Origin: Desulfonatronum lacustre DSM 10312
Lineage (GTDB): Bacteria; Desulfobacterota; Desulfovibrionia; Desulfovibrionales; Desulfonatronaceae
Direction of reading: 5' to 3'
Assembly: GCF_000519265.1 (NCBI RefSeq)
Contig: NZ_KI912608.1
Location: 2,575,313-2,639,312, forward strand
Length of the DNA: 64,000 nt
Below the pieces are notes generated by a model, which saw only the letters and a program-made list of their open reading frames with translations, made no database searches and was not told the origin of the DNA. Below, piece after piece: positions 1 through 64,000 of the stretch (position 1 is the first letter of the stretch; the number at the start of each line of letters is the position of its first letter). Position numbers and translations under genes: made by a program.

Positions 1-108
1 GCCATCGCCGAATCCGATACTCACTCCGGCCCCATACGGGTCCGGGACGTGGGCAGGCTGGTTCTGGAACACTTCGGCGTGGACCGCAAACTGATTCTTT
101 CCCGGTGA
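1..108 (+). CDS. C-terminal end of an unidentified protein (partial)
   Basis: An open frame enters from the left edge and ends with TGA at 106-108, giving the last 35 residues of a protein that finishes in DRKLILSR. The stop lies 16 bases before the helicase start, so the two genes are probably co-transcribed. No motif is visible in this short tail and I do not recognise the family. Confidence 0.6.
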   Translation, partial: AIAESDTHSGPIRVRDVGRLVLEHFGVDRKLILSR

Positions 109-124
109 CCACGGGACGCCAACC

Positions 125-2296
125 ATGACCATCGACTTTCAAAAGCAACTTAATCCGGCCCAGTGGCAGGCCGTGCACTCCAGCCAGGGGCCGCTGTTGG
201 TCATCGCCGGCGCGGGCAGCGGCAAGACCCGGACCATCGCCTACCGCCTGGCCTATCTGGTCCGGCAGGGCGTGGCTCCGGAGAACATCCTGCTGCTCAC
301 CTTCACCCGCAAGGCGGCCCAGGAGATGCTCCACCGGGCCGCCCGGCTGATCGAACGGGAACTGGGGGGCGTGGCCGGAGGCACCTTTCACTCCTTCGCC
401 AGCTCGGTCCTGCGTCGCTACGCCCCGGCCCTGGGCTATCCGGACCGGTTCACGATCATGGACTCCCCGGACATGCGCGAGGTCCTCGGCCAGGTCCGCA
501 ATGATCTGAACCTGGGCAAGGGCGACAAGGCCTTTCCCAAGAAAGCGACCATTCTCGGGCTGATCAGCAAATCCCGGAACAAGGAAATGGACATCGCCCA
601 ACTTCTGGAGCAGGAGTCTCCGCATCTGCTGCCCTATGCCGGGGACGTCCAGCTCATCGCCGAGGCCTACGCCGCGTTCAAGCCGCGCCACGGGCTGATG
701 GACTACGACGACCTGCTTTACAATCTGGAACGCCTGCTTCGGGAGCGGGAGGATCTGGCCGAATTCCTGCGCATGCGCCACGGCCATGTGATGGTGGACG
801 AGTTTCAGGACACCAACAGGGTCCAGGCCCGGCTGGTCCAACTGCTGGCCGGGGACGGGCGCGGGATGATGGTCGTGGGCGACGACGCCCAGTCCATTTA
901 CGCCTTTCGCGGGGCCGAGGTGCGCAACATTCTCGCCTTCCCCAAGACCTATCCGGACACGACCATCGTCCGCCTGGAAGAGAACTACCGCTCGGCCCAG
1001 CCCATTCTGGACCTGACCAACGCCCTGCTCAAGAACGCAACCACCAGATTCGAGAAGAACCTCTTCTCCCGGCGCGCCGAGGGCCCCAAGCCCCAACTGA
1101 TCCACACCATCAGCGACCAGACCCAGGCCAAGGCCGTGGTGGACAAGATTCTGGAATTGTCCCGGGAATGCCGGCTGCGGGACATCGCCGTGCTCTTCCG
1201 GGCCGGCTTCCAATCCTATCCCGTGGAGATGCTCCTGAACAGGATCGGCCTGCGGTTTCGCAAGTTCGGGGGGCTGAAGTTCACCGAGGCCGCGCACATC
1301 AAGGACGTGCTGGCCTATTTGCGCCTGATCGCCAATCCGGCGGACCTGCCCGCCTGGCAGCGGGCCGTGGTCCACGTCAAGGGCCTGGGCCCCAAGACCT
1401 GCACCGGGTTCTGCAAGGCCCTGCTGGAAGGCGACCAGAAAAAAGTCGCTCAGGTGGAAAAGAAATTTCCGGACGTGGCCGCGGCCTTCGCCCTGATCAA
1501 CGACCTGCGCCGGGAAAAGCCCGCGCCGGACGCGGCCCTGGAACGGATCCTGGAATTCTACCGTCCCCTGTTCCAGGAGCGCTACCCGGACGACTATCCT
1601 CGCCGCCAGGCCGGGCTGGACCAGCTCCTGCAGATAGCAGCGGGCTTCGAGGAGCTGGACGCCTTTCTGGCCGAACTGACCCTGGAAAGCCCGGAGGAAG
1701 GCGGCGAAGTGGATTCCGAGCAGGAGGATTACGTGGTGTTGTCCACGGTCCATTCGGCCAAGGGGCTGGAATGGAAGTCCGTGCTGATCATCGACCTGGT
1801 CAATGGCCGCTTCCCGTCCCGGCATGCCCTGGACAAGGCCGACGATCTGGAAGAGGAACGCCGCCTGCTCTACGTGGCCTGCACCCGGGCCCGGGATTAT
1901 CTCGGACTGTTCGTGCCCTCCTCAGTCTACAACCGCTTCCAGGGCGGCAGCGAACCGGCCATGCCGAGCCTCTTCGTCAGCGAACTGCCTCTGGAATGCT
2001 ATGAAGAATGGCGCGAAGACTATCTCGGAACCCTCAAACCCCGCGACGCGGCCAAGGCTGGTCGGCCCACGTCCCGCTCCCCCGCGTCCAAAACGCTCCC
2101 GCCGCCCAAGCCGTCCGGCAGCCTCCCTCACCCCCTCCATGCCCCCAAAGACCCAAAAACCTTCGGCTACTGCCGACACAAGATCTTCGGTCGCGGCAAA
2201 ATCGTCGAATTCCTCCCCCCCAACCGCTACCGCGTCAATTTCACCGGCTTCGGCCTGAAAACCATCATGGCCGACTTCCTGACCATGGAGGATTGA
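125..2296 (+). CDS. UvrD/Rep/PcrA-family ATP-dependent DNA helicase (superfamily 1A)
   Basis: This is a 723-residue SF1A 3'-to-5' DNA helicase, probably acting in repair or replication restart. The Walker A motif GAGSGKT is at residues 29-35, the Walker B/motif II DEFQDTN at about 225-231, followed by QSIYAFRGA (motif III), then VHSAKGLEWK (motif V) and RRLLYVACTRARD (motif VI, about 579-591). A proline-rich linker leads to a short C-terminal domain (about 675-723) with FGRGKI and VNFTGFG, as in PcrA tails. It is near full length for the family. The next gene converges on it with only 12 bases between stops. UvrD, PcrA and Rep cannot be separated from sequence inspection alone. Confidence 0.93.
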   Translation: MTIDFQKQLNPAQWQAVHSSQGPLLVIAGAGSGKTRTIAYRLAYLVRQGVAPENILLLTFTRKAAQEMLHRAARLIERELGGVAGGTFHSFASSVLRRYAPALGYPDRFTIMDSPDMREVLGQVRNDLNLGKGDKAFPKKATILGLISKSRNKEMDIAQLLEQESPHLLPYAGDVQLIAEAYAAFKPRHGLMDYDDLLYNLERLLREREDLAEFLRMRHGHVMVDEFQDTNRVQARLVQLLAGDGRGMMVVGDDAQSIYAFRGAEVRNILAFPKTYPDTTIVRLEENYRSAQPILDLTNALLKNATTRFEKNLFSRRAEGPKPQLIHTISDQTQAKAVVDKILELSRECRLRDIAVLFRAGFQSYPVEMLLNRIGLRFRKFGGLKFTEAAHIKDVLAYLRLIANPADLPAWQRAVVHVKGLGPKTCTGFCKALLEGDQKKVAQVEKKFPDVAAAFALINDLRREKPAPDAALERILEFYRPLFQERYPDDYPRRQAGLDQLLQIAAGFEELDAFLAELTLESPEEGGEVDSEQEDYVVLSTVHSAKGLEWKSVLIIDLVNGRFPSRHALDKADDLEEERRLLYVACTRARDYLGLFVPSSVYNRFQGGSEPAMPSLFVSELPLECYEEWREDYLGTLKPRDAAKAGRPTSRSPASKTLPPPKPSGSLPHPLHAPKDPKTFGYCRHKIFGRGKIVEFLPPNRYRVNFTGFGLKTIMADFLTMED

Positions 2297-2308
2297 GCCG
2301 GGAACAAC

Positions 2309-3124
2309 CTATCCGTTCTCCTTGTTCCGGTTCGCGCCGGAAGAAGCCGGCTGCTCCATGGGCCGCAGCTTGGCCTTTTCCTTCCAGGCCATGATGGGGG
2401 TCAGCGGTGCATCGCCCACCAGGTCGCAGCGCACCCCGGCATACGCGCCGACAAAAGGCGGCCAGAGACGGCAATTCAACTTGCGCCAGCAAGATTTGGC
2501 CGACCACGTCCGCTGCGGTCCGATGAGCACGGATTGCGCGATCATGGGCCGCGGCCCGGCCTGCTCCTGGAGCAGGGACCTGATTTCCCACCAGGAAAAC
2601 CAGCGGACATTGCGGAGAAACCCGTTCTTTTTCCGCCGCAGGCCGCTGCGTCGGGCCAGGGCGTACAGAGAGTGCTTGTTCAGAAAGGTGACCAGGACGG
2701 CCTTCCGGGCCACGCGCAGGGCCTCTTGCAGCACCGGTTCCGGATCAGGACAGAACTCCAACAAGGTCAGCAGAGCCACCACGTCGAATTCCTTGTCCCG
2801 AAACGGCAAATGTTCCGCCTGCCCCAGATGCAATTCGGCCCGGTTCCCCAGGCGTTCCCGGGCCAACTCCAGCATGGCCGGGGAAGCATCCAGCCCGGAG
2901 ACGTCGAACCCGCTCTCCCAAAAAAACTGCAAAAACCGCCCCGGCCCGCATCCCACCTCCAGCAGCTTCTGTTGCCTTCTGATCCAGGGCGCCATGAAAT
3001 GCTGCAACAACCGCTTTTCCTGGGCCAGAGCAAAGGTTCCGGCCTCGGTCTCGTGCCACCGGTCGTAAACTGCGGCCTGTTCTTTGTTGATGCGCTCGGT
3101 AATGGGAGGCTCCTTTCGGCTCAC
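2309..3124 (-). CDS. Class I SAM-dependent methyltransferase (UbiE/Methyltransf_11 type)
   Basis: A 271-residue protein with SAM-binding motif I LLEVGCGPG at residues 54-62, an acidic SAM-ribose position in VSGLDAS, and motif II-like DVVALLTLLEF. The substrate (small molecule, lipid or quinone) cannot be told. The furthest in-frame start is a GTG at 3122-3124 with no Shine-Dalgarno before it. A good AAAGGAG lies inside the frame (3110-3116), 6 bases before an in-frame ATT at 3101-3103, so the real protein may begin seven codons later. It converges on the helicase gene. Confidence 0.8.
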   Translation of the reverse strand: MSRKEPPITERINKEQAAVYDRWHETEAGTFALAQEKRLLQHFMAPWIRRQQKLLEVGCGPGRFLQFFWESGFDVSGLDASPAMLELARERLGNRAELHLGQAEHLPFRDKEFDVVALLTLLEFCPDPEPVLQEALRVARKAVLVTFLNKHSLYALARRSGLRRKKNGFLRNVRWFSWWEIRSLLQEQAGPRPMIAQSVLIGPQRTWSAKSCWRKLNCRLWPPFVGAYAGVRCDLVGDAPLTPIMAWKEKAKLRPMEQPASSGANRNKENG

Positions 3125-3273
3125 GCAGTTTATTGAGGATTACGCAAATTCCGCATCAAACGTCGAAAAGTCGTTAGTCTGAATCCACGACCCTTCTGCA
3201 AATAGTGACGACGTGCTTTCGGAAAATTTATCGTGGCGTACCAGAGCATGTTCCTGGCGTGCGTCGTGACGGG

Positions 3274-4941
3274 TTATCCGGTGAACACCGCTCCTTGGGC
3301 CGCGCTGGCCGCGAGGCGGGCATAGCGGCGGAGGAAGGGGGAGGTGATTTCGCGTTGTCGGGGTTTCCATGCCGCGCGGCGGGCCGTGAGTTCCTTCTCA
3401 TCTACCAGCAGGTTCAGCTTTCTGCCGGGGATGTTGATTTCGATGCGGTCGCCTTCCTGAACCAGCCCGATGGGACCGCCTTCCACCGCTTCCGGGGAGA
3501 CGTGGCCGATGGCCGCGCCCCGGGTGCCGCCGCTGAATCGGCCGTCGGTGATCAGGGCCACGTCCTTGTCCAGGCCCATCCCGGCGATGGCCGAGGTGGG
3601 GGTGAGCATTTCGCGCATTCCGGGGCCGCCTTTGGGGCCCTCGTTGCGGATGATCAGCGCGTCGCCGGGGTTGATCCGGCCTTCGAGGATGGCCGCCACG
3701 GCTTCTTCCTCGCCCTCGAAGACCCGGGCCGTGGAGGTGCGGACCAGCATTTCCGGGGCCACGGCGGATTGTTTGACCACCGCGCCGTCCGGAGCCAGGG
3801 AGCCTTTAAGGATAGCGATGCCGCCCTCGGGGCTGTAGGGCGCGGTAATGGGGCGGATGACCTGGTTGTCAAGCACGGTCGCGCCCAGGGTCCGGAGGTT
3901 GTCCCCGAGGCTGGCGCCGGTGACGGTCTGGACCGAAAGGTCCAGCAGGTCGGCCTTGGCCAGTTCGGCCAGGACAGCGGGGATGCCTCCAGCCCGGTGC
4001 AGATCCTCGATGTGGTCGCTGCCGGCGGGAGAGAGTCGACACAGGTTCGGCGTGGAGCGGCTGAGTTCATCAAAGATGCCCAGGTTCAGGTCCAGATTCG
4101 CCTCGGCGAAGATGGCCGGCAGGTGGAGCACGGTGTTGGTGGAGCAGCCCAGGGCCATGTCCGCGGTCACGGCGTTGCGCACCGCCGCCGGGGTGACGAT
4201 GTCCCGGGGGCGGATGTTTTGGGCGAGCAGTTCCATGACCTGGGCCCCGGCCTGTTTGGCCAGCCGGATACGGGCCGCGGTCACGGCCGGAATGGTTCCG
4301 TTGCCGGGCAGGGCCAGGCCGATGGCCTCGGACAGACAGTTCATGGAGTTGGCCGTGAACATCCCCGAGCAGGACCCGCAGCCTGGACAGGCGCAGGTTT
4401 CCAGTTCGTCCAGTTCTTCCTGGGTCATCTGACCCTTGCGCACCTTGCCCACGCCCTCGAACACGGAAATCAGGTCCACGGCCTTGCCCTGCCACGCTCC
4501 GGCCAGCATGGGCCCCCCGCTGACCAGGATGGCCGGGATGTTCAGCCGGAGCATGGCCATGAGCATGGCTGGAACCACCTTGTCGCAGTTGGGGATGCAG
4601 ACCAGGGCGTCGAAGGGATGGCCCATGGCCATGGCCTCGATGGAGTCGGCGATGATTTCCCGGCTGGGCAGACTGTAGTGCATGCCCGGATGATTCATGG
4701 CCAGGCCGTCGCAGATCCCGATCACCGGAAACTCCATGGGCGTGCCCCCGGCGGAGCGGATGCCGTCCTTGACTGCCCGGGAGATGGTGTGCAGGTGGAT
4801 GTGGCCTGGAACCACTTCGTTGGCCGAGTTGACCACGCCGATCAGCGGGCGGCGCATTTCGTCCCTGGTCATGCCCAGGGCGTGCAAGAGGGAGCGGTGA
4901 GGGGCTTTTTCCAGGCCTTTGGTCATGGTTTCACTGCGCAT
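3274..4941 (-). CDS. ilvD: Dihydroxy-acid dehydratase
   Basis: IlvD dehydrates 2,3-dihydroxy-isovalerate and the homologous methylvalerate to 2-keto acids, the third common step of valine and isoleucine synthesis, using an iron-sulfur cluster. The 555-residue product has family length, with cluster-cysteine motifs [13 protein letters not shown] and [16 protein letters not shown] in order and the C-terminal substrate loop GRFSGGTRG. The ATG at 4939-4941 follows AAGGA at suitable distance. The gene stands alone; no other ilv genes are present here. About 150 bases between its stop and the methyltransferase start show no clear feature. Confidence 0.96.
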
Positions 4942-4996
4942 GGTTGTTCCTTGAGAATAAACTCGGTTGCGTTGATTTTCTTAAGATAAGCGTGAT

Positions 4997-5395
4997 TTAA
5001 GCCAGCTTCAAGCCGAAGGCCGTGTATGCCTTGATGGCGGAGTCGGCCGTGATCAGTGTCATGTTATTGCGGATGCATTGCCAGATCAGCAGCCGATCGA
5101 AGGGGTCCTTATGGGCTTCAACAAAGGGAAGTCGATAGGCCGAAGCCATGTCCTCTCCGTCCGATTCCAGCAGATGGAACCCGGCTTTGCAAGCGGCGGT
5201 CAACATCTCTTCCGGCGAGACGCCGACCAAATCCAGCTTACCCAGGGAATACTTCAGGGAGATTTCCCAAAAACTGATCGAACTGACGAATTTCGCCGAA
5301 TCAGAGTCCGTCAGGACCTGCCGGTGCTCTTGCCGGATTTTCTCCGGATCGAGCAGGCTCCAGATGATGTAGTGGGTGTCCACGAGGTAGTTCAT
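4997..5395 (-). CDS. PIN-domain ribonuclease toxin (VapC type)
   Basis: A 132-residue PIN-domain protein, presumably the RNase toxin of a type II toxin-antitoxin module. It opens with YLVDTHYIIW, whose Asp is the first metal ligand. A second acidic position lies in ISFWEISLKYSLGKL, and the DPFDRLLIWQC and LITADSAIK segments carry the last acidic residues. I start it at the ATG at 5393-5395 because this gives an ATGA overlap with the antitoxin stop; an upstream in-frame start would add three residues. The target RNA is unknown. Confidence 0.88.
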   Translation of the reverse strand: MNYLVDTHYIIWSLLDPEKIRQEHRQVLTDSDSAKFVSSISFWEISLKYSLGKLDLVGVSPEEMLTAACKAGFHLLESDGEDMASAYRLPFVEAHKDPFDRLLIWQCIRNNMTLITADSAIKAYTAFGLKLA

Positions 5396-5631
5396 GACCC
5401 GCAAAGCTCTTCCGAGGTCATGGCAAAATCGTCCTTGATGGTGTAGGATGCCTTTCCCCGCAACGTGCCGAGTTCGATCCGGTTCTTTTTCTTGTATTTG
5501 GAATAGGGAATGATCACGGCAAGATGTTCTCGTTTTTTCCCGTAGGAAATCACGATTTCCTCACCCTGCTGAACGGCCTTGATGACTTCGGAGAAATGCG
5601 TTTTGAGTTCGCCAACGGCCATGCTTTTCAT
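5392..5631 (-). CDS. Antitoxin of the Phd/YefM family
   Basis: A 79-residue protein with the Phd/YefM N-terminal DNA-binding fold: AVGELKTHFSEVIKAVQQGE, then EEIVISYGKKREHLAVI. Its C-terminal part would wrap the toxin. It precedes the PIN toxin with a four-base ATGA overlap, the usual order for such pairs. A perfect inverted repeat 32 bases upstream is a likely autoregulatory operator. The antitoxin class is read from the fold pattern. Confidence 0.85.
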   Translation of the reverse strand: MKSMAVGELKTHFSEVIKAVQQGEEIVISYGKKREHLAVIIPYSKYKKKNRIELGTLRGKASYTIKDDFAMTSEELCGS

Positions 5632-5662
5632 GTGGAGGACCCTAGAGCCCGCGTTTTAATCT

Positions 5663-5675
5663 TGTCAAGTTGACA
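5663..5675 (-). promoter_or_regulatory. Inverted repeat and -35-like box upstream of the toxin-antitoxin genes
   Basis: The sequence TGTCAAGTTGACA is a perfect 6+1+6 inverted repeat. On the minus strand it includes TTGACA, a consensus -35 hexamer, with a weak -10 candidate 17-18 bases on. A palindrome overlapping the -35 box fits autorepression by the antitoxin, as known for Phd/YefM systems. The assignment is inferred from position. Confidence 0.5.
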
Positions 5676-5713
5676 CCACGTCGCGGGGGAGCGGGTAGAA
5701 GTCCACAGGGAGG

Positions 5714-6592
5714 CTATTTCTCTCTTAACGCCACCCAACTGCTCAGAAAGCCCATGACCACGAGGACGGCCAGAAAAGCCAGGGTCTGGGAGGACGGCAG
5801 GTAGTCCAGGCGCAACCAGAGGGGGGGAAAGTGGAGCAGGTCCCGCAGGCTGAGCTGGACGCCCTTGAGCATCAGCAGGGCCAGGATGCCGCCCAACAGG
5901 CCGAGCACGGCGCCGGAGACGAGCATGGGCAGTTGGATGTACCACCGGGCCGCGCCGACCAAGCGCAGGATTTCCACTTCGTTGCGGCGATGCAGTTGGG
6001 AGAGCTTGATGGTGTTGCCGACAACCAAGGCCAGGACCACTCCGAGAAAGAGGATCAGCGGCCAGATCACCTGATTGCTGAATCGGGCCCAGCCCCGGGC
6101 CAGGTCCAATTGCAGAGGATTGAAGCTGACCTTCTCCACGCCTTCCAGAGATTCCAGGTGCAGGTAAGTAGCCTTGGCCCAGGTCTGCTGGTCGTCGTCC
6201 AAGACCGAGAAGGTCAACAGAGCCGTGGCCGGAAGGGGATTGTGGCCTTGCAGCCAGACGAAGTCCCCGGTCCCGCCGAGTCGCTGCATGAGCAGGTCCA
6301 GGGCCTGGTCTCCGGAAAAAGTCTTGATCTCCGCGAGGTGCTCCAGCTCCCGCAAGGCGTCCCACTGGGTCCGGACCTGTTCCTGTTCGGCCTCCGGCTG
6401 CCAGTAGATCTGAAACTGGATGTCCCCGCCGGCGCGTTGCAGCTCCAGATCCAGATTATGCAGCACGAGCAGGAACAGCCCGCCCAGAAAGGCGACCAGG
6501 GTCACGGCAGCCAGAGTGAGTACCTGGATCCAGGGATGACGACGGATATCCGTCACTCCCTGGAGCATCAGCTTGAACACGATACGGAACAT
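5714..6592 (-). CDS. ftsX: Cell-division ABC transporter permease FtsX
   Basis: FtsX is the membrane half of FtsEX, which couples ATP hydrolysis at the divisome to activation of peptidoglycan hydrolases. The 292-residue product has one N-terminal membrane segment (about 24-44), a periplasmic loop rich in Glu and Gln, and three C-terminal membrane segments, the standard FtsX topology. It lies 20 bases downstream of ftsE. A two-gene toxin-antitoxin module follows on the same strand. Confidence 0.9.
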   Translation of the reverse strand: MFRIVFKLMLQGVTDIRRHPWIQVLTLAAVTLVAFLGGLFLLVLHNLDLELQRAGGDIQFQIYWQPEAEQEQVRTQWDALRELEHLAEIKTFSGDQALDLLMQRLGGTGDFVWLQGHNPLPATALLTFSVLDDDQQTWAKATYLHLESLEGVEKVSFNPLQLDLARGWARFSNQVIWPLILFLGVVLALVVGNTIKLSQLHRRNEVEILRLVGAARWYIQLPMLVSGAVLGLLGGILALLMLKGVQLSLRDLLHFPPLWLRLDYLPSSQTLAFLAVLVVMGFLSSWVALREK

Positions 6593-6612
6593 CAGCGTTC
6601 ACTCCGGACGGT

Positions 6613-7293
6613 TCATGTGGGAGCGTCCATGTCCCAGTTGGTCCAGTTCACGGCCCCGTCCTCAAGGTGCAGAATCTTGGCGTCCGGCACGCAGGCCAGG
6701 ATTTCCTGGTTGTGGGTGGCCAGGACGATGGTCGTGCCGTGGGCGTGAAACTGGAGGAAGATGCTCATCAGGCGCATGGCCAGTTCCCGGTCCAGATTGC
6801 CGGTGGGCTCGTCGGCCAGGAGCAATTGCGGCCCCACTACCACGGCCCGGGCGATGGCCACCCGCTGTTGTTCGCCGCCGGAGAGTTGGGCGCAGGGGAC
6901 GTGCATCTTGTTTTCCAGGTCCAGGCCCCGGAGGACCGCCCGGACCCGCCGTTCGGTGTGGGTGCGGGGCATGTTCCGCACTTCCAGGGCCAGGGCCACG
7001 TTGGCGAACACGGTGCGTTCCGGCAGGATTTTGAAGTCCTGAAACACAACGCTTACCTCTCGACGGAGGAGGTGAATCCGCCGGGCCTTGAGGGCATGAA
7101 GATCAAACCCGGCCACGCTCCCCTGGCCTCGCTTCAGCGGTATCGCGCCGTGGAGCAGGCGGAGCAGGGTGGTCTTGCCCGCGCCGCTGGGCCCCACCAG
7201 GAACAGGAAATCGCCCTTGCGAACCTCCAGAGAGATGTTCTTCAGAGCCCACTGGGTCCCGAAGCTGTAAGAAACGTGGCGCAGGCTGATCAT
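6613..7293 (-). CDS. ftsE: Cell-division ATP-binding protein FtsE
   Basis: The ATPase partner of FtsX, 226 residues. Walker A is GPSGAGKTT, the ABC signature LSGGEQQR, Walker [12 protein letters not shown], and the switch histidine lies in LATHNQE. I use the ATG at 7291-7293; a GTG lies one codon upstream. It follows nrdJ by 13 bases, so nrdJ-ftsE-ftsX may be one transcript. Confidence 0.93.
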
Positions 7294-7306
7294 CACGTTC
7301 GCGGGG

Positions 7307-9571
7307 TCATCCGCACTTGGTGTAGCCGCAACCCTGGCAGACGAAGCAGCCTTCCTGGAAGATCAGCTCCTTGCCGCAGTCCGGACATTCCGGCTTGACC
7401 AGTTGGTTGCTCATCTCCGCCTTGCGTCCCTGAAGGTAGCGACTCTCCAGGACCCAGGACACGGCGTCCGGGATGGACAGCAGCATGTCCTTTTTCTGAA
7501 AGACCGGATGCTCGCCGCCGATGCCCTTGAGCTGACTGACGATGTCCTCAACGCCCACTCCGGATCGTAGGGCCAGGGAAACCAAGCGGCCGATGGCCTC
7601 GGCCTTGGCCGTGATCGACCTTCCGGACTTGCCGATGGTGGTGAAGACCTCGAAAGGGCGGCCATCCACCTCGTTCACCGTGAGGTACAGAAACCCGTAG
7701 CCGGTCTTGACCTTCTGGGTGAAGCCGTAGACCACGTCCGGCCTATCCCGGACCACGCGTTGGGACTTTTCCGGCTCCTTGGGCTTGCCGCCGTCGCCGG
7801 TGCAAAGCACCTGGGTGCTTTTGCAGCCGTCCCGGTAGACCGTGACCCCCTTGCAGCCCATTTCATAAGCCATCCAGTAGATCTTCCAGATGTCCTCCTG
7901 GGTGGCCGCGTGGGGCAGATTCACGGTCTTGGACACCGCGTTGTCCGTGAACTTCTGAAATGCGGCCTGCATCTTCAGGTGCCAGATCGGCTCGATGTCG
8001 TGGGCCGTGACGAAGACCTTGCGGACATCCTCCGGCAGATAGTCGATATGGTGAATGGTTCCCTTGGCCGCAACTTCTTCCATCAGTTTGGGGCTGAAGC
8101 ATTCGGCCTCGTGCAGGGCCTGCTCGAACCAGGGATTGGCCTCCAGGAGCCGTTCTCCGTCCATGACCTGGCGCACGAAACTCAGGGCGAAGAGCGGCTC
8201 CACCCCGGAGGAGCAACCGGCCAGGATGGACAGGGTGCCCGTGGGCGCGATGGTCGTGGTGGTGGCGTTGCGAAACGGCCCTTGATTGTGCTCGGCAAAG
8301 GTAGAGTCTTCGAAGCCCGGGAAGGGTCCGCGTTCCTCGGCCAGCTTCTTGGAAGCGCTCTGGGACTCGAACTGGACGAAGTGCATGATTTTTTCGGCCA
8401 AGTTTAAGGCTTCCTGGCTGTTGTAGGGAATGTGCAGCCGGTACAACAGATCGGCCCAGCCCATCACCCCAAGCCCGATTTTGCGGTTCATCCGGACGGT
8501 CTCGGTGATCTTCTCCAACGGATAGCGCGAGGCGTCGATGACGTTATCCAGGAAGCGGACGCAAAGATGAATGTCCCGCTTCAAATCGTCCCAAAGGATG
8601 TCGTCCTTGTCGGAATTCTGGACGTACCTGGAAAGATTGATGGAACCCAGGTTGCATGCCTCGTAGGGGAGCAACGGCTGCTCGCCGCAGGGATTCGTGC
8701 TCTCGATTTCGCCCTGTTTGGGCGTGGGGTTGTCGCGGTTGATGCGGTCCAGGAAGATGATCCCGGGGTCCCCGCTTTCCCAGGCCTTCTGGACCAGCAG
8801 GCCGAAGACTTCGCGGGCCTTGAGTCGGGCCTTGGCCTGTTTGGTGTGCGGTGCGACGAGGTCGTACTCCTCGTCCTTTTCCACGGCCTGCATGAACACC
8901 TCGGTCAGTCCGATGGATAGATTGAAGTTGTTCAGATCCCCGTCCCGCTCCTTGGCCCGGATGAAATCCAGAACGTCCGGATGGTCCACCCGGAGGATGC
9001 CCATGTTCGCGCCGCGACGGGTGCCGCCCTGTTTGACCTGCTCCGTGGCCGTGTTGAAGATCCGTAGAAAGGAGATCGGTCCGGAAGCGATGCCGCCGGT
9101 GGAGCCGACCCGGCTTTTCTGGGGCCGCAAGCGGGAAAAGGAAAAGCCCGTGCCCCCGCCGGATTTGTGGATCAGGGCCGCGTACTTGATGGCGTCGAAA
9201 ATCTCCTCCATGGAGTCGCCCACCGGGAGCACGAAACAAGCTGCCAGTTGACCAAGGTCCGTGCCCGCGTTCATCAGGGTCGGGGAGTTGGGCAGGAAGC
9301 GGTACGTGGTCATCAGTTCGTAGAACCGGCGGGCCAGCTCGTCCACGGAATACGGGGAAGCCGGGTACTTGGCCTCTTCCGCGGCAATGGCCGAGGCCAC
9401 GCGCCAATAGAGTTCCTGGGGGGTTTCCAGGATTTCCCCCTGGCCGCCCTTGCGCAGATAGCGCTTGTTCAAAACGACTTCGGCGTTGGGCGGCAGAACG
9501 GGTTGGGGAAGGTCGTCGGGAACCGTCGTCGGTTCCGATACAATACCGGCGGCAATGGAGGTTGACGTCAC
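7307..9571 (-). CDS. nrdJ: Adenosylcobalamin-dependent (class II) ribonucleotide reductase
   Basis: A 754-residue enzyme reducing ribonucleotides to deoxyribonucleotides with a B12-generated thiyl radical, without a separate radical-generating subunit and in the presence or absence of oxygen. The active-site motif NPCGEQPLLPYEACNLGS lies near residue 290. FLPNSPTLMNAG and HKSGGGTGFSFSRLRP are typical NrdJ motifs. The tail (729-754) holds CPDC, CFVCQGC and KCG, the cysteine-rich redox/zinc end common in this subclass. Start is a GTG at 9569-9571 preceded by AGGAG at 7 bases. Confidence 0.95.
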   Translation of the reverse strand: MTSTSIAAGIVSEPTTVPDDLPQPVLPPNAEVVLNKRYLRKGGQGEILETPQELYWRVASAIAAEEAKYPASPYSVDELARRFYELMTTYRFLPNSPTLMNAGTDLGQLAACFVLPVGDSMEEIFDAIKYAALIHKSGGGTGFSFSRLRPQKSRVGSTGGIASGPISFLRIFNTATEQVKQGGTRRGANMGILRVDHPDVLDFIRAKERDGDLNNFNLSIGLTEVFMQAVEKDEEYDLVAPHTKQAKARLKAREVFGLLVQKAWESGDPGIIFLDRINRDNPTPKQGEIESTNPCGEQPLLPYEACNLGSINLSRYVQNSDKDDILWDDLKRDIHLCVRFLDNVIDASRYPLEKITETVRMNRKIGLGVMGWADLLYRLHIPYNSQEALNLAEKIMHFVQFESQSASKKLAEERGPFPGFEDSTFAEHNQGPFRNATTTTIAPTGTLSILAGCSSGVEPLFALSFVRQVMDGERLLEANPWFEQALHEAECFSPKLMEEVAAKGTIHHIDYLPEDVRKVFVTAHDIEPIWHLKMQAAFQKFTDNAVSKTVNLPHAATQEDIWKIYWMAYEMGCKGVTVYRDGCKSTQVLCTGDGGKPKEPEKSQRVVRDRPDVVYGFTQKVKTGYGFLYLTVNEVDGRPFEVFTTIGKSGRSITAKAEAIGRLVSLALRSGVGVEDIVSQLKGIGGEHPVFQKKDMLLSIPDAVSWVLESRYLQGRKAEMSNQLVKPECPDCGKELIFQEGCFVCQGCGYTKCG

Positions 9572-9592
9572 AAGCGGTCTCCTGATGCAAAA

Positions 9593-9622
9593 GCCTGATC
9601 ACCGCTCTTCACGGCGATCAGG
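9593..9622 (-). terminator. Probable terminator after the ABC substrate-binding protein gene
   Basis: CCTGATC (9594-9600) pairs with GATCAGG (9616-9622). Read on the minus strand the hairpin is followed by CTTTTGC, a short T-run, between the binding-protein gene and nrdJ. A second hairpin (CGGAGAGG/CCTCTCCG, 9657-9678) lies nearer the binding-protein stop but lacks a T-run. Confidence 0.5.
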
Positions 9623-9704
9623 CGCGGGTTAAGATAAGGGAAGTCATGGAATAAGCCGGAGAGGAGACAACCTCTCCGAACAGCCGAGGCCGTGCCGTAC
9701 AGGG

Positions 9705-10868
9705 TTACTGCATCACCCAGCGGTCCTGATCCACCTTGACGATGATCAGGGAGTCGGTGTCCAGGCCGTTGTGGTCTTCCTCGGACAGGGTGAAGATGCC
9801 GCTGACCCCGACGAACCCGGAGGTCCGGCGAATGGCGTCCCGGATGGCCGCCGGATCGTCCGGCCCGACCTCGCGCAGGGCTTTGGCGATGAGCATGATC
9901 GCGTCCCAGGCGTAACCGGAGTGGGTGTTGATCGGGTACTGGCGTTCAAAATCGTAAACGTCGCGATAGAGCCGGATGAATTCCGTGACCACGGCCTTCT
10001 GCGGGTCGTCGTCCGGAAGTTGGTCAGCGGCCATCAGCTTGGTGGAGGGCATGTAGGTGCCATCGGCCGCGTCGCCGGCCAGTTCCAGGTACTTTGGGTC
10101 CGGAATCCCGTGGCAATGCATCAGGGGAACGGTCAGGCCCAGCTGCTGGACGTTCTTGCTGACCAGAGCCGCAGCCGGGCCGATGGTCCAGCAGATGATG
10201 AACTCTGGGTTCGTGGCCCGAATTTTGACCAACTGGGTGGTCATGTCCGTGTCCGTTGGGGCGAATTGCTCGTTGGCCGTGATGGTGATCCCGAACTCCT
10301 CGGCCAGGCTGGTCAGCCAAGTCAGCCCGTCGCGGCCGAAGCCGTCGCTGGCCGTAAGCAGGCCGACCCGGGTCACCCCTTGGCTTTGCAGGTATTTGTA
10401 AACCCGGCTCACGGCCACGGAGGAGCGTTGCGGGCTTTTGAAGATCCAGTCGAAGTCTCCGAAACGGCCGCCCATGATCACCGGGTCTCCGCCCACGGTC
10501 ATTACGGTGGGCATTTGGCGCTGATGCAGGTAGGCCTTGACCGCCATGCCGGTGTCCGTGCGGGTCGGTCCGACCAGGGCCGTGACCCGCTCCCGCTCCA
10601 CCAGTCGGCGGGCGGCCAGCAGGGCCTTCTGGGGATCGCTCTCCGTATCCGCGACGACCAGCTCCAGAGGGCGACCGTTGATGCCCCCGGCCTGGTTGAT
10701 CTGGTCCACGGCCATTTCCGCCACCAGCTTGGTGGGGGTTCCGATGAACGCTGCCGGTCCGGAGAGGGCGAAGAACGCGCCGATCTTGATGGGCTGTCCG
10801 GCTGGAGCAAGACCGGAAACGCAGAGCAGGGCCAAGGTCGCTACAAAAGCAATCACTTGTTTTTTCAT
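9705..10868 (-). CDS. Periplasmic substrate-binding protein of a branched-chain amino-acid (LivK/HAAT) type ABC transporter
   Basis: A 387-residue exported protein with a signal peptide (about 1-24, ending in APAGQ). It begins its mature part with IKIGAFFALSGPAAFIG and continues with VDQINQAGGINGRPLELVVAD, both hallmarks of type I periplasmic binding proteins of the LivK family. Substrate cannot be read; relatives bind branched-chain amino acids, amides, urea or aromatic acids. The start has a textbook GGAGG 7 bases before ATG. No permease or ATPase genes are adjacent, so it is an orphan here. Confidence 0.9.
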   Translation of the reverse strand: MKKQVIAFVATLALLCVSGLAPAGQPIKIGAFFALSGPAAFIGTPTKLVAEMAVDQINQAGGINGRPLELVVADTESDPQKALLAARRLVERERVTALVGPTRTDTGMAVKAYLHQRQMPTVMTVGGDPVIMGGRFGDFDWIFKSPQRSSVAVSRVYKYLQSQGVTRVGLLTASDGFGRDGLTWLTSLAEEFGITITANEQFAPTDTDMTTQLVKIRATNPEFIICWTIGPAAALVSKNVQQLGLTVPLMHCHGIPDPKYLELAGDAADGTYMPSTKLMAADQLPDDDPQKAVVTEFIRLYRDVYDFERQYPINTHSGYAWDAIMLIAKALREVGPDDPAAIRDAIRRTSGFVGVSGIFTLSEEDHNGLDTDSLIIVKVDQDRWVMQ

Positions 10869-10979
10869 GGAAAAACCTCCATTTAGGGCATGAATGACAA
10901 ACCAGAATTATCTAATTGATCGTTTTGGGAAAGTACACCTTCAAAAGAGGCGATTCAGCGGGAAACGGTCCAATGCCGA

Positions 10980-11999
10980 TTACTGGAAAAAATGATCAAA
11001 ACCTTGAGATTCCATTTGTTTTCCATTCAAATGGATTCCTGGTTTCTCCGTCACGTCCCCCAAACGCCGCACGGCGGGATTTTTTTCTCGCAGCATGTCC
11101 CAATCCCGTGCAGCGGCCACGCCCAATAACGCATAATCCTCTCCCCCCAGCACGGCCCATTCAGCCGCATCCACTCCGTTTTTCCGGGTAAACAACAGCA
11201 ATTCAGGGTGCAGCGCCTCCGGTGACAGGGTCAGGGCGCACCCCAGGTTCGACCCAAGAAAGCGCGGCAAATCCCTGGCCAGGCCGTCGGAGACGTCCAT
11301 CATGCCACGCACTTCGGGCGTCCGGCTCAACGCCGTGGCCGTCGAGACATGCATGACGGGTCGCAAATGAGCCTGGACCGCGACGGGGTACTCCGCCGGA
11401 GTCGAGCCGTTCTTGGACGTCTTTGGAATCACGCCGCCTTCGAGAAGGACCAAGCCCAGCCTGGCCAGGCCTATTTCGCCCACCAGGAAAAGCACGTCTC
11501 CGGGCCGGGCCTGAACCCGGCGCAGAAACCTGCCGCCCTCGGGCCGTTCCCCCCAGATGGTCACGGCCACGCCCAGATACGGCGCCACGGAAAGATCCCC
11601 TCCGGCCAGATACAGGTCATGTTCCGCGGCCAGCTCGGCCATTCCGTGAAAAAAGGCTTTCCAGAATCCACGCTCCAAGTGTTTGGGGGCCATCAGGTTC
11701 AGGACGAACCCCAGGGGCTTGGCCCCCATGGCCGCGATGTCGCTGATGTTCACGGCCAGGGCCTTGTAGCCGATGTCTTCCGGTGCGAAGTAGGCCATCC
11801 GGAAATGGGCGTCCTCCAAAAACAAATCCGATGACACGCACAGAGATTCCCGGCAGTCGATCACGGCGCAATCATCGCCCCGGCCAAGGAGCAGTCGGTG
11901 GTGGGAACTGGGGAAACAGCGATCGATCAGAGCCAGATAGGCGTCTTCGGAGCGAAGGCCGTCGGGATGGGGCGGGTCAGAAGGGATTGCGGTGAGCAT
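10980..11999 (-). CDS. thiL: Thiamine-monophosphate kinase
   Basis: ThiL phosphorylates thiamine phosphate to the active cofactor thiamine diphosphate. The 339-residue product shows GRGDDCAVID near the start, SSDLFLEDAHF, NISDIAAMGAKPLG, GGDLSVAP and MDVSDGLARDL, the Asp-rich metal and ATP sites of the PurM/ThiL fold. The frame is open 71 codons further upstream, but that extension has no family features, so I start at the ATG at 11997-11999. It is divergent from the UPF0182 gene. Confidence 0.92.
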   Translation of the reverse strand: MLTAIPSDPPHPDGLRSEDAYLALIDRCFPSSHHRLLLGRGDDCAVIDCRESLCVSSDLFLEDAHFRMAYFAPEDIGYKALAVNISDIAAMGAKPLGFVLNLMAPKHLERGFWKAFFHGMAELAAEHDLYLAGGDLSVAPYLGVAVTIWGERPEGGRFLRRVQARPGDVLFLVGEIGLARLGLVLLEGGVIPKTSKNGSTPAEYPVAVQAHLRPVMHVSTATALSRTPEVRGMMDVSDGLARDLPRFLGSNLGCALTLSPEALHPELLLFTRKNGVDAAEWAVLGGEDYALLGVAAARDWDMLREKNPAVRRLGDVTEKPGIHLNGKQMESQGFDHFFQ

Positions 12000-12114
12000 G
12001 CAGTGATAGGGGGCTTGATGTGGGCAAAATTTGGTTCGTCGATCCGCTACGTTCTTTTCGCTCGAAGCGCTCCAAAAAGCAACGAGCGCATTCTCTGTTT
12101 CCATATCCAAACAG

Positions 12115-12143
12115 TTGACCTTTTGTTCACAAGAAGGAATAAA
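12115..12143 (+). promoter_or_regulatory. Possible sigma-70-type promoter for the UPF0182 gene
   Basis: TTGACC (12115-12120) and AATAAA (12138-12143) are separated by 17 bases, about 100 bases before the UPF0182 start, in the 244-base gap between the divergent thiL and UPF0182 genes. The match to consensus is moderate. Nothing else is evident in this gap. Confidence 0.3.
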
Positions 12144-12243
12144 GGATTTTTTCCGCTGTTCGCGGATTCGCGTCCAAGCCTCGCGGCTTTTCATACGTGA
12201 TTTTGGCCCCAAATTTCATCCCCCTGTCAAGGAGGTTGTCTCG

Positions 12244-14976
12244 ATGCTGTTTTCTTTTGGTCCCGGTCCCCAAGGCCCATACGACCCGCGGGATCCGTTT
12301 CCGCAGTTCAAGGTCGAAGAGATGGACTTTTCCAAATTCCATCGTTTCCTGCGGTTGGGCCTGCTTGGTTTGGCGGTGATCATCCTGTGGTCCGGACTGA
12401 ACTGGGCCCAGGGCTTTTACACCGACTGGCTCTGGTACAGCTCCCTGGACCACCAAGGTGTGCTTTGGAAGGTCGTGACCACAAAAATCTGGCTGTACCT
12501 GGGAGCGGTGCTCGTCTTTCTGGCCCTGGCCGTTCCCAATCTCGTCGCGGTGGTGCGGACAACCGGGCGGATGTTCCCCCGGGGCGGGCACAGGTTGCCG
12601 CCGCAGATCTACGATTCCGCCCGAAGCGTCCTGATCTGGCTAGCCGGGGGCGTGGTGGCCCTGGGGGCATTCCTGCTGGCCTCCGGACCGGCAGGAGAGT
12701 GGAACGTCGTCCTGCGCTACCTGCACCAGGTGCCTTTCGGCGAGGCCGACCCGATCTTCAACAACGACTATTCCTTTTACATCTTCGCCCTGCCGGCCCT
12801 GGAATTCTTCCGTTCCTGGCTGGTGGGCCTGACCGTCCTCGTGGCGATCATCGTCGCGGCCTTCTATTACATGAACAGCATCCTGCGCGGCGAGGCCTTT
12901 GCCTTCCGGGGCCCGATCCTCTCGCATCTGGCCGTTCTGGGCGCGTTCCTTTTCGTGCTCATCGCCGCGGGTCATTGGCTCTCCAGGTACGACCTGCTCT
13001 ATTCGACCATGGGCGCGGTCTATGGGGTGGGCTATACGGACAATTTGTTCAACCTGCCCTCCAGAGCGTTCATGACCGTGGTGGCTCTGATCGCGGCCGG
13101 GGCGCTCCTGGCCGCGGCCAAGACCGGGCGCAAGGAATTGGCAGTCTGGTCCGTGGGTGCATGGTTCGGTCTGAACATCGTCCTGGGCAGCTTGGTCCCC
13201 GGACTGATCCAACGCCTGGTGGTGGAACCCAGCGAGCTGGCCCGGGAAACCACCTACCTGGCCAACAACATCAGCCATACCCGCCATGCCTTCGGGCTGG
13301 AGCGGGTCCATTCCATGACCCACCCGGCCCTGGGCGAGGTGGACCACGCCACTGTGGATGCCAATCAGGGCACGATCCAGAACATCCGGCTTTGGGATGA
13401 AGGCCCGTTGCTCCAGAGTTACAACCAGATTCAGTTCTTCCGCCTGTACTACGATTTCCTGGCCGTGCACACGGACCGCTACCGGGTTGGCGACGAGCTG
13501 CGCCAGGTCATGTTGGCCACCCGTGAGCTGTCCGCTGAAAAATTGCCCTCCGAGGCCCAGCGATGGGTCAACCGGCACCTCCAGTTCACCCATGGCTACG
13601 GTGTGGCCATGACCCCGGTGACCGAGGTCCAGGCCGGCGGGCGTCCGGACTTTTTCATCCGCGATCTGCCGCCCAGGGGAGAGATTCCCCTGGATCGTCC
13701 GGAGGTCTACTACGGTCTGAAGAGCCTGGACTACCTGATCGTGAACAGCCGGATGCAGGAGTTCAACTATCCCGGCCAGGAAGGACCGGTCTACACCCAC
13801 TATCAGGGCGACGGCGGGGTCCAGCTTGGTTCCTTCTTCCGTCGTCTGATGTACGCGTGGCAATTCAAGGACGTGAATATTCTGATCTCCGGAGAGGTGA
13901 CTTCCGAAAGCCGGATCCAGTACCGGCGCACCGTGCCGGAACGCTTCTCCACCGTGACCCCTTTCCTGCTGCGCGACCGCGAAGCCTACACCGTGGTGGC
14001 CGATGGTCGGCTGTTCTGGATCCAGGATGCCTACACCACCACCAGCCGCTATCCCTATTCCACGCCCTGGGAGCGACGGTTCAACTACATCCGTAACAGC
14101 GTCAAGGCCGTGGTGGACGCCTATCACGGGACCCTCACCTACTACGTGTTCGACGAGAGCGATCCCCTGATCCGCACCTACCAGGCCATGTTCCCCGAGT
14201 TGTTCAAATCCATGACCGAGATGCCGGAGTACCTCCGGGCCCATGTCCGGTATCCCCAGGATCTGTTCACGGTCCAGACCCAGATGCTCCTGCAGTACCA
14301 CATGGAAGACCCGGTGGTCTTCTACAACAAGGAAGACCAGTGGTCCGTGCCCGTGCAACACTCTTTCGGTCGGACGGAAGCCCTGAAGCCCTACTACATC
14401 GTGGCCCGGCTGCCCGGCGAGGAGAAGGAGGAGTTCCTGCTCATCCAGCCCTTCACGCCCATCAACCGGCACAATCTGGTGGGCTGGATGGCGGCGCGCA
14501 GCGACGGGGAGAACTACGGCGACCTGACCCTGTTCCGCTTCCCCACGGGTCGGCATGTGGACGGCCCCAGCCAGGTGAAGGCGCGCATCGACAACGACGC
14601 GGTCATCTCCGAGCAGTTCACCCTGTGGGGCCAGGTCGGCTCCGAGGTCTTACGGGGCATTCTGCTGGTCATCCCCATCGGGGATTCCATCCTCTACGCC
14701 GAACCGGTTTTTCTGATTCCGGATACCATCGATTTCCCGGAACTGCGGCGGATCATTCTGGCAGACTCCCGGCAGGTGGTCATGCATCAGACCCTGGACG
14801 CCTCCATCAGCGCCCTGGTGGGCGACCTCCCGTCCGTGGCCCCGGTGGTGGAGACCGTGGAGGAAGAGGACGCGGCGAGGCCGCTGCTTCAGCTTCCGGA
14901 CTTCAACCAGGGCCTGCGCGATGCCGTGGACAAGCTCCAGGAAGTGGTGGACCAACTGCGTCGGTTGATGCAGTAA
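12244..14976 (+). CDS. UPF0182 family large membrane protein
   Basis: A 910-residue protein of unknown function. The N-terminal third has about seven membrane segments (for example LGLLGLAVIILWSGLNW and KIWLYLGAVLVFLALAV), with the family-typical FYTDWLWYSSLDHQGV after the first. The remainder is a large domain presumably outside the membrane, with the conserved WDEGPLLQSYNQIQFFR-type region. The C-terminus is a short coiled-coil-like helix. Start chosen at the ATG at 12244 because AAGGAGG precedes it by 8 bases. Length matches the family. Confidence 0.88.
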   Translation: MLFSFGPGPQGPYDPRDPFPQFKVEEMDFSKFHRFLRLGLLGLAVIILWSGLNWAQGFYTDWLWYSSLDHQGVLWKVVTTKIWLYLGAVLVFLALAVPNLVAVVRTTGRMFPRGGHRLPPQIYDSARSVLIWLAGGVVALGAFLLASGPAGEWNVVLRYLHQVPFGEADPIFNNDYSFYIFALPALEFFRSWLVGLTVLVAIIVAAFYYMNSILRGEAFAFRGPILSHLAVLGAFLFVLIAAGHWLSRYDLLYSTMGAVYGVGYTDNLFNLPSRAFMTVVALIAAGALLAAAKTGRKELAVWSVGAWFGLNIVLGSLVPGLIQRLVVEPSELARETTYLANNISHTRHAFGLERVHSMTHPALGEVDHATVDANQGTIQNIRLWDEGPLLQSYNQIQFFRLYYDFLAVHTDRYRVGDELRQVMLATRELSAEKLPSEAQRWVNRHLQFTHGYGVAMTPVTEVQAGGRPDFFIRDLPPRGEIPLDRPEVYYGLKSLDYLIVNSRMQEFNYPGQEGPVYTHYQGDGGVQLGSFFRRLMYAWQFKDVNILISGEVTSESRIQYRRTVPERFSTVTPFLLRDREAYTVVADGRLFWIQDAYTTTSRYPYSTPWERRFNYIRNSVKAVVDAYHGTLTYYVFDESDPLIRTYQAMFPELFKSMTEMPEYLRAHVRYPQDLFTVQTQMLLQYHMEDPVVFYNKEDQWSVPVQHSFGRTEALKPYYIVARLPGEEKEEFLLIQPFTPINRHNLVGWMAARSDGENYGDLTLFRFPTGRHVDGPSQVKARIDNDAVISEQFTLWGQVGSEVLRGILLVIPIGDSILYAEPVFLIPDTIDFPELRRIILADSRQVVMHQTLDASISALVGDLPSVAPVVETVEEEDAARPLLQLPDFNQGLRDAVDKLQEVVDQLRRLMQ

Positions 14977-15045
14977 CCAAAGACGTGACAAAGGTGGAGC
15001 GTTTCCCTGAATAGCACATGGTTTCATTCCAAAGGAGGCAATGAC

Positions 15046-15273
15046 ATGATGCATCTCACATCGGTATTCCGGCACATCAAGCACTCGTCCGGGATGGAAA
15101 CAATCCATGCCGCTGCGGAAAAGGTCAAAAAACATTGGGAGGAACTGGCGTTGGATCAAGGATTGGATCCGGCGCAAAACGTCGAACTCCAGGAGAGCGA
15201 CAAGGAAATCCGCGTCATGATCAGTGAACAGCTCTCCGCTGTTTACTCCGAAGAACCCGGCTCCTGGCGCTAG
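15046..15273 (+). CDS. Small hypothetical protein
   Basis: A 75-residue, highly charged, soluble protein preceded by a strong AAAGGAGG and followed by a good terminator, so it is very probably expressed. The sequence is predicted helical with VKKHWEELALDQGLDPAQN in the middle. I do not recognise a family. It follows the UPF0182 gene by about 70 bases on the same strand and could be transcribed with it. Confidence 0.65.
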   Translation: MMHLTSVFRHIKHSSGMETIHAAAEKVKKHWEELALDQGLDPAQNVELQESDKEIRVMISEQLSAVYSEEPGSWR

Positions 15274-15286
15274 AAGACAAACAGCC

Positions 15287-15334
15287 CCCGTGCCCGTCGC
15301 AGCAGAGCACAGCAACGGGCACGGGTCATTCTTT
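15287..15334 (+). terminator. Rho-independent terminator after the small gene
   Basis: CCCGTGCCCGT (15287-15297) pairs perfectly with ACGGGCACGGG (15315-15325), followed by the T-rich TCATTCTTTT. Confidence 0.8.
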
Positions 15335-15427
15335 TGTCCGATGCAGCATGTTTTTTTCCAGAATAACGCGCCCAGGGTTTTATTAACGGGCATTTTTTCA
15401 AAAAATTTACGTAACGACTCAGCCCAT

Positions 15428-15556
15428 CCGATCAAACACCGCCGACCGTCCGGGGTGACCTCGAAGGTGTTTCCACCCGACCATGTCCAGTCCGGGCAGC
15501 CCGATCTTCGGTCCAGGGCCAGGACCATGCCCTGCTCCAGAGAGGTCTCGAAACCC
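15428..15556 (-). pseudogene. Decayed fragment of an M24 aminopeptidase gene (C-terminal part)
   Basis: This stretch aligns with 18336-18467, the 3' part of the intact M24 peptidase gene, on the same strand. About a dozen substitutions and three single-base deletions are spread over about 130 bp. The encoded pieces FETSLEQGMVLALD and NTFEVTPDGRRCLIG match FETPLEQGMVLALE and NTFEVTSDGGRCLTG of the intact gene, but the deletions shift the frame between them. Similarity may reach a little beyond 15556 (weak W-P-F pattern). No start or catalytic core remains, so it is non-functional. Confidence 0.85.
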
Positions 15557-15688
15557 GATGAAAACCAGGGGCACCAATGCAGAACAGGCTGAAATGATAG
15601 GCGTTGCCGTTCGCTTCGTGCAGCGGAATATGAGCATTGCGTGGATATCCCCGAAGGTGGCAATGAAGGGCGCTCCTTTGCGCGAATT

Positions 15689-15718
15689 GTTGCACATGTG
15701 TGCAACGCGGTTGTGCAA
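15689..15718 (+). promoter_or_regulatory. Candidate enhancer-binding-protein sites upstream of the ZraP-like gene
   Basis: GTTGCACA-TG-TGTGCAAC (15689-15706) is a perfect 8+2+8 inverted repeat, followed at once by another half site TTGTGCAA (15711-15718). The cluster lies about 75-100 bases before a sigma-54-type promoter, where NtrC-family activators bind. The role is inferred. Confidence 0.5.
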
Positions 15719-15790
15719 ATAATTGCGCAGTGAGTTTTGGTTTAGATTGAAAATTCGGCGGGTCATTTGAAATCATTCGCTTTCTGTCTT

Positions 15791-15805
15791 TGGCACACCC
15801 TTTGT
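15791..15805 (+). promoter_or_regulatory. Sigma-54-type promoter for the ZraP-like gene
   Basis: TGGCAC (15791-15796), five bases, then TTGT (15802-15805) matches the -24/-12 consensus TGGCAC-N5-TTGC except for the last base. It lies about 52 bases before the gene start. E. coli zraP is also sigma-54 dependent, which supports the reading. Confidence 0.6.
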
Positions 15806-15857
15806 ATAAAGTAAAAGCATCCATTCACCACAACCACTCAACGTGAGGAGGCAATGT

Positions 15858-16379
15858 ATGCGACGTTTATTTTCCATTAGTGCGGTACTTCTTGTTTTGG
15901 CTCTGATCTCCGTGCCCGTCCTGGCGCAGCACCAGCACGGCGCCGATCAACCCGGCAAGCCAGAGGGGCAGGCGCAACAGCACCAGCGTGGGACCGGACA
16001 TCCGGTGCTCGGCAATCTTTCCGAGGAGCAGCAAGGAGCAATGGTCGCGCTGTTCGAGGAGCATCGCAAGGCCATGATGCAGCACAACCTTCAGTTGCGC
16101 GCCAAGCAGGCCGAACTGGACGTGCTCCTGGCCGCCCCGGAATTCCAGCGGGCCCAGGTTGAAACCGTGACGGCCGAAATCATCACCCTGAAGGGCGAGG
16201 CCATGACGCTCAGGAACGATTTGCGACGCAAGGTTTTCGAGGAAACCGGGCACCTGATGCAGGGCGGCATGGGCGGCAGAGGCCACGGCATGTCGGACCG
16301 CGGCAAGATGTCGGGCAAGCAAGGCCGGATGGGAAACTGCCCGATGATGTCCGGACACGGAGCACAACCGGCTGAATAA
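15858..16379 (+). CDS. ZraP/Spy/CpxP-like periplasmic metal-associated protein
   Basis: A 173-residue exported protein: signal peptide 1-23 (ending PVLAQ), then His/Gln-rich HQHGADQPG, a helical middle (about 55-130) with many charged residues and LRAKQAELDVLLAAPE, and a His/Met/Gly-rich tail (GHLMQGGMGGRGHGM, NCPMMSGHG). This is the layout of zinc-resistance-associated ZraP, a periplasmic zinc-binding chaperone that also dampens the ZraSR system. I use the ATG at 15858 with GAGGAGG just upstream rather than the overlapping GTG at 15843. A ZraS-like kinase gene follows. Confidence 0.8.
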   Translation: MRRLFSISAVLLVLALISVPVLAQHQHGADQPGKPEGQAQQHQRGTGHPVLGNLSEEQQGAMVALFEEHRKAMMQHNLQLRAKQAELDVLLAAPEFQRAQVETVTAEIITLKGEAMTLRNDLRRKVFEETGHLMQGGMGGRGHGMSDRGKMSGKQGRMGNCPMMSGHGAQPAE

Positions 16380-16391
16380 CATCTCAAAAAC

Positions 16392-16425
16392 AAAATGCCG
16401 CCCGGCCAGTCGGGCGGCATTTTTG
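16392..16425 (+). terminator. Rho-independent terminator between the ZraP-like and kinase genes
   Basis: AAAATGCCGCCCG (16392-16404) pairs with CGGGCGGCATTTT (16411-16423), with T-run. It would make the abundant small-protein transcript end before the kinase gene, allowing lower kinase expression by read-through. Confidence 0.85.
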
Positions 16426-16460
16426 TTTCCATCCATTCCTCTCATTCCAGAACATTTCCC

Positions 16461-18275
16461 ATGCACATCCTGCCGGCCATTGACCGCGAAAAGCGCTTCC
16501 TTCTGCCTCTGCTGGCCATCTTTCTGCTCGGCATGAGCCTGACCTTTCTCACCTGGCAGAACCTGCGTCAGCAGCATTTGGCCGTGGAGCAGCACATAGT
16601 GCTCGCGGCCAAGACCGTCGCCATGGGCATCGAAGGCAATCTGGGCTGGAGGATGCGCGGTGGCCCCAGGATGGGCATGCCCGGAAGCGGGAGGCCGACC
16701 CCGGAGCAACTCCTGGACGAATTGCTGACCTCGCCGGATCTGGTATTCGTCGGCGTCGTGGGACCCACTGGCCGGCTGATCCTTTCCTCCGACGAGACCG
16801 ACGCCTTCCCGCCTGTTCCCCAGGCCGCTCTGGACGTGCTGCGCGAACAGCGCCAATGGCATGAATTCACGAAATACAACGATCAGGAAGTCCTGCTCTA
16901 CGTCCATCAGATCAGAGCGCCCGTGGCCCGGCACATGCACGAACAGTTTCCGGATCGCGGCCATCCCGTTCGCGGGCATGCCTTTTATCTCGTGCTCGGC
17001 CTGGACATGAGCGAACACCTGGGCATGTATCACGACGCCCGGCGGGCCGCCCTCTGGCAGGGCGGCTACGTGCTGGCCACGGTGGTTTTGCTGTGGATCG
17101 GCGCGATGAAGCTGTTGCAGCGCCGGGAACAAAGCGCCAAAGTCAAGGAGCTGGAGCAGTTTCAGGCCAAGCTGGTGGACAACCTGCCGGACGGCCTGCT
17201 GACCGTGGACGCCGAAGGCGTGATCCGCGGGGCCAATCCCTCGGCCGTGGCCTTGCTGGGGGGAGACGGTCCGTTGCCGGGTCGCCGATGGATTGATCTC
17301 GCCCTCAACCAACAGTCAAACCCGCAGTCGAACCGGCTCGACGAACAGCGAACGGAACCAGGAGTCGAGCCGGAACCGGAATCAGGTCCCGCGTCAGGCC
17401 CTCCGGGCATGTACTGGCGGAATTTTTCCTTCGCGGATCGCCATCTGGAAATTCTGGCCGTGCCCCTGCGGGCGGATCAGCGGAAGCTGGGTGAACGTCT
17501 GGTGCTGGTCCGGGATCGAACCGAGATCAAGAAGCTGGAAGACAGCCTGCAGGAGTCCGAACGTCTGGCGGCCATCGGCAGGCTGGCCGCGGCCGTGGCC
17601 CATGAGATCCGGAATCCGCTCAGCGCTCTGCGGGGGTTCGCCCAGTTTTTCGCCGGCAAGCTGGCCGGTCGCGAACCTGAGGAAACCTACGCCCGGACCA
17701 TGGTTGCCGAGGCCGACCGCCTGAACCGGGTGATCACGGATCTGCTCTTCCTGGCCAAGCCCAAGCCGCCTCAGAAGAGCGAGATACGACTGCCCGAATT
17801 GCTGGAGAGCGTCGAGTCCCTGCTGCGCTCCGACCTCCACCGGCACGGGATTGAACTGCGTCCGCGTTTCGTCGAGGAACACGCGGTCTGGGCCGATCCG
17901 GATCTACTCAAGCAGTGCCTGCTCAACCTGCTCATGAACGCGATCCAGGCCGTCGCCGGGAGCGAGGATACGACACCAGGCGTGATCGAGGTCGACGCTG
18001 AACGGGCAAACGGAGGAATATGGATCGTCGTCCGGGACAACGGCCCGGGCATGGACCCGCAACAACGACAACGCGCCCTGGAGCCGTTCTACACCACGCG
18101 CAAAGACGGTTCCGGATTGGGGCTGGCCATTGTGCACAAAATCGTGCGCGACCACGGGGGGCGGCTGGAAATCTCCTCCGCGCCCGGCCAAGGGGCTCGG
18201 GTCAGCATGTTTTTTCCGCAAGATGCGGTGCCGGGGCTGGAGTCGGAGCAGGCTCCGGCTGTGGAAACCGCCTAA
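16461..18275 (+). CDS. Membrane sensor histidine kinase, ZraS-like
   Basis: A 604-residue kinase. Membrane helix 1 is at about 13-32 and helix 2 at about 192-210, enclosing a periplasmic sensor rich in Met, His and Gly (GGPRMGMPGSG, GHPVRGHAF). A PAS domain follows (LPDGLLTVDAEGVIRGANPS). The HisKA box has HEIRNPLSALRG with phospho-acceptor His381, and the HATPase_c has LLNLLMNAIQAV, DNGPGM and GSGLGLAIV. Adjacent to a ZraP-like gene, it probably senses metal or envelope stress. No cognate response regulator gene is next to it. Start at ATG 16461; an upstream in-frame start would lie inside the terminator. Confidence 0.85.
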   Translation: MHILPAIDREKRFLLPLLAIFLLGMSLTFLTWQNLRQQHLAVEQHIVLAAKTVAMGIEGNLGWRMRGGPRMGMPGSGRPTPEQLLDELLTSPDLVFVGVVGPTGRLILSSDETDAFPPVPQAALDVLREQRQWHEFTKYNDQEVLLYVHQIRAPVARHMHEQFPDRGHPVRGHAFYLVLGLDMSEHLGMYHDARRAALWQGGYVLATVVLLWIGAMKLLQRREQSAKVKELEQFQAKLVDNLPDGLLTVDAEGVIRGANPSAVALLGGDGPLPGRRWIDLALNQQSNPQSNRLDEQRTEPGVEPEPESGPASGPPGMYWRNFSFADRHLEILAVPLRADQRKLGERLVLVRDRTEIKKLEDSLQESERLAAIGRLAAAVAHEIRNPLSALRGFAQFFAGKLAGREPEETYARTMVAEADRLNRVITDLLFLAKPKPPQKSEIRLPELLESVESLLRSDLHRHGIELRPRFVEEHAVWADPDLLKQCLLNLLMNAIQAVAGSEDTTPGVIEVDAERANGGIWIVVRDNGPGMDPQQRQRALEPFYTTRKDGSGLGLAIVHKIVRDHGGRLEISSAPGQGARVSMFFPQDAVPGLESEQAPAVETA

Positions 18276-18298
18276 ACCGCCTTATTCGGCGCATTCGT

Positions 18299-19531
18299 TC
18301 AGTCCGCGGCCACGCACACCATGGAAAAATCGTTCCCGGTCAAACACCGCCCACCGTCCGAGGTGACTTCAAAGGTGTTCTCCACCCCGACCATGCCCAG
18401 CCCGGGCAGGCCGATCTTCGGCTCCAGGGCCAGAACCATGCCCTGTTCCAGCGGGGTCTCGAAACCCTTGGCCAGGGCCGGCCATTCGTCAATGGCCAGG
18501 CCGATGCCGTGGCCCAGAAAGCGGACCTTGTTCCCGCCCAGGGCCATGAAACCCTGGCTCCAGCCCTCCTGTTCGGCCCAGTCCCAGCAATGCTGGAACA
18601 ACCGGCTGGGAACGGCTCCGGGCCGCAGGTTCTCGGCCAGCCATCCCTGGACCGCGACGCAGAAGTCGTGGGCGCGCCGCGCCTGCTCCGGGATATCCTC
18701 GCACGCTCCGGCCCAATAAACCTGGGTCTTGTCCGTCTGGTAGCCTTCCAGGGCGAAACCCACGTCCAAGGTCAACGGTTCCCCGGCATTCCAGACCGTT
18801 CCGGCATACCCCATATGGGACACGGCGGGATGCTGACCGCGCAGTCCCACTGGTCCGTCGAACACGCTGGGATAATTGGCGCTGTCCCCGGCGGAGACGT
18901 GGCCCAGGAAAATTTCCTCCCCGTGGTTCTGCATCCGCAACAGCCCATGGTGCCCCTGGCTGAAGAACACCTCCCAGATCCGGATCGAAATCTCCCGCTC
19001 GGTCATGCCCGGGGCAATCCGCTCCGGCAGCAACTCCCGCAGGCAGCGATCATGGCGAGCGCCCGCCAGGCGCATCTTGGCCAGTTCCCAAGGGGTCTTC
19101 ACGGCCCTGGTCTGGTGCAGCACGCTATCGGCGGAACGCAGGTCATATCCGCTCAAATGCTTGGCCAATCCCTGCCCCAAGGCCCAGGTCAACCCGGACA
19201 TCTCCACGCCGACCATCTCGGACAAGGGCGAACCGGCCTCCTTGGCCAGGTCGGAGAGCTCACGAAAGGAACGGTACGTGGCCACGTGCTCTACCCCGGA
19301 TTCCAATCGAACCCGCTCAATGCCCTTCCGGACCAGCAACATCGGCCGCCCTTCCACCGGCAGCCAGAATACTCCATTGGTCCAGGATCCGGTGAAGTAA
19401 TAAATATTCATCCGCGAAAACACGAGCACGCCACCCGCATCGGGCAACTGGGTCCGCAACAAGGACCGACACCGCTCCCAACGCCGGGCCAGCTCTTCTT
19501 CCGGGATGCGTTCCAAGGCTTCAAAATTCAT
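18299..19531 (-). CDS. M24-family metallopeptidase (Xaa-Pro aminopeptidase/creatinase fold)
   Basis: A 410-residue protein with an N-terminal creatinase-like domain (to about 165) and a pita-bread catalytic domain. The five metal ligands are visible in order: Asp in LTLDVGF, Asp in YQTDKTQ, His in GHGIGL, Glu in LEPKIG and Glu in VENTFEV. It therefore looks catalytically competent and may cleave X-Pro peptides. A decayed copy of its 3' end lies at 15428-15556. It is convergent with the kinase gene and follows mqnC by 23 bases. Confidence 0.88.
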   Translation of the reverse strand: MNFEALERIPEEELARRWERCRSLLRTQLPDAGGVLVFSRMNIYYFTGSWTNGVFWLPVEGRPMLLVRKGIERVRLESGVEHVATYRSFRELSDLAKEAGSPLSEMVGVEMSGLTWALGQGLAKHLSGYDLRSADSVLHQTRAVKTPWELAKMRLAGARHDRCLRELLPERIAPGMTEREISIRIWEVFFSQGHHGLLRMQNHGEEIFLGHVSAGDSANYPSVFDGPVGLRGQHPAVSHMGYAGTVWNAGEPLTLDVGFALEGYQTDKTQVYWAGACEDIPEQARRAHDFCVAVQGWLAENLRPGAVPSRLFQHCWDWAEQEGWSQGFMALGGNKVRFLGHGIGLAIDEWPALAKGFETPLEQGMVLALEPKIGLPGLGMVGVENTFEVTSDGGRCLTGNDFSMVCVAAD

Positions 19532-19554
19532 TTTTACCTCTCGTTAGATCGGCC

Positions 19555-20583
19555 TTACGCCGGTGAGTAATCCATCCTCCGGCGCATGGGGGTGAACCCC
19601 GCGCCCTCGACAATGGCCCGCAGATCCTCCTCGGGGAGCAGAAAACGGACCCCGGCGGCGGCGACGACGTTTTCCTCGATCATGGTCGACCCCATGTCGT
19701 CCGCGCCCCAGTGCAGGGCCATCTGGCCCACCAGAGGGCCTTGGGTGACCCAGGAAGCCTGGATGTGCGGGACGTTGTCCAGATAGAGGCGGCTGAGGGC
19801 CAGAAACTTCAGGTACTCGACGGAAGAGGCTTCTGGGACGTCGATCTGGGTGTTGCGGGGCTGAAAGGTCCAGGGAATGAACGCGGTGAACCCGCCGGTT
19901 TGGTCTTGCAGGTCGCGCAGCTTATCCAAGTGTTCCAGCCGGTCTTCGATCCTTTCCCCGTGTCCGAACATCATGGTCGCCGTGGTCTTCAGGCCTTGAC
20001 GGTGGGCGCATTCCATGACCTCCAGCCACTTGGCGGCGGAGCATTTATGGGGCGAGATCCGGGTGCGGACGTGGTCCACCAGAATTTCCGCCCCTCCGCC
20101 GGGAATGGAATCCAGGCCCGCCGCGGCAAGGCGGGTCACCACCTCGGCCACGCTCAGGCCGGAAGCCTCGGACAAAAATACGATCTCCGGGGGGGAGAAG
20201 CCGTGTACGGCCACTTCCGGAAATTCCCGCTTCAGAAACGTGAGCATGATCCGGTAGAAATCCAGACTCAATTCCGGGTTCATTCCGCCCTGAAGCAGGA
20301 TTTGTCGCCCGCCGAGGGCCATGGTTTCCCGGACCTTCTCGCCCAATTCGTCCAACGCCAGAACATATCCTTCGGCATGGCCCGGCGGTCGGAAGAAGGC
20401 GCAAAAACGGCACCCGGACACGCAGATGTTGGTGTAGTTGATGTTTCTGTCCACGATATACGTGACCACGGCCTGGGGATGCATGGCCACCCTTTCGGCA
20501 TGGGCCAGGGCCCCGATTTCGATGACGTTCAAATCGTTCCAGAGCCCCAGGGCATCCGCCGCGCTGATGCGTTGTTCCGCCAT
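19555..20583 (-). CDS. mqnC: Cyclic dehypoxanthinyl futalosine synthase (menaquinone, futalosine pathway)
   Basis: A radical-SAM enzyme of the futalosine route to menaquinone. It has CVSGCRFC (the CX3CX2C cluster motif), RNINYTN before it, LLQGGMNPELSLDFY, HGFSPPEI, AAGLDSIPGGGAEIL and FIPWTFQPRNT, all typical of MqnC. MqnE is the nearest alternative and shares several motifs. Start chosen at the ATG at 20581-20583 (MAEQRIS); the open frame extends 29 codons further without family features. No other mqn gene is present in the window. Confidence 0.83.
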   Translation of the reverse strand: MAEQRISAADALGLWNDLNVIEIGALAHAERVAMHPQAVVTYIVDRNINYTNICVSGCRFCAFFRPPGHAEGYVLALDELGEKVRETMALGGRQILLQGGMNPELSLDFYRIMLTFLKREFPEVAVHGFSPPEIVFLSEASGLSVAEVVTRLAAAGLDSIPGGGAEILVDHVRTRISPHKCSAAKWLEVMECAHRQGLKTTATMMFGHGERIEDRLEHLDKLRDLQDQTGGFTAFIPWTFQPRNTQIDVPEASSVEYLKFLALSRLYLDNVPHIQASWVTQGPLVGQMALHWGADDMGSTMIEENVVAAAGVRFLLPEEDLRAIVEGAGFTPMRRRMDYSPA

Positions 20584-20721
20584 TTCAATTCCCGCCCTTG
20601 TGTCGCTGATTCGCAACAACCGTAACTGTTTACTTGCCCAAAATCGTGGGGTAGACCTCTTTCGGTTCAACGCCGCCCAGCGGCTTGTCCCCCTAACTGA
20701 GTGCAGAAAAAGTCCTTATCC

Positions 20722-20848
20722 ACAGTCCGTTCAAAAACAGCCAAGTGCAAGGAGCAAAAAAAGTTCAAGGTCGAAGCGTATTTATTCATACGTGAGAGTT
20801 TGAACTTTTTGCAGCGACGCAGCAATTGGGAGTTTTTCAACGGACTGT
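20722..20848. repeat. 127-bp nested palindromic intergenic element
   Basis: The ends ACAGTCCGTTCAAAAAC (20722-20738) and GTTTTTCAACGGACTGT (20832-20848) are inverted copies with one mismatch. Inside, AAAAAGTTCAA (20758-20768) pairs with TTGAACTTTTT (20800-20810). At the centre CGTA-N8-TACG (20777-20792) forms a loop. The whole element could fold as one long hairpin. It ends just before the Shine-Dalgarno of the CoA-binding protein gene. The architecture resembles a MITE or other mobile palindromic repeat; no second copy lies in this window. Confidence 0.75.
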
Positions 20849-20862
20849 CAAGGAGTCCGAAC

Positions 20863-21279
20863 ATGCTCAATCTCGCTGAGCTAGCCGCCCGTCTGGCTCA
20901 GGTCAAGACCATCGCCGTGCTCGGGGCCAAGGACGTCCCCGGACGTCCCGTGGACCGCGTCGGCCGGTACCTGATCAACAGCGGTTTCACCATTTTCCCC
21001 GTTCACCCGGTTCGCAAAGACGTCTGGGGATTGCCCACCTATGCCCGGCTCCGGGATATTCCCGAACCCATCGATCTCGTGGACGTTTTTCGCGCTCCCC
21101 AGTTCTGCGCGGATCATGCCCGGGAATGCCTGGAACTGGCTCCTCTGCCCGGAATATTCTGGATGCAGACCGGCATAGCCAACCACGAAGCCCGGGAGTT
21201 GCTTCAGGCGGCCGGCGTGCATGTGATTGAGGACCTTTGTCTGATGATTGAACATCAACGCCTTGCCGACCATGGATAA
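20863..21279 (+). CDS. CoA-binding domain protein (YccU family)
   Basis: A 138-residue Rossmann-fold protein with KTIAVLGAKDVPGRP, a nucleotide-binding loop, and the family motif FPVHPVRKDVWG. Further on are VFRAPQFCADHARECL, LPGIFWMQTGIAN and VIEDLCLMIEH, which match CoA_binding_2 proteins similar to the N-terminal domain of succinyl-CoA synthetase alpha. Precise function unknown. Start is the ATG at 20863 with AAGGAG at 7 bases, right after the palindromic element. Confidence 0.88.
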   Translation: MLNLAELAARLAQVKTIAVLGAKDVPGRPVDRVGRYLINSGFTIFPVHPVRKDVWGLPTYARLRDIPEPIDLVDVFRAPQFCADHARECLELAPLPGIFWMQTGIANHEARELLQAAGVHVIEDLCLMIEHQRLADHG

Positions 21280-21736
21280 CCCAAAGGAAAACACCGCGTT
21301 CACCTGTCTGCGCTGCGGCGGCTGCTGCCAGGGCGAAGGTGGCATCGTGCTCACCGAAGCCGACGTGGTTCGTCTTTGCGGCCACTTGGGCATGGAACGC
21401 CCGGCCTTTGCCGCCGCCTATGTGGAAACGGTCAGCGGCAAAAATCGGTTGCGGACCGACGTCAAAGGATGGTGCATCTTCTTCGCCGAAGGCTGCACCG
21501 TGCATCCGGCCAAACCCACGATCTGCCGGGCCTGGCCTTTTTTTCGGGGCAACATGGTGGACGCGACCAGTTGGGAAATGGCCCAGGACGCCTGTCCGGG
21601 CATCAATCCCGAGCCGGGCCATCTCGAATTCATCGCCCAGGGAGAGACATACCTGCGAAGCCTGGAGGTGGAGCCGTCCTCGGATGTCGGCCCGAATGCC
21701 CTGCGTAGTGGAAAGGGTGCGCAAAACGCCCCCTGA
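21272..21736 (+). CDS. YkgJ-family cysteine-cluster protein
   Basis: A 154-residue protein with CLRCGGCCQG near the N-terminus, then GWCIFF, GCTVHPAKPTICRAWPF and DACPGI, the conserved cysteines of the UPF0153/YkgJ family, thought to bind zinc or an iron-sulfur cluster. It overlaps the preceding CoA-binding gene by 8 bases, so translation is probably coupled. Function not established for the family. Confidence 0.87.
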   Translation: MDNPKENTAFTCLRCGGCCQGEGGIVLTEADVVRLCGHLGMERPAFAAAYVETVSGKNRLRTDVKGWCIFFAEGCTVHPAKPTICRAWPFFRGNMVDATSWEMAQDACPGINPEPGHLEFIAQGETYLRSLEVEPSSDVGPNALRSGKGAQNAP

Positions 21737-21776
21737 TCGCATGATCTGAAGTCATTCTTTCCGGACCGGTTCAGCC

Positions 21777-22607
21777 ATGTCCTTGAATCGCAGCTTCAAA
21801 ATCCTGGGCGTCGCGCCCGGCGCCCCCCTGGAAGACGTCAAAAAGGCCTTCCGCAAGCTGGCCTTCGCCTACCATCCGGACCTGCATCCGGACATGCCCG
21901 ACGCATCCCGCCGCTTTCAGGAACTGAACGAGGCCTACATCAGGGTTTCCCGCCATCTGGAAACCCAATCCGAAGCCGCTGGTCAACCGCCTCCGGGACC
22001 GAAAAGCGGACGTCCTCAAGCCGACGGCAAGCGACCCAAAGACGCTCAAGAAACGCCGAGCGGCGCTTCGCCAGGTGCTTCGACGGGCGCCTCGGAAAGC
22101 GAATGGTCCTCCAGTTCCCGCTACGCCAAGACGGCCCACTCCCGCTATCGTCGCCAGGCGGCCTACCAGCGGGAGGATCTGCTTAAGGATCTGCTCAAGG
22201 ACCCCTTCGCCCGCCAGGTCTATGAAGACATCTACAGTCAGGTTCGAGGAACGGGACGCGAACGGACCGCGGCGTCCGCCGAGGAACATGCCAAGAAGGT
22301 GCTGCGCGTGGAATGGGGGGATCGCAAGCTGGAGCTGGACTTCTCTCGAAGCCTCAAGGACCGCGTTGGAAGCTGGCTGCGCCGCCAGCTGGACGACGAA
22401 CAGACGGTCTCCTTTCCCCGCCGCCAACTTTTCCCCGGCAAACACGTTCGCATCCAGATTCAACAAGGCTGGCGCGGCCCCGCCACCACCCTGGACGTGG
22501 CCCTGCCGACGGACTTTATCCCCGGCCAACCCGTCCGACTCAAGGGCAAAGGCCGCAAGATCGGCCCCTGGCAAGGCGACCTCTACCTGCGCATCCTGCC
22601 GAAGTAA
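21777..22607 (+). CDS. DnaJ-domain co-chaperone-like protein
   Basis: A 276-residue protein with an N-terminal J-domain (about 5-65): [20 protein letters not shown] and the essential HPD in YHPDLHPD. A low-complexity Pro/Gly/Ser linker follows (about 70-115), and a C-terminal region (about 165-276) ends with [14 protein letters not shown], reminiscent of the DnaJ substrate-binding domain. No zinc-finger cysteines are present, so it is CbpA-like rather than full DnaJ. Confidence 0.8.
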
Positions 22608-22630
22608 GGGCCGGGTTTCAAACCCGTCCC

Positions 22631-22634
<4 letters not shown>
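22606..22634. repeat. Short palindrome between convergent genes
   Basis: AGGGCCGGGTTTCAAACCCGTCCCCT forms an imperfect hairpin (CGGGTT/AACCCG core with G/C flanks) exactly between the dnaJ-like gene and the regulator gene, which converge. It lacks a T-run. It may be a REP-like element or a bidirectional terminator. Confidence 0.5.
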
Positions 22635-24199
<1,565 letters not shown>

Positions 24200-24242
24200 G
24201 GGGTCCTTGTTCGACGAGGGGTCGGTTTCGATGAAAAGAACA

Positions 24243-24281
24243 AAGGCGCGGCGGCCGCGTGAGACGAACCGCCGCGCCTTC
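24243..24281 (-). terminator. Terminator after iorAB
   Basis: AAGGCGCGGCGG (24243-24254) pairs perfectly with CCGCCGCGCCTT (24269-24280). On the minus strand it is followed by TGTTCTTTTC, so it ends the iorA-iorB transcript before the regulator gene. Confidence 0.75.
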
Positions 24282-24298
24282 AAGAGGTTTTCAGGTGA

Positions 24299-24886
24299 TC
24301 AGGCCACGGCCGCGGCGCCGAGACGCAGGGCCTTGACGTTGGCGTCCACCAGTTTGGGGGCCAGGGAAGCCGCGATGGTCTTCTCCATGCGCTCCAGGCC
24401 GAAGGGCAGGCGGTTCAGAGCGCAGAGCGCTCCCAGCAAGGCCAGGTTGCCGGCCGGCAACGCCCCGGCCTCCAGGCCCAGGCGCTGGCAGGGCAGGAAG
24501 TGCACGTGCGGAGTGCATTCCCGGACCATGCGCTCCATCTCCTCCAAGGGCGGTGACTGCTCCCGTCCGCAACAGACGCTGACCGGGGGCATCTGCTCAC
24601 TGCTGCTCAGAATCAGGCCCTCCGGGGCGAGATAGGGCAGGGCGCGCAGGGTCTCCAACGGTTCGAATCCCAGCAATACGTCGGCCTCGCCCGGGCTGAT
24701 CCGGGGATTGACGTACCCGCCCATGAGTACCGTGGATTCCACGATGCCGCCGCGTTGGGCCATGCCGTGAACTTCCCCGGCAACCACTGGAATGCCTTCA
24801 TCCAAAGCGGCCTGAGCCAGCAGGCGGGTCGCCGTGACCGTGCCTTGTCCGCCCACGCCGGTGAAAAAAATTCGCAAACGGGACAT
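24299..24886 (-). CDS. iorB: Indolepyruvate ferredoxin oxidoreductase, beta subunit
   Basis: A 195-residue gamma-type pyruvate-ferredoxin-oxidoreductase domain subunit. It begins LRIFFTGVGGQGTVTATRLL, the nucleotide-like glycine loop of this fold, and has VAGEVHGMAQRGG and LLGFEPLETLRALPYL. With IorA it oxidatively decarboxylates aryl pyruvates to aryl-acetyl-CoA in amino-acid fermentation, reducing ferredoxin. It begins two bases after the iorA stop. The ATG at 24884-24886 has AAGGAG at 6 bases. Confidence 0.92.
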   Translation of the reverse strand: MSRLRIFFTGVGGQGTVTATRLLAQAALDEGIPVVAGEVHGMAQRGGIVESTVLMGGYVNPRISPGEADVLLGFEPLETLRALPYLAPEGLILSSSEQMPPVSVCCGREQSPPLEEMERMVRECTPHVHFLPCQRLGLEAGALPAGNLALLGALCALNRLPFGLERMEKTIAASLAPKLVDANVKALRLGAAAVA

Positions 24887-24888
24887 GG

Positions 24889-26724
24889 TCAGCTCCTTTT
24901 CCGGGGTTTGATGTGTTCGCAAAGCTGTACGCAGAACATGCAGCCGTTGCACTGGTCAGGGTTGATGACCATTTTCCCGTCCTGAGTGAAAAAGGCCGGA
25001 CAGGCGAGGTGATCCATGCACTCGTTGCACCCGTCGCATCCCTCTTCCACCACGGCCGTGGCCGGGCGCTTTCGGCCCATGACCCGGCGGGCGAAGAGCG
25101 GGCAGGGCTCCTCGGCGATGAGCACCCGGACCCCGGACAGGGCCTTGAGCTCCTCCAGGACCTCCTTAGTGGCCTTCATGTTCAGCGGATTCTGGACCCG
25201 GACATGCTCCACTCCGCAGGCCTTGACCAGGGCCAGAATGTCCACCCGGGCCGTGTTCGGCCCCTTGGAGGTGTGTTCCACCCCGGGATGGGGCTGCTGG
25301 CCGGTCATGGCCGTGGTCTTGTTGTCCAGAATGACCACCAGCAGATCGTGGTGATTGAAGACGGCGTTGGCCAGTCCGGTGATTCCGGAGTGGAAGAAGG
25401 TGGAGTCCCCGATATAGGCCACCACGGTGCGCCCGCTGACCTTGGCCAGCCCGGAGCCCGTGGAGATGGAGGCTCCCATGCACACGCAGGTGTCCGCGGC
25501 CCGCAGCGGCGGCAGAACGCCCAGGGTGTAGCAACCGATGTCCGAGGAATAGAGGGCCTCGTCGCCGAAGACCTGGCGCACGCTGTAAAACGCGGCCCGG
25601 TGCGGACAACCGGGACACATGTTCGGCGGACGCATGGGCAGGCCTTGCGGCGCGGGACAGGGCTTTGCCGTCGCTTGAGGCAATCCCAGGGCCGCGCTCA
25701 AACCTTGCTTGACGATCAGCGAGGAATATTCGTCGAAATGGGGCAGATGCTCGCTCTTGCCGTGGATTTCCACGTTGACGCCCAGGCGCTGGGCCAGGGC
25801 GCGGATCTCGGTTTCCAGGATCGGCTCGCCCTCTTCCACGATGATCACCTTGGACAACCCCCGCAAAAAGCCCTCGATCATTTTTTCCGGCAGCGGGTAG
25901 GAAAAGCCCAGTTCCAGCACCCGAACCTTGTCCAGCAGGTCCAGATCCGTCAGGGCGTCCTTGAGGTAAACCCGGCTGATGCCCGAGCTGATGCAGCCCA
26001 CATCGCCCTGGCCGGAAATTTTGTTCAGCGGGGATTTTTCCGCCTCCTCCCGCAATTCTTCCAACTTTTGCAGCAGGATTTTATGCCTGGCCCGGGCCAC
26101 GGCCGGGATGATCACGAAGCGCCGAGGGTCGGAAACAAAAGGCGCTCCCTGCACCGGTGGCTGCATCGCGCCGAAGACCACTTCGCCACGCTGGTGGTTG
26201 ACCCGGGTGCTGGTGCGCAACATGACCGGCTGCTCAAATTGCCGGGACAAGTCCATGGCCGCCTTGGTCATATCCTTCATTTCCTGCGCGCTGGAAGGCT
26301 CCAGGCAAGGCATGCCCGCCAACCGGGCATAGTAGCGGTTGTCTTGTTCGTTCTGGCTGGAATGGCAGCCGGGATCATCCGCGCTGAGCAGCACCAGTCC
26401 TCCGGGGGCTCCGAAATAGGCTACGCTCATCAGCGGGTCCGCGGCGACGTTCACGCCCACGTGCTTCATGGTCACCAGCGTCGACGCCCCGCCCAAGGTG
26501 GCCCCGATGCCGACTTCCAAAGCCACTTTTTCGTTGGTCGAGTACTCGAAACCGTAGCCGCCCTTGTCGCTAAGCCGAAAAAAAGTGTCCGGAACCTCGG
26601 ACGACGGTGTGCCCGGATAGCAGGAGACGAAGCTGACCCCGGCCTCCAGCGCTCCGCGGACGATGGCCTCGTTGCCCAACAGCAGATGTTTCTCACCGGC
26701 TTGTCCTGAAAGAAGAATGTCCAT
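24889..26724 (-). CDS. iorA: Indolepyruvate ferredoxin oxidoreductase, alpha subunit
   Basis: A 611-residue thiamine-diphosphate enzyme subunit. The N-terminal half has GNEAIVRGALEAGVSFVSCYPGTPSSE; the C-terminal half has the TPP site (GDSTFFHSGITGLANAV, VVILDN) and the CPGCPHRAAFY motif. At the end are two ferredoxin-like clusters, CDGCNECMDHLAC and CNGCMFCVQLC. Catalyses CoA-dependent oxidation of indolepyruvate and related aryl pyruvates. I use the ATG at 26722-26724; a TTG upstream would add seven residues. Confidence 0.95.
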   Translation of the reverse strand: MDILLSGQAGEKHLLLGNEAIVRGALEAGVSFVSCYPGTPSSEVPDTFFRLSDKGGYGFEYSTNEKVALEVGIGATLGGASTLVTMKHVGVNVAADPLMSVAYFGAPGGLVLLSADDPGCHSSQNEQDNRYYARLAGMPCLEPSSAQEMKDMTKAAMDLSRQFEQPVMLRTSTRVNHQRGEVVFGAMQPPVQGAPFVSDPRRFVIIPAVARARHKILLQKLEELREEAEKSPLNKISGQGDVGCISSGISRVYLKDALTDLDLLDKVRVLELGFSYPLPEKMIEGFLRGLSKVIIVEEGEPILETEIRALAQRLGVNVEIHGKSEHLPHFDEYSSLIVKQGLSAALGLPQATAKPCPAPQGLPMRPPNMCPGCPHRAAFYSVRQVFGDEALYSSDIGCYTLGVLPPLRAADTCVCMGASISTGSGLAKVSGRTVVAYIGDSTFFHSGITGLANAVFNHHDLLVVILDNKTTAMTGQQPHPGVEHTSKGPNTARVDILALVKACGVEHVRVQNPLNMKATKEVLEELKALSGVRVLIAEEPCPLFARRVMGRKRPATAVVEEGCDGCNECMDHLACPAFFTQDGKMVINPDQCNGCMFCVQLCEHIKPRKRS

Positions 26725-26761
26725 ACGTCGTGGTACCCCTATCAATATCGGTTGGTGTTGG

Positions 26762-26781
26762 CCGCGCGGCGAACCGCGCGG
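26762..26781. other. UUCG-type GC hairpin between the TPR gene and iorA
   Basis: On the minus strand CCGCGCGG-TTCG-CCGCGCGG is a perfect 8-bp stem with a UUCG tetraloop, in the 92-base gap between the TPR gene stop and iorA. There is no T-run, so it may block read-through weakly or protect an mRNA end. Confidence 0.5.
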
Positions 26782-26816
26782 TCGAAATCAGATCCGAAAC
26801 CCGTGCGTTACGGCTC

Positions 26817-27527
26817 CTATGAAGATTCCCCGGCCATGCGCTGCCGAATTTGACCCGCCTTGAAAGCCAGATAGTCCGACTGTTGACCGTCCTCCCGGGC
26901 TTGCAACTCTTCAAAGGTCCGCAGGGCCAGTTCCCAGTTTCCATCGGCCTCGGCGGCCTCGGCCAGTTGCAGCAGCACGAGGGGCAGGAACTCCTCGGAC
27001 GCCCCGGCCCGCAGGGTCGTCAATTCCGTCACGGCCTCGGCGGCCTGGCCCAGGTGCAGCAGGGCCGTTGCCCGACCCACTCGGGCCAAGGCCTTCCAGT
27101 TATCCGGTCCGACCTCGACCAACAGCTTCCAATACTCCAGGGCCGTTGCCCAATCCCCGATATCCTGGGCCGCCTTGGCCGCTTCCAGATGGTGGCGCGG
27201 AAGCAAGGGCTCGGCCATCTCACCCCGAAGCCGCATCAACGCTTCCAGCCGCTCCGCTCCGTGGTATTCCAGCAGTGCGTGGCTCAAGGCCTGTTCACTG
27301 TTGGCCAGTTGGCGTTCCTGATAGGCGTTGAACCCGGCGTATCCGGCAATCAGGACCACGAACACCGCGGCCGCCGCGGCGAGCTTTTGCCAATGCTCCA
27401 CGAGCTTATCGAAAAAGGCGCGGGACTGCGTGCCGATCTCCGCCTCGAACCGATCTCCAAAACCTTTTCCCTCCGGCGCTTCCTGCTCCGGAAGCGATTC
27501 GCGGGAATGCTTTTCTTTTGCCGACAT
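26817..27527 (-). CDS. Membrane-anchored TPR protein (YfgM-like)
   Basis: A 236-residue protein: charged cytoplasmic N-terminus (about 1-47), one membrane helix (about 48-66, LAAAAAVFVVLIAGYAGF), then alpha-helical tetratricopeptide-like repeats with WATALEYWKLL, WKALARVGRATALLHLGQAAEA and WELALRTFEEL. The layout is that of YfgM-type ancillary proteins of the Sec translocon, but this is inference. ATG at 27525-27527 has AAGGGAG at 6 bases. Confidence 0.75.
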   Translation of the reverse strand: MSAKEKHSRESLPEQEAPEGKGFGDRFEAEIGTQSRAFFDKLVEHWQKLAAAAAVFVVLIAGYAGFNAYQERQLANSEQALSHALLEYHGAERLEALMRLRGEMAEPLLPRHHLEAAKAAQDIGDWATALEYWKLLVEVGPDNWKALARVGRATALLHLGQAAEAVTELTTLRAGASEEFLPLVLLQLAEAAEADGNWELALRTFEELQAREDGQQSDYLAFKAGQIRQRMAGESS

Positions 27528-27979
27528 CAACGACTCCCTTTGAAAAAATGAATAGTGTACAGAATTGTGACTGGACGTTCTGCTACACAGAAATGTAAAA
27601 AAGGTAAAGCTGAAAAAAGCCCTACAATGACGACAATTTGTATTATCTTGATATTGTAGGTCTTTTTGTCCACCGGAAGGCTTCGTGGAGGCCATGATCT
27701 TGTTTCATCAGCTCTTCTTTCTTAAAGAATTACCTTGTCTCCCTCTCTCAAACCGTCTTTCTGAACGTTTTTGTTCACCTCGCGACCTTTCATTTTGCAA
27801 AAGATGTTGTTATGAATTAATATGCGACAGGCGATCCCGAAGGGCCGTCCGTAAGGGCCATCCATCGCTCGTCGTTTTTTTCGAACGAAAAACCCCGTGC
27901 CATCAGCGAACCGATCCCAAAGCATCGCTTTGCGGCCCGCCCTTTTTAGATTCTCAAGCTTTTTTTTCGGAGCCACGCC
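27528..27979. other. 452-base AT-richer intergenic region with an orphan terminator-like hairpin
   Basis: The gap separates divergent genes. CCTACAAT (27621-27628) and ATTGTAGG (27653-27660) pair and are followed on the plus strand by TCTTTTTG, as in a terminator, though no plus-strand gene is seen before it. A second inverted repeat, GTTTTTTTCGAACGAAAAAC, lies near 27876-27895. No known riboswitch or coding region could be recognised. Confidence 0.4.
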
Positions 27980-29176
27980 ATGTCCACCCCCCCCCGCCGT
28001 CCGACGGCACGTCTTTTTGTGTCCGGAGCGGCCTTCCTCCTGACGACCATGATCCTTTTCGCCACCGCGTCCACCTCTCGCGCAGGCGACGCCCAGGACT
28101 TTCCGGAGCCCGTGACCGCGGCCATGTCCGCGCTGGTCGAGCGCATCCAGGACCGTGGTCCCATCGAAACGCAGGATTTGCTTCCCCTTCTGCGCTTCGC
28201 CCGGGACACCGCCTTCACCCGGGACGATTGGGACATTCCCGGCTTGTTGAACGCCACCGGAGGCTACTACGGATACGCCGTTTCCTCTCCCGTGGATCGA
28301 ATCGTGAAGTACATCTATCACCCCGAGTTGCCGTCCTCGCTGTTTCACCCTTCCGTGGTCCGTGCCGGCAAATGGTCGGAAGATCCGGGAGAGAACATTC
28401 CCGAACTCTGGAAAAATCTGGAAGAAGGGCGGATCGTCGTGGTCCGGGGGCAGGAACTCGAGGAGTGCACTCCGGATGTGAACACCGGAGGGTATTACAC
28501 CTACCAGACGGATCGCATGATCGTGATGGTCAACCTTGAAGGGGAGAAGTACCTGCTGTCCGTCAGCAAGCAGCAGGATCAGTCCAGCGTGGGCCGCAAG
28601 GGCGTGGTGATCGGTGAGGACCGGGACTGGAACTATTTTTACACGGATGAAGAGGGGCTGACCACCGGCGGGCTGGGGTGGGTCAATTCGTACATGTTCG
28701 ACTCCTTTTCAGTGACCGTGTTGTCGGCGGACCCGGCCGATCCGGGCCGCACCCGTCACGCCATGTTCAAATGGCTCCGGGCCGGCTGGTCCGGGATGAA
28801 CATGGTCCGACCCAATCATGTGCGCAACGGATGTCAACGCTTTGCCCAGAGTCTGATCCGGCTGATGGAGTCGGACAATCTTCCGGAACCCGAGGACCTG
28901 GTGGCCATGAGCAAGCGCGTTCGAGCCATGGATGAACAGGAGGTTTTGCGGACCCTGCAACCGTATATCGAAAACCTCCGGAACGTCGGCTCCGAGGATG
29001 CCATCCTCTCCCGCCGAGCATTTCAACGCATTCTGAATCAGGACAATCCCCTGGAGCATTACACCCTCTACGCCAAGCAGAGCCTGGTCATGAAGGAATT
29101 CCTGAAAAACACGGTCGGGGTCCCGGCCTTGCTGTCCGTGAACCAGGACGACGTCCTGGTTTCGTTTCTACGCTGA
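27980..29176 (+). CDS. Exported protein of unknown function
   Basis: A 398-residue protein with a clear signal peptide (about 1-35: Arg-rich start, hydrophobic LFVSGAAFLLTTMILFATA, then TSRAGDA). The mature part is soluble and mixed alpha/beta, with GGYYGYAVSSPVDRIVKYIY, GGYYTYQTDRMIVMVN and WNYFYTDEEGLTTGGLGWVN, the last two suggesting beta-strand repeats with Gly-Gly-Tyr-Tyr. One cysteine is visible in LEECTPD and another in NGCQRF. I do not recognise a family. It ends at a strong terminator shared with ygeW. Confidence 0.75.
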   Translation: MSTPPRRPTARLFVSGAAFLLTTMILFATASTSRAGDAQDFPEPVTAAMSALVERIQDRGPIETQDLLPLLRFARDTAFTRDDWDIPGLLNATGGYYGYAVSSPVDRIVKYIYHPELPSSLFHPSVVRAGKWSEDPGENIPELWKNLEEGRIVVVRGQELEECTPDVNTGGYYTYQTDRMIVMVNLEGEKYLLSVSKQQDQSSVGRKGVVIGEDRDWNYFYTDEEGLTTGGLGWVNSYMFDSFSVTVLSADPADPGRTRHAMFKWLRAGWSGMNMVRPNHVRNGCQRFAQSLIRLMESDNLPEPEDLVAMSKRVRAMDEQEVLRTLQPYIENLRNVGSEDAILSRRAFQRILNQDNPLEHYTLYAKQSLVMKEFLKNTVGVPALLSVNQDDVLVSFLR

Positions 29177-29226
29177 CTCCGCCCTTGCGGGTTTCAGTCC
29201 GCTCGCCCGGCGAGGGACCAATACGC

Positions 29227-29271
29227 ATGCAAAACGGCCGGAGCGTCTTAAGACGCTCCGGCCGTTTGCAT
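29227..29271. terminator. Bidirectional terminator between convergent genes
   Basis: A near-perfect inverted repeat, ACGGCCGGAGCGTCTTAAGA mirrored by TCTTAAGACGCTCCGGCCGT, flanked by AAAA on one side and TTT on the other, lies between the exported-protein gene and the end of ygeW. Confidence 0.8.
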
Positions 29272-29317
29272 GTAGCGGGGAAAGCCCGCCTCTTGAGTCG
29301 AGTCGTGGTCTCTTTTT

Positions 29318-30517
29318 TTAGCTGACGCAGCGTTTGCGTTCCCCGTCCAGCATGCCCATCAGGGCGTCAGCGGGGTGTTTCAGACGGGAGAGCAGGATCA
29401 TGGCGGCCACCACGTAGGGCTTGTAGCCGGCCTCCTTGTAGGTGTCGATCCGGTACCGCTCAAAGACCGAAGCCTGGACCTCGCCCTGGGCGCAACTGAC
29501 CCCTGAGATGTCCGCGGGCAGGCAGTGCATGTACAGGGCGCTGGCGTCCTTGGTCAGCTTCATCATGTCTTCGGTGCATTCCCAGTCCACGAAACGCTTG
29601 TTGTTCTCCAGGCAGCGTTTTTCCAGATCTTTCAGACCTTCGGTATCGCGCTGGCTGAGCAGTTTGGTGCGCTCTTCCATCACGGCGAAGGGGGCCCAGC
29701 TCTTGGGATAGACGATGTCCGCGCCCGTGAAGGCCTCGGCCATGGAGTTGACCACCTGGAAAGAGCCGCCGGACTCGGCGGCCTGCTTGCGGGCCAACTC
29801 TTCCACCTCGGGCAGCACGGTGTAGCCTTCCGGATGGCCCAGGACCACGTCCATGCCCAGCCGGGTCATCAGGCCGACCACGCCCTGGGCCACGGACAGC
29901 GGCTTGCCGTAGGAGGGCGAATAGGCCCAGGTCATGGCGATCTTCTTGCCCCTGAGCTTGTTCAGGCCGCCGAAGTGATTGATCAGGTGCAGGGCGTCGG
30001 CCATGGTCTGAGTGGGATGGTCCAGGTCGCATTGCAGATTGACCACGCTGGGCCGGGTGGGCAGTACGCCCTGGCGAAAACCGTCATCCAGGGAAGCGGC
30101 CACTTCCCGCATGTAGGCGTTGCCCTGACCCAGAAAAATGTCGTCCCGGATGCCGATGGCCTCGGCCATGAAGGAGACCATGTTCGCGGTCTCGCGCACC
30201 GTCTCGCCGTGGGCGATCTGGGATTTTTCCTCGTCCATGTCCTGCACGGTCAGGCCCAAAAGGTTGGCCGCGGCGGCAAAGCTGAACCGGGTCCGGGTGG
30301 AGTTGTCCCGGAAGATGGAGATGGCCAGGCCGGAGTCGTAGAGTCTGGGTGAGACGTCCATGGCCCGCATGGCCCGCAGGATTTCGGCCACGTCGAACAC
30401 CGCGGCCAGTTCCTCGGCCGTCTTTTCCCAGGTCAAGAGAAAGTCGCTGTGATACATGCCCTCGATCCGGCGGCCAGCCAGCCGCCGAATCGTTTCGCGA
30501 ATGCCGGTTTTGTCCAT
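29318..30517 (-). CDS. ygeW: Knotted carbamoyltransferase YgeW
   Basis: A 399-residue carbamoyltransferase. FRDNSTRTRFSF is the carbamoyl-phosphate-binding STRTR motif, and HPTQTMAD and the C-terminal HCLPAD are further conserved sites. The length and WAYSPSYGKP match the YgeW branch rather than ornithine or aspartate carbamoyltransferase. YgeW occurs in purine-degradation and diaminopropionate gene clusters and its physiological substrate is uncertain. It follows ygeY by about 100 bases in the same direction. Confidence 0.88.
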   Translation of the reverse strand: MDKTGIRETIRRLAGRRIEGMYHSDFLLTWEKTAEELAAVFDVAEILRAMRAMDVSPRLYDSGLAISIFRDNSTRTRFSFAAAANLLGLTVQDMDEEKSQIAHGETVRETANMVSFMAEAIGIRDDIFLGQGNAYMREVAASLDDGFRQGVLPTRPSVVNLQCDLDHPTQTMADALHLINHFGGLNKLRGKKIAMTWAYSPSYGKPLSVAQGVVGLMTRLGMDVVLGHPEGYTVLPEVEELARKQAAESGGSFQVVNSMAEAFTGADIVYPKSWAPFAVMEERTKLLSQRDTEGLKDLEKRCLENNKRFVDWECTEDMMKLTKDASALYMHCLPADISGVSCAQGEVQASVFERYRIDTYKEAGYKPYVVAAMILLSRLKHPADALMGMLDGERKRCVS

Positions 30518-30619
30518 GATGGGAGTTCCTTTTTTGATAATTGGAGGAAAGAATTCAGTCAGGATTCAGAAATTATTGATGTCACAGCAGTTGACGATAA
30601 CCAGGCTTGCTCGGAACCT

Positions 30620-31834
30620 TCAACCTTGCGTCCGCTCCACGTACACCGCCGGAATCAAAGCGTACATAGCCGCGGCTTGGACCAGTTCGGATTTCCAGGT
30701 TTTCTCGTTCGGGGCGTGGGCCTGGTCTTCGTGGCCCGGGCCGAAGCCGACGCACGGGATGCCCAGGCGGCCCATGATGGAGACGCCGTTGGTGGAAAAG
30801 GTCCACTTGTCCACCAGCGGTTTTTCCCCGAACAACCGGGTATAGGTTTCCACCAGGGTTTCGCAGACCGGGTGGCTCTCTTCCAGCACCCAGGCCGGGA
30901 AATAGCATTCCGTGGGATAGACCAGACCGGTGTAGGACGGCTTGTCGTAGTTGTACATGGTCACTTCCGCCCCGGCGGCGCGCACCGCGGGCAGATTGCG
31001 GATCTGTTGCAGAGCCTCTTCCCAGGTTTCGCCCCAGGTCAGGCGACGGTCCACGGATATCCAGCACCCGTCGGCCACGGCGCAGCGCGAGGGCGAGCAG
31101 TGGCCGATCTCGGAGACCGTCAGGCTGCCCTTGCCAAGAAAGGGGTCGGTGCGCAGATTGGTGTGCAGGGCCTGGAGTTCATTGAGGACCGGCCCCATCT
31201 TGAAAATGGCGTTGTCCCCGCGCTCCGGGGCCGAGCCGTGGCAGCTCACGCCTTTGGTGCCCACCTGGATCTCCATCCGACCCCGCTGGCCGCGATAGAC
31301 GTTGCAGGACGTGGGCTCGGTGGAGACCACGAACTCCGGACGCAGTTTGCCCTCGTTGACGATGTACAACCAGCACAGGCCGTCGCAGTCCTCTTCCTGG
31401 ACCGTGCCAGCCATCATCAGGGTCACGTCCTTGGGCAGCAGGTCCAGATCCTTGATGATTTTTCCGGCATAGACCATGGAGGCCATGCCGCCTTCCTGGT
31501 CGCTGGCCCCGCGACCGGTGATGGTCTCCTCGTCCTCATGGCCGAGAAAGGGATCATGGCTCCACTGCGAGCGATCCCCCACGCCCACGGTGTCCACGTG
31601 CGCGTCCAGAGCGATCAGCCGGGGGCCGTTGCCGATGAACCCCAGGACGTTGCCCATGGGGTCGATCTCCACCCGGTCGAACCCGACCTTCTCCATCTCC
31701 TTCTTGATCAGGGCGCACACGGCCTCTTCCTGGCAGGACTCGCTGGGAATGGCGATCATCTCGCGCAAAAACCGGCTGATCTCCGGCTTGTAATATTCCG
31801 CGCGTTCCACGATTTTTTTCGGATCAATTGACAT
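30620..31834 (-). CDS. ygeY: M20-family hydrolase YgeY (selenium-metabolism-linked)
   Basis: A 404-residue di-zinc hydrolase of the M20 peptidase/deacetylase type. Metal-site motifs are visible: [35 protein letters not shown] and, near the end, [15 protein letters not shown]. The match to YgeY is strong along its length. YgeY genes are usually neighbours of ygeW. Substrate probably an N-acyl or N-carbamoyl amine, unproven. Preceded by dctP on the same strand, with a terminator between. Confidence 0.9.
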
Positions 31835-31869
31835 TACCGCCTCGCTTTAACTTCTGTTTTGAGTCATCC

Positions 31870-31908
31870 AAAAAAACAGGGCGCGCCCCGCATGGGGCGC
31901 ACCCTAAT
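31870..31908 (-). terminator. Terminator after dctP
   Basis: AGGGCGCGCCCC and GGGGCGCACCCT (about 31878-31906) pair with one mismatch around GCAT. On the minus strand the stem is followed by GTTTTTTTGG. It would end the dctQMP message before ygeY. Confidence 0.75.
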
Positions 31909-31927
31909 GGCTTGCTTGATATCGACT

Positions 31928-32974
31928 CTACTTGCCGACCTGCTCAATAGCCTCCAGAAAAGCGTTCATCATGGCCACGCCTTCTTCACCGTGCTTGTCG
32001 GCGATGATCTGTTTCACCGCGGGCATGGCCTGGGCCTGGAATTCAGCTTTCTGCTCAGGGGTCAGAGCGTTGACTTCCATTTTCTTGGATAGGGCGGGCA
32101 GGCCGCGGTCCGAGGCTTCGATGATCCGGGAGATGCCGCGGCCAGCCACGATGGCGGAGGTGGCGGCGTTCTGGACGATGGTCTGTTCCTGCTCGGAGAG
32201 GGAGTTCCAGAAGTTCATGTTCACGGCCCAGACGTAGGGGGCGAAGAGGTGCCCGGTCAGGCTGAGGTACTTCTGCACTTCGTCGAACTTGGCAAAGGCG
32301 ATGATCGGGACGGGGTTCATCTGGCCGTCGGCCACGCCGGTCTGCAAGGCGGTGTACAGTTCGGCCCAGGCGATGGGCGCGGGCTGTCCGCCCAGGGAGT
32401 TGATCAGCGCCTGGTGGGTGTCCAGGGTCATGGTCCGGATCTTCAGGCCCTGCATGTCCGCCGGAGTGGTGATGGGCCGACGGGAGTTGGAGAAGTGGAA
32501 AAAGCCGCCGGAGTCCCCGAAGCCCAGGATCTTCAACCCGGTCTTGGCTTCCATGTCTGCGGCGTACTTTTGACCGAAGGGGCCGTCGAAGACTTCGTAC
32601 GTGGCGGCGATGTCCGGGAACGCAAAGGGCACGTCGATGATGCCCATCATCGGGTAAATGGAGGCAAACCCGCCCACGGAGTGAATACCCATCTCGATCA
32701 CTCCGGCGCGAACCTGTTGGAGCACTTCGTTGTCCTTGCCCAACTGGCCGTTGGGGAAGGTCTGGACCGTGATCTCGCCGTTGGTCCCGGCCTCCACCAG
32801 GCTCTTGAACACCGTGGCCATGGCTCCGGTGGCGTTGTCCAGCGGGTCGTCGTTGTTCAGGTGGTGCAGCTTGATGGTTTTCTGGGCCTCGGCCTGGGGC
32901 GCGACGCCCAGGATCAACGCCAGGGCCAGGAAGGGGGCCAGTACGGCCATGAACAAATTTGTCCTCGTTTTCAT
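31928..32974 (-). CDS. dctP: TRAP transporter solute-binding protein
   Basis: A 348-residue periplasmic receptor with signal peptide (1-30, ending PQAEAQ), then TIKLHHLNNDD, FPNGQLGKDNEVLQQVRAGVIEM and GLKIRTM, the DctP family signature with the substrate-carboxylate Arg. DctP proteins bind organic acids and deliver them to the DctQM channel. Start has GGAGGAG upstream of ATG at 32972-32974. Neighbours ygeY and ygeW suggest a nitrogenous or ureido acid as ligand. Confidence 0.93.
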   Translation of the reverse strand: MKTRTNLFMAVLAPFLALALILGVAPQAEAQKTIKLHHLNNDDPLDNATGAMATVFKSLVEAGTNGEITVQTFPNGQLGKDNEVLQQVRAGVIEMGIHSVGGFASIYPMMGIIDVPFAFPDIAATYEVFDGPFGQKYAADMEAKTGLKILGFGDSGGFFHFSNSRRPITTPADMQGLKIRTMTLDTHQALINSLGGQPAPIAWAELYTALQTGVADGQMNPVPIIAFAKFDEVQKYLSLTGHLFAPYVWAVNMNFWNSLSEQEQTIVQNAATSAIVAGRGISRIIEASDRGLPALSKKMEVNALTPEQKAEFQAQAMPAVKQIIADKHGEEGVAMMNAFLEAIEQVGK

Positions 32975-33095
32975 CTCGTCTCCTCCATTCAGGTTAAAAT
33001 ATGGTTAAAGTTGTCTCACCAGCAACTCTCACTCACCAGCGTATCACCAAACATCAGCCAATATCCGCCATCCGACCTCATCCCCCCGATCCCGC

Positions 33096-33149
33096 CTCCT
33101 GACCTCTGAATTCTGAATTCTGACTTCTGAATTCTGGATACTGACTTCT
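33096..33149. repeat. TTCTGA-rich tandem repeat, locus 1
   Basis: Between dctM and dctP the units CTCTGAATT, CTGAATT, CTGACTT, CTGAATT, CTGGATA and CTGACTT run in tandem as imperfect heptamers. A related run lies at 56929-56985. Confidence 0.8.
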
Positions 33150-33159
33150 CCCCTTCCCC

Positions 33160-34443
33160 CTACATGCCCAGGAGCAGCCGCGGAATGAACATGGTCAGCT
33201 TCTCAAAATAGGCCACGCAGAACAAGATCCCCACCTGCAAGAGCAGAAAAGGCCACAGGGCCATGGCGATCCGTTCGATCTTCTCACCGGTGATCGAGGA
33301 GAGCACGAACAGACACGCTCCAACGGGCGGGGTCATCAGGGAGATGTTCAGGGCCAGAATGATCATGATCCCGGCATGCACCGGGTGCATGCCGATGGCC
33401 TGGGTCAGCGGAACAAGGACCGGGGCCAGGATGATCAAGGCCGCGTTGATGTCCATGAACATCCCGATGACCAGGAGCATGCCCAGGATCATAGCGATGA
33501 TCACGTACGGCTCCGAGGACACGGTCAGGAAGAAGGCGGCGATGGCCTGGGGGATCTGCATGAAGGTCATCCACCAGCTCAGGATCGAGGCCGAGGCGAT
33601 GATCAGGAAGACCACGCCGGTGATCCGGGCCGTGCGGATGAGCATTTCCAAGATGTCCTGCAGGGACAGGGTGCGGTAGACGACGATGGCGATGAACAGG
33701 GCGTAGAACACGGCGATGGCCGCGGCCTCGGTGGGTGTGACGATCCCGCCCAGGATGCCGCCCAGGATGATGGCCGGCATGAGCAGGGCCAGGATGCTGT
33801 CCTTGAAGGCTCGCAGGATGTTCCACAGACTCGGCCCGCCCTCGCCCTTGGGCAGGTTCCAGCGTTTGCCCATGGCCGCGATCAGGGCCATGCACAGCAG
33901 GCAGATCAACAGGCCCGGCAGGATCCCGGCGGCGAACAGCCCGGCGATGGACACGCCCATCAGCGAGCCGTAGATGACCATCAGGTTGGACGGCGGGATG
34001 GTCGGCCCGATGATCGATCCGGCCACGGTCACGGCGCAGGCGAAAGGCCGCGTATAGCCTTTCTTGACCATGGCCGGAACCAGGGTGTTGCCGAAGGCGG
34101 CGGTGTCGGAAACGGCGGCCCCGGTCATCCCGGCGAAGAGCACGGACGCGACCATATTGGAATGGGCCAGCCCGCCGCGCAGATACCCCACTAGGGCGTC
34201 GGCAAAATGGGCCAGCCGCTCCGTGATCCCGGAGCGGTTCATGATCTCCCCGGCCAGGATGAAAAAAGGCATGGCCATGAAGGTGAACAGGTCCAATCCC
34301 TCGAAGAACCGCTTGGGCGCCATGGTCAGAAACGCCTCCCCGCCGATCTGGAGCAACCCGACCACCCCGGCGATGCCGAGGGTGAAGCCGATGGGCAGGC
34401 CCAGCAGGAGCAGACCGAAAAACACCGTGGCCACGAGAATCAT
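33160..34443 (-). CDS. dctM: TRAP transporter large permease subunit
   Basis: A 427-residue membrane protein with about twelve hydrophobic segments, matching the DctM ion-coupled transport subunit. Typical motifs are PFFILAGEIMNRSGITERL, GAAVSDTAAFGNTLVPAM and GPTIPPSNLMVIYG. It imports its solute with sodium or proton symport. It begins with an ATGA overlap on dctQ. Confidence 0.95.
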   Translation of the reverse strand: MILVATVFFGLLLLGLPIGFTLGIAGVVGLLQIGGEAFLTMAPKRFFEGLDLFTFMAMPFFILAGEIMNRSGITERLAHFADALVGYLRGGLAHSNMVASVLFAGMTGAAVSDTAAFGNTLVPAMVKKGYTRPFACAVTVAGSIIGPTIPPSNLMVIYGSLMGVSIAGLFAAGILPGLLICLLCMALIAAMGKRWNLPKGEGGPSLWNILRAFKDSILALLMPAIILGGILGGIVTPTEAAAIAVFYALFIAIVVYRTLSLQDILEMLIRTARITGVVFLIIASASILSWWMTFMQIPQAIAAFFLTVSSEPYVIIAMILGMLLVIGMFMDINAALIILAPVLVPLTQAIGMHPVHAGIMIILALNISLMTPPVGACLFVLSSITGEKIERIAMALWPFLLLQVGILFCVAYFEKLTMFIPRLLLGM

Positions 34444-34982
34444 GGCTTTTCCTCCGCAGCTATGTTCGGGGCGGACATGGAAAACAGCGGGGGCGGCAGA
34501 TCAGCCAGTTCCCTGACCGTGGCCACCACGATCTGGACGCAGGTCAAGCCCGCGCTGACCGGGACCGAGGCAAAGGGAAAAAACATGGTCATCCCGAAGA
34601 TCGTGGCGAACTGGGAGGCCCCGGCCTGGGCCATGCCGATGCCGTAGACGGTCAGGAACAGAAAAAAGCTGAAGCCCACCATGTCCAGCAGGACCCGGAA
34701 GGGCTTTTGCATTTTTCGCGGAAAAAAGCGGAACAGGATGTCCAGGCCGATGTGCTCCCGGCGGTAGGCCCCCACGGGCACGGCCAGCAGCGCGGCCCAG
34801 ATCATCACGTAGCGGGACAGCTCCTCGGTCCAGATGCCGCCGGAGCCGATGAAGTACCGGGTAACCACCCCCCACCAGATGATCGCCACCATCACCGCCA
34901 CCAACAGCGCGCAAACCCGCTCCGTAACCCAGTTCAACACGGCCCCGAAGCGATCAATGGCGATGGCGGTTTGATGGAACAT
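34440..34982 (-). CDS. dctQ: TRAP transporter small permease subunit
   Basis: A 180-residue four-helix membrane protein: VCALLVAVMVAIIWWGVVTRY, then the conserved WTEELSRYVMIWAALLAVPVGAYRREHI that typifies DctQ, and LDMVGFSFFLFLTVYGIGMAQ. It pairs with DctM. I start at ATG 34980-34982, one of two close alternatives (a TTG is two codons upstream). The 354-base gap upstream holds no recognised regulatory site. Confidence 0.9.
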   Translation of the reverse strand: MFHQTAIAIDRFGAVLNWVTERVCALLVAVMVAIIWWGVVTRYFIGSGGIWTEELSRYVMIWAALLAVPVGAYRREHIGLDILFRFFPRKMQKPFRVLLDMVGFSFFLFLTVYGIGMAQAGASQFATIFGMTMFFPFASVPVSAGLTCVQIVVATVRELADLPPPLFSMSAPNIAAEEKP

Positions 34983-35336
34983 GTTCAAAAAAAGTGACCT
35001 TCATTCAGCGCGAGGAAGGAAAGGAGTTCCCCCGTCCGTGACCATGGCGGTCATGACGGCAGGCAAATTTTCTTTGCCCGATTTGCGGGCTCGTTGCAAT
35101 GGCGGCACATCGAAGGACGTCGTCACATCCATGCCGTTCCGGCTCCTTCGATGGGCATAGCACAGGCTTTTTGCATCAACGGTCACCGAAACGCCTTCGA
35201 CATGGCCTTGATGATTGCACGGCACTCAAATATAGGTGCATGGCCGGGTTCACCGGGAAAATGCGCGGGGAGCGGCGAAGACGCCGCGAGGCTGCATTCA
35301 GATCACCAACGAGAACAACGCCAAGGAGCGATAAGC
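34983..35336. other. Intergenic region upstream of dctQ and a small gene
   Basis: This 354-base gap between divergent genes should hold promoters in both directions. I could not identify -35/-10, sigma-54 or riboswitch signals with confidence, and the short open frames inside have no supporting start signals. Confidence 0.3.
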
Positions 35337-35627
35337 ATGCAGGATGCGCGAGGACTTTACTATTACCCGGTGCCGGGCAACAAGAAGGAGCGGATGTACG
35401 TTCGCGAACGGGCAGGAAACGTGGAGTTTCGGTTGTGGAACCAGGAGCGGCCCCAGGTGTGGGAACAGCACGACTGGCTGCCGTACGAGGTCGTGGAGCA
35501 GGCCGCGGCCAAGTACGCGGGCAAGGGAGAGTCCCCGTTGGCCCTGTACGACCTGGACATCGCCCTGGCCCTGGTTCGCGAGGAGCGGTTGAAGAAGGCT
35601 CAGGCCGTGAACGCTCCGTCTTCATAG
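35337..35627 (+). CDS. Small hypothetical protein
   Basis: A 96-residue soluble protein beginning MQDARGLYYYPVPGNKKERM, with VWEQHDWLPYEVVEQA in the middle. The ATG at 35337 has AAGGAGCG 6 bases upstream, supporting real translation. Its last 28 bases overlap the 3' end of the M29 aminopeptidase gene on the other strand. No family recognised. Confidence 0.6.
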   Translation: MQDARGLYYYPVPGNKKERMYVRERAGNVEFRLWNQERPQVWEQHDWLPYEVVEQAAAKYAGKGESPLALYDLDIALALVREERLKKAQAVNAPSS

Positions 35628-36859
35628 ATTACGCGGCTGCCGCCGTCGGCCAGGGTGGCGGTGACCCGTTTTTGCTCGGTGTTCACCAGGTCCCAGTGCT
35701 GATTGGATTCGTTGAAGCCCAACTCCCGGCGCAGCGCATGCACGAAGTCCGCCGGGTTTCCGGCAAAGGCGTCCGGATGGCAGGAGCCCAGGGCGATATG
35801 GCAATTGCCTTCCGGGCCGCCGATGTTCTCATCGAACAGGGTGTTGGCCATATATTCCGGGATCCGAGAATGCTCCCGGCTGGTCAGGGAAAATTCGCCG
35901 ACCCGCCAGGCCCCGTCGTCCAGGGCCAGAAAACGCCGCAACCGATCCGCGCCGCTTCGGGCCTTGACGCTGATCACCCTGCCCGCCTGAAACGCCAGGC
36001 GTACGCCTTCCACGGGAGTCCCGCCCACGTGGACCACCTGGTCGGAATGAAACACGCCCTCGGTGAACCGACAATCCGGAGATGTGTAGACTTCGTAGCT
36101 GGGCATGTTCCGTCCGGTCAGTCCCAGCCAGAGCCGGTGCTCCCCTAAGCGCAGCCGCAGATCCACCCGTGCCGACTGGACATGCAGCTGGCGGATGGAA
36201 AGTCCATTCAACCACTCCAGGGTCGTCGCCTGCTGCCGCGCGAATCGCTTCCAGTCCCGCACCGGGTCGTCGCTGCCCAGCATGCAGGCCGTGCGCACCC
36301 GGGCCGCGTACTCCTGAAGCGTCAGTCCCGCGGCGTCGGCCAGGGCCTGGGTGGGGTACATGGCCACGGTGCGCCCGATTTGTCCGCCAAGTTCTCGAAA
36401 ATAGAGTACTTCCCGGAGCGGGTCCCGGGCCGAATCCCGTCGAACCTGAATTTCCGGGGTCACGGCTTCCAGGTGGGTCAGGCTCTCCGGGGCCAGAATC
36501 CGGATCAAACCGTTCACCCCGCCCTGGCGCTCCGGTTCTCCGGGGGCAACCATGTTCAGTCGCTTGTTGTTCGCGAAGCGCAGGTAGCTGAGCTCCATGG
36601 CCGGGGTGGCCCGCTGATGCTGCACCGGGACCAGGCCACGCTCCAGAATACGGGTGTAGAGCACCTCGACCAGCTCCCTGGCCAAGCCGTCGTATTCGAT
36701 GAGCACGGTTTCCGAGTTCTTCAGCGGCCTGCCTCGGGAGCGCTCCACGGCCCAGAGCAGCACGTCGGCGTAGCGCTCCAGTTCCTCGTGGCGAAACAGT
36801 CGATCCGAAGCGTCCTGTCCGTTCTCTTGTTCGGGGGGCATCGCGTTTTTCTTTTGCAT
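35600..36859 (-). CDS. M29-family (thermophilic metalloprotease/AmpS-type) aminopeptidase
   Basis: A protein of about 419 residues. TGRNMPSYEVYTSPD matches the M29 pattern (GRNxPsgEvft), and probable metal ligands are Glu in VGEFSL, His in CHIALG, and His and Asp in NQHWDL. It would remove N-terminal residues from peptides in the cytoplasm. The start is uncertain: ATG 36857-36859 and ATG 36839-36841 are both open and neither has a good Shine-Dalgarno; a GTG at 36884-36886 is also possible. Confidence 0.82.
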   Translation of the reverse strand: MQKKNAMPPEQENGQDASDRLFRHEELERYADVLLWAVERSRGRPLKNSETVLIEYDGLARELVEVLYTRILERGLVPVQHQRATPAMELSYLRFANNKRLNMVAPGEPERQGGVNGLIRILAPESLTHLEAVTPEIQVRRDSARDPLREVLYFRELGGQIGRTVAMYPTQALADAAGLTLQEYAARVRTACMLGSDDPVRDWKRFARQQATTLEWLNGLSIRQLHVQSARVDLRLRLGEHRLWLGLTGRNMPSYEVYTSPDCRFTEGVFHSDQVVHVGGTPVEGVRLAFQAGRVISVKARSGADRLRRFLALDDGAWRVGEFSLTSREHSRIPEYMANTLFDENIGGPEGNCHIALGSCHPDAFAGNPADFVHALRRELGFNESNQHWDLVNTEQKRVTATLADGGSRVIYEDGAFTA

Positions 36860-36934
36860 GCCGAAGAGTATAAACGCTTTGGCCACCGCCGCAAGGCCAT
36901 GCTCCGCCTGTCAGGGATAATCTGTTCTCATCAA

Positions 36935-37062
36935 AATCCAAATCGCGATCGAAATCGAAATCGGTATTAAAAAATGCTGTGCATCATTCCGTGATTGCTT
37001 CATCTTCTTGGGCATGAGGTTCGATCACGATTTCGATTTCGATTTCGATTTCGATACCGATT
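36935..37062. repeat. Inverted GAAATC/GATTTC hexamer repeat, locus 1
   Basis: Left arm GCGATCGAAATCGAAATCGG (within 36935-36967) and right arm with four GATTTC units ending CGATACCGATT (37024-37062) are inverted relative to each other around a spacer of about 57 bases. This forms most of the 358-base gap between the aminopeptidase and lactamase-fold genes. A second locus of the same design is at 62978-63057. Confidence 0.85.
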
Positions 37063-37217
37063 CAGATTCCAGATGCGGACGAGGATCAAGGTCGAATCTG
37101 CCGCACTCCGCCTGTTTGCCCCGCCCCGCCTTCCGGGGTATTGAAAACGTCGCGGACGGCGGCGACTTCCTTTGAATCCGCGATTTTCAACCTATCCAGA
37201 TCACGGGAGATGCAAGT

Positions 37218-37985
37218 ATGAGCAACCAACAATCCTGGCGCATTCACCCCATCGTCGTGGGCAGCAAGGTTTTTGACCAAGGCATGATGACCTATCAGCA
37301 CGCCCATGGCCAGCCCTACACCATCCCGATCTACGTCTGGTACCTGGAGCCCGTGGACGATTCGTCCCAGCCCAGGGTTCTGGTGGATACCGGGGAAATG
37401 AGTCCGGTCCAGTCCGCGGATCGGGAACAAGCCATCGGCGGGAAAATCCACACTTTTGAGGAAGGGCTGGCCCTGTACGGACTGAAGCCGGAGGACGTGG
37501 ACGTGGTCATCCACACCCATCTGCACAACGACCACTGTGAAAACGACTTCAAGTGCGCCAACGCCGTTTTCTATGCCCACGCCAAGGAATTGGAGCGCAT
37601 CCATGACCCGCATCCCTTGGACTTTCGCTACAACGAGGAATTTATCGAGGACATGGAGGATGCCGACAGGTTCCGGGTCGTCACCGAAGACCAGGAAATC
37701 CTGCCCGGCATTTCCGTGATCCACACCCCGGCCCACACCGAGGGCGGACTGACCGTACTGGTGGACACGCCATCCGGACGGGCGGCCATCACCGGGTTTT
37801 GCGTGATCGACGAAAACCTGAACCCACCCCAATCCGTGAAGGCCATGGAAATGGAGGTCATCCCTCCCGGCACGAACATCAACCCGTGCCTGGCCTATGA
37901 CCAGATGGTCCGGGTCAAGGGCCTGGCCGACATCCTCCTGCCCCTGCACGAACCCAGGTTCGCCGCGATGTCCACGATTCCGTGA
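37218..37985 (+). CDS. Metallo-beta-lactamase-fold hydrolase (N-acyl homoserine lactonase-like)
   Basis: A 255-residue protein with the zinc motif HTHLHNDHC (HxHxDH), then HTPAHTEGG with the next ligand His, and Asp/His candidates in TGFCVIDEN and LPLHEPRF. Shape and motif resemble the AttM/AiiA lactonase group, but substrates in this fold vary widely, so quorum-signal cleavage is only a possibility. ATG at 37218 follows GGGAGATGCAAGT. Confidence 0.85.
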   Translation: MSNQQSWRIHPIVVGSKVFDQGMMTYQHAHGQPYTIPIYVWYLEPVDDSSQPRVLVDTGEMSPVQSADREQAIGGKIHTFEEGLALYGLKPEDVDVVIHTHLHNDHCENDFKCANAVFYAHAKELERIHDPHPLDFRYNEEFIEDMEDADRFRVVTEDQEILPGISVIHTPAHTEGGLTVLVDTPSGRAAITGFCVIDENLNPPQSVKAMEMEVIPPGTNINPCLAYDQMVRVKGLADILLPLHEPRFAAMSTIP

Positions 37986-38013
37986 CGTGTACCGGCTGCA
38001 CGAAGGAGCGATT

Positions 38014-38283
38014 ATGCCCACGATCAGCATGTTTTACGGCATCCTGGTATTGATGTACTATCGGGACAATCGACGTCATCATCTTCCGCATGTCCATGTC
38101 CGCTACCAAGGGGATGAGGCGGCTATCTCAATTGAAGAGGGCGTGATTATCGAAGGCGCTTTGCCGAACAAGCAGCTCCGAATGGTTCAAGCGTGGGTCG
38201 AGATCCACAAGGAAGCGTTGATGGTCAACTGGGAATTGGCCGTGAGCGGTGAGCAACCTTTTCGCATCCCCCCATTGCAGTGA
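38014..38283 (+). CDS. DUF4160-family protein
   Basis: An 89-residue protein with MFYGILVLMYYRDNRRHHLP followed by HVHVRYQGDEAAISI, the pattern of DUF4160. Adjacent DUF4160 and DUF2442 genes are common and are suspected toxin-antitoxin-like modules, not proven. ATG 38014 has GAAGGAG upstream. It lies 28 bases after the lactamase-fold gene. Confidence 0.8.
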   Translation: MPTISMFYGILVLMYYRDNRRHHLPHVHVRYQGDEAAISIEEGVIIEGALPNKQLRMVQAWVEIHKEALMVNWELAVSGEQPFRIPPLQ

Positions 38284-38291
38284 GGTTCGCC

Positions 38292-38549
38292 ATGCTTTTT
38301 GACGTCCTCTCCGTCATGCCCCGATCCGGGTATATTCTCGATTTGCAGTTCAGCAACGGCGAACGCCGCCGTTTCGACATGAGACCGCTGCTGACAATGA
38401 AGCCCTGGAATCGAATCGCTTCACCGGCTGTTTTCCGGCGTGTCCGCGTCGACTATGGCACTCTCGTCTGGCCAGGTGAAATCGATATCGCTCCGGAAAC
38501 ATTGTACGACGATTCGATTCCGCTGGATGAGAGTCGTGCGGACGAGTAA
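38292..38549 (+). CDS. DUF2442-family protein
   Basis: An 85-residue protein with YILDLQFSNGERRRFDMRPLL and the DYGTLVWPGEIDIAPETLYD end that defines DUF2442. I start at the ATG at 38292; a GTG at 38280 overlapping the upstream stop would add four residues. It is translationally close to the DUF4160 gene and ends 14 bases before the large helicase gene. Confidence 0.82.
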   Translation: MLFDVLSVMPRSGYILDLQFSNGERRRFDMRPLLTMKPWNRIASPAVFRRVRVDYGTLVWPGEIDIAPETLYDDSIPLDESRADE

Positions 38550-38563
38550 CGTCCGACCTTGAT

Positions 38564-41500
38564 GTGACCTCCTCCTCGCCCATTTCCACGTTCATCCAGG
38601 GCATTGAACATGCCCAGCGGCTGCCCGCCAATTGCCTGGTCCACCATGAGGTGCTGGCGGAGCGGGCGGGCCGGTTCGCGCCGTTGCCCGAGGACCTGCC
38701 GGAGGGGTTTTCGGACTGCCTGGCTTCCCTGGGCATCACCAGCCTTTACGCCCATCAGGCCGAGGCCGTGGGCCGGATCCGGGCCGGACGGGACGTGGTG
38801 GCGGCCACGCCCACGGCCAGCGGCAAGAGCCTGATCTACAACCTGCCGGTGCTGGAGGCTCTGTACCGCGACCCCGAGGCCCGGGCCTTGTACCTGTTTC
38901 CGCTCAAGGCCCTGGCCCAGGACCAACACGCCGGGCTACGAGAGATGATCGGCGGTTGGCCTCGGGAACGTCGGCCGACCCTGGCCGTGTACGACGGGGA
39001 CACGGACAGCCAGGACCGCGCCCGGATCCGCCGGAAGCCGCCTCGGATTCTGATTACCAACCCGGATATGCTCCACCTGGGCCTGCTGGCCCACCATCAT
39101 CTCTGGCGGGATCTGTTCCGGAACCTGCGTTTCGTGGTCATTGACGAGGTCCACGTCTACCGGGGGGTGATGGGCTCGCACATGGCCTGGGTGTTTCGCC
39201 GCCTGGAACGAATCTGCGCCCACTACGGGACCAGGCCGACCTATGTCTGCTGCTCCGCCACCATCCACAACCCCGTGGAGCTGACCCGTGAACTGACCGG
39301 ACGGAATGCCGAGTTGATCGCCGCCAATTCCGCGCCCCAGGGCCGCAAGCACATGCTCTTCCTGGACGCGGCCCAGGGGCCGTCCCAAACCGCCTTGACG
39401 CTCCTGGAGCAGGCCTTGATTCAGGGCCTGCGAACCATCGTCTATACCGGATCGCGGAAAATGACCGAGCTGCTGGGTATCTGGTCGGCCCAGCGACTGA
39501 AGGAATTCCGGGACCGGATCGGCGTGTACCGGGCCGGGTTCCTGCCCAGGGAACGCCGCCGGATCGAGGCGGACCTGGCCTCGGGTCGGATTCTGGCGGT
39601 GATCTCCACCAGCGCCCTGGAATTGGGCATCGATATCGGGGATCTGGATCTGTGTCTGTTGGTGGGCTACCCCGGCTCGATCATGGCCACCTGGCAGCGG
39701 GCCGGGCGGGTGGGGCGCGGGGGGCAGGAATCCGCGGTGGCCCTGCTGGCCTACGAAAACCCCCTGGACAAGTTCTTCATCCGGCATCCGGAGGTTTTCT
39801 TCGCCAGTCCGCCGGAAGCCGCGGTGCTCAACCCGGCCAATCCGGCGATCATGGAACAGCATCTGCTCTGCGCCGCCGCGGACCTGCCCCTGGACCCGGA
39901 CGAACCCCTGATGCGGGCGGAACACGTCCGCAAGCGCGTCGACGCCCTGGTCAACCGGGGGAAACTGCTGCGCACAGCGGACCGGCGCAGGCTGATCTGC
40001 CCGGACGAAAATCCGCACCGGGAGGTCGGTTTGCGCGGCAGCGGCCGGAGTCTGCTGATCTTTCACGGCGAGACCGGCGAGCAGATCGGGCTGATGGATT
40101 GGCACCGGGTCTGCACCGACGCCCACCCCGGCGCGGTCTACCTGCATCAGGGCAAGACCTGGCTGGTGGAGCGTCTGGACCTGGAAACCGGCGCGGTATT
40201 CGTGCTCCCGGCCAAGGTGAACTACTTCACCCGGGTCCGGGGCGAGAAGCGCACCCGCATTCTGGAGACCCAGGCCTCCAGGCCGCTTTGGAACACCACC
40301 ATCCACCTGGGGCGACTGGAAATCACCCAGCGCTACCCGGCCTTCGAGCGCCGGGCCCTGCGGGGCCACAAACTGCTTGAAGTGGTGGACCTGGACCTGC
40401 CGGAGAATATTTTCGAGACCGAGGGCATCTGGCTGGTCATCCCGGAGGCCGTGCGCCGCTCCCTGGAAGACCGCCAGATGCACTTCATGGGCGGAATCCA
40501 CGCCCTGGAGCACGCCTGCATCGGCATTTTGCCCCTGTTGATTCTCACGGACCGCAACGACCTGGGCGGAATTTCCACGCCCCTGCACGAAGACCTGGAA
40601 CGGGCCGCGGTGTTCGTCTACGACGGGATTCCCGGCGGCATCGGCCTGACCCGGCAGGCCTACGCCCGAGCAGAAACCATGCTCCAGCGCACCCTGGAGG
40701 CCGTGGACGGCTGTTCCTGCGAAATCGGCTGCCCGGCCTGCGTCCATTCCCCGAAATGCGGCTCCGGCAATCGGCCCATCGATAAAGAGGCTGCCCTGGC
40801 CGTGCTGGAGGCTTTGGGCGGACGGGCAGGGCAGGGCTGGGGGACCGAGACGTGCGGACTTCGATCCGTACCCCTCGCTCGTACCGGCGAACCCGGTTCG
40901 GCCGGAGCCGGGCCGATCACAATTTCTGACGGAGCTCCAGACCCAGGTCCAGGTCTACTAGGTCCTGGCCCAGGTCGTCGGCCAGTCGTCGGCCCAGAAC
41001 TCTCCCTGGCCGCTGAACCTCCCACGGAATATGGGGCAGGCGCCCACGTCCCCTTTTCCGACCCGGAGCAAGTAACGCGAACCGCTCCGGTCCCTCACTT
41101 CGCCGTGCTGGACGTGGAGACCCGCTATTCGGCCCAGGAGGTGGGCGGCTGGTGCCATACGGACCTGATGGGTGTGAGCTGCGCCGTGCTGTATGACTCC
41201 AGAGAGGATACCTTTCTGGACTATCTCCAGGAGGACATCCCCAAGCTGGCCGCGAAGCTGCGGGAATTCGACCTGGTGGTGGGCTTCAATATCCTGAATT
41301 TCGACTACAAAGTGCTCCGCGGGGTCCTGGATTTCGACTTCTGTTCCCTGCCCACCCTGGACATGCTCAAGGTGGTTCACGACCGCCTGTGCTACCGTCT
41401 GTCTTTGGATCATTTGGCCAAGCACACCCTGAACGCCCAAAAATCCGGCAACGGGCTGGATGCCCTGAAGTGGTGGAAAGAGGGCCGCATCGAACAAATC

Positions 41501-41623
41501 ATCACCTACTGCCGCCGAGACGTGGCCATCACCCGGGATCTTTACCTGCATGGCCGGGACAAGGGCTACGTCCTGTTCCAGAACAAGGCCTGCAAACTGG
41601 TCCGGCTGCCGGTGAGTTGGTGA
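38564..41623 (+). CDS. DEAD/DEAH helicase with DUF1998 fused to a DEDD-type 3'-5' exonuclease (MrfA+MrfB-like)
   Basis: A 1019-residue protein joining two activities. Residues about 60-430 are an SF2 helicase: Walker A TPTASGKS, DEVH box, CCSATIHNP and QRAGRVGRGGQ. A middle region ends in the DUF1998 four-cysteine cluster CSCEIGCPACVHSPKCG. A Gly/Pro-rich linker (about 755-843) leads to an RNase H-fold exonuclease (about 846-1019) with FAVLDVETR, VGFNILNFDYKVL and YCRRDVAITRDLY, the DEDD residues. In Bacillus subtilis these are separate neighbours, MrfA and MrfB, acting in mitomycin C repair. Start is a GTG; initiation signal weak. Confidence 0.88.
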   Translation: MTSSSPISTFIQGIEHAQRLPANCLVHHEVLAERAGRFAPLPEDLPEGFSDCLASLGITSLYAHQAEAVGRIRAGRDVVAATPTASGKSLIYNLPVLEALYRDPEARALYLFPLKALAQDQHAGLREMIGGWPRERRPTLAVYDGDTDSQDRARIRRKPPRILITNPDMLHLGLLAHHHLWRDLFRNLRFVVIDEVHVYRGVMGSHMAWVFRRLERICAHYGTRPTYVCCSATIHNPVELTRELTGRNAELIAANSAPQGRKHMLFLDAAQGPSQTALTLLEQALIQGLRTIVYTGSRKMTELLGIWSAQRLKEFRDRIGVYRAGFLPRERRRIEADLASGRILAVISTSALELGIDIGDLDLCLLVGYPGSIMATWQRAGRVGRGGQESAVALLAYENPLDKFFIRHPEVFFASPPEAAVLNPANPAIMEQHLLCAAADLPLDPDEPLMRAEHVRKRVDALVNRGKLLRTADRRRLICPDENPHREVGLRGSGRSLLIFHGETGEQIGLMDWHRVCTDAHPGAVYLHQGKTWLVERLDLETGAVFVLPAKVNYFTRVRGEKRTRILETQASRPLWNTTIHLGRLEITQRYPAFERRALRGHKLLEVVDLDLPENIFETEGIWLVIPEAVRRSLEDRQMHFMGGIHALEHACIGILPLLILTDRNDLGGISTPLHEDLERAAVFVYDGIPGGIGLTRQAYARAETMLQRTLEAVDGCSCEIGCPACVHSPKCGSGNRPIDKEAALAVLEALGGRAGQGWGTETCGLRSVPLARTGEPGSAGAGPITISDGAPDPGPGLLGPGPGRRPVVGPELSLAAEPPTEYGAGAHVPFSDPEQVTRTAPVPHFAVLDVETRYSAQEVGGWCHTDLMGVSCAVLYDSREDTFLDYLQEDIPKLAAKLREFDLVVGFNILNFDYKVLRGVLDFDFCSLPTLDMLKVVHDRLCYRLSLDHLAKHTLNAQKSGNGLDALKWWKEGRIEQIITYCRRDVAITRDLYLHGRDKGYVLFQNKACKLVRLPVSW

Positions 41624-41715
41624 CGCAAGATTTACTTTCGGGAATGAATTTGGCATATGATTACGGCGATCCCAAAAAAGGCTGGCCCGTTCTCACGCTT
41701 AAAAATGAGGCTTGC

Positions 41716-42036
41716 ATGAAATTTCCTCTACGCATTTTCGGCGAAGTTCGCGGTATTGTCCCGGATAAACTGTCTCCCTTGCACGGCCGACTAAATGCGG
41801 ACGTTTTTTTCCCTCTCGGCAACGACGGCCTGGAAGTGGAATACGAAGGCCCGTATCTGGACATCGAACCGGACCTGGATGAGATTGTCGCGGCCCTGGC
41901 GGATGGCGGCCAGGGGCATGTGGACTGCATTGACCACGAAAACTGGATGCTTCGGCGCTACAGCCTCGAGCCGGGCTCCTGGACCTGCAAGGAAGTGAAC
42001 CCGGACGGCGCACTGGAACGCTATCACCATGAGTAG
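41716..42036 (+). CDS. Small hypothetical acidic protein
   Basis: A 106-residue protein starting MKFPLRIFGEVRGIVPDKL, with VEYEGPYLDIEPDLDEIVAAL and CIDHENWMLRRYSLEPG. It is acidic and soluble. GAGG precedes the ATG at 41716; an in-frame ATG at 41644 would add 24 residues. It lies between the helicase fusion and trmFO on the same strand. No family recognised. Confidence 0.6.
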   Translation: MKFPLRIFGEVRGIVPDKLSPLHGRLNADVFFPLGNDGLEVEYEGPYLDIEPDLDEIVAALADGGQGHVDCIDHENWMLRRYSLEPGSWTCKEVNPDGALERYHHE

Positions 42037-42066
42037 CATCCCTGAAACGAAACAAACGAGTACTTC

Positions 42067-43458
42067 ATGACCTCAAATGGTGTGAATGATGTGATCGCCG
42101 AGCCGCGAACCGTGGCCGTGATCGGCGGCGGGCTGGCCGGATGCGAATGCGCGTGGCGACTGGCCCGCTTGGGCTTTGCCGTGCGCCTGTTCGAGATGAA
42201 GCCGGACCGCTTTTCCCCGGCCCACTCCAGCCCGGATCTGGCCGAGCTGGTCTGTTCCAACTCCCTGCGCTCCGATGAGCCGGAATCCGCGGTGGGGTTG
42301 CTCAAGCTGGAAATGACCGACTTGGACAGCCTGGTCATGGCCGCGGCCCGGGCCACCCGGGTTCCGGCGGGCAAGGCCCTGGCCGTGGACCGGGAGCTGT
42401 TCGCGGAGTGGATCACCCGGCGCATCCGGGACGAGCCGTTGATCACGCTGGTTCGGGAGGAAATCCGGACCCTGGATGATCCGAAGCTGAAGGACGCGGA
42501 CGCCGTGGTCGTCGCCGCCGGTCCTTTGGCCGCGGAGGAACTGGCGGACGACCTGCGCCGGATTGTGGGGGCGGACCATCTTTATTTCTACGACGCCATC
42601 GCCCCCATCGTGGCGGCGGATTCCATCGATATGAACGTCGCTTTTTGGGGGTCGCGCTACAATCCCGAGGAGCACGATTATCTGAACTGCCCCATGGACG
42701 AGGAGACGTACCGCCGGTTTCACGCCGAACTGCTGACCGCGCGCAAGGTCGCGGCCCGGGACTTCGAAAAGGCCGTGCACTTCGAGGCCTGCCTGCCCAT
42801 CGAGACCCTGGCCGAGCGCGGGGAGATGACCATGGCCTTCGGCCCGCTGAAGCCCGTGGGGCTGGTGGACCCGCGCACGGGAACCCAGGCCTTCGCCGTG
42901 GTCCAGCTCCGGGCCGAAAACCGGGACAAGACCGCCTTCAATCTGGTCGGGTTTCAGACCAAGCTGGCCTACCCGGAACAGGAGCGGGTCTTTCGCCTGA
43001 TTCCCGGCCTGGAGCGGGCGGAATTCCTGCGCCTGGGCAGCATGCACCGCAACACATACGTCGAAGCCCCCTCGGCCCTGACCCCGGAACTGGAGCTGCG
43101 CTCCCGTCCGGGAATCTTCCTGGCCGGCCAGATCACCGGCGTGGAAGGCTATGTGGAATCCGCGGCCTGCGGCCTCTGGCTGGGCCATGCCCTGGCCGCC
43201 AGACTCCAGGGCCGCGTCCTGCCTCCGCCTCCGCCGGAAACCGCGCTGGGCGCGCTCCTGGGGCACTTGCGCACCCCGGCCAAAAACTTCCAGCCCTCCA
43301 ACGTCAACTTCGGCCTGATGCCCGAACTCAAAGCCCGCGGCAAAAAAGCCCAACGCAAAGCCATCCGGGCCCAGCGGGCACGGGAAGCCTGGAACGCTTG
43401 GCGCGGCGCGGGGGGCGGATCAGGCACCGATCGGGTCAAGGCCGCCTTGCCGGAGTGA
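42067..43458 (+). CDS. trmFO: tRNA (uracil-54-C5)-methyltransferase, folate and FAD dependent
   Basis: TrmFO makes ribothymidine at position 54 of tRNA using methylenetetrahydrofolate and FADH2. The 463-residue protein opens with the FAD-binding GGGLAGCECAWRLA, then LVCSNSLRSDEP, and later has ITGVEGYVESAACGL and FQPSNVNFGLMP, all family signatures. Length is normal. Confidence 0.95.
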   Translation: MTSNGVNDVIAEPRTVAVIGGGLAGCECAWRLARLGFAVRLFEMKPDRFSPAHSSPDLAELVCSNSLRSDEPESAVGLLKLEMTDLDSLVMAAARATRVPAGKALAVDRELFAEWITRRIRDEPLITLVREEIRTLDDPKLKDADAVVVAAGPLAAEELADDLRRIVGADHLYFYDAIAPIVAADSIDMNVAFWGSRYNPEEHDYLNCPMDEETYRRFHAELLTARKVAARDFEKAVHFEACLPIETLAERGEMTMAFGPLKPVGLVDPRTGTQAFAVVQLRAENRDKTAFNLVGFQTKLAYPEQERVFRLIPGLERAEFLRLGSMHRNTYVEAPSALTPELELRSRPGIFLAGQITGVEGYVESAACGLWLGHALAARLQGRVLPPPPPETALGALLGHLRTPAKNFQPSNVNFGLMPELKARGKKAQRKAIRAQRAREAWNAWRGAGGGSGTDRVKAALPE

Positions 43459-43498
43459 GCCACGTCGCCCGGCTCCAGAGTACACCCCATTGCAAACC

Positions 43499-45652
43499 AT
43501 GCGTCGTCTCCCTGCATTGCTCCTGCTGACGCTGCTGGTCGTGCCGCTTTTTCCAGCAATCGGCATCCCGCAGGCCTCTGCTCCCGAGTACGAATTGACT
43601 CCTGAACTACGCGCCCATGGCACAGTGGTTCTGCTCATCGACCCGGAGACAGGGCGGATCGTGGACGCCAACGATTCAGCCGCTGATTTTTACGGGTATC
43701 CCTTGCAGCGTTTGCGCGGCAAGCGCATACAGGAGATCAACGCGCTCGTCCCCGAGGAAGTGGAAGCCGAATATCGGCGGGCTCGGGCCGAAGAGCGCGA
43801 TTACTTCATTTTTCCGCATCGCCTGGCCACGGGCGAAGTCCGGACCGTGGAGGTGTACAGCTCGCCCTTCGCGGCTTCCGGCCGGCGGACCCTGCTGTTG
43901 TCCATCATCCATGACGCTACGGACAAATGGCAGGTGGAGCGGGAACTCCTTGATTACAAAAAGCAATTGGAGGAACTGGTCGCCGTCCGTACCCAGGAAG
44001 TGCTCGCGGCGCATCAACGCGGCGACCGGATCGTCATCATCGGGCTGATCCTGTTTTTTCTGTTGGCTTTGGTTCTGTGTCGCCGGCACCAGCGTGTCCT
44101 GTTTTTTCGCCGCCAACTGGAACACGAACAGGAACGCAAGGCCTTGCTGGAGCGCTTCGAATATTTAACCCGCCACGCCAATGACATCATCCTGTTGATC
44201 AACGAAAACGGGGAGATCGTCGAGGCCAACGAGAGGGCGGAAATCGCCTACGGCTACTCACGAGAGGAACTGCTGCGCATGAACATCCAGGCCCTTCGGG
44301 TCGCGGAGCAAAGCCCGCCCTACGAGGCGGTCCAGGAACGAGCTTACCGGGAAAACGGTTTTATTTATGAAGCCGTCAACCGGCGACGCGACGGCGAATT
44401 GTTTCCCGTGGAATCCAGCGTGCGCCTGATCCGGATCAAGGACAAGCCGTTCTTTCAACACATCACTCGCGACATCACCGAACGAAGACGCGCCGAAGAG
44501 GCCCGCCAGATTAGCGAACGGCAGTTCCGCCTGCTGGTGGACAACGCCCCGGAAGCCATTTTCATCCATGCCCACGGGCTGTTCGCCTACGTCAACAAAG
44601 CCTGCCTGGAACTGTACGGGGCACGGCACTCTTTCGAACTGCTCGGCAAGTCGGTGCTGACCATCGTCTCCCCGGACTTTCATCCACTGGTCCGGGAACG
44701 GATTCGGTTGCTGACCGAGGAACACCGTACCCTGCCGCCGATTGAGCAAAAACACCTGCGCCTGAACGGTTCGGCCATCGACGTGGAAGTCTCCGGCGTT
44801 CCATTGCGCTTCGAAGGCTACGACGGCGCTCTTATCTTCGTCAGAGACATCACGGAGCGAAAGCTGCGGGAGCTGCACCAGGAAGAGCTCATGCAAACGG
44901 ACAAGATGGCCACGTTGGGCGTCCTGGTGGCCAGCGTGGCCCATGAGGTGAACAATCCGAACAACTTCATTCTGGTCAACGCCCTGCATCTGGAAACGGC
45001 CTGGAACGACGCGCTGTCCGTCCTGGATCGCCATTCCCAGGACGACCCGGACTTCGAGCTGGCCGGGCTGCCCTATCCGGAGATGCGCGCCCATGTGACG
45101 AGCATGCTTTCCGGGATTCGCGACGGAAGCCGACGGATCAAGCGGATCGTGGAGGAACTCGGGCGGTTCTCCCGCAAGGAGTCGCTGGACATCAGCGCAA
45201 AGGTGGACCTCAATGCCGTGGTCCAGGCCGCCCTGGGCATCCTCCAGCGGACCATCGCCCAGCATACCGACCGGCTCAGCCTGTTCCTGGCCGCGGATCC
45301 GCCCATGATCCGGGGCGACTTTCAGAAACTGGAACAGGTGGTGATCAACCTGCTGCTCAACGCCTGCCAGGCCTTGCCGGACAAACAGCGCGGCTTGTGC
45401 CTGGAGACGGTCCATCTTGCGGACCAGCGGTCCGTGGCCTTGCGGATCACGGACCATGGCGAAGGCATTGCGCCGGAACACGCCGAGCGGATCTGGGAAC
45501 CCTTTTTCAGCACCCGGACCAAGCACGGCGGCACCGGCCTGGGTTTGTCCATCGTCGCCGCGATCATCACCAAACACCACGGCAGGATCAGCGTGGACTC
45601 CCTGCCCGGTGCGGGCACCACCGTAACCGTCCTCTTCAACGCGGAGAGCTGA
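43499..45652 (+). CDS. Multi-PAS sensor histidine kinase
   Basis: A 717-residue kinase. A signal-like hydrophobic start (about 1-20) precedes a first PAS (about 37-150) placed before a membrane helix (about 178-196, IIGLILFFLLALVL), then two further PAS domains with PAC motifs (DITERRRAEE, DITERKLREL). The HisKA segment has VAHEVNNPNNFI with His482. HATPase_c motifs are LLLNACQAL, DHGEGI and GGTGLGLSIV. The response regulator gene begins 6 bases later, so the two form a two-component pair. Signal unknown. Confidence 0.9.
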   Translation: MRRLPALLLLTLLVVPLFPAIGIPQASAPEYELTPELRAHGTVVLLIDPETGRIVDANDSAADFYGYPLQRLRGKRIQEINALVPEEVEAEYRRARAEERDYFIFPHRLATGEVRTVEVYSSPFAASGRRTLLLSIIHDATDKWQVERELLDYKKQLEELVAVRTQEVLAAHQRGDRIVIIGLILFFLLALVLCRRHQRVLFFRRQLEHEQERKALLERFEYLTRHANDIILLINENGEIVEANERAEIAYGYSREELLRMNIQALRVAEQSPPYEAVQERAYRENGFIYEAVNRRRDGELFPVESSVRLIRIKDKPFFQHITRDITERRRAEEARQISERQFRLLVDNAPEAIFIHAHGLFAYVNKACLELYGARHSFELLGKSVLTIVSPDFHPLVRERIRLLTEEHRTLPPIEQKHLRLNGSAIDVEVSGVPLRFEGYDGALIFVRDITERKLRELHQEELMQTDKMATLGVLVASVAHEVNNPNNFILVNALHLETAWNDALSVLDRHSQDDPDFELAGLPYPEMRAHVTSMLSGIRDGSRRIKRIVEELGRFSRKESLDISAKVDLNAVVQAALGILQRTIAQHTDRLSLFLAADPPMIRGDFQKLEQVVINLLLNACQALPDKQRGLCLETVHLADQRSVALRITDHGEGIAPEHAERIWEPFFSTRTKHGGTGLGLSIVAAIITKHHGRISVDSLPGAGTTVTVLFNAES

Positions 45653-45658
45653 AAGACC

Positions 45659-47086
45659 ATGGCCGCGCCAACCTTGCCCATCTGCCTTATTGACGACGAA
45701 CAGCAGTTGCTGGAGAGCTTTTTCATCTCGCTGCGTCTGGCCGGATACACCGACATCCACAAGATCCTTGGGGGACGCGCGGCTCTGGAGGCCCTGCCGA
45801 ACCTGGACTGCGCCTTGATCCTGCTGGATCTGAACATGCCCGACGTGCCCGGCCTGGAAATTCTGGAATGGATGCAAAGCGAACGTCCCGACGTTCAGGT
45901 GGTGGTCGTCACCGGCGTGGACGACGCGGAAACCGCGGTCCGCTGCATGCGGGCCGGGGCCTTTGACTACCTGCTCAAGCCGGTGGAGCCGGAACGTCTG
46001 GCCACCACGGTTCAGAAGGCGCTCAACCATGCCGTGCTGTTGCGCCAAAACTTGGCCCTGCGTCGGAAATTGTTTTCCGGGGTCCTGGATCATCCCGAGG
46101 TCTTCGCGGACATCCTGACCATGGACCCCAAAATGACCGCGGTGTTCCAGTACCTGGAAGTCATCGCCCCGGCCTCGGATCCGGTGCTGATCACCGGCGA
46201 GACCGGGACCGGCAAGGACCTCATCGCCCGTGCCGTGCACCAGCTCAGCCGGAGAACGGGCGAATACGTCAGCCTCAACGCGGCCGGACTCGACGACATG
46301 ATTTTCACGGACACCTTGTTCGGTCACGCCAAAGGGGCCTTCACCGGTGCCGCTGAAGCCCGCCGCGGGCTGCTGGGCCAGGCCAGGGACGGCACCCTGT
46401 TCCTGGATGAAATCGGCGATTTGACCCTGGCCTCGCAAATCAAGCTGCTCAAGGTGCTTCAGGACCGGTCCTACTATCCCCTGGGCGCGGACCAGCCGCG
46501 TCGCAGTCAGACCCGCTTTGTCGCGGCCACCAACCAGGACCTGAACGCGCGGCAAGCCGACGGCCAATTCCGCCGCGACCTGTTTTTCCGCTTGAACACC
46601 TACCACGTCCACCTGCCTCCGCTGCGCGAGCGCGGGGACGACGTCCTGCTGCTGGCCGAGCACTACCTTGAACAAGCCCGCGCGGAATTGAACCGTCCGG
46701 TGGAGCCGCTTGCCCCCAGCCTGATCAACCTCCTGCGGGCCTATGAATTCCCGGGAAACATCCGGGAACTGCGGGCCATGCTCTTCGATGCCGTGGCCCG
46801 CGGCGGACTGCATGTTCTCCACCAGCGCCTGGAAAAGCTGGTCACCACCGCCTCCGCTCCGCTATCAGGCGAACCGTGCCCGCCTCCTCGCCCAATCGCT
46901 ACCCTATGGGGAACGACGCCCACATCCCTGCCGACCTTGGAACAGGCCGTGCAGGACCTGATTCAGGAAGCCCTGCGTTGTGCCCACGGCAACCAGTCCC
47001 AGGCCGCCCGCCTGCTCGGCATCTCCCGCCAAGCCCTGAGCAAACGCCTGCAACGAATGCGCGATCAAAGCACGGACCCGGAATAG
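45659..47086 (+). CDS. NtrC-family sigma-54 response regulator
   Basis: A 475-residue regulator: receiver (about 8-120) with acidic pair IDDE, phospho-acceptor in LLDLNMPD and Lys in LLKPVEP; AAA+ domain with GETGTGKD, an intact GAFTGA loop and LFLDEIGDL; and a Fis-type C-terminal helix-turn-helix (SQAARLLGISRQALSKRL). Cognate of the preceding kinase by adjacency. It could act on the sigma-54-type promoters seen at 47.27 and 50.98 kb, an inference. Confidence 0.93.
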   Translation: MAAPTLPICLIDDEQQLLESFFISLRLAGYTDIHKILGGRAALEALPNLDCALILLDLNMPDVPGLEILEWMQSERPDVQVVVVTGVDDAETAVRCMRAGAFDYLLKPVEPERLATTVQKALNHAVLLRQNLALRRKLFSGVLDHPEVFADILTMDPKMTAVFQYLEVIAPASDPVLITGETGTGKDLIARAVHQLSRRTGEYVSLNAAGLDDMIFTDTLFGHAKGAFTGAAEARRGLLGQARDGTLFLDEIGDLTLASQIKLLKVLQDRSYYPLGADQPRRSQTRFVAATNQDLNARQADGQFRRDLFFRLNTYHVHLPPLRERGDDVLLLAEHYLEQARAELNRPVEPLAPSLINLLRAYEFPGNIRELRAMLFDAVARGGLHVLHQRLEKLVTTASAPLSGEPCPPPRPIATLWGTTPTSLPTLEQAVQDLIQEALRCAHGNQSQAARLLGISRQALSKRLQRMRDQSTDPE

Positions 47087-47120
47087 TTTTCGCAAGGACA
47101 GCGCAACGAACATTGTCGCA

Positions 47121-47142
47121 CTTGTCAACGTTTGCTGACAAG
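47121..47142 (+). promoter_or_regulatory. Dyad upstream of a sigma-54-like promoter
   Basis: CTTGTCA (47121-47127) and TGACAAG (47136-47142) form a perfect inverted repeat with an 8-base centre, about 130 bases before the -24/-12 site at 47274. The distance suits an enhancer-binding site. Confidence 0.4.
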
Positions 47143-47271
47143 AATTTATCCACTTTGGATCCTTCCCTTTTTGCGCCCGTGTCAATGAATGTTGCGGCCC
47201 CCGCTCACCAAGCCTACTACCCCTCTCCACGAATACTCCTTTGATTTCAACGAAATAGAAAACTCACTCCT

Positions 47272-47288
47272 TCGGCATGGGTTTTGCC
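47272..47288 (+). promoter_or_regulatory. Sigma-54-like promoter for the atypical regulator gene
   Basis: TCGGCATGGGTTTTGCC places GG (47274-47275) and GC (47286-47287) with the required 10-base spacing. The -24 box is CGGCAT rather than TGGCAC, so the match is moderate. It lies about 80 bases before the start codon. Confidence 0.45.
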
Positions 47289-47369
47289 CTAGCCAAAGGT
47301 AGCGCGCAAGCCTGCCCGGCATGAGGACAAGCGAACAGCGCGGTCGCGGGGCTGGATCAAGGGGGAGCG

Positions 47370-48719
47370 ATGAGCAGCACGGTTGTGGTCTATTCCAGGG
47401 ATGAACATTTGTTGGAAGCCATTCAGGGCGATTATCAGTGGGATTGCCGCTTTTTGCGCAGGGACGCCCTGGACGAGCCCGCGGACGTTCGCGGGATCGA
47501 CCAATTCATCCTGGACATCACGAACATGGACGCCGACAAGGCCCTGGCCTTTCTCGACGCCGTGAATTTTCAACGCGGCGTGGTCATGGTGGCTGAAGAT
47601 TTTCCAGACGAGCTGATGGACGCGGCCATGACGCGAGGCGTTCGTCATTTCATTACCAAACCGGCTCTGTCCGGGCAGATGATCTGCACGGTCCGGGCGG
47701 CTCTCCGGGAAAACGCCGGACGAGCGGCCGGGTGTCGCCGCGACGAGGCAGAGAACGCTCCGAGCCTCGTCGTCGGGGTCTCATCCGCGATGCGCGAATT
47801 GCGAGATCAGGCTGCCACCCTGGCCAATTCGGATATTTCGGTGTTCATCACCGGGGAAAGCGGGGTGGGCAAGGAAGCCGCGGCCCGGGAATTCTTCCGG
47901 CAAAGCACGCGCCACAAGGCCCGCTTCGTGCCGGTCAACTGCGCCACCCTGGGCTCCCTGGCCGAAAGCGAACTGTTCGGTCATACGCGCGGGGCCTTCA
48001 CCCATGCCGTACGCAGCACCCAGGGGTTTGTCGGCGCGGCGGACGGAGGAACCCTGCTCCTCGATGAGGTGGGCGAACTGGACGTTCGGGTGCAGAGCAA
48101 GTTGCTGCGTTTTCTGGATTCCGGCGAATACAACAAGGTCGGCGAATCCGACCTGCGCAAGGCCGATGCGCGGATCATCTCCTCCACCAACCAGGACCTG
48201 TGGGCCATGAGCCGGGAAGGAACGTTCCGCAAGGATCTGCTGTTCCGTCTGGCCGCGGCCGTGATCACCATACCTCCGCTGCGCGAGCGCCCGGAGGACA
48301 TCCCGGTTTTAGCCGAGCACTTCCTGAGCGAGTTGAGACCGAGCAAGGACCGCCCCCGACGCATTTCCTCCCAGGCCTTGTCCTGCCTGCGGCAATACCA
48401 TTGGCCCGGAAACGCCCGTCAACTCCGCCAGTTGCTTTATCTGACGTCGGAAAAGTGCGAAAAAAGGCCCATCGAGGCCGCGGACGTGGCCCGGGAACTC
48501 CGCGTCTGGGAAGCCGCGGACAACGACGTTCCTCCCGCCACGTACCAGGAGACCAAACAACAGGTTCTCCGCAAGTTCGACATGCAATACTTCTCCTCGA
48601 TCCTGTCCCTGTCCAAGGGCAGCCTCAATCAATCCCTGAGCCTCACCGGGATGCACAAGAAGAACTTCTATACCAAGCTCCAGGAACTGGGCATGGATCG
48701 CAAAAGCGTCGCGGCCTGA
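47370..48719 (+). CDS. Atypical sigma-54-type regulator with degenerate receiver and altered GAFTGA loop
   Basis: A 449-residue protein with an N-terminal receiver-like domain (about 1-115). The usual acidic pair is missing at VVVYSRDE, though ILDITNMD and FITKPA keep an Asp and a Lys. The AAA+ domain has Walker A GESGVGKE, Walker [10 protein letters not shown] and arginine-finger region, but the sigma-54 contact loop reads GAFTHA instead of GAFTGA. A Fis-like C-terminal helix-turn-helix ends it ([20 protein letters not shown]). It may be phosphorylation-independent. It precedes the chemosensory operon, beyond an inserted AlbA gene. Confidence 0.85.
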
Positions 48720-48806
48720 GCCGGGGCGCTCTTGCTTCGTATGATCCAATTCCACGGAGGGGCAAGCAGATCCTTCGGAGAATAGTGTGTTCCGATGTCC
48801 AAGGCA

Positions 48807-48980
48807 TCCTTCAGCGAAGTTGGACATGATGGAAACCGATGCCCGTCGGATTTGGTCGCGCAGACCGAAGTCACGGGCAAACGGTCCGTCATTGGTCAAT
48901 GCATAGATTTCCTTGATTCGTTCTCGGGCCTTTCGCCAAGCTTCAATTTCCTCGAATCGCTGAACGCGCTCATTTCGCAA
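48807..48980 (-). pseudogene. Truncated four-helix-bundle (23S rRNA intervening-sequence type) protein gene
   Basis: The first 58 codons match the S23/four-helix-bundle family: [20 protein letters not shown], then [20 protein letters not shown] and NFAEG. Family members are about 120 residues; here the frame continues into unrelated sequence after NFAEG, so about half is lost. It begins within the last bases of the AlbA gene, same strand. Confidence 0.7.
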
Positions 48981-50481
48981 GCTTCTCTAGCAATTTCGTT
49001 CCTCTTGCCGTCAGCCGGTATTTCTGATTTTTACTCCGGGGTACATCCGGCAGAGTTTTTTCTAAAAAGTTCAGTGATTCCTCAAGGCGCAGCATCGCCT
49101 TTTTAAAATGGCCGGTCCTGCTCGTATACCCCAGGGTATTCAACAATTCCGGAGTGCCTTGGGGTGTGCTTCTGCAGGCATTCAGAATGGCCAATTCTGT
49201 TTCTGACAAGTCATGGGCCTCATCATGGGCCTCATCATGGGCCTCATCATGGGCCTTGACTTGCCGGGTTGATTGTTGGGCTCCTGGTACTTTCTTCTCG
49301 CTGAATTCTGGCACCTTGATAATCATCCTGAAGACATCTCCCTCCACCAGTTCGGGATCAGCACCACCGTAAGTCCTGCTGTACTTCATCATCTTGCGCA
49401 TGCCGGAGCCCAGCTCATCAGCCCGGCCAATCTGGCGGAAAAACCGGGCAATTACCGGATTTTTCGGAAAAGGGGTGAAGTTTTCAGGGTCCAGACGGCC
49501 AAAGCCGTGGGGGCGGTTGCTGTTTTCGGTGCGGACCTGGCCGTACTCGATGATCAGCTTGGCGGGGAAGGCGTTGGTGTATTCCCGGTGAATCAGGATG
49601 TTTGATGCCACCTCCCGGAAGATGGCATCTCTGATGCTGATGCTGGTCGTGCCTTCCAGATAAAAAGGATCAGACAGGTGCTTGTGGATAAAGGCCATGA
49701 TCCGCTCGTAACTCTCCACCAGATTGACATCCACGAAATCCCGGTCGTCGTAGCGGTCGAGATTGACCTTGCGCAGAATCAGGTCGGTGCGGTGGTGCGG
49801 CACGGCCTGCAATAACGGCAGCTGCTTTCCCAGAAGCAAGATACCGGCGCGGGTGACGCCGCTCTTCCCGCTTTCGGGATCGGCCTGGTATAGCTGGGCG
49901 CTTTGCAACAGTTCCAGATCGTCCAGGTCCTTCCATGGATGATCTTCCCAACGCAGGGTGGCGATCTTGCGGCATTTGGCTATCAGGTCGCGATCCAGGT
50001 CATCAAGACCAAGATGGGGAAACACCTTGTTCTCGCTGTAGGTGACCTGCTTGCGCTGGTAAAGCTGTGCCACCTGGGCGGTGTGATCGGTGATATCCAG
50101 ATCGCCGTCTTCGTTGCGGTCGTAAATGCGACCATTGCAGCGATGCACCTGCGAGCTTTCCGGCACATAGACGCGGAGCAGTGGTTTGCCGTCAATCGTG
50201 ACTTCATCGACCGCCAGATAGGTGGGCGGGGATATTTTCTGGGGATTGTTGATGGCCGTGACAAAGTCTTTCCGGATTTGCGCCGCCGTATCCGACTCGA
50301 TGCCTTGAATAGCCCCGTTATCCTGAACACCGAGAAGCAAGGTGCCGCCATGCCGGTTCAAAAAGGCGCAAACCGTTTCGTAGACATCCCGGTTGAGCTG
50401 GTTTCGGCAGGTTTTAAATTCAAGATCGATTCCTTCACCCTTGCGGATCAGTTCTCTTATCTGCTGTTCGGTGACATCCAT
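48970..50481 (-). CDS. AlbA_2 (Schlafen-type) ATP-binding transcriptional regulator/helicase-like protein
   Basis: A 503-residue protein of the COG2865 type. The N-terminal AlbA_2 domain has [20 protein letters not shown] and [15 protein letters not shown]. The middle HATPase-like part has [14 protein letters not shown] and [10 protein letters not shown] winged-helix C-terminus follows ([20 protein letters not shown]). Between them is a tandem AHDE repeat encoded by identical 12-base units. Such proteins occur in accessory or defence islands; the role here is unknown. Confidence 0.82.
49213..49258 (-). repeat. In-frame 12-bp tandem repeat inside the AlbA gene
   Basis: The unit CATCATGGGCCT is repeated nearly four times without change, giving AHDE repeats in the protein. 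Unit length is a multiple of three, so copy changes would alter linker length but not the frame. Confidence 0.9.
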
Positions 50482-50610
50482 GCCAGGCTCCTATTCCAGC
50501 ACAATCCTGACCTTGTTGAAATCTTTACCCCATGGTCAGACTGTCCACATAATCACTGATCGCCCGCTTCAGCTCTTCGGGTGCGTTAAAATTTAGGCCT
50601 CCTCCATCAT

Positions 50611-50636
50611 AAAAACTCGAAATGCATGAATTCGAG
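50611..50636 (-). terminator. Terminator-like hairpin on the minus strand
   Basis: CTCGAA (50616-50621) and TTCGAG (50631-50636) pair with ATGCAT in the loop. On the minus strand the stem is followed by TTTTT. No minus-strand gene ends here, so it points to a non-coding transcript from the structured block upstream. Confidence 0.55.
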
Positions 50637-50935
50637 GTGCCAGTCAAACGATTTCAAGCGATAAAACCCGATTCCGTTGGGTGGGCAGCTTATATGCATT
50701 GGTTAATAAACAGCGCTCTTCTGCCATGCCCCCTCGCGGAACGCTTCCGATCCTCCTGGCCAGGAGGTCGCCCCACCACCTGGGAGGTAAACCCGCCATC
50801 CGGCTTCGCTCCACCGGGAAAGCGGTGGCCTTCCTGGCCAAAGGCCCTTTCCAGGCCGCCTGCCCGCCTGGGACGGGAGGCATTTTCACCTCCCATCGGT
50901 CCCCCACCACGACCATTTTCAGCTGGACAAGTAAC
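50637..50935 (-). ncRNA. Candidate structured non-coding RNA (unassigned)
   Basis: The block contains several strong stems: CCTCCTGG/CCAGGAGG (50752-50767), CCACCG/CGGTGG (50811-50828), GCCTGCCCG/CGGGAGGC (50858-50881), and a long-range pairing TGGGAGGT (50781-50788) with ACCTCCCA (50888-50895). A terminator-like hairpin closes it on the minus strand. No open frame here has a plausible family. Possible identities include a stand-alone HEARO/omega-RNA-like element of the IS200/IS605 group, since ends with small hairpins fit, but no IscB-type gene is present. It could also be a repeat remnant. Confidence 0.4.
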
Positions 50936-50980
50936 AACCAACACACTGCAATCAAACAAGAAACGTTGACAGAGTCGCCG

Positions 50981-50996
50981 CGGCACACCGTTTGCT
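50981..50996 (+). promoter_or_regulatory. Sigma-54 promoter of the chemosensory operon
   Basis: CGGCACACCGTTTGCT matches the consensus TGGCAC-N5-TTGCW at all but the first base, with GG (50982-50983) and GC (50994-50995) ten bases apart. It lies 37 bases before the first operon gene. Confidence 0.7.
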
Positions 50997-51032
50997 TTTC
51001 TCTCCGCGATATCCAGCGCTAAGGAGACAGGC

Positions 51033-51458
51033 ATGGCAAAGGTTTTGATCGCGGATGACGATCTCTTTTACCGGGAAATCATCTCTCGGTGCATCCAGTC
51101 CATGGGCCATGAATTGTATAGCGTCCGGGACGGTCGGGAGGCCTTGCGGCTTTTGACCAGGGAGCCGTTTGATCTGCTGATTCTGGACGTGTTCATGGAC
51201 AAGATGAGCGGCCTGGATCTGCTCCTGGGATTGACCAACATTTCCGAGACCTCCGGCGCGTCACGCATTCCAACCATCATCGTGACCAGCGACGATTCGA
51301 AAGACACGGAACAGCAGGCTCGGGAGGCCAAAGCGACCTTTTTCCTGCTCAAGCCCTTTCACCCTGACACCCTGGCCACGGTGGTCGAGCAAGCCTTGCG
51401 CTCGAGCAACGCGCCGCGAGCTTCCATGCGGTCCACGGCTTCCGTTGCCGTCGGCTGA
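51033..51458 (+). CDS. CheY-like single-domain response regulator
   Basis: A 141-residue receiver with acidic pocket IADDD, phospho-acceptor in [12 protein letters not shown], switch Thr/Ser in IIVTSDD and Lys in LLKPFHP. No output domain. First gene of the chemosensory operon, preceded by AAGGAGACAGGC. Probably a target of one of the nearby CheA kinases. Confidence 0.9.
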
Positions 51459-51538
51459 TACGGCAAACGTCCAATCCGGACTATCCACGCCGGCTTGGCG
51501 GATCATCAACACAACCACATTCTTTTTGGAGAACGATC

Positions 51539-53485
51539 ATGGCAAAACTGGCAGCCCCCCCGACCATGTCCCGGCAAAGGGAGTACATCCCCACGGAATC
51601 CGACCGAACGGCCAATGAACTCGCCGAAAAACGGCGCATCGCCAAGGAGCGGGCCGCCCAGCGCGCGACCGGCCGCACCGTGGCCAAGCGTCAGCAGGCC
51701 GCGGAGCGGATTGCTTCGGCCACGGAGGAATTAGCCAGCGGGATCGCCCAGGCCAATGCCGCGGCCGAGCAGATGAACAAGGCCATGGAGCAGATTTCCT
51801 CCGGGGCCACCGAGGCCAGCGCCGCGGCGCAGGAATCCCAGGCCGCGGCCGAACAACTGAACAAGGGCGCGCAAGTGGCCAGCAACACGGCCCAGTCGGC
51901 CATGGAAAAGACCGATACATTGCAGGAACTGGTCCGCCTGACCTCCTCGGACATCGAATCCATCATCACCAACGTCGGCCTGTCCGCGGAACGGAACATG
52001 GAGTCGGCCAGGATGATCTCCGAACTGGAGCGCCAGGCGGATGAAATCGGCCAGGTGGTCAGGACCGTGGCCGGGATTGCGGACCAGACCAACCTTTTGG
52101 CCCTGAACGCGGCCATTGAGGCGGCCCGAGCCGGAGAACACGGACGAGGGTTCGCCGTGGTCGCGGACGAAGTCCGCAATCTGGCCGAGGGCGCGGAAAA
52201 ATCGGCCCGATCCATCCGGGAGCTGATCACCGATATCCAGAAAGAAGTGAAGGTGGTGGCCAAGGATGTGCAAGAAGCCGGGGTGACGGGCAAGGACGAG
52301 GTGGAAAAGGGCCGGGCCATCAACCAGCAGTTGCTGCGGATCGACAAAGAAATGCAGACCCTGAGCGGGGGCTGTTCGAGCATCAACGATTTGAGCACCA
52401 GCATCGCCGCGGCCATTGTCCAGTTTCTGAAGGGCGTGGAGATCATCGCCGCCGCGGCCGAGGAGTCGGCCAGCGCCGCGGCCGAGGCGTCGTCCTCCAC
52501 CGCCGAGCAGATGAAGGCCATGAAGGACATCGAGATGGCCACCGAGGAATTGGCCCAGATGGCCGAAGACCTGAAGGTGAACACGGATTCGGAGAAGTCC
52601 AGCGAGCAGCTTGCGTCGACGGCCGAGCAGCTTTCCGCGACCATTTCCCAGGCCAACGCCGCTTCCCAACAAATCATGAGCGCCATCCGCCAGATCGCCA
52701 AGGGCGCGGAACAACAGGGTTCGGCCACCGAGGAATCCGCCGCGGCCATCAACCAGGTCAACAAGCAGAGCCAGGATATCGCGACCAAGGCCGCCGATGC
52801 CCTGGAACAGGTGAACAGCATGGTCCAGCTCCTGGAAGCCAACAAGGAAGCCGTGGACAAACTGATCGTCGGAATCAGCGAAAGCGCCAAGGCCAGCGCC
52901 ACATCGGCCCAGAACGTGAAGAACCTGGAAACGCGGGTCCGTCAGATCGACAAAATCGTGGACGCCATTACCAGCGTGGCCATGCAGACGAACATGCTGG
53001 CCGTGAACGGGGCCATTGAGGCGGCCCGGGCCGGGGAATACGGCAAGGGCTTCGCCGTGGTGGCCTCGGACATCCGGACCCTGGCCAATGATTCGGAACA
53101 GAACGCCGAAAAGATCAAGGATCTGGTGCGCGGCATCCAGGATCAGGTTCTGGTGGTGTCCCGGGACATCCTGGACGTGGGCGCCCTGGCCGAACGGGAA
53201 ATGCTCAATGCCAAGAAATCCAACGCGGACCTGCAGCGCATTGAAAAGGATATCTCGGAGGTTCATTCCGGGATCCAGAACATCCAGCGCAGCGCCGAAG
53301 AATCCGCCGTGGCCGTGGAACAGGCCCAGAAGGGCGTGGAACAGATCGCCTCCGCGGCCCAACAGTCTTCCAGCGCGGCCCAACAGGCCTCGGCCAGCGC
53401 CACCCAGCAGGCCAAGGGAATGCAGGAACTCAGCCAGGCCATTGAGGACATCTCGGCTCTCGCGGACGAACTGCAGACGGCCTAA
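51539..53485 (+). CDS. Soluble methyl-accepting chemotaxis protein with two signalling tips (DosM-like)
   Basis: A 648-residue, Ala/Glu/Gln-rich coiled-coil receptor with no membrane segment and no evident ligand-binding domain. It has two complete MCP hairpin tips: [20 protein letters not shown] near residue 192 and [20 protein letters not shown] near residue 490. Each is followed by the conserved [14 protein letters not shown] or [14 protein letters not shown]. Each is flanked by heptad arms with methylation-type Gln/Glu pairs. There is no C-terminal CheR-tethering pentapeptide. Double-tip receptors are known as DosM in Vibrio cholerae, where they stabilise cytoplasmic arrays. Shine-Dalgarno TTTGGAG precedes the ATG. 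Confidence 0.9.
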
Positions 53486-53511
53486 CCCCTCAGGGGACCA
53501 GGGAGAGCCAT

Positions 53512-55242
53512 ATGAGTACGGAAAATAGAAACATGGAATCCAGCGACGGGCAATTGGTGACCTTTTCCTTATCAGGTGAAGAGTTGGCCTTTCCCATCAG
53601 CCTGGTCCAGGAGATCGTCCGCCCGCCGGTGATGACCAGGGTGCCCAACGCCCCGGCCTACATGGAGGGCATCGCCAACCTGCGGGGCAACATCCTGCCC
53701 GTGATCAATCTGCGCGAACGCCTGGGGCTGGCCTTCCGGGAAGCCGACGACGCCACCCGCGTGGTGGTCCTGGACTGCGGCGGCACGTCCACGGGGGTGA
53801 TCGTGGACGCCGTTTCCGAAGTCCTGCACATCGACGACGAGATCATTGAACAGCCGCCGTCCATCGTGGCCGGGATCGAGGGGCAGTATCTGCGGGGGGT
53901 GGCCAAGATCGGACAGGACAAGCGGCTGGTGATGATTCTGAACGCGGAAATGCTCATTCCCCACGCCAAGGGACTCAAAGCGGCCCTGGCCGGCGCGGAA
54001 CGGACCCGGAGCACGCTCTTCGAAACCAAGGCGCTGGAGGAAGAGGAACTGCTCGTCACCTTCAAGCTGGTCGACGAGGAGTTCGCCATCGACATCATGC
54101 AGGTTCAGGAGATCATCCGGATCACGGAGATCACCAGCGTGCCCAAGGCGCCGCACTTCGTGAAGGGCGTGATGTCCCTGCGCAACCGCCTGCTGCCCAT
54201 CGTGGACCTGCGGGCCCGGTTCGGCATGGCCGCGGAACAGGAAACCGCGGTCGAAACCGGGGATGACGACGACATCGACGCCCGGCGCATCGTGGTCCTG
54301 GATCTGCAAGGAGTGCTGACCGGCGTGCAGGTGGACTCGGTTTCCGAGGTCCTGCGCCTGCCCAAGTCCAGCATCGAGCAGCCGCCGTCGATCATCGAAG
54401 CCGAAGACGCTTCACGATTGAAGGGGGTGGGCAAGCTGAACAAGGGCGAACGGCTGCTGATGCTCCTGGACGCGGAGCGCCTGCTTTCGGACAAGGAGCG
54501 CAAGGAAGTCGCCGCCGCGGCCGGATGCGCGGCCCGCGAAACCCGCAAGGCCGCGACCCAGGAGAGCGAGGATGAAACCCAACTGGTCTGCTTCAAGGTG
54601 GCCCAGGAAGAGTACGGCATCCACATCATGCGCGTTCAGGAGATCATCCGGATCGAGGAGATCACCAGCGTGCCCAAGGCCCCGGCCTTCGTGGAGGGCA
54701 TCGTCAATCTGCGGGGCAACGTCCTGCCGGTGATCGACATGCGCACCCGGTTCGGCCTGGCCCGTGATGAACGTACGGAACAGAACCGGATCGTGGTGGT
54801 CAACATCCAGGGCAAGACCACGGGGATTATCGTGGATTCCGTATCCGAGGTGCTGCGTATGGTCCGCACGCACATCGAACCGCCGCCCATGGTTTTGTCC
54901 GTTGAGACGGACCGGCGGTTCATCGAAGGGCTGGGCAAGCTGGACAACGGCAAGCGGATCATCATCCTGCTCAACGTGGACGCCATCCTCTCGGACCGGG
55001 AGGAGCGCGAGCTGCGCGGCATGACCGAAGAGCAGGGAATCGCGGCCAGCGAGGAAACGTCTCGGGAAGCGGAAGTCCTGGAGGACCGCGGGATCGAGGT
55101 CGTTGATGACGATGAGCCGGAGGAATCCGGAGAAACGATGGAAGAAGAGCCTCTTGAGGAAGAGGGTGCGGAGTCCTCACGGACGACGTCGCCCCAGGAC
55201 GGGGCACGAACCAGGAAGGTTCGGACCCCGAAAAAAGCATGA
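53512..55242 (+). CDS. Triple-CheW coupling protein
   Basis: A 576-residue protein with three tandem CheW domains, at about 14-160, 180-335 and 360-505. Each has the LVTF/LVCF strand, the EIIR segment and the VPNAPxYMEG or VPKAPxFVxG loop followed by LR..LP..D.R.RFG. Domains 2 and 3 share a long near-identical DNA stretch, pointing to recent duplication. A 70-residue acidic tail ends in a short basic stretch. CheW domains link receptors to CheA, so a triple unit could bridge several receptor tips or rings. Confidence 0.92.
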   Translation: MSTENRNMESSDGQLVTFSLSGEELAFPISLVQEIVRPPVMTRVPNAPAYMEGIANLRGNILPVINLRERLGLAFREADDATRVVVLDCGGTSTGVIVDAVSEVLHIDDEIIEQPPSIVAGIEGQYLRGVAKIGQDKRLVMILNAEMLIPHAKGLKAALAGAERTRSTLFETKALEEEELLVTFKLVDEEFAIDIMQVQEIIRITEITSVPKAPHFVKGVMSLRNRLLPIVDLRARFGMAAEQETAVETGDDDDIDARRIVVLDLQGVLTGVQVDSVSEVLRLPKSSIEQPPSIIEAEDASRLKGVGKLNKGERLLMLLDAERLLSDKERKEVAAAAGCAARETRKAATQESEDETQLVCFKVAQEEYGIHIMRVQEIIRIEEITSVPKAPAFVEGIVNLRGNVLPVIDMRTRFGLARDERTEQNRIVVVNIQGKTTGIIVDSVSEVLRMVRTHIEPPPMVLSVETDRRFIEGLGKLDNGKRIIILLNVDAILSDREERELRGMTEEQGIAASEETSREAEVLEDRGIEVVDDDEPEESGETMEEEPLEEEGAESSRTTSPQDGARTRKVRTPKKA

Positions 55243-55263
55243 CCCAGGGGGTTGCGGTCTCTC

Positions 55264-55291
55264 GCCGAGGCGGCGCATGGGCCGCCTCGGC
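55264..55291 (+). other. Perfect hairpin between the triple-CheW and cheD genes
   Basis: GCCGAGGCGGC (55264-55274) pairs with GCCGCCTCGGC (55281-55291) around GCATGG. It lies just before the cheD Shine-Dalgarno and has no T-run. It may tune expression or RNA stability at this point in the operon. Confidence 0.5.
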
Positions 55292-55310
55292 GGAAGAGAG
55301 AGGAGCGCCA

Positions 55311-55811
55311 GTGCCGACGTATAAAGAAGTCGAGGTCAAAACAGGGGAATTTCGGGTGGCCCGGGGCAACGGTCGATTGCTTACCCGGGGCGTGGGCTCC
55401 TGCGTCGTGGTCTGCGTTTGGGATCATGCCCGAACCATGGGTGGAATGGCCCATATTCCCATGCCCAGTTCCGTCGCGGGAACCCGGGATGAAGCGCTTC
55501 GCGCACCAGGACTGTTCGCGGACACGGCTCTGCCTGAGTTGATCCGATTGATGGAACGCGAGGGTGCGTGTCGGCCAAACCTCTCCGTCCGCCTCATCGG
55601 AGCAGGGAATATGTTCGCCGACGGCCAAGGCGACTTCATGAACGCCATCCCTCGCGACCTGCTGCACGGCGCGACCCAGGTGGTTCAGGCTTTGGGGCTG
55701 CACGTCGCGGCCCAATCCGTGGGCGGCGCGTTCGGACGCAGCGTCAGTTTCAACGTGCGCAGCGGCTTGATCAATATCAATCTGACCAATGGCGACGTTG
55801 TCGCCTTGTAG
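55311..55811 (+). CDS. cheD: Chemoreceptor glutamine deamidase CheD
   Basis: CheD deamidates glutamines on receptors and often binds CheC or CheY. The 166-residue product has GSCVVVCVWDHARTMGGMAH, containing the catalytic Cys and His of CheD, and LIGAGNMFA and GGAFGRSVSFNVRSG. I prefer the GTG at 55311-55313, which has GAGAGGAG upstream. An ATG overlapping the triple-CheW stop (55239) would add 24 unconserved residues. Confidence 0.88.
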   Translation: MPTYKEVEVKTGEFRVARGNGRLLTRGVGSCVVVCVWDHARTMGGMAHIPMPSSVAGTRDEALRAPGLFADTALPELIRLMEREGACRPNLSVRLIGAGNMFADGQGDFMNAIPRDLLHGATQVVQALGLHVAAQSVGGAFGRSVSFNVRSGLININLTNGDVVAL

Positions 55812-55829
55812 GCTCCAGAGGACCGGCCC

Positions 55830-56927
55830 ATGAAAAAAATCACCGTGCTGATCGCCGACGACTCGGCCCTGATGCGCCGGGAAATCAAGAAAATCCTGGA
55901 AAGCGCCGGGGACATCGAGGTGGTGGCCGCGGCCCGGGACGGACGGGAAGCCGTGGACAAGACCAAGGAAACCGACCCGGACGTGGTGGCCCTGGACATC
56001 AACATGCCGGTGATGGATGGGCTGACCGCCCTGCAGTACATCATGATGGAATCTCCCAGACCCGTGGTCATGGTCAGTTCCCTGACCCAGGAAGGTGCCC
56101 TGACCACCTACGAAGCCCTGGAACTGGGGGCCGTGGATTTCGTGGCCAAGCCCGGCGGAACCATCTCCCGGAACATCAGCCAGGTGGGCGACGACCTGAT
56201 CGCCACGATCCGAGCCGCGGCCAAGGCCAACCGATCCAGGCTGGGCCTGGATCGCCGCCGCAAGAAAGCGACCCAGACTCCAACCCAGAGAACCGCGACC
56301 ATGGTGGGACGCAAATCCGGCCCGGCCGGATCAAGGCCGGGAGAGAAAATCGTGGTCATCGGCCTGTCAACGGGCGGCCCCAAGACGATCATGGACATCC
56401 TGCCCTATCTGTCGGAGGACCTGGGCGTGCCGGTGGTGATCATCCAACACATGCCCGGCCACTTCACCCCCTCCTTTGCCCAGCGCCTGAACGACAACTG
56501 CCTTTTGTCCATCAAGGAAGCGGACCATGCGGACGTGATCGAGTCCGGGCGGGGCTATCTGGCGCCCGGAGACAAGCACATGACCCTGGCCCCCCGGGGG
56601 GCCGGCAAGCCCGGCTACCTCATCCGCCTTTCCGATTATCCCATGGACACCCTGCACAAGCCGTCCGTGGACGTGACCATGTTTTCAATCCTGGAGTGCT
56701 ACGGGGGGCCCAATGTGATCGGCGTGTTGATGACCGGGATGGGCGCGGACGGGGCCAAAGCCATGGCCGCCATTCGCCAGGCCGGCGGCCGGACCATCGC
56801 CGAATCCGAGGAAACCGCGGTGGTCTACGGCATGCCCGCGGAAGCCGCCCGCCTGGGCGGCGCGGAATTCATCCTGCCCTCGTACAGCGTGGCGGAAATA
56901 ATCGTGAAGCTGGTCAAGGGCGGATGA
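55830..56927 (+). CDS. cheB: Chemotaxis protein-glutamate methylesterase CheB
   Basis: A 365-residue response regulator with enzymatic output. The receiver has ADDSALMRR and LDINMPVMDG. The methylesterase domain has the catalytic LSTGGPKTIMDIL serine, IQHMPGHFTPSFAQRLN histidine and MTGMGADGAKAM aspartate. It removes methyl groups from receptors and opposes CheR. The linker between domains is Lys/Arg-rich. Confidence 0.95.
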   Translation: MKKITVLIADDSALMRREIKKILESAGDIEVVAAARDGREAVDKTKETDPDVVALDINMPVMDGLTALQYIMMESPRPVVMVSSLTQEGALTTYEALELGAVDFVAKPGGTISRNISQVGDDLIATIRAAAKANRSRLGLDRRRKKATQTPTQRTATMVGRKSGPAGSRPGEKIVVIGLSTGGPKTIMDILPYLSEDLGVPVVIIQHMPGHFTPSFAQRLNDNCLLSIKEADHADVIESGRGYLAPGDKHMTLAPRGAGKPGYLIRLSDYPMDTLHKPSVDVTMFSILECYGGPNVIGVLMTGMGADGAKAMAAIRQAGGRTIAESEETAVVYGMPAEAARLGGAEFILPSYSVAEIIVKLVKGG

Positions 56928-56928
56928 A

Positions 56929-56985
56929 CCGACTTCCGGCCTCTGACTTCTGATTACCGACTCTGATTTCTCACTTCTGACCCTA
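56929..56985. repeat. TTCTGA-rich imperfect repeat, locus 2
   Basis: Units CTCTGACTT, CTGATTA, CTCTGATTT and CTCACTTCTGA occupy the cheB-HEAT gap inside the operon. They resemble the heptamer run at 33096-33149, including a closing CCCTAC. Confidence 0.7.
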
Positions 56986-56998
56986 CAAAGCGGCGGCC

Positions 56999-57661
56999 AT
57001 GGACCAACAAGACCAACTCATCGCGGCATTGCAAGACCAGGACGAAACCGAACGGCGTTACGCGGCCGAAGACCTGGGCCTGCTCGGCGACCGGCGTGCC
57101 GTCCCGGCCCTGATCGCGGCTCTGGACGACCCGGTCATCGCCGTGCGCGAGGCCGCGGCGGACGCCCTGGCCGCCATCGGCGGCGGCGAAACCGCGGAAC
57201 AGGTTGCGGGCCTGTTGGCCTCGGAAGACGTGGTCCTGCGCAACCTGGCCCCGGAGATCCTCAAATCCCTGGGCCAGGACGCCATTCCCGTCTTGAAGGG
57301 GTGCTGCGCCTCGTCTTCCCCGGACATCAGAAAGTTCTCCGCGGACATTTTGGGCAAAATCGGCGAGATTACGACGATCAACGCCACGCCCCTGCTGATC
57401 GGCCTGCTGGACGATCCCGACGCCAACGTGGCCGGAGCGGCCGCCGAAGCCCTGGGCCGACTGGGCGATCGGACAATCATGCCGGAGCTGCTGGCCCGCA
57501 TGAACCGGGAGGCCTGGGTGCAATGCAACATTCTGGACGCCATGGCCCGCATCCCCGGCGAAGAGACCCTCGCGGCCCTGAACGCCATGGATGTTGAGGA
57601 CTTCGCCCCGAACGTGCTGTTTTATCACCGCAAGGCCGTGCAACAGCTTGCGAGAATTTAA
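56999..57661 (+). CDS. HEAT-repeat protein in the chemosensory operon
   Basis: A 220-residue all-helical protein made of about six HEAT repeats, each with an AxxALGxLG-type turn: ALDDPVIAVREAAADALAAI, LGQDAIPVL, ADILGKIGEI and AAEALGRLGDRTIMPEL. HEAT repeats bind partner proteins; its partner is probably another operon product. ATG at 56999, following the CTGA repeats. Confidence 0.85.
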   Translation: MDQQDQLIAALQDQDETERRYAAEDLGLLGDRRAVPALIAALDDPVIAVREAAADALAAIGGGETAEQVAGLLASEDVVLRNLAPEILKSLGQDAIPVLKGCCASSSPDIRKFSADILGKIGEITTINATPLLIGLLDDPDANVAGAAAEALGRLGDRTIMPELLARMNREAWVQCNILDAMARIPGEETLAALNAMDVEDFAPNVLFYHRKAVQQLARI

Positions 57662-57671
57662 GGATGCGCTC

Positions 57672-58538
57672 ATGTCCGAACTGATTTCCAACGCCGATCT
57701 GGAGCGAATCCGCGCCCTGCTGTACAAGGAAACGGGCATCTATTTCGAGGCCAAGAAGGACTATTTTCTGAAGAGCAGGTTGCAGCAACGGATGCAGGCC
57801 CAGTGCTGCGCCACCTTTCAGAATTATTACAAAGAACTGCTGTTCACGGACCGGGAAGCGGAACTGGCCTTTCTGATCGAAGAAGTGACCGTCAATGAAA
57901 CGTATCTGTTTCGTGACTTTCCCCAACTGCGTGGTTTTGCCGAAGACGTCCTGCCGTCCTATCTCCAGGCAAAGCGCACGAAAGGGAACTACAGCCTGAA
58001 CGTCTGGTCCGCGGCCTGTTCCACCGGTGAAGAGCCGTATACCCTGGCCATCATCCTGCGGGAAATGATCGACGACTATGACCGCTGGAACACCAATATC
58101 CTGGCCACGGACATCGATCGCAGGGTGCTCCGCCAGGCCCGGATCGGCCTGTACGACGAACGGGCGATCAAGGAAACGCCCACTCCCTACAAGCAGAAAT
58201 ACTTCCGACGGACCCCGGACGGCTGGCAGGTCAAACCGGACATCCAGGAACCCGTGGCGTTTGAACAGCTCAACCTGATGGACCGCCCGGGCATGCGCCG
58301 CAAGCGGGCATTTGATTTCATTTTTTGCCGCAACGTCCTGATCTATTTTAGCGACGATTCCCGCAAACAGGTTCTTTCTGCCCTGTACGACGCCCTGGTG
58401 CCCGGAGGATACGTTTTTCTGGGCCATTCCGAGTCCGTGGGCCGGATTACGGCGTCGTTCACTCTGGAACGGATCGGCGACTTCCTGTGCTACAAAAAAC
58501 CGGGCGCAGTCCTCCCGCGCCCAGGGAGCCCATCATGA
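57672..58538 (+). CDS. cheR: Chemotaxis protein methyltransferase CheR
   Basis: A 288-residue SAM-dependent glutamate methyltransferase. The N-terminal CheR domain has NETYLFRD, and the SAM domain has WSAACSTGEEPYTLAI, the canonical CheR motif, then ILATDIDRRVL and FIFCRNVLIYF. It methylates the receptors that CheB demethylates. ATG 57672 has AAGGA upstream. Confidence 0.95.
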   Translation: MSELISNADLERIRALLYKETGIYFEAKKDYFLKSRLQQRMQAQCCATFQNYYKELLFTDREAELAFLIEEVTVNETYLFRDFPQLRGFAEDVLPSYLQAKRTKGNYSLNVWSAACSTGEEPYTLAIILREMIDDYDRWNTNILATDIDRRVLRQARIGLYDERAIKETPTPYKQKYFRRTPDGWQVKPDIQEPVAFEQLNLMDRPGMRRKRAFDFIFCRNVLIYFSDDSRKQVLSALYDALVPGGYVFLGHSESVGRITASFTLERIGDFLCYKKPGAVLPRPGSPS

Positions 58539-58900
58539 AACCCAAAATCCTGATCGTCGACGATTCCAACATCGTCCTGAACATGCACGCCTATATCCTG
58601 GAAGGCTCGGGATACAGCTGCGCCATGGCTGAAAACGGATATGTCGCCCTGGAACTGCTGTTCCGGGAACCATTCCAGCTCATCGTCACGGACGTGAACA
58701 TGCCCAAGATGGACGGCTACGAGCTGACCCGCCGTATCCGGTCCAGCGAACAGTATCGGGACACTCCGGTGATCATGATCTCCACGGAACGGGAGGCCGC
58801 GGACAAGATCAGGGGCATGGAAGCCGGAGCCAACGTCTACATGGTCAAGCCGACCCAGCCAGAGGCCCTGGTGACCAAGGTCAACATGTTGCTGGCGTAA
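58535..58900 (+). CDS. CheY-like response regulator
   Basis: A 121-residue receiver with IVDDSNIVLNM, phospho-acceptor in LIVTDVNMPKMDG, and VKPTQPEALV. It starts with an ATGA overlap on cheR and ends 13 bases before cheA. Confidence 0.93.
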   Translation: MKPKILIVDDSNIVLNMHAYILEGSGYSCAMAENGYVALELLFREPFQLIVTDVNMPKMDGYELTRRIRSSEQYRDTPVIMISTEREAADKIRGMEAGANVYMVKPTQPEALVTKVNMLLA

Positions 58901-58913
58901 TCAGGAGAAAGAC

Positions 58914-61061
58914 GTGGCCGCTTCACGCACGATGGAACCTTTGAACGCTTCGCCGCACGACACCGTGACCGGTCGCGACGATATGGAGTTGCGCCTGTTG
59001 CGGGATTTCCAACTTGAAGCGTCGGAAAACCTGGACGAAGCCGAGCAGGCCCTGCTGGCCATCGACCAGAACAGCGGCGATCGGAAGGCTCTGGAGGAAT
59101 TGTGCCGACGCATCCACTCCATCAAGGGTACGGCATCCTATGTCGGACTGCACGCCATTTCCGACCTGGCCCATGCCCTGGAAGCCATCCTGGAAACCAC
59201 GAAGCACCAGGCCGGGTTCAGCATGCCGGGGTCCCTGCTGGACGCCTGCTTTGAGACCGTGGACGCCCTGCGCCGGATGGTCGACCAGCCGGAGGATCAT
59301 CAGCCGCCGCAAAGCGTGCTGCGCCGCCTGGAGGAGGAACGGACGGCTCTGGGCCTGACATCGGGCGCCACCGCCCCCGCGCCTTTGGCCGCGGTGGATC
59401 CGACGTCCATTTTTATCGATTCGGCCGGTCAGCATGTGGAGAGCATGCGGGTCTGTCTGGAACGGATGAACACGGGGCAGGGCGAGGACAAAACCACCTT
59501 GGATATGTTTTTTCGTGCCGCCCATTCCTTGAAAAGCAGCGCCTGCTACATGGGGTTTAAAGATATCGAGGTGAACGCCGAGCGGATTGAAAATGTTCTG
59601 TGCGCCGTGCGCCAGGGCGAAATAGTCTGTTCCGAGCCGCTGTTGAACGTCTTGGCCGAACATCTGGCCGGGGTGACGCTGCATTTCGGACAAGTAGTGC
59701 GCGAATCCGGGGAGAACTCGAAACAAAACACCGTCATGTCTCCCGCCGGTTCGGATTTTGCCGCGCCGAACTCGACGACGTCCTCTTTTGCCGTTGCAGG
59801 TGCGTCCATGCCGGACGGGGGCGGGCCCACCCCGGGCCGGACCATGCGCATTGATCAGAACCTGTTGGACGGGTTCATGAATCTGGTGGGCGAACTGATC
59901 GTGGCCCGCAACGTCCTGGGCCACGTCCAAAAGCGGCTGGACCGCGAGGCCGATGCCTCCCTGCCCGGGCTGCGCGAACTGCGGGGGGCCTGCCAACTGG
60001 TCTCCCGGATTTCCGACGCCATGCAGCGCAACATCATGGCCTTGCGCATGGTTCCGGTCAAAACCGTGTTCCAGAAGCTGCCCCGGATTATCCGGGACGT
60101 CACCCAAAAGAACGGCAAAAAGATCGACCTGGTTCTGCACGGCGAGGAAACGGAAATCGACAAGGGCATTGCCGAGGAGATCAGCGATCCATTGGTGCAC
60201 ATCATTCGCAACGCCGCTGACCATGGGATTGAACTTCCGGATCTGCGTCGGGAACGAGGCAAGCCCGAACGCGGGACCGTGGCCATCAAGGCCGGTCAAG
60301 AGGGCAACAGCTTCGTGATCGAAATTCTGGACGACGGTGCGGGCATCGACACGGACCTGGTTCTGGAGAAGGCTCTGGAACGGGGCCTGATTCAGCCGGA
60401 CCAGGCCGACCGGATCAGCCGGGAGGAAATCATCCAGCTCATTTTTGCACCGGGATTCAGCACGGCTCGCGAGGTGTCCTCCATTTCCGGCCGGGGCGTG
60501 GGCATGGACGTGGTGCTGACCAACATCCGCAAGGTCAAGGGAGCGGTGAAGATCGACTCCCAGCAGGGTCAGGGAACCCGGATCCGGCTGGAACTGCCTC
60601 TGACCCTGGCCGTGGTGGAAACCTTGCTGGTCGGGGTGGGTCGGGAGACCTTCGCCATTCCGGTTGAAGCGGTCCGCGAAACCGTCAAGTTGAAGCGCTC
60701 CGCGATCAAGTCGATGATGAAACGGCGGGCCATGACTTTGCGTGGAGAGGTGATCGGCCTGGAAACCCTGGCTGAAATCCTGGGCATGAACAGAGACCAC
60801 GGGCTGCCCCGGATGGTGGACGCCGCACGTGACGAGGACGACGACATTCCGGTGCTGATCCTCCAGAACGGCGACGAGCTGCTCGGCGTGGCCGTGGACA
60901 AGCTGCAGCGTCAGGAAGAAATCGTGATCAAGCCCCTGGTCGGTTATCTGGCCGATCTGCCCGGCTTGGCCGGAGCCTCGATCCTGGGGGATGGACGCGC
61001 CTTGTTGGTCTTGGACCCCTTGGAATTGATGCAGGCAGCCTCGCGAGGAGTGCTGCCATGA
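58914..61061 (+). CDS. cheA: Chemotaxis histidine kinase CheA with two Hpt domains
   Basis: A 715-residue kinase. Hpt1 has HSIKGTASYVG with His68; a second Hpt has HSLKSSACYMG with His204, where the usual Gly is Ser. No recognisable P2 CheY-docking domain lies between it and the dimerisation domain. The catalytic part has VHIIRNAADHGIELP, DDGAGID, FAPGFSTA and GRGVGMDVV, and a CheW-like domain ends it (AVVETLLVGVGRETFAIP). GTG start with AGGAG at 7 bases. Confidence 0.93.
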   Translation: MAASRTMEPLNASPHDTVTGRDDMELRLLRDFQLEASENLDEAEQALLAIDQNSGDRKALEELCRRIHSIKGTASYVGLHAISDLAHALEAILETTKHQAGFSMPGSLLDACFETVDALRRMVDQPEDHQPPQSVLRRLEEERTALGLTSGATAPAPLAAVDPTSIFIDSAGQHVESMRVCLERMNTGQGEDKTTLDMFFRAAHSLKSSACYMGFKDIEVNAERIENVLCAVRQGEIVCSEPLLNVLAEHLAGVTLHFGQVVRESGENSKQNTVMSPAGSDFAAPNSTTSSFAVAGASMPDGGGPTPGRTMRIDQNLLDGFMNLVGELIVARNVLGHVQKRLDREADASLPGLRELRGACQLVSRISDAMQRNIMALRMVPVKTVFQKLPRIIRDVTQKNGKKIDLVLHGEETEIDKGIAEEISDPLVHIIRNAADHGIELPDLRRERGKPERGTVAIKAGQEGNSFVIEILDDGAGIDTDLVLEKALERGLIQPDQADRISREEIIQLIFAPGFSTAREVSSISGRGVGMDVVLTNIRKVKGAVKIDSQQGQGTRIRLELPLTLAVVETLLVGVGRETFAIPVEAVRETVKLKRSAIKSMMKRRAMTLRGEVIGLETLAEILGMNRDHGLPRMVDAARDEDDDIPVLILQNGDELLGVAVDKLQRQEEIVIKPLVGYLADLPGLAGASILGDGRALLVLDPLELMQAASRGVLP

Positions 61062-62125
61062 CCACGGCCATGACCACGACTGCCCGACAATCCGATGATC
61101 GGTCCCACTGCGTCGCTCAGAACTCCGAAAACCAGGGTCGGCTGTTGTGTTTTCTCGCCGCGGGACGGGAATATGCCGTGGCCATGGAGCACGTCCAGCG
61201 GATCATTTCCCGCAAACCCTTGATCACTCCGCCGGACACGGTCCCCGGACTGCTCGGCCTGACCTCGCACCAGGACCAAAGCCTTGCGGTATTCGAGTTG
61301 GACGGGCTGCTGGGCCGGTCCGCGGCCGACGCCGCGCCTTCTCCGGGCGACCCTCAAGACTGGCGCTACATCCTGATTCTGGAGCACGGTGCGACCCGCC
61401 TGGGTCTGGCCATCCACGCCCCCCGGGACATCCTTGCCGCGGAAGCCGCCGCGCTCAGCCAGACCGAGGACGACGCGGATGAATCTGAAATCGCCGGCGT
61501 GCTGCGTCTGGATAACGGCCGGCGCATCGTCTTCGTGCTGCGCCTCTCCCGCCTTGTGGGCCACGATGCCCGGAACCACGCGGATTTTGCGGCCCAGGCC
61601 GCGGGGTCCGGCGAGTATTCCCCGGACCGCGCATCGGAGTGCGGCCCCAAGACCGAAGACCCGTCCGATGACCGCCGTCATGTCTGCTTCGAGCTGGCCG
61701 GCACCCTGTTCGCCGCACCCATGAACAGGGTCCGCGAGGTGACCCGCCTCGGCCAGATCACGCCTGTGCCCCAGGCCCGCCCGTATTACGCCGGTCTGAT
61801 CAACCTGCGCGGGGAGATCATGCCCGCCCTGGATCTGCGTTTGCGCTTGGGCCTGCCCCAAGCCCAGGCCACGGAGGAGACCCGGATTCTCGTGGTGGGA
61901 GGACGGAACAAGCATGGTCTGATCGTCGATCGGATCGCCGATCCCGTGGATCTGGACCAGACCGCCCTGGAGCCCTTGCCCGATGCCTGTCGCGACAATC
62001 CGGCCAAAGGCTTCGTCCATGCCGTGGCCAAGTTGAATCAACGGAACCGCGCGGATCATTTGAATCAGGGCAAGCCGATCCTGCTTCTGGATCTGGACGC
62101 GGTGACGCGGAAGACGGATGAATGA
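61058..62125 (+). CDS. Double-CheW coupling protein
   Basis: A 355-residue protein with two CheW-like domains. The N-terminal one (about 25-175) is divergent: LLCFLAAGREYAVAMEHVQR and TPPDTVPGLLGLT lack the usual LRG. The C-terminal one (about 205-345) is typical, with VCFELAGTLFAAPMNRVREV and YAGLINLRGEIMPALDLRLR. It begins with an ATGA overlap on cheA, so it is co-translated with the kinase it probably couples. Confidence 0.87.
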   Translation: MTTAMTTTARQSDDRSHCVAQNSENQGRLLCFLAAGREYAVAMEHVQRIISRKPLITPPDTVPGLLGLTSHQDQSLAVFELDGLLGRSAADAAPSPGDPQDWRYILILEHGATRLGLAIHAPRDILAAEAAALSQTEDDADESEIAGVLRLDNGRRIVFVLRLSRLVGHDARNHADFAAQAAGSGEYSPDRASECGPKTEDPSDDRRHVCFELAGTLFAAPMNRVREVTRLGQITPVPQARPYYAGLINLRGEIMPALDLRLRLGLPQAQATEETRILVVGGRNKHGLIVDRIADPVDLDQTALEPLPDACRDNPAKGFVHAVAKLNQRNRADHLNQGKPILLLDLDAVTRKTDE

Positions 62126-62200
62126 AGTACAAAGCGGCGGATGGCGTGCCGGAAATCAGCGCTGAAGACCGGCCCGCCCCCCGATAAACCCGAGGAAGCC

Positions 62201-62545
62201 ATGCGAATAGATACGGACGCCGGAACCTTGCGTGTTGTTTTGCCGGAAGATTGCCTGATTTTCGAAGTCGAAGCGCATGCCCAATTGTTGGCCGAGGCCC
62301 AATGGGACGCCGCGAGCATCAATCAGGTGGTCGTGGACCTGGGCGCGGTTCAGTCCATGGACACGGCGTATTATCAATTGGTGCTGTGCATCGAACGGAC
62401 GGCCCGGGACATGAACGTCCCCTGTTTGCTGGAGAATGTCGGCCCGGCCTTCCGGGAACTCCAGGAGTTGTACGGCCTGCGGTTGTCCGTGGACCAGGAC
62501 CAAGCCGACGGCCCCAATCTTCAAGAGCAAGGAGAACACCCATGA
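62201..62545 (+). CDS. STAS-domain protein
   Basis: A 114-residue protein with the STAS fold: VVVDLGAVQSMDTAYYQLVL corresponds to the segment that in anti-sigma antagonists carries a phosphorylated Ser, here apparently Asp-Thr. A Cys follows in NVPCLLENVG. ATG 62201 has GAGGAAG upstream. It overlaps the next cheY by ATGA, so it is part of the chemosensory operon. Confidence 0.8.
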   Translation: MRIDTDAGTLRVVLPEDCLIFEVEAHAQLLAEAQWDAASINQVVVDLGAVQSMDTAYYQLVLCIERTARDMNVPCLLENVGPAFRELQELYGLRLSVDQDQADGPNLQEQGEHP

Positions 62546-62907
62546 AATCTGTTTTGATCGTTGATGACGCGGTTTCCATGCGCGGGCTGGTAGCCATGAC
62601 CCTGCGCGGAGCCGGATACGAGGTTGCTGAGGCTTCGGACGGCAAGGAGGCCCTGAATGTTCTCGGCGGCGGCAAGAAGTTCGACATGATCCTGACCGAC
62701 CTGAACATGCCCAACATGGACGGCATCAGCCTGATCAAGGCCGTCAAGGCCATGCCCAAGCATAAGTTTTTGCCCATCGTGATGCTGACCACGGAGAGCG
62801 AGGACGGCAAGAAGCAGGAAGGCCAACAAGCTGGGGCCAAGGCCTGGATCGTCAAGCCCTTCAAGCCGGACACCCTGCTGGCCGTTGTCAAAAAAATTAT
62901 TGGCTGA
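62542..62907 (+). CDS. cheY: CheY-like response regulator
   Basis: A 121-residue classical CheY: IVDDAVSMRGLVAMTLRGAG, ILTDLNMPNMDGISLI, VMLTTES and KAWIVKPFKPDTLL. It is the last gene of the operon before the repeat region, and the best match of the three receivers to a motility-type CheY. Confidence 0.93.
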   Translation: MKSVLIVDDAVSMRGLVAMTLRGAGYEVAEASDGKEALNVLGGGKKFDMILTDLNMPNMDGISLIKAVKAMPKHKFLPIVMLTTESEDGKKQEGQQAGAKAWIVKPFKPDTLLAVVKKIIG

Positions 62908-62977
62908 GCATGTCCTACCGAATTGAATCAGCTTTGCTTTCAAAAAGATACTATTGGGTCACTTAGCGTTGTTGTCA

Positions 62978-63057
62978 GTATCGAAATCGCAATCGAAATC
63001 GAAATCGGTATCGCAATAGTTTCATGATCTATTTATTTTTTCGATTTCGACCCCGAG
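62978..63057. repeat. Inverted GAAATC/GATTTC hexamer repeat, locus 2
   Basis: Left arm with GAAATC units, TATCGAAATCGCAATCGAAA onward (62978-63019), and right arm TTTTTCGATTTCGACC (63037-63057) are in inverted orientation around a spacer of about 17 bases. It lies in the 255-base gap between the cheY and the second cheA. The design matches the locus at 36935-37062. Just before the cheA start is a further short CCCTCGAA repeat (about 63122-63146). Confidence 0.85.
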
Positions 63058-63162
63058 CATGCACTGCTTCGCCTTAAATTGAACGTAAACCGGACTGAAT
63101 CAATGGGACGTGCCCCGAGCACCCCCTCGAACACCCTCGAACCCTCGCACCCGGACCCTGCC

Positions 63163-64000
63163 ATGGACAATAAGAAAGACCATTACCGCCAGCAGTTTAT
63201 CATCGAGGTGGGCGACATCCTGGACACGGTCACGGAAAGCCTGCTCAAGGCCGAAGCTGATCCCGCGAATCTGGAATTGTTGCACTCCATCTTCCGTGGC
63301 GTGCACACCATCAAGGGCAGTTCGGCGATGTTCGACATGGACGAACTGGGCGCTTTCGCCCACCACCTGGAAGGGGTACTCAACGGCCTGCGTGGGAAAA
63401 GCATGGTTCTGACCGGTGAGCTGGTTGATCTGCTGTTCCAGGGACTGGATACCCTGCGGGAAATCATGGCCGCGACACTGCGCGGCGAAGCCGTCATCCC
63501 GCCGGATGACTTGGTCCGGCGCTACGCGGAGCTGATTCAGGCCGCCGGCGGCAAAACCGTTCAGCACGATCAATACGCCGCCACCAGCGAGGCAGCGGTG
63601 GTCCCGCCGCGGCTGCCCCTGGACGAGGTGAACGGCCGGGCGCTCTGGAGTTCCTTCAACGATCCGGACCACCCCCAGCGCCATGTCTATTATATCGAGC
63701 CCATGTTCGACTCGGAGCATCTGGCCAACGGCTTTGATCCTCTGGTCTTTCTGCGCAACCTCAAAGAAAACTGCTCCTTTTATCTGGCGGATTGCCGCTG
63801 TCTGATTCCGGGGATCCGGGAATACCGACCACTGGATATCTATCTGCGGGCCACCCTGATCGTGATCACGGACCTCTCTGCGGCGGAAATCCGGGACCTG
63901 GCTTATGACCCGGAGCTGATCCACGTCACGGAACTGGAACCGGACGAGAGTCAGGACAGGACCACCCGGCCCGAGGTATCGCCCACCTGGAAGCCGTTGG
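63163..64000 (+). CDS. cheA: Second CheA-type histidine kinase (N-terminal part, runs off the window)
   Basis: The frame is open from the ATG at 63163 to the window end (about 279 residues). An Hpt domain has HTIKGSSAMFDMDELGAFAH with the phosphorylatable His. A following region (about 170-260) reads FDPLVFLRNLKENC and LDIYLRATLIVIT, typical of the P2-like domain found in such kinases. An in-frame ATG at 63103 would add a repeat-derived sequence and is less likely. This opens another chemosensory locus or continues the present one. Confidence 0.85.
   Translation, partial: MDNKKDHYRQQFIIEVGDILDTVTESLLKAEADPANLELLHSIFRGVHTIKGSSAMFDMDELGAFAHHLEGVLNGLRGKSMVLTGELVDLLFQGLDTLREIMAATLRGEAVIPPDDLVRRYAELIQAAGGKTVQHDQYAATSEAAVVPPRLPLDEVNGRALWSSFNDPDHPQRHVYYIEPMFDSEHLANGFDPLVFLRNLKENCSFYLADCRCLIPGIREYRPLDIYLRATLIVITDLSAAEIRDLAYDPELIHVTELEPDESQDRTTRPEVSPTWKPL

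Follow-up and report, generated by a model that had tools for sequence, protein, structure and literature searches.

A DosM chemoreceptor and its F9 chemosensory operon in Desulfonatronum lacustre

The open reading frame at 51539-53485 (+) of the window, by which we mean the whole 64,000-nt stretch analyzed here, encodes DosM, a fresh example of a known protein, and its operon belongs to the F9 chemosensory class. By analogy with Vibrio cholerae, DosM of an F9 system would very probably act as a passive strut, its two hairpins standing tail to tail and joining two baseplates, with input arriving from other receptors. F9 systems are widespread, yet little is known of what they do or of their output, and a clear DosM with its F9 operon is here added for a Desulfobacterota genome.

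Results

The dosM frame runs for 648 amino acids without an internal stop, and MCPsignal is the sole Pfam family in it (4.5e-67); no sensory domain was recognized there by Pfam. A whole-genome profile search returned two separate MCPsignal stretches in this single frame, both above the cut-off, i.e., the tandem signalling domains, two in one chain, by which DosM is recognized. The N-tip (residues 180-216, 52076-52186, +) opens at residue 180 with a 26-residue stretch of the canonical MCP signalling type, invariant in the alignment and supported by column frequencies; the C-tip (residues 480-516, 52976-53086, +) opens with a 26-residue stretch at residue 480 and is DosM-specific (TNMLAVNG), as judged from column frequencies and from the clade that the C-halves form. 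Hydropathy averaged over 19 residues peaks at 1.8, at residue 289 within a hairpin arm, which, taken with the coiled-coil hairpins of the structural model, points to a protein without a membrane helix. The earlier note, working from the letters alone, had read two full MCP tips about 300 residues apart in one chain with no membrane helix and no ligand domain, and Pfam, hydropathy, the model and the profile search of the tips that it proposed all bear this out. Its assignment to DosM was right and is firmer than it claimed, because the adjoining gene is the F9-specific triple CheW.

The F9 class is defined by DosM together with the triple CheW, CheW3 (PMC9321776), of which VC1403/VC1402 of V. 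cholerae are the type pair (PMC7534058). Both hallmarks lie side by side here, and the cluster also holds cheB, cheR, cheY and cheA. The operon genes inside the window are all on the plus strand. A single-domain, CheY-like response regulator (51033-51458; Response_reg 5.8e-22) precedes dosM, as it does in the related locus of Deltaproteobacteria bacterium AUK324. Behind dosM come cheW3, with three CheW domains in one chain (53512-55242; CheW 1.2e-113, three stretches and three separate hits), cheD (55239-55811; 1.7e-16), cheB with receiver and methylesterase (55830-56927), a HEAT-repeat protein that recurs in F9 operons (56999-57661), cheR (57672-58538, start taken at MSELISNADL), cheY (58535-58900) and a cheA with two Hpt domains (58914-61061), all by Pfam, with operon comparison added for the HEAT-repeat gene. 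The order goes on with cheW2, carrying two CheW domains (61058-62125, Pfam), a STAS-domain protein (62141-62545; STAS_2 1.9e-08), an open reading frame for a second CheY (CheYb, 62541-62907, 70% identical to its counterpart in locus L133) and the start of a second cheA (63079-64000, Pfam) that continues past the window (L001:1392-3632). The genes beyond it encode a single-tip membrane receptor, an RsbW-like ATPase and a further receiver. Most F9 operons examined have one CheA, which is closer to the in-window enzyme at 58914-61061, and lack both the second CheA and the double CheW found here; the nearer counterparts of the second CheA are in L132 and L133, of which L132 shares the two-CheA arrangement. 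On the minus strand of the window, at 48970-50481, we also noticed a predicted protein of 503 amino acids with an in-frame run of AHDE repeats (16 residues).

An AlphaFold2 model of DosM, built as a monomer from an input of 15 window and locus sequences, is helical over residues 23-647 save for a break at 348-350 (52580-52588, +), with mean pLDDT 89 and pTM 0.63. It predicts two stacked helical hairpins with one tip each, as the check proposed in the earlier note anticipated: an N-terminal hairpin at residues 23-347 (51605-52579, +) and a C-terminal hairpin at residues 351-647 (52589-53479, +). Their relative placement is uncertain because the model is a monomer with this pTM. Model confidence drops near residues 200, 350 and 500, which are the two tips and the break; within the break, T349 and D350 do not vary among 15 homologues. 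Foldseek matched the model to solved receptor hairpins, among them 2ch7, which was matched to the N-terminal hairpin (TM 0.87 on the target and rmsd 2.6 over 298 columns). The hairpin arms in the model measure about 149-154 residues, or 21-22 heptads per arm. For the F9 class, a 44H receptor signalling domain is given in the literature (PMC9321776).

The distance between the tips is exactly 300 residues in all 80 loci in which both were located, the window's own included; a further 16 loci, with a fragmentary gene or a tip motif that could not be located, were left out of this count. Of 77 extracted cores, 75 are full length (599 residues) and aligned without gaps and two stop early; the cores were selected for the 300-residue spacing, so that gaplessness between the tips is partly built in, and the count of 80 loci is the independent statement. 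Such constancy fits what a spacer of set length would need. An α-helix rises about 0.15 nm per residue, and 300 residues of straight helix were calculated to span about 44-45 nm. This figure disagrees with the roughly 35 nm between the baseplates of the V. cholerae F9 array (PMC3964821).

Since the two halves of DosM are clearly related, they could in principle be separate receptor genes fused by an assembly join or a frameshift, an explanation that the earlier note had itself raised. The chance of this is vanishingly small, and we regard it as ruled out: the gene is one open frame within a one-contig genome (3.76 Mb, completeness 99.7%), homologues in independent assemblies are collinear with it over about 600 residues at 40-66% identity and are of the same length, and no gap interrupts the core alignment. 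A second possibility is a single working tip, with the other left as a relic. The C-tip does vary more than the N-tip (mean column entropy 0.52 vs 0.29 bits), but both are conserved far above the arms, and M486, L487, A488, V489, G491, E494, R497, G499 and E500 of the C-tip are invariant in 15 homologues, which makes a relic tip very improbable.

The two tips differ consistently. Column frequencies in the cores give an N-tip consensus of 20 letters and a C-tip consensus of ten letters, then S or A, then 13 more. In a tree that combines 26 N-halves and 26 C-halves with 18 receptors encoded in the same genome, the C-halves form one clade (100/99) and the DosM halves stand apart from the other receptors (95/87); the tree has some long branches, and its bootstrap values had not converged. 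Because the C-halves form one clade, the asymmetry is old and family-wide, with tips already distinct before DosM spread among phyla, and it tells little about particular partners in this operon. The earlier note had suggested that the tips may engage different CheA/CheW partners; this loses its force, as single-CheA operons show the asymmetry too and the two baseplates that V. cholerae DosM connects are built from one CheA and one CheW3 (PMC7534058). The two CheA proteins of the present operon are likewise ruled out as the cause of the asymmetry, given the asymmetric tips of one-CheA operons.

To place the operon among its relatives, we scanned a species-genome collection with the C-half alignment; at least 578 stretches encode a relative, and the best 80, which were kept, come from Pseudomonadota, Bacillota, Actinomycetota, Acidobacteriota and others. 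In nearly all kept loci with enough flank, DosM is followed by CheW3 and CheB, and most go on with CheR, CheY and CheA. Within its own phylum a DosM match was found in 13 of 297 sampled genomes; a near-full-length homologue was present in two of 60 relatives, and none was found in the seven genomes of the same genus among those 60. We thus have no Desulfobacterota-specific operon, a candidate ruled out by the same gene order in other phyla and by the 13/297, and the label "Desulfobacterota-type" in the earlier note does not hold. The sporadic distribution of DosM and F9 is consistent with the horizontal spread reported for the class (PMC9321776).

Among the matches listed, the closest homologue is that of AUK324 (L046), with a DosM 66% identical to ours; it shares the order response regulator-DosM-CheW3-CheD-CheB-HEAT, CheD adjoining CheW3 being common to the two operons, although its contig stops before CheR and its CheB is split over two frames. 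Desulfosporosinus hippei (L047), Thiobaca trueperi (L070) and Desulfovibrio sp. DV (L071) have a DosM with the 300-residue spacing, CheW3, CheB, HEAT, CheR, CheY and CheA; unlike the operon described here, they have a single full-length CheA in the stretch read and no CheD match between CheW3 and CheB.

A membrane receptor ends many F9 operons. Here it lies 3′ of the second CheA and just past the window (L001:3619-5088, genome 2640618-2642087). These terminal receptors, those of the F9 operons in L053-L137 among them, have one MCP tip and then, about 80 residues from the C-terminus, the motif [LIM]QFQD[IV]xRQ (LQFEDIIKQ here). In 18 divergent terminal receptors that were aligned, only Q, D and Q of a QxxDxxxQ motif and the last F are invariant. 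The pattern D[IVM]xxQ, which contains the DxxxQ of the CheZ active site, occurs near the end in 47 of 49 terminal receptors, and a C-terminal [IVF][ET][LMF]F in 44 of 49 (conserved as IELF, VTFF here); the 49 include one or two that are possibly not true members. An hhalign comparison with the CheZ active site FQDLTGQ gave a probability of 70-73 (P about 3e-5), where the six segments used as controls reached 0-0.4, and the distance from the motif D to the C-terminus, mostly 72-83 residues, overlaps that in CheZ (60-83). The strict motif was absent from 17 other receptors of this genome that were examined. The Pfam CheZ profile scored below its cut-off on the terminal receptor (13.7 vs 30.7 bits), and because of this score we take the CheZ-like site as a lead and not as CheZ membership. 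When the alignment of terminal receptors was run against PDB profiles, mostly coiled coils of viral fusion proteins came back, which was uninformative; a search of the literature for receptors with a CheZ-like motif gave nothing relevant, and neither this site in F9 receptors nor the invariant 300-residue spacing was found stated in the F9 literature cited here. The F9 terminal receptor is possibly a receptor-like CheY phosphatase; if the site is that of a true phosphatase, it gives F9 a route for signal termination.

A separate locus of the genome was noticed as well. A soluble protein of 656 amino acids beside a CheA (L002:3858-5828, minus strand, genome 1689857-1691827) combines a pair of degenerate MCP-like tips with a DxxxQ motif (FHDITRQ), and VELF is repeated along its tail, which ends in DNVELF; it is present in 44 of 120 relatives and has a weak Pfam CheZ match (19.7 bits).

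Discussion

We have proposed that DosM joins two baseplates as a strut, a reading that builds on tomography of V. cholerae (PMC7534058, PMC3964821). DosM of the F9 system (cluster I) of that species, VC1403, which we compared by its published description, is likewise soluble, with tandem signalling domains and no sensory domain, and its gene too adjoins that of a triple CheW, within a cluster that includes CheA (PMC7534058); CheD, the double CheW and the second CheA set the operon here apart from the V. cholerae system. In the proposed mechanism, two antiparallel helical hairpins, as predicted by the model, would be stacked tail to tail with an MCP tip ending each. Paired in a dimer, DosM would then make up a long rod, with a CheA/CheW3 baseplate receiving the tip at either end; as in V. 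cholerae, this rod would keep the two facing layers of a flat cytoplasmic array a fixed distance apart. Having no sensor of its own, DosM would presumably be fed by other receptors that share its trimers. The earlier note had found the input signal unexplained; this is usual for DosM, since 98% of published homologues are without a sensory domain and are seen as scaffolds (PMC9321776). Methylation-like windows recur in the family, and cheB, cheR and cheD are present in the operon; their products may act on such sites along the DosM arms.

The difference between the tips would permit a polar rod without proving one. In a functionally polar rod, the N-tip would mix with ordinary receptors and the C-tip would form different trimers or bind a different CheA/CheW, so that the two layers differ. 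We hold this to be possible but unlikely. In its favor, the asymmetry is fixed across phyla, with the C-half clade described above; the 20-letter N-tip core is the same as in most ordinary receptors of the genome; the operon has two CheA proteins and a double CheW; and the C-tip departs from the N-tip at hydrophobic columns (M, V, G) that would be trimer contacts by E. coli Tsr numbering. Against it, the assignment to contacts depends on the E. coli numbering, one-CheA operons show the same asymmetry, and V. cholerae DosM links the two baseplates in a system with one CheA and one CheW3 (PMC7534058). A broader scheme, in which DosM would be a polar strut of fixed length, the faces of the F9 array would consist of different trimers, and the membrane receptor of the operon would be a CheZ-type phosphatase docked in the array and not a sensor, is speculative, and we put it forward with considerable doubt. 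The passive strut remains the reading that we prefer.

Two near-identical receptors, each beside a CheW, were also seen elsewhere in the genome (1770781-1772149 and 152233-153489; L207 and L208); both end in EFEKF, a possible tether pentapeptide.
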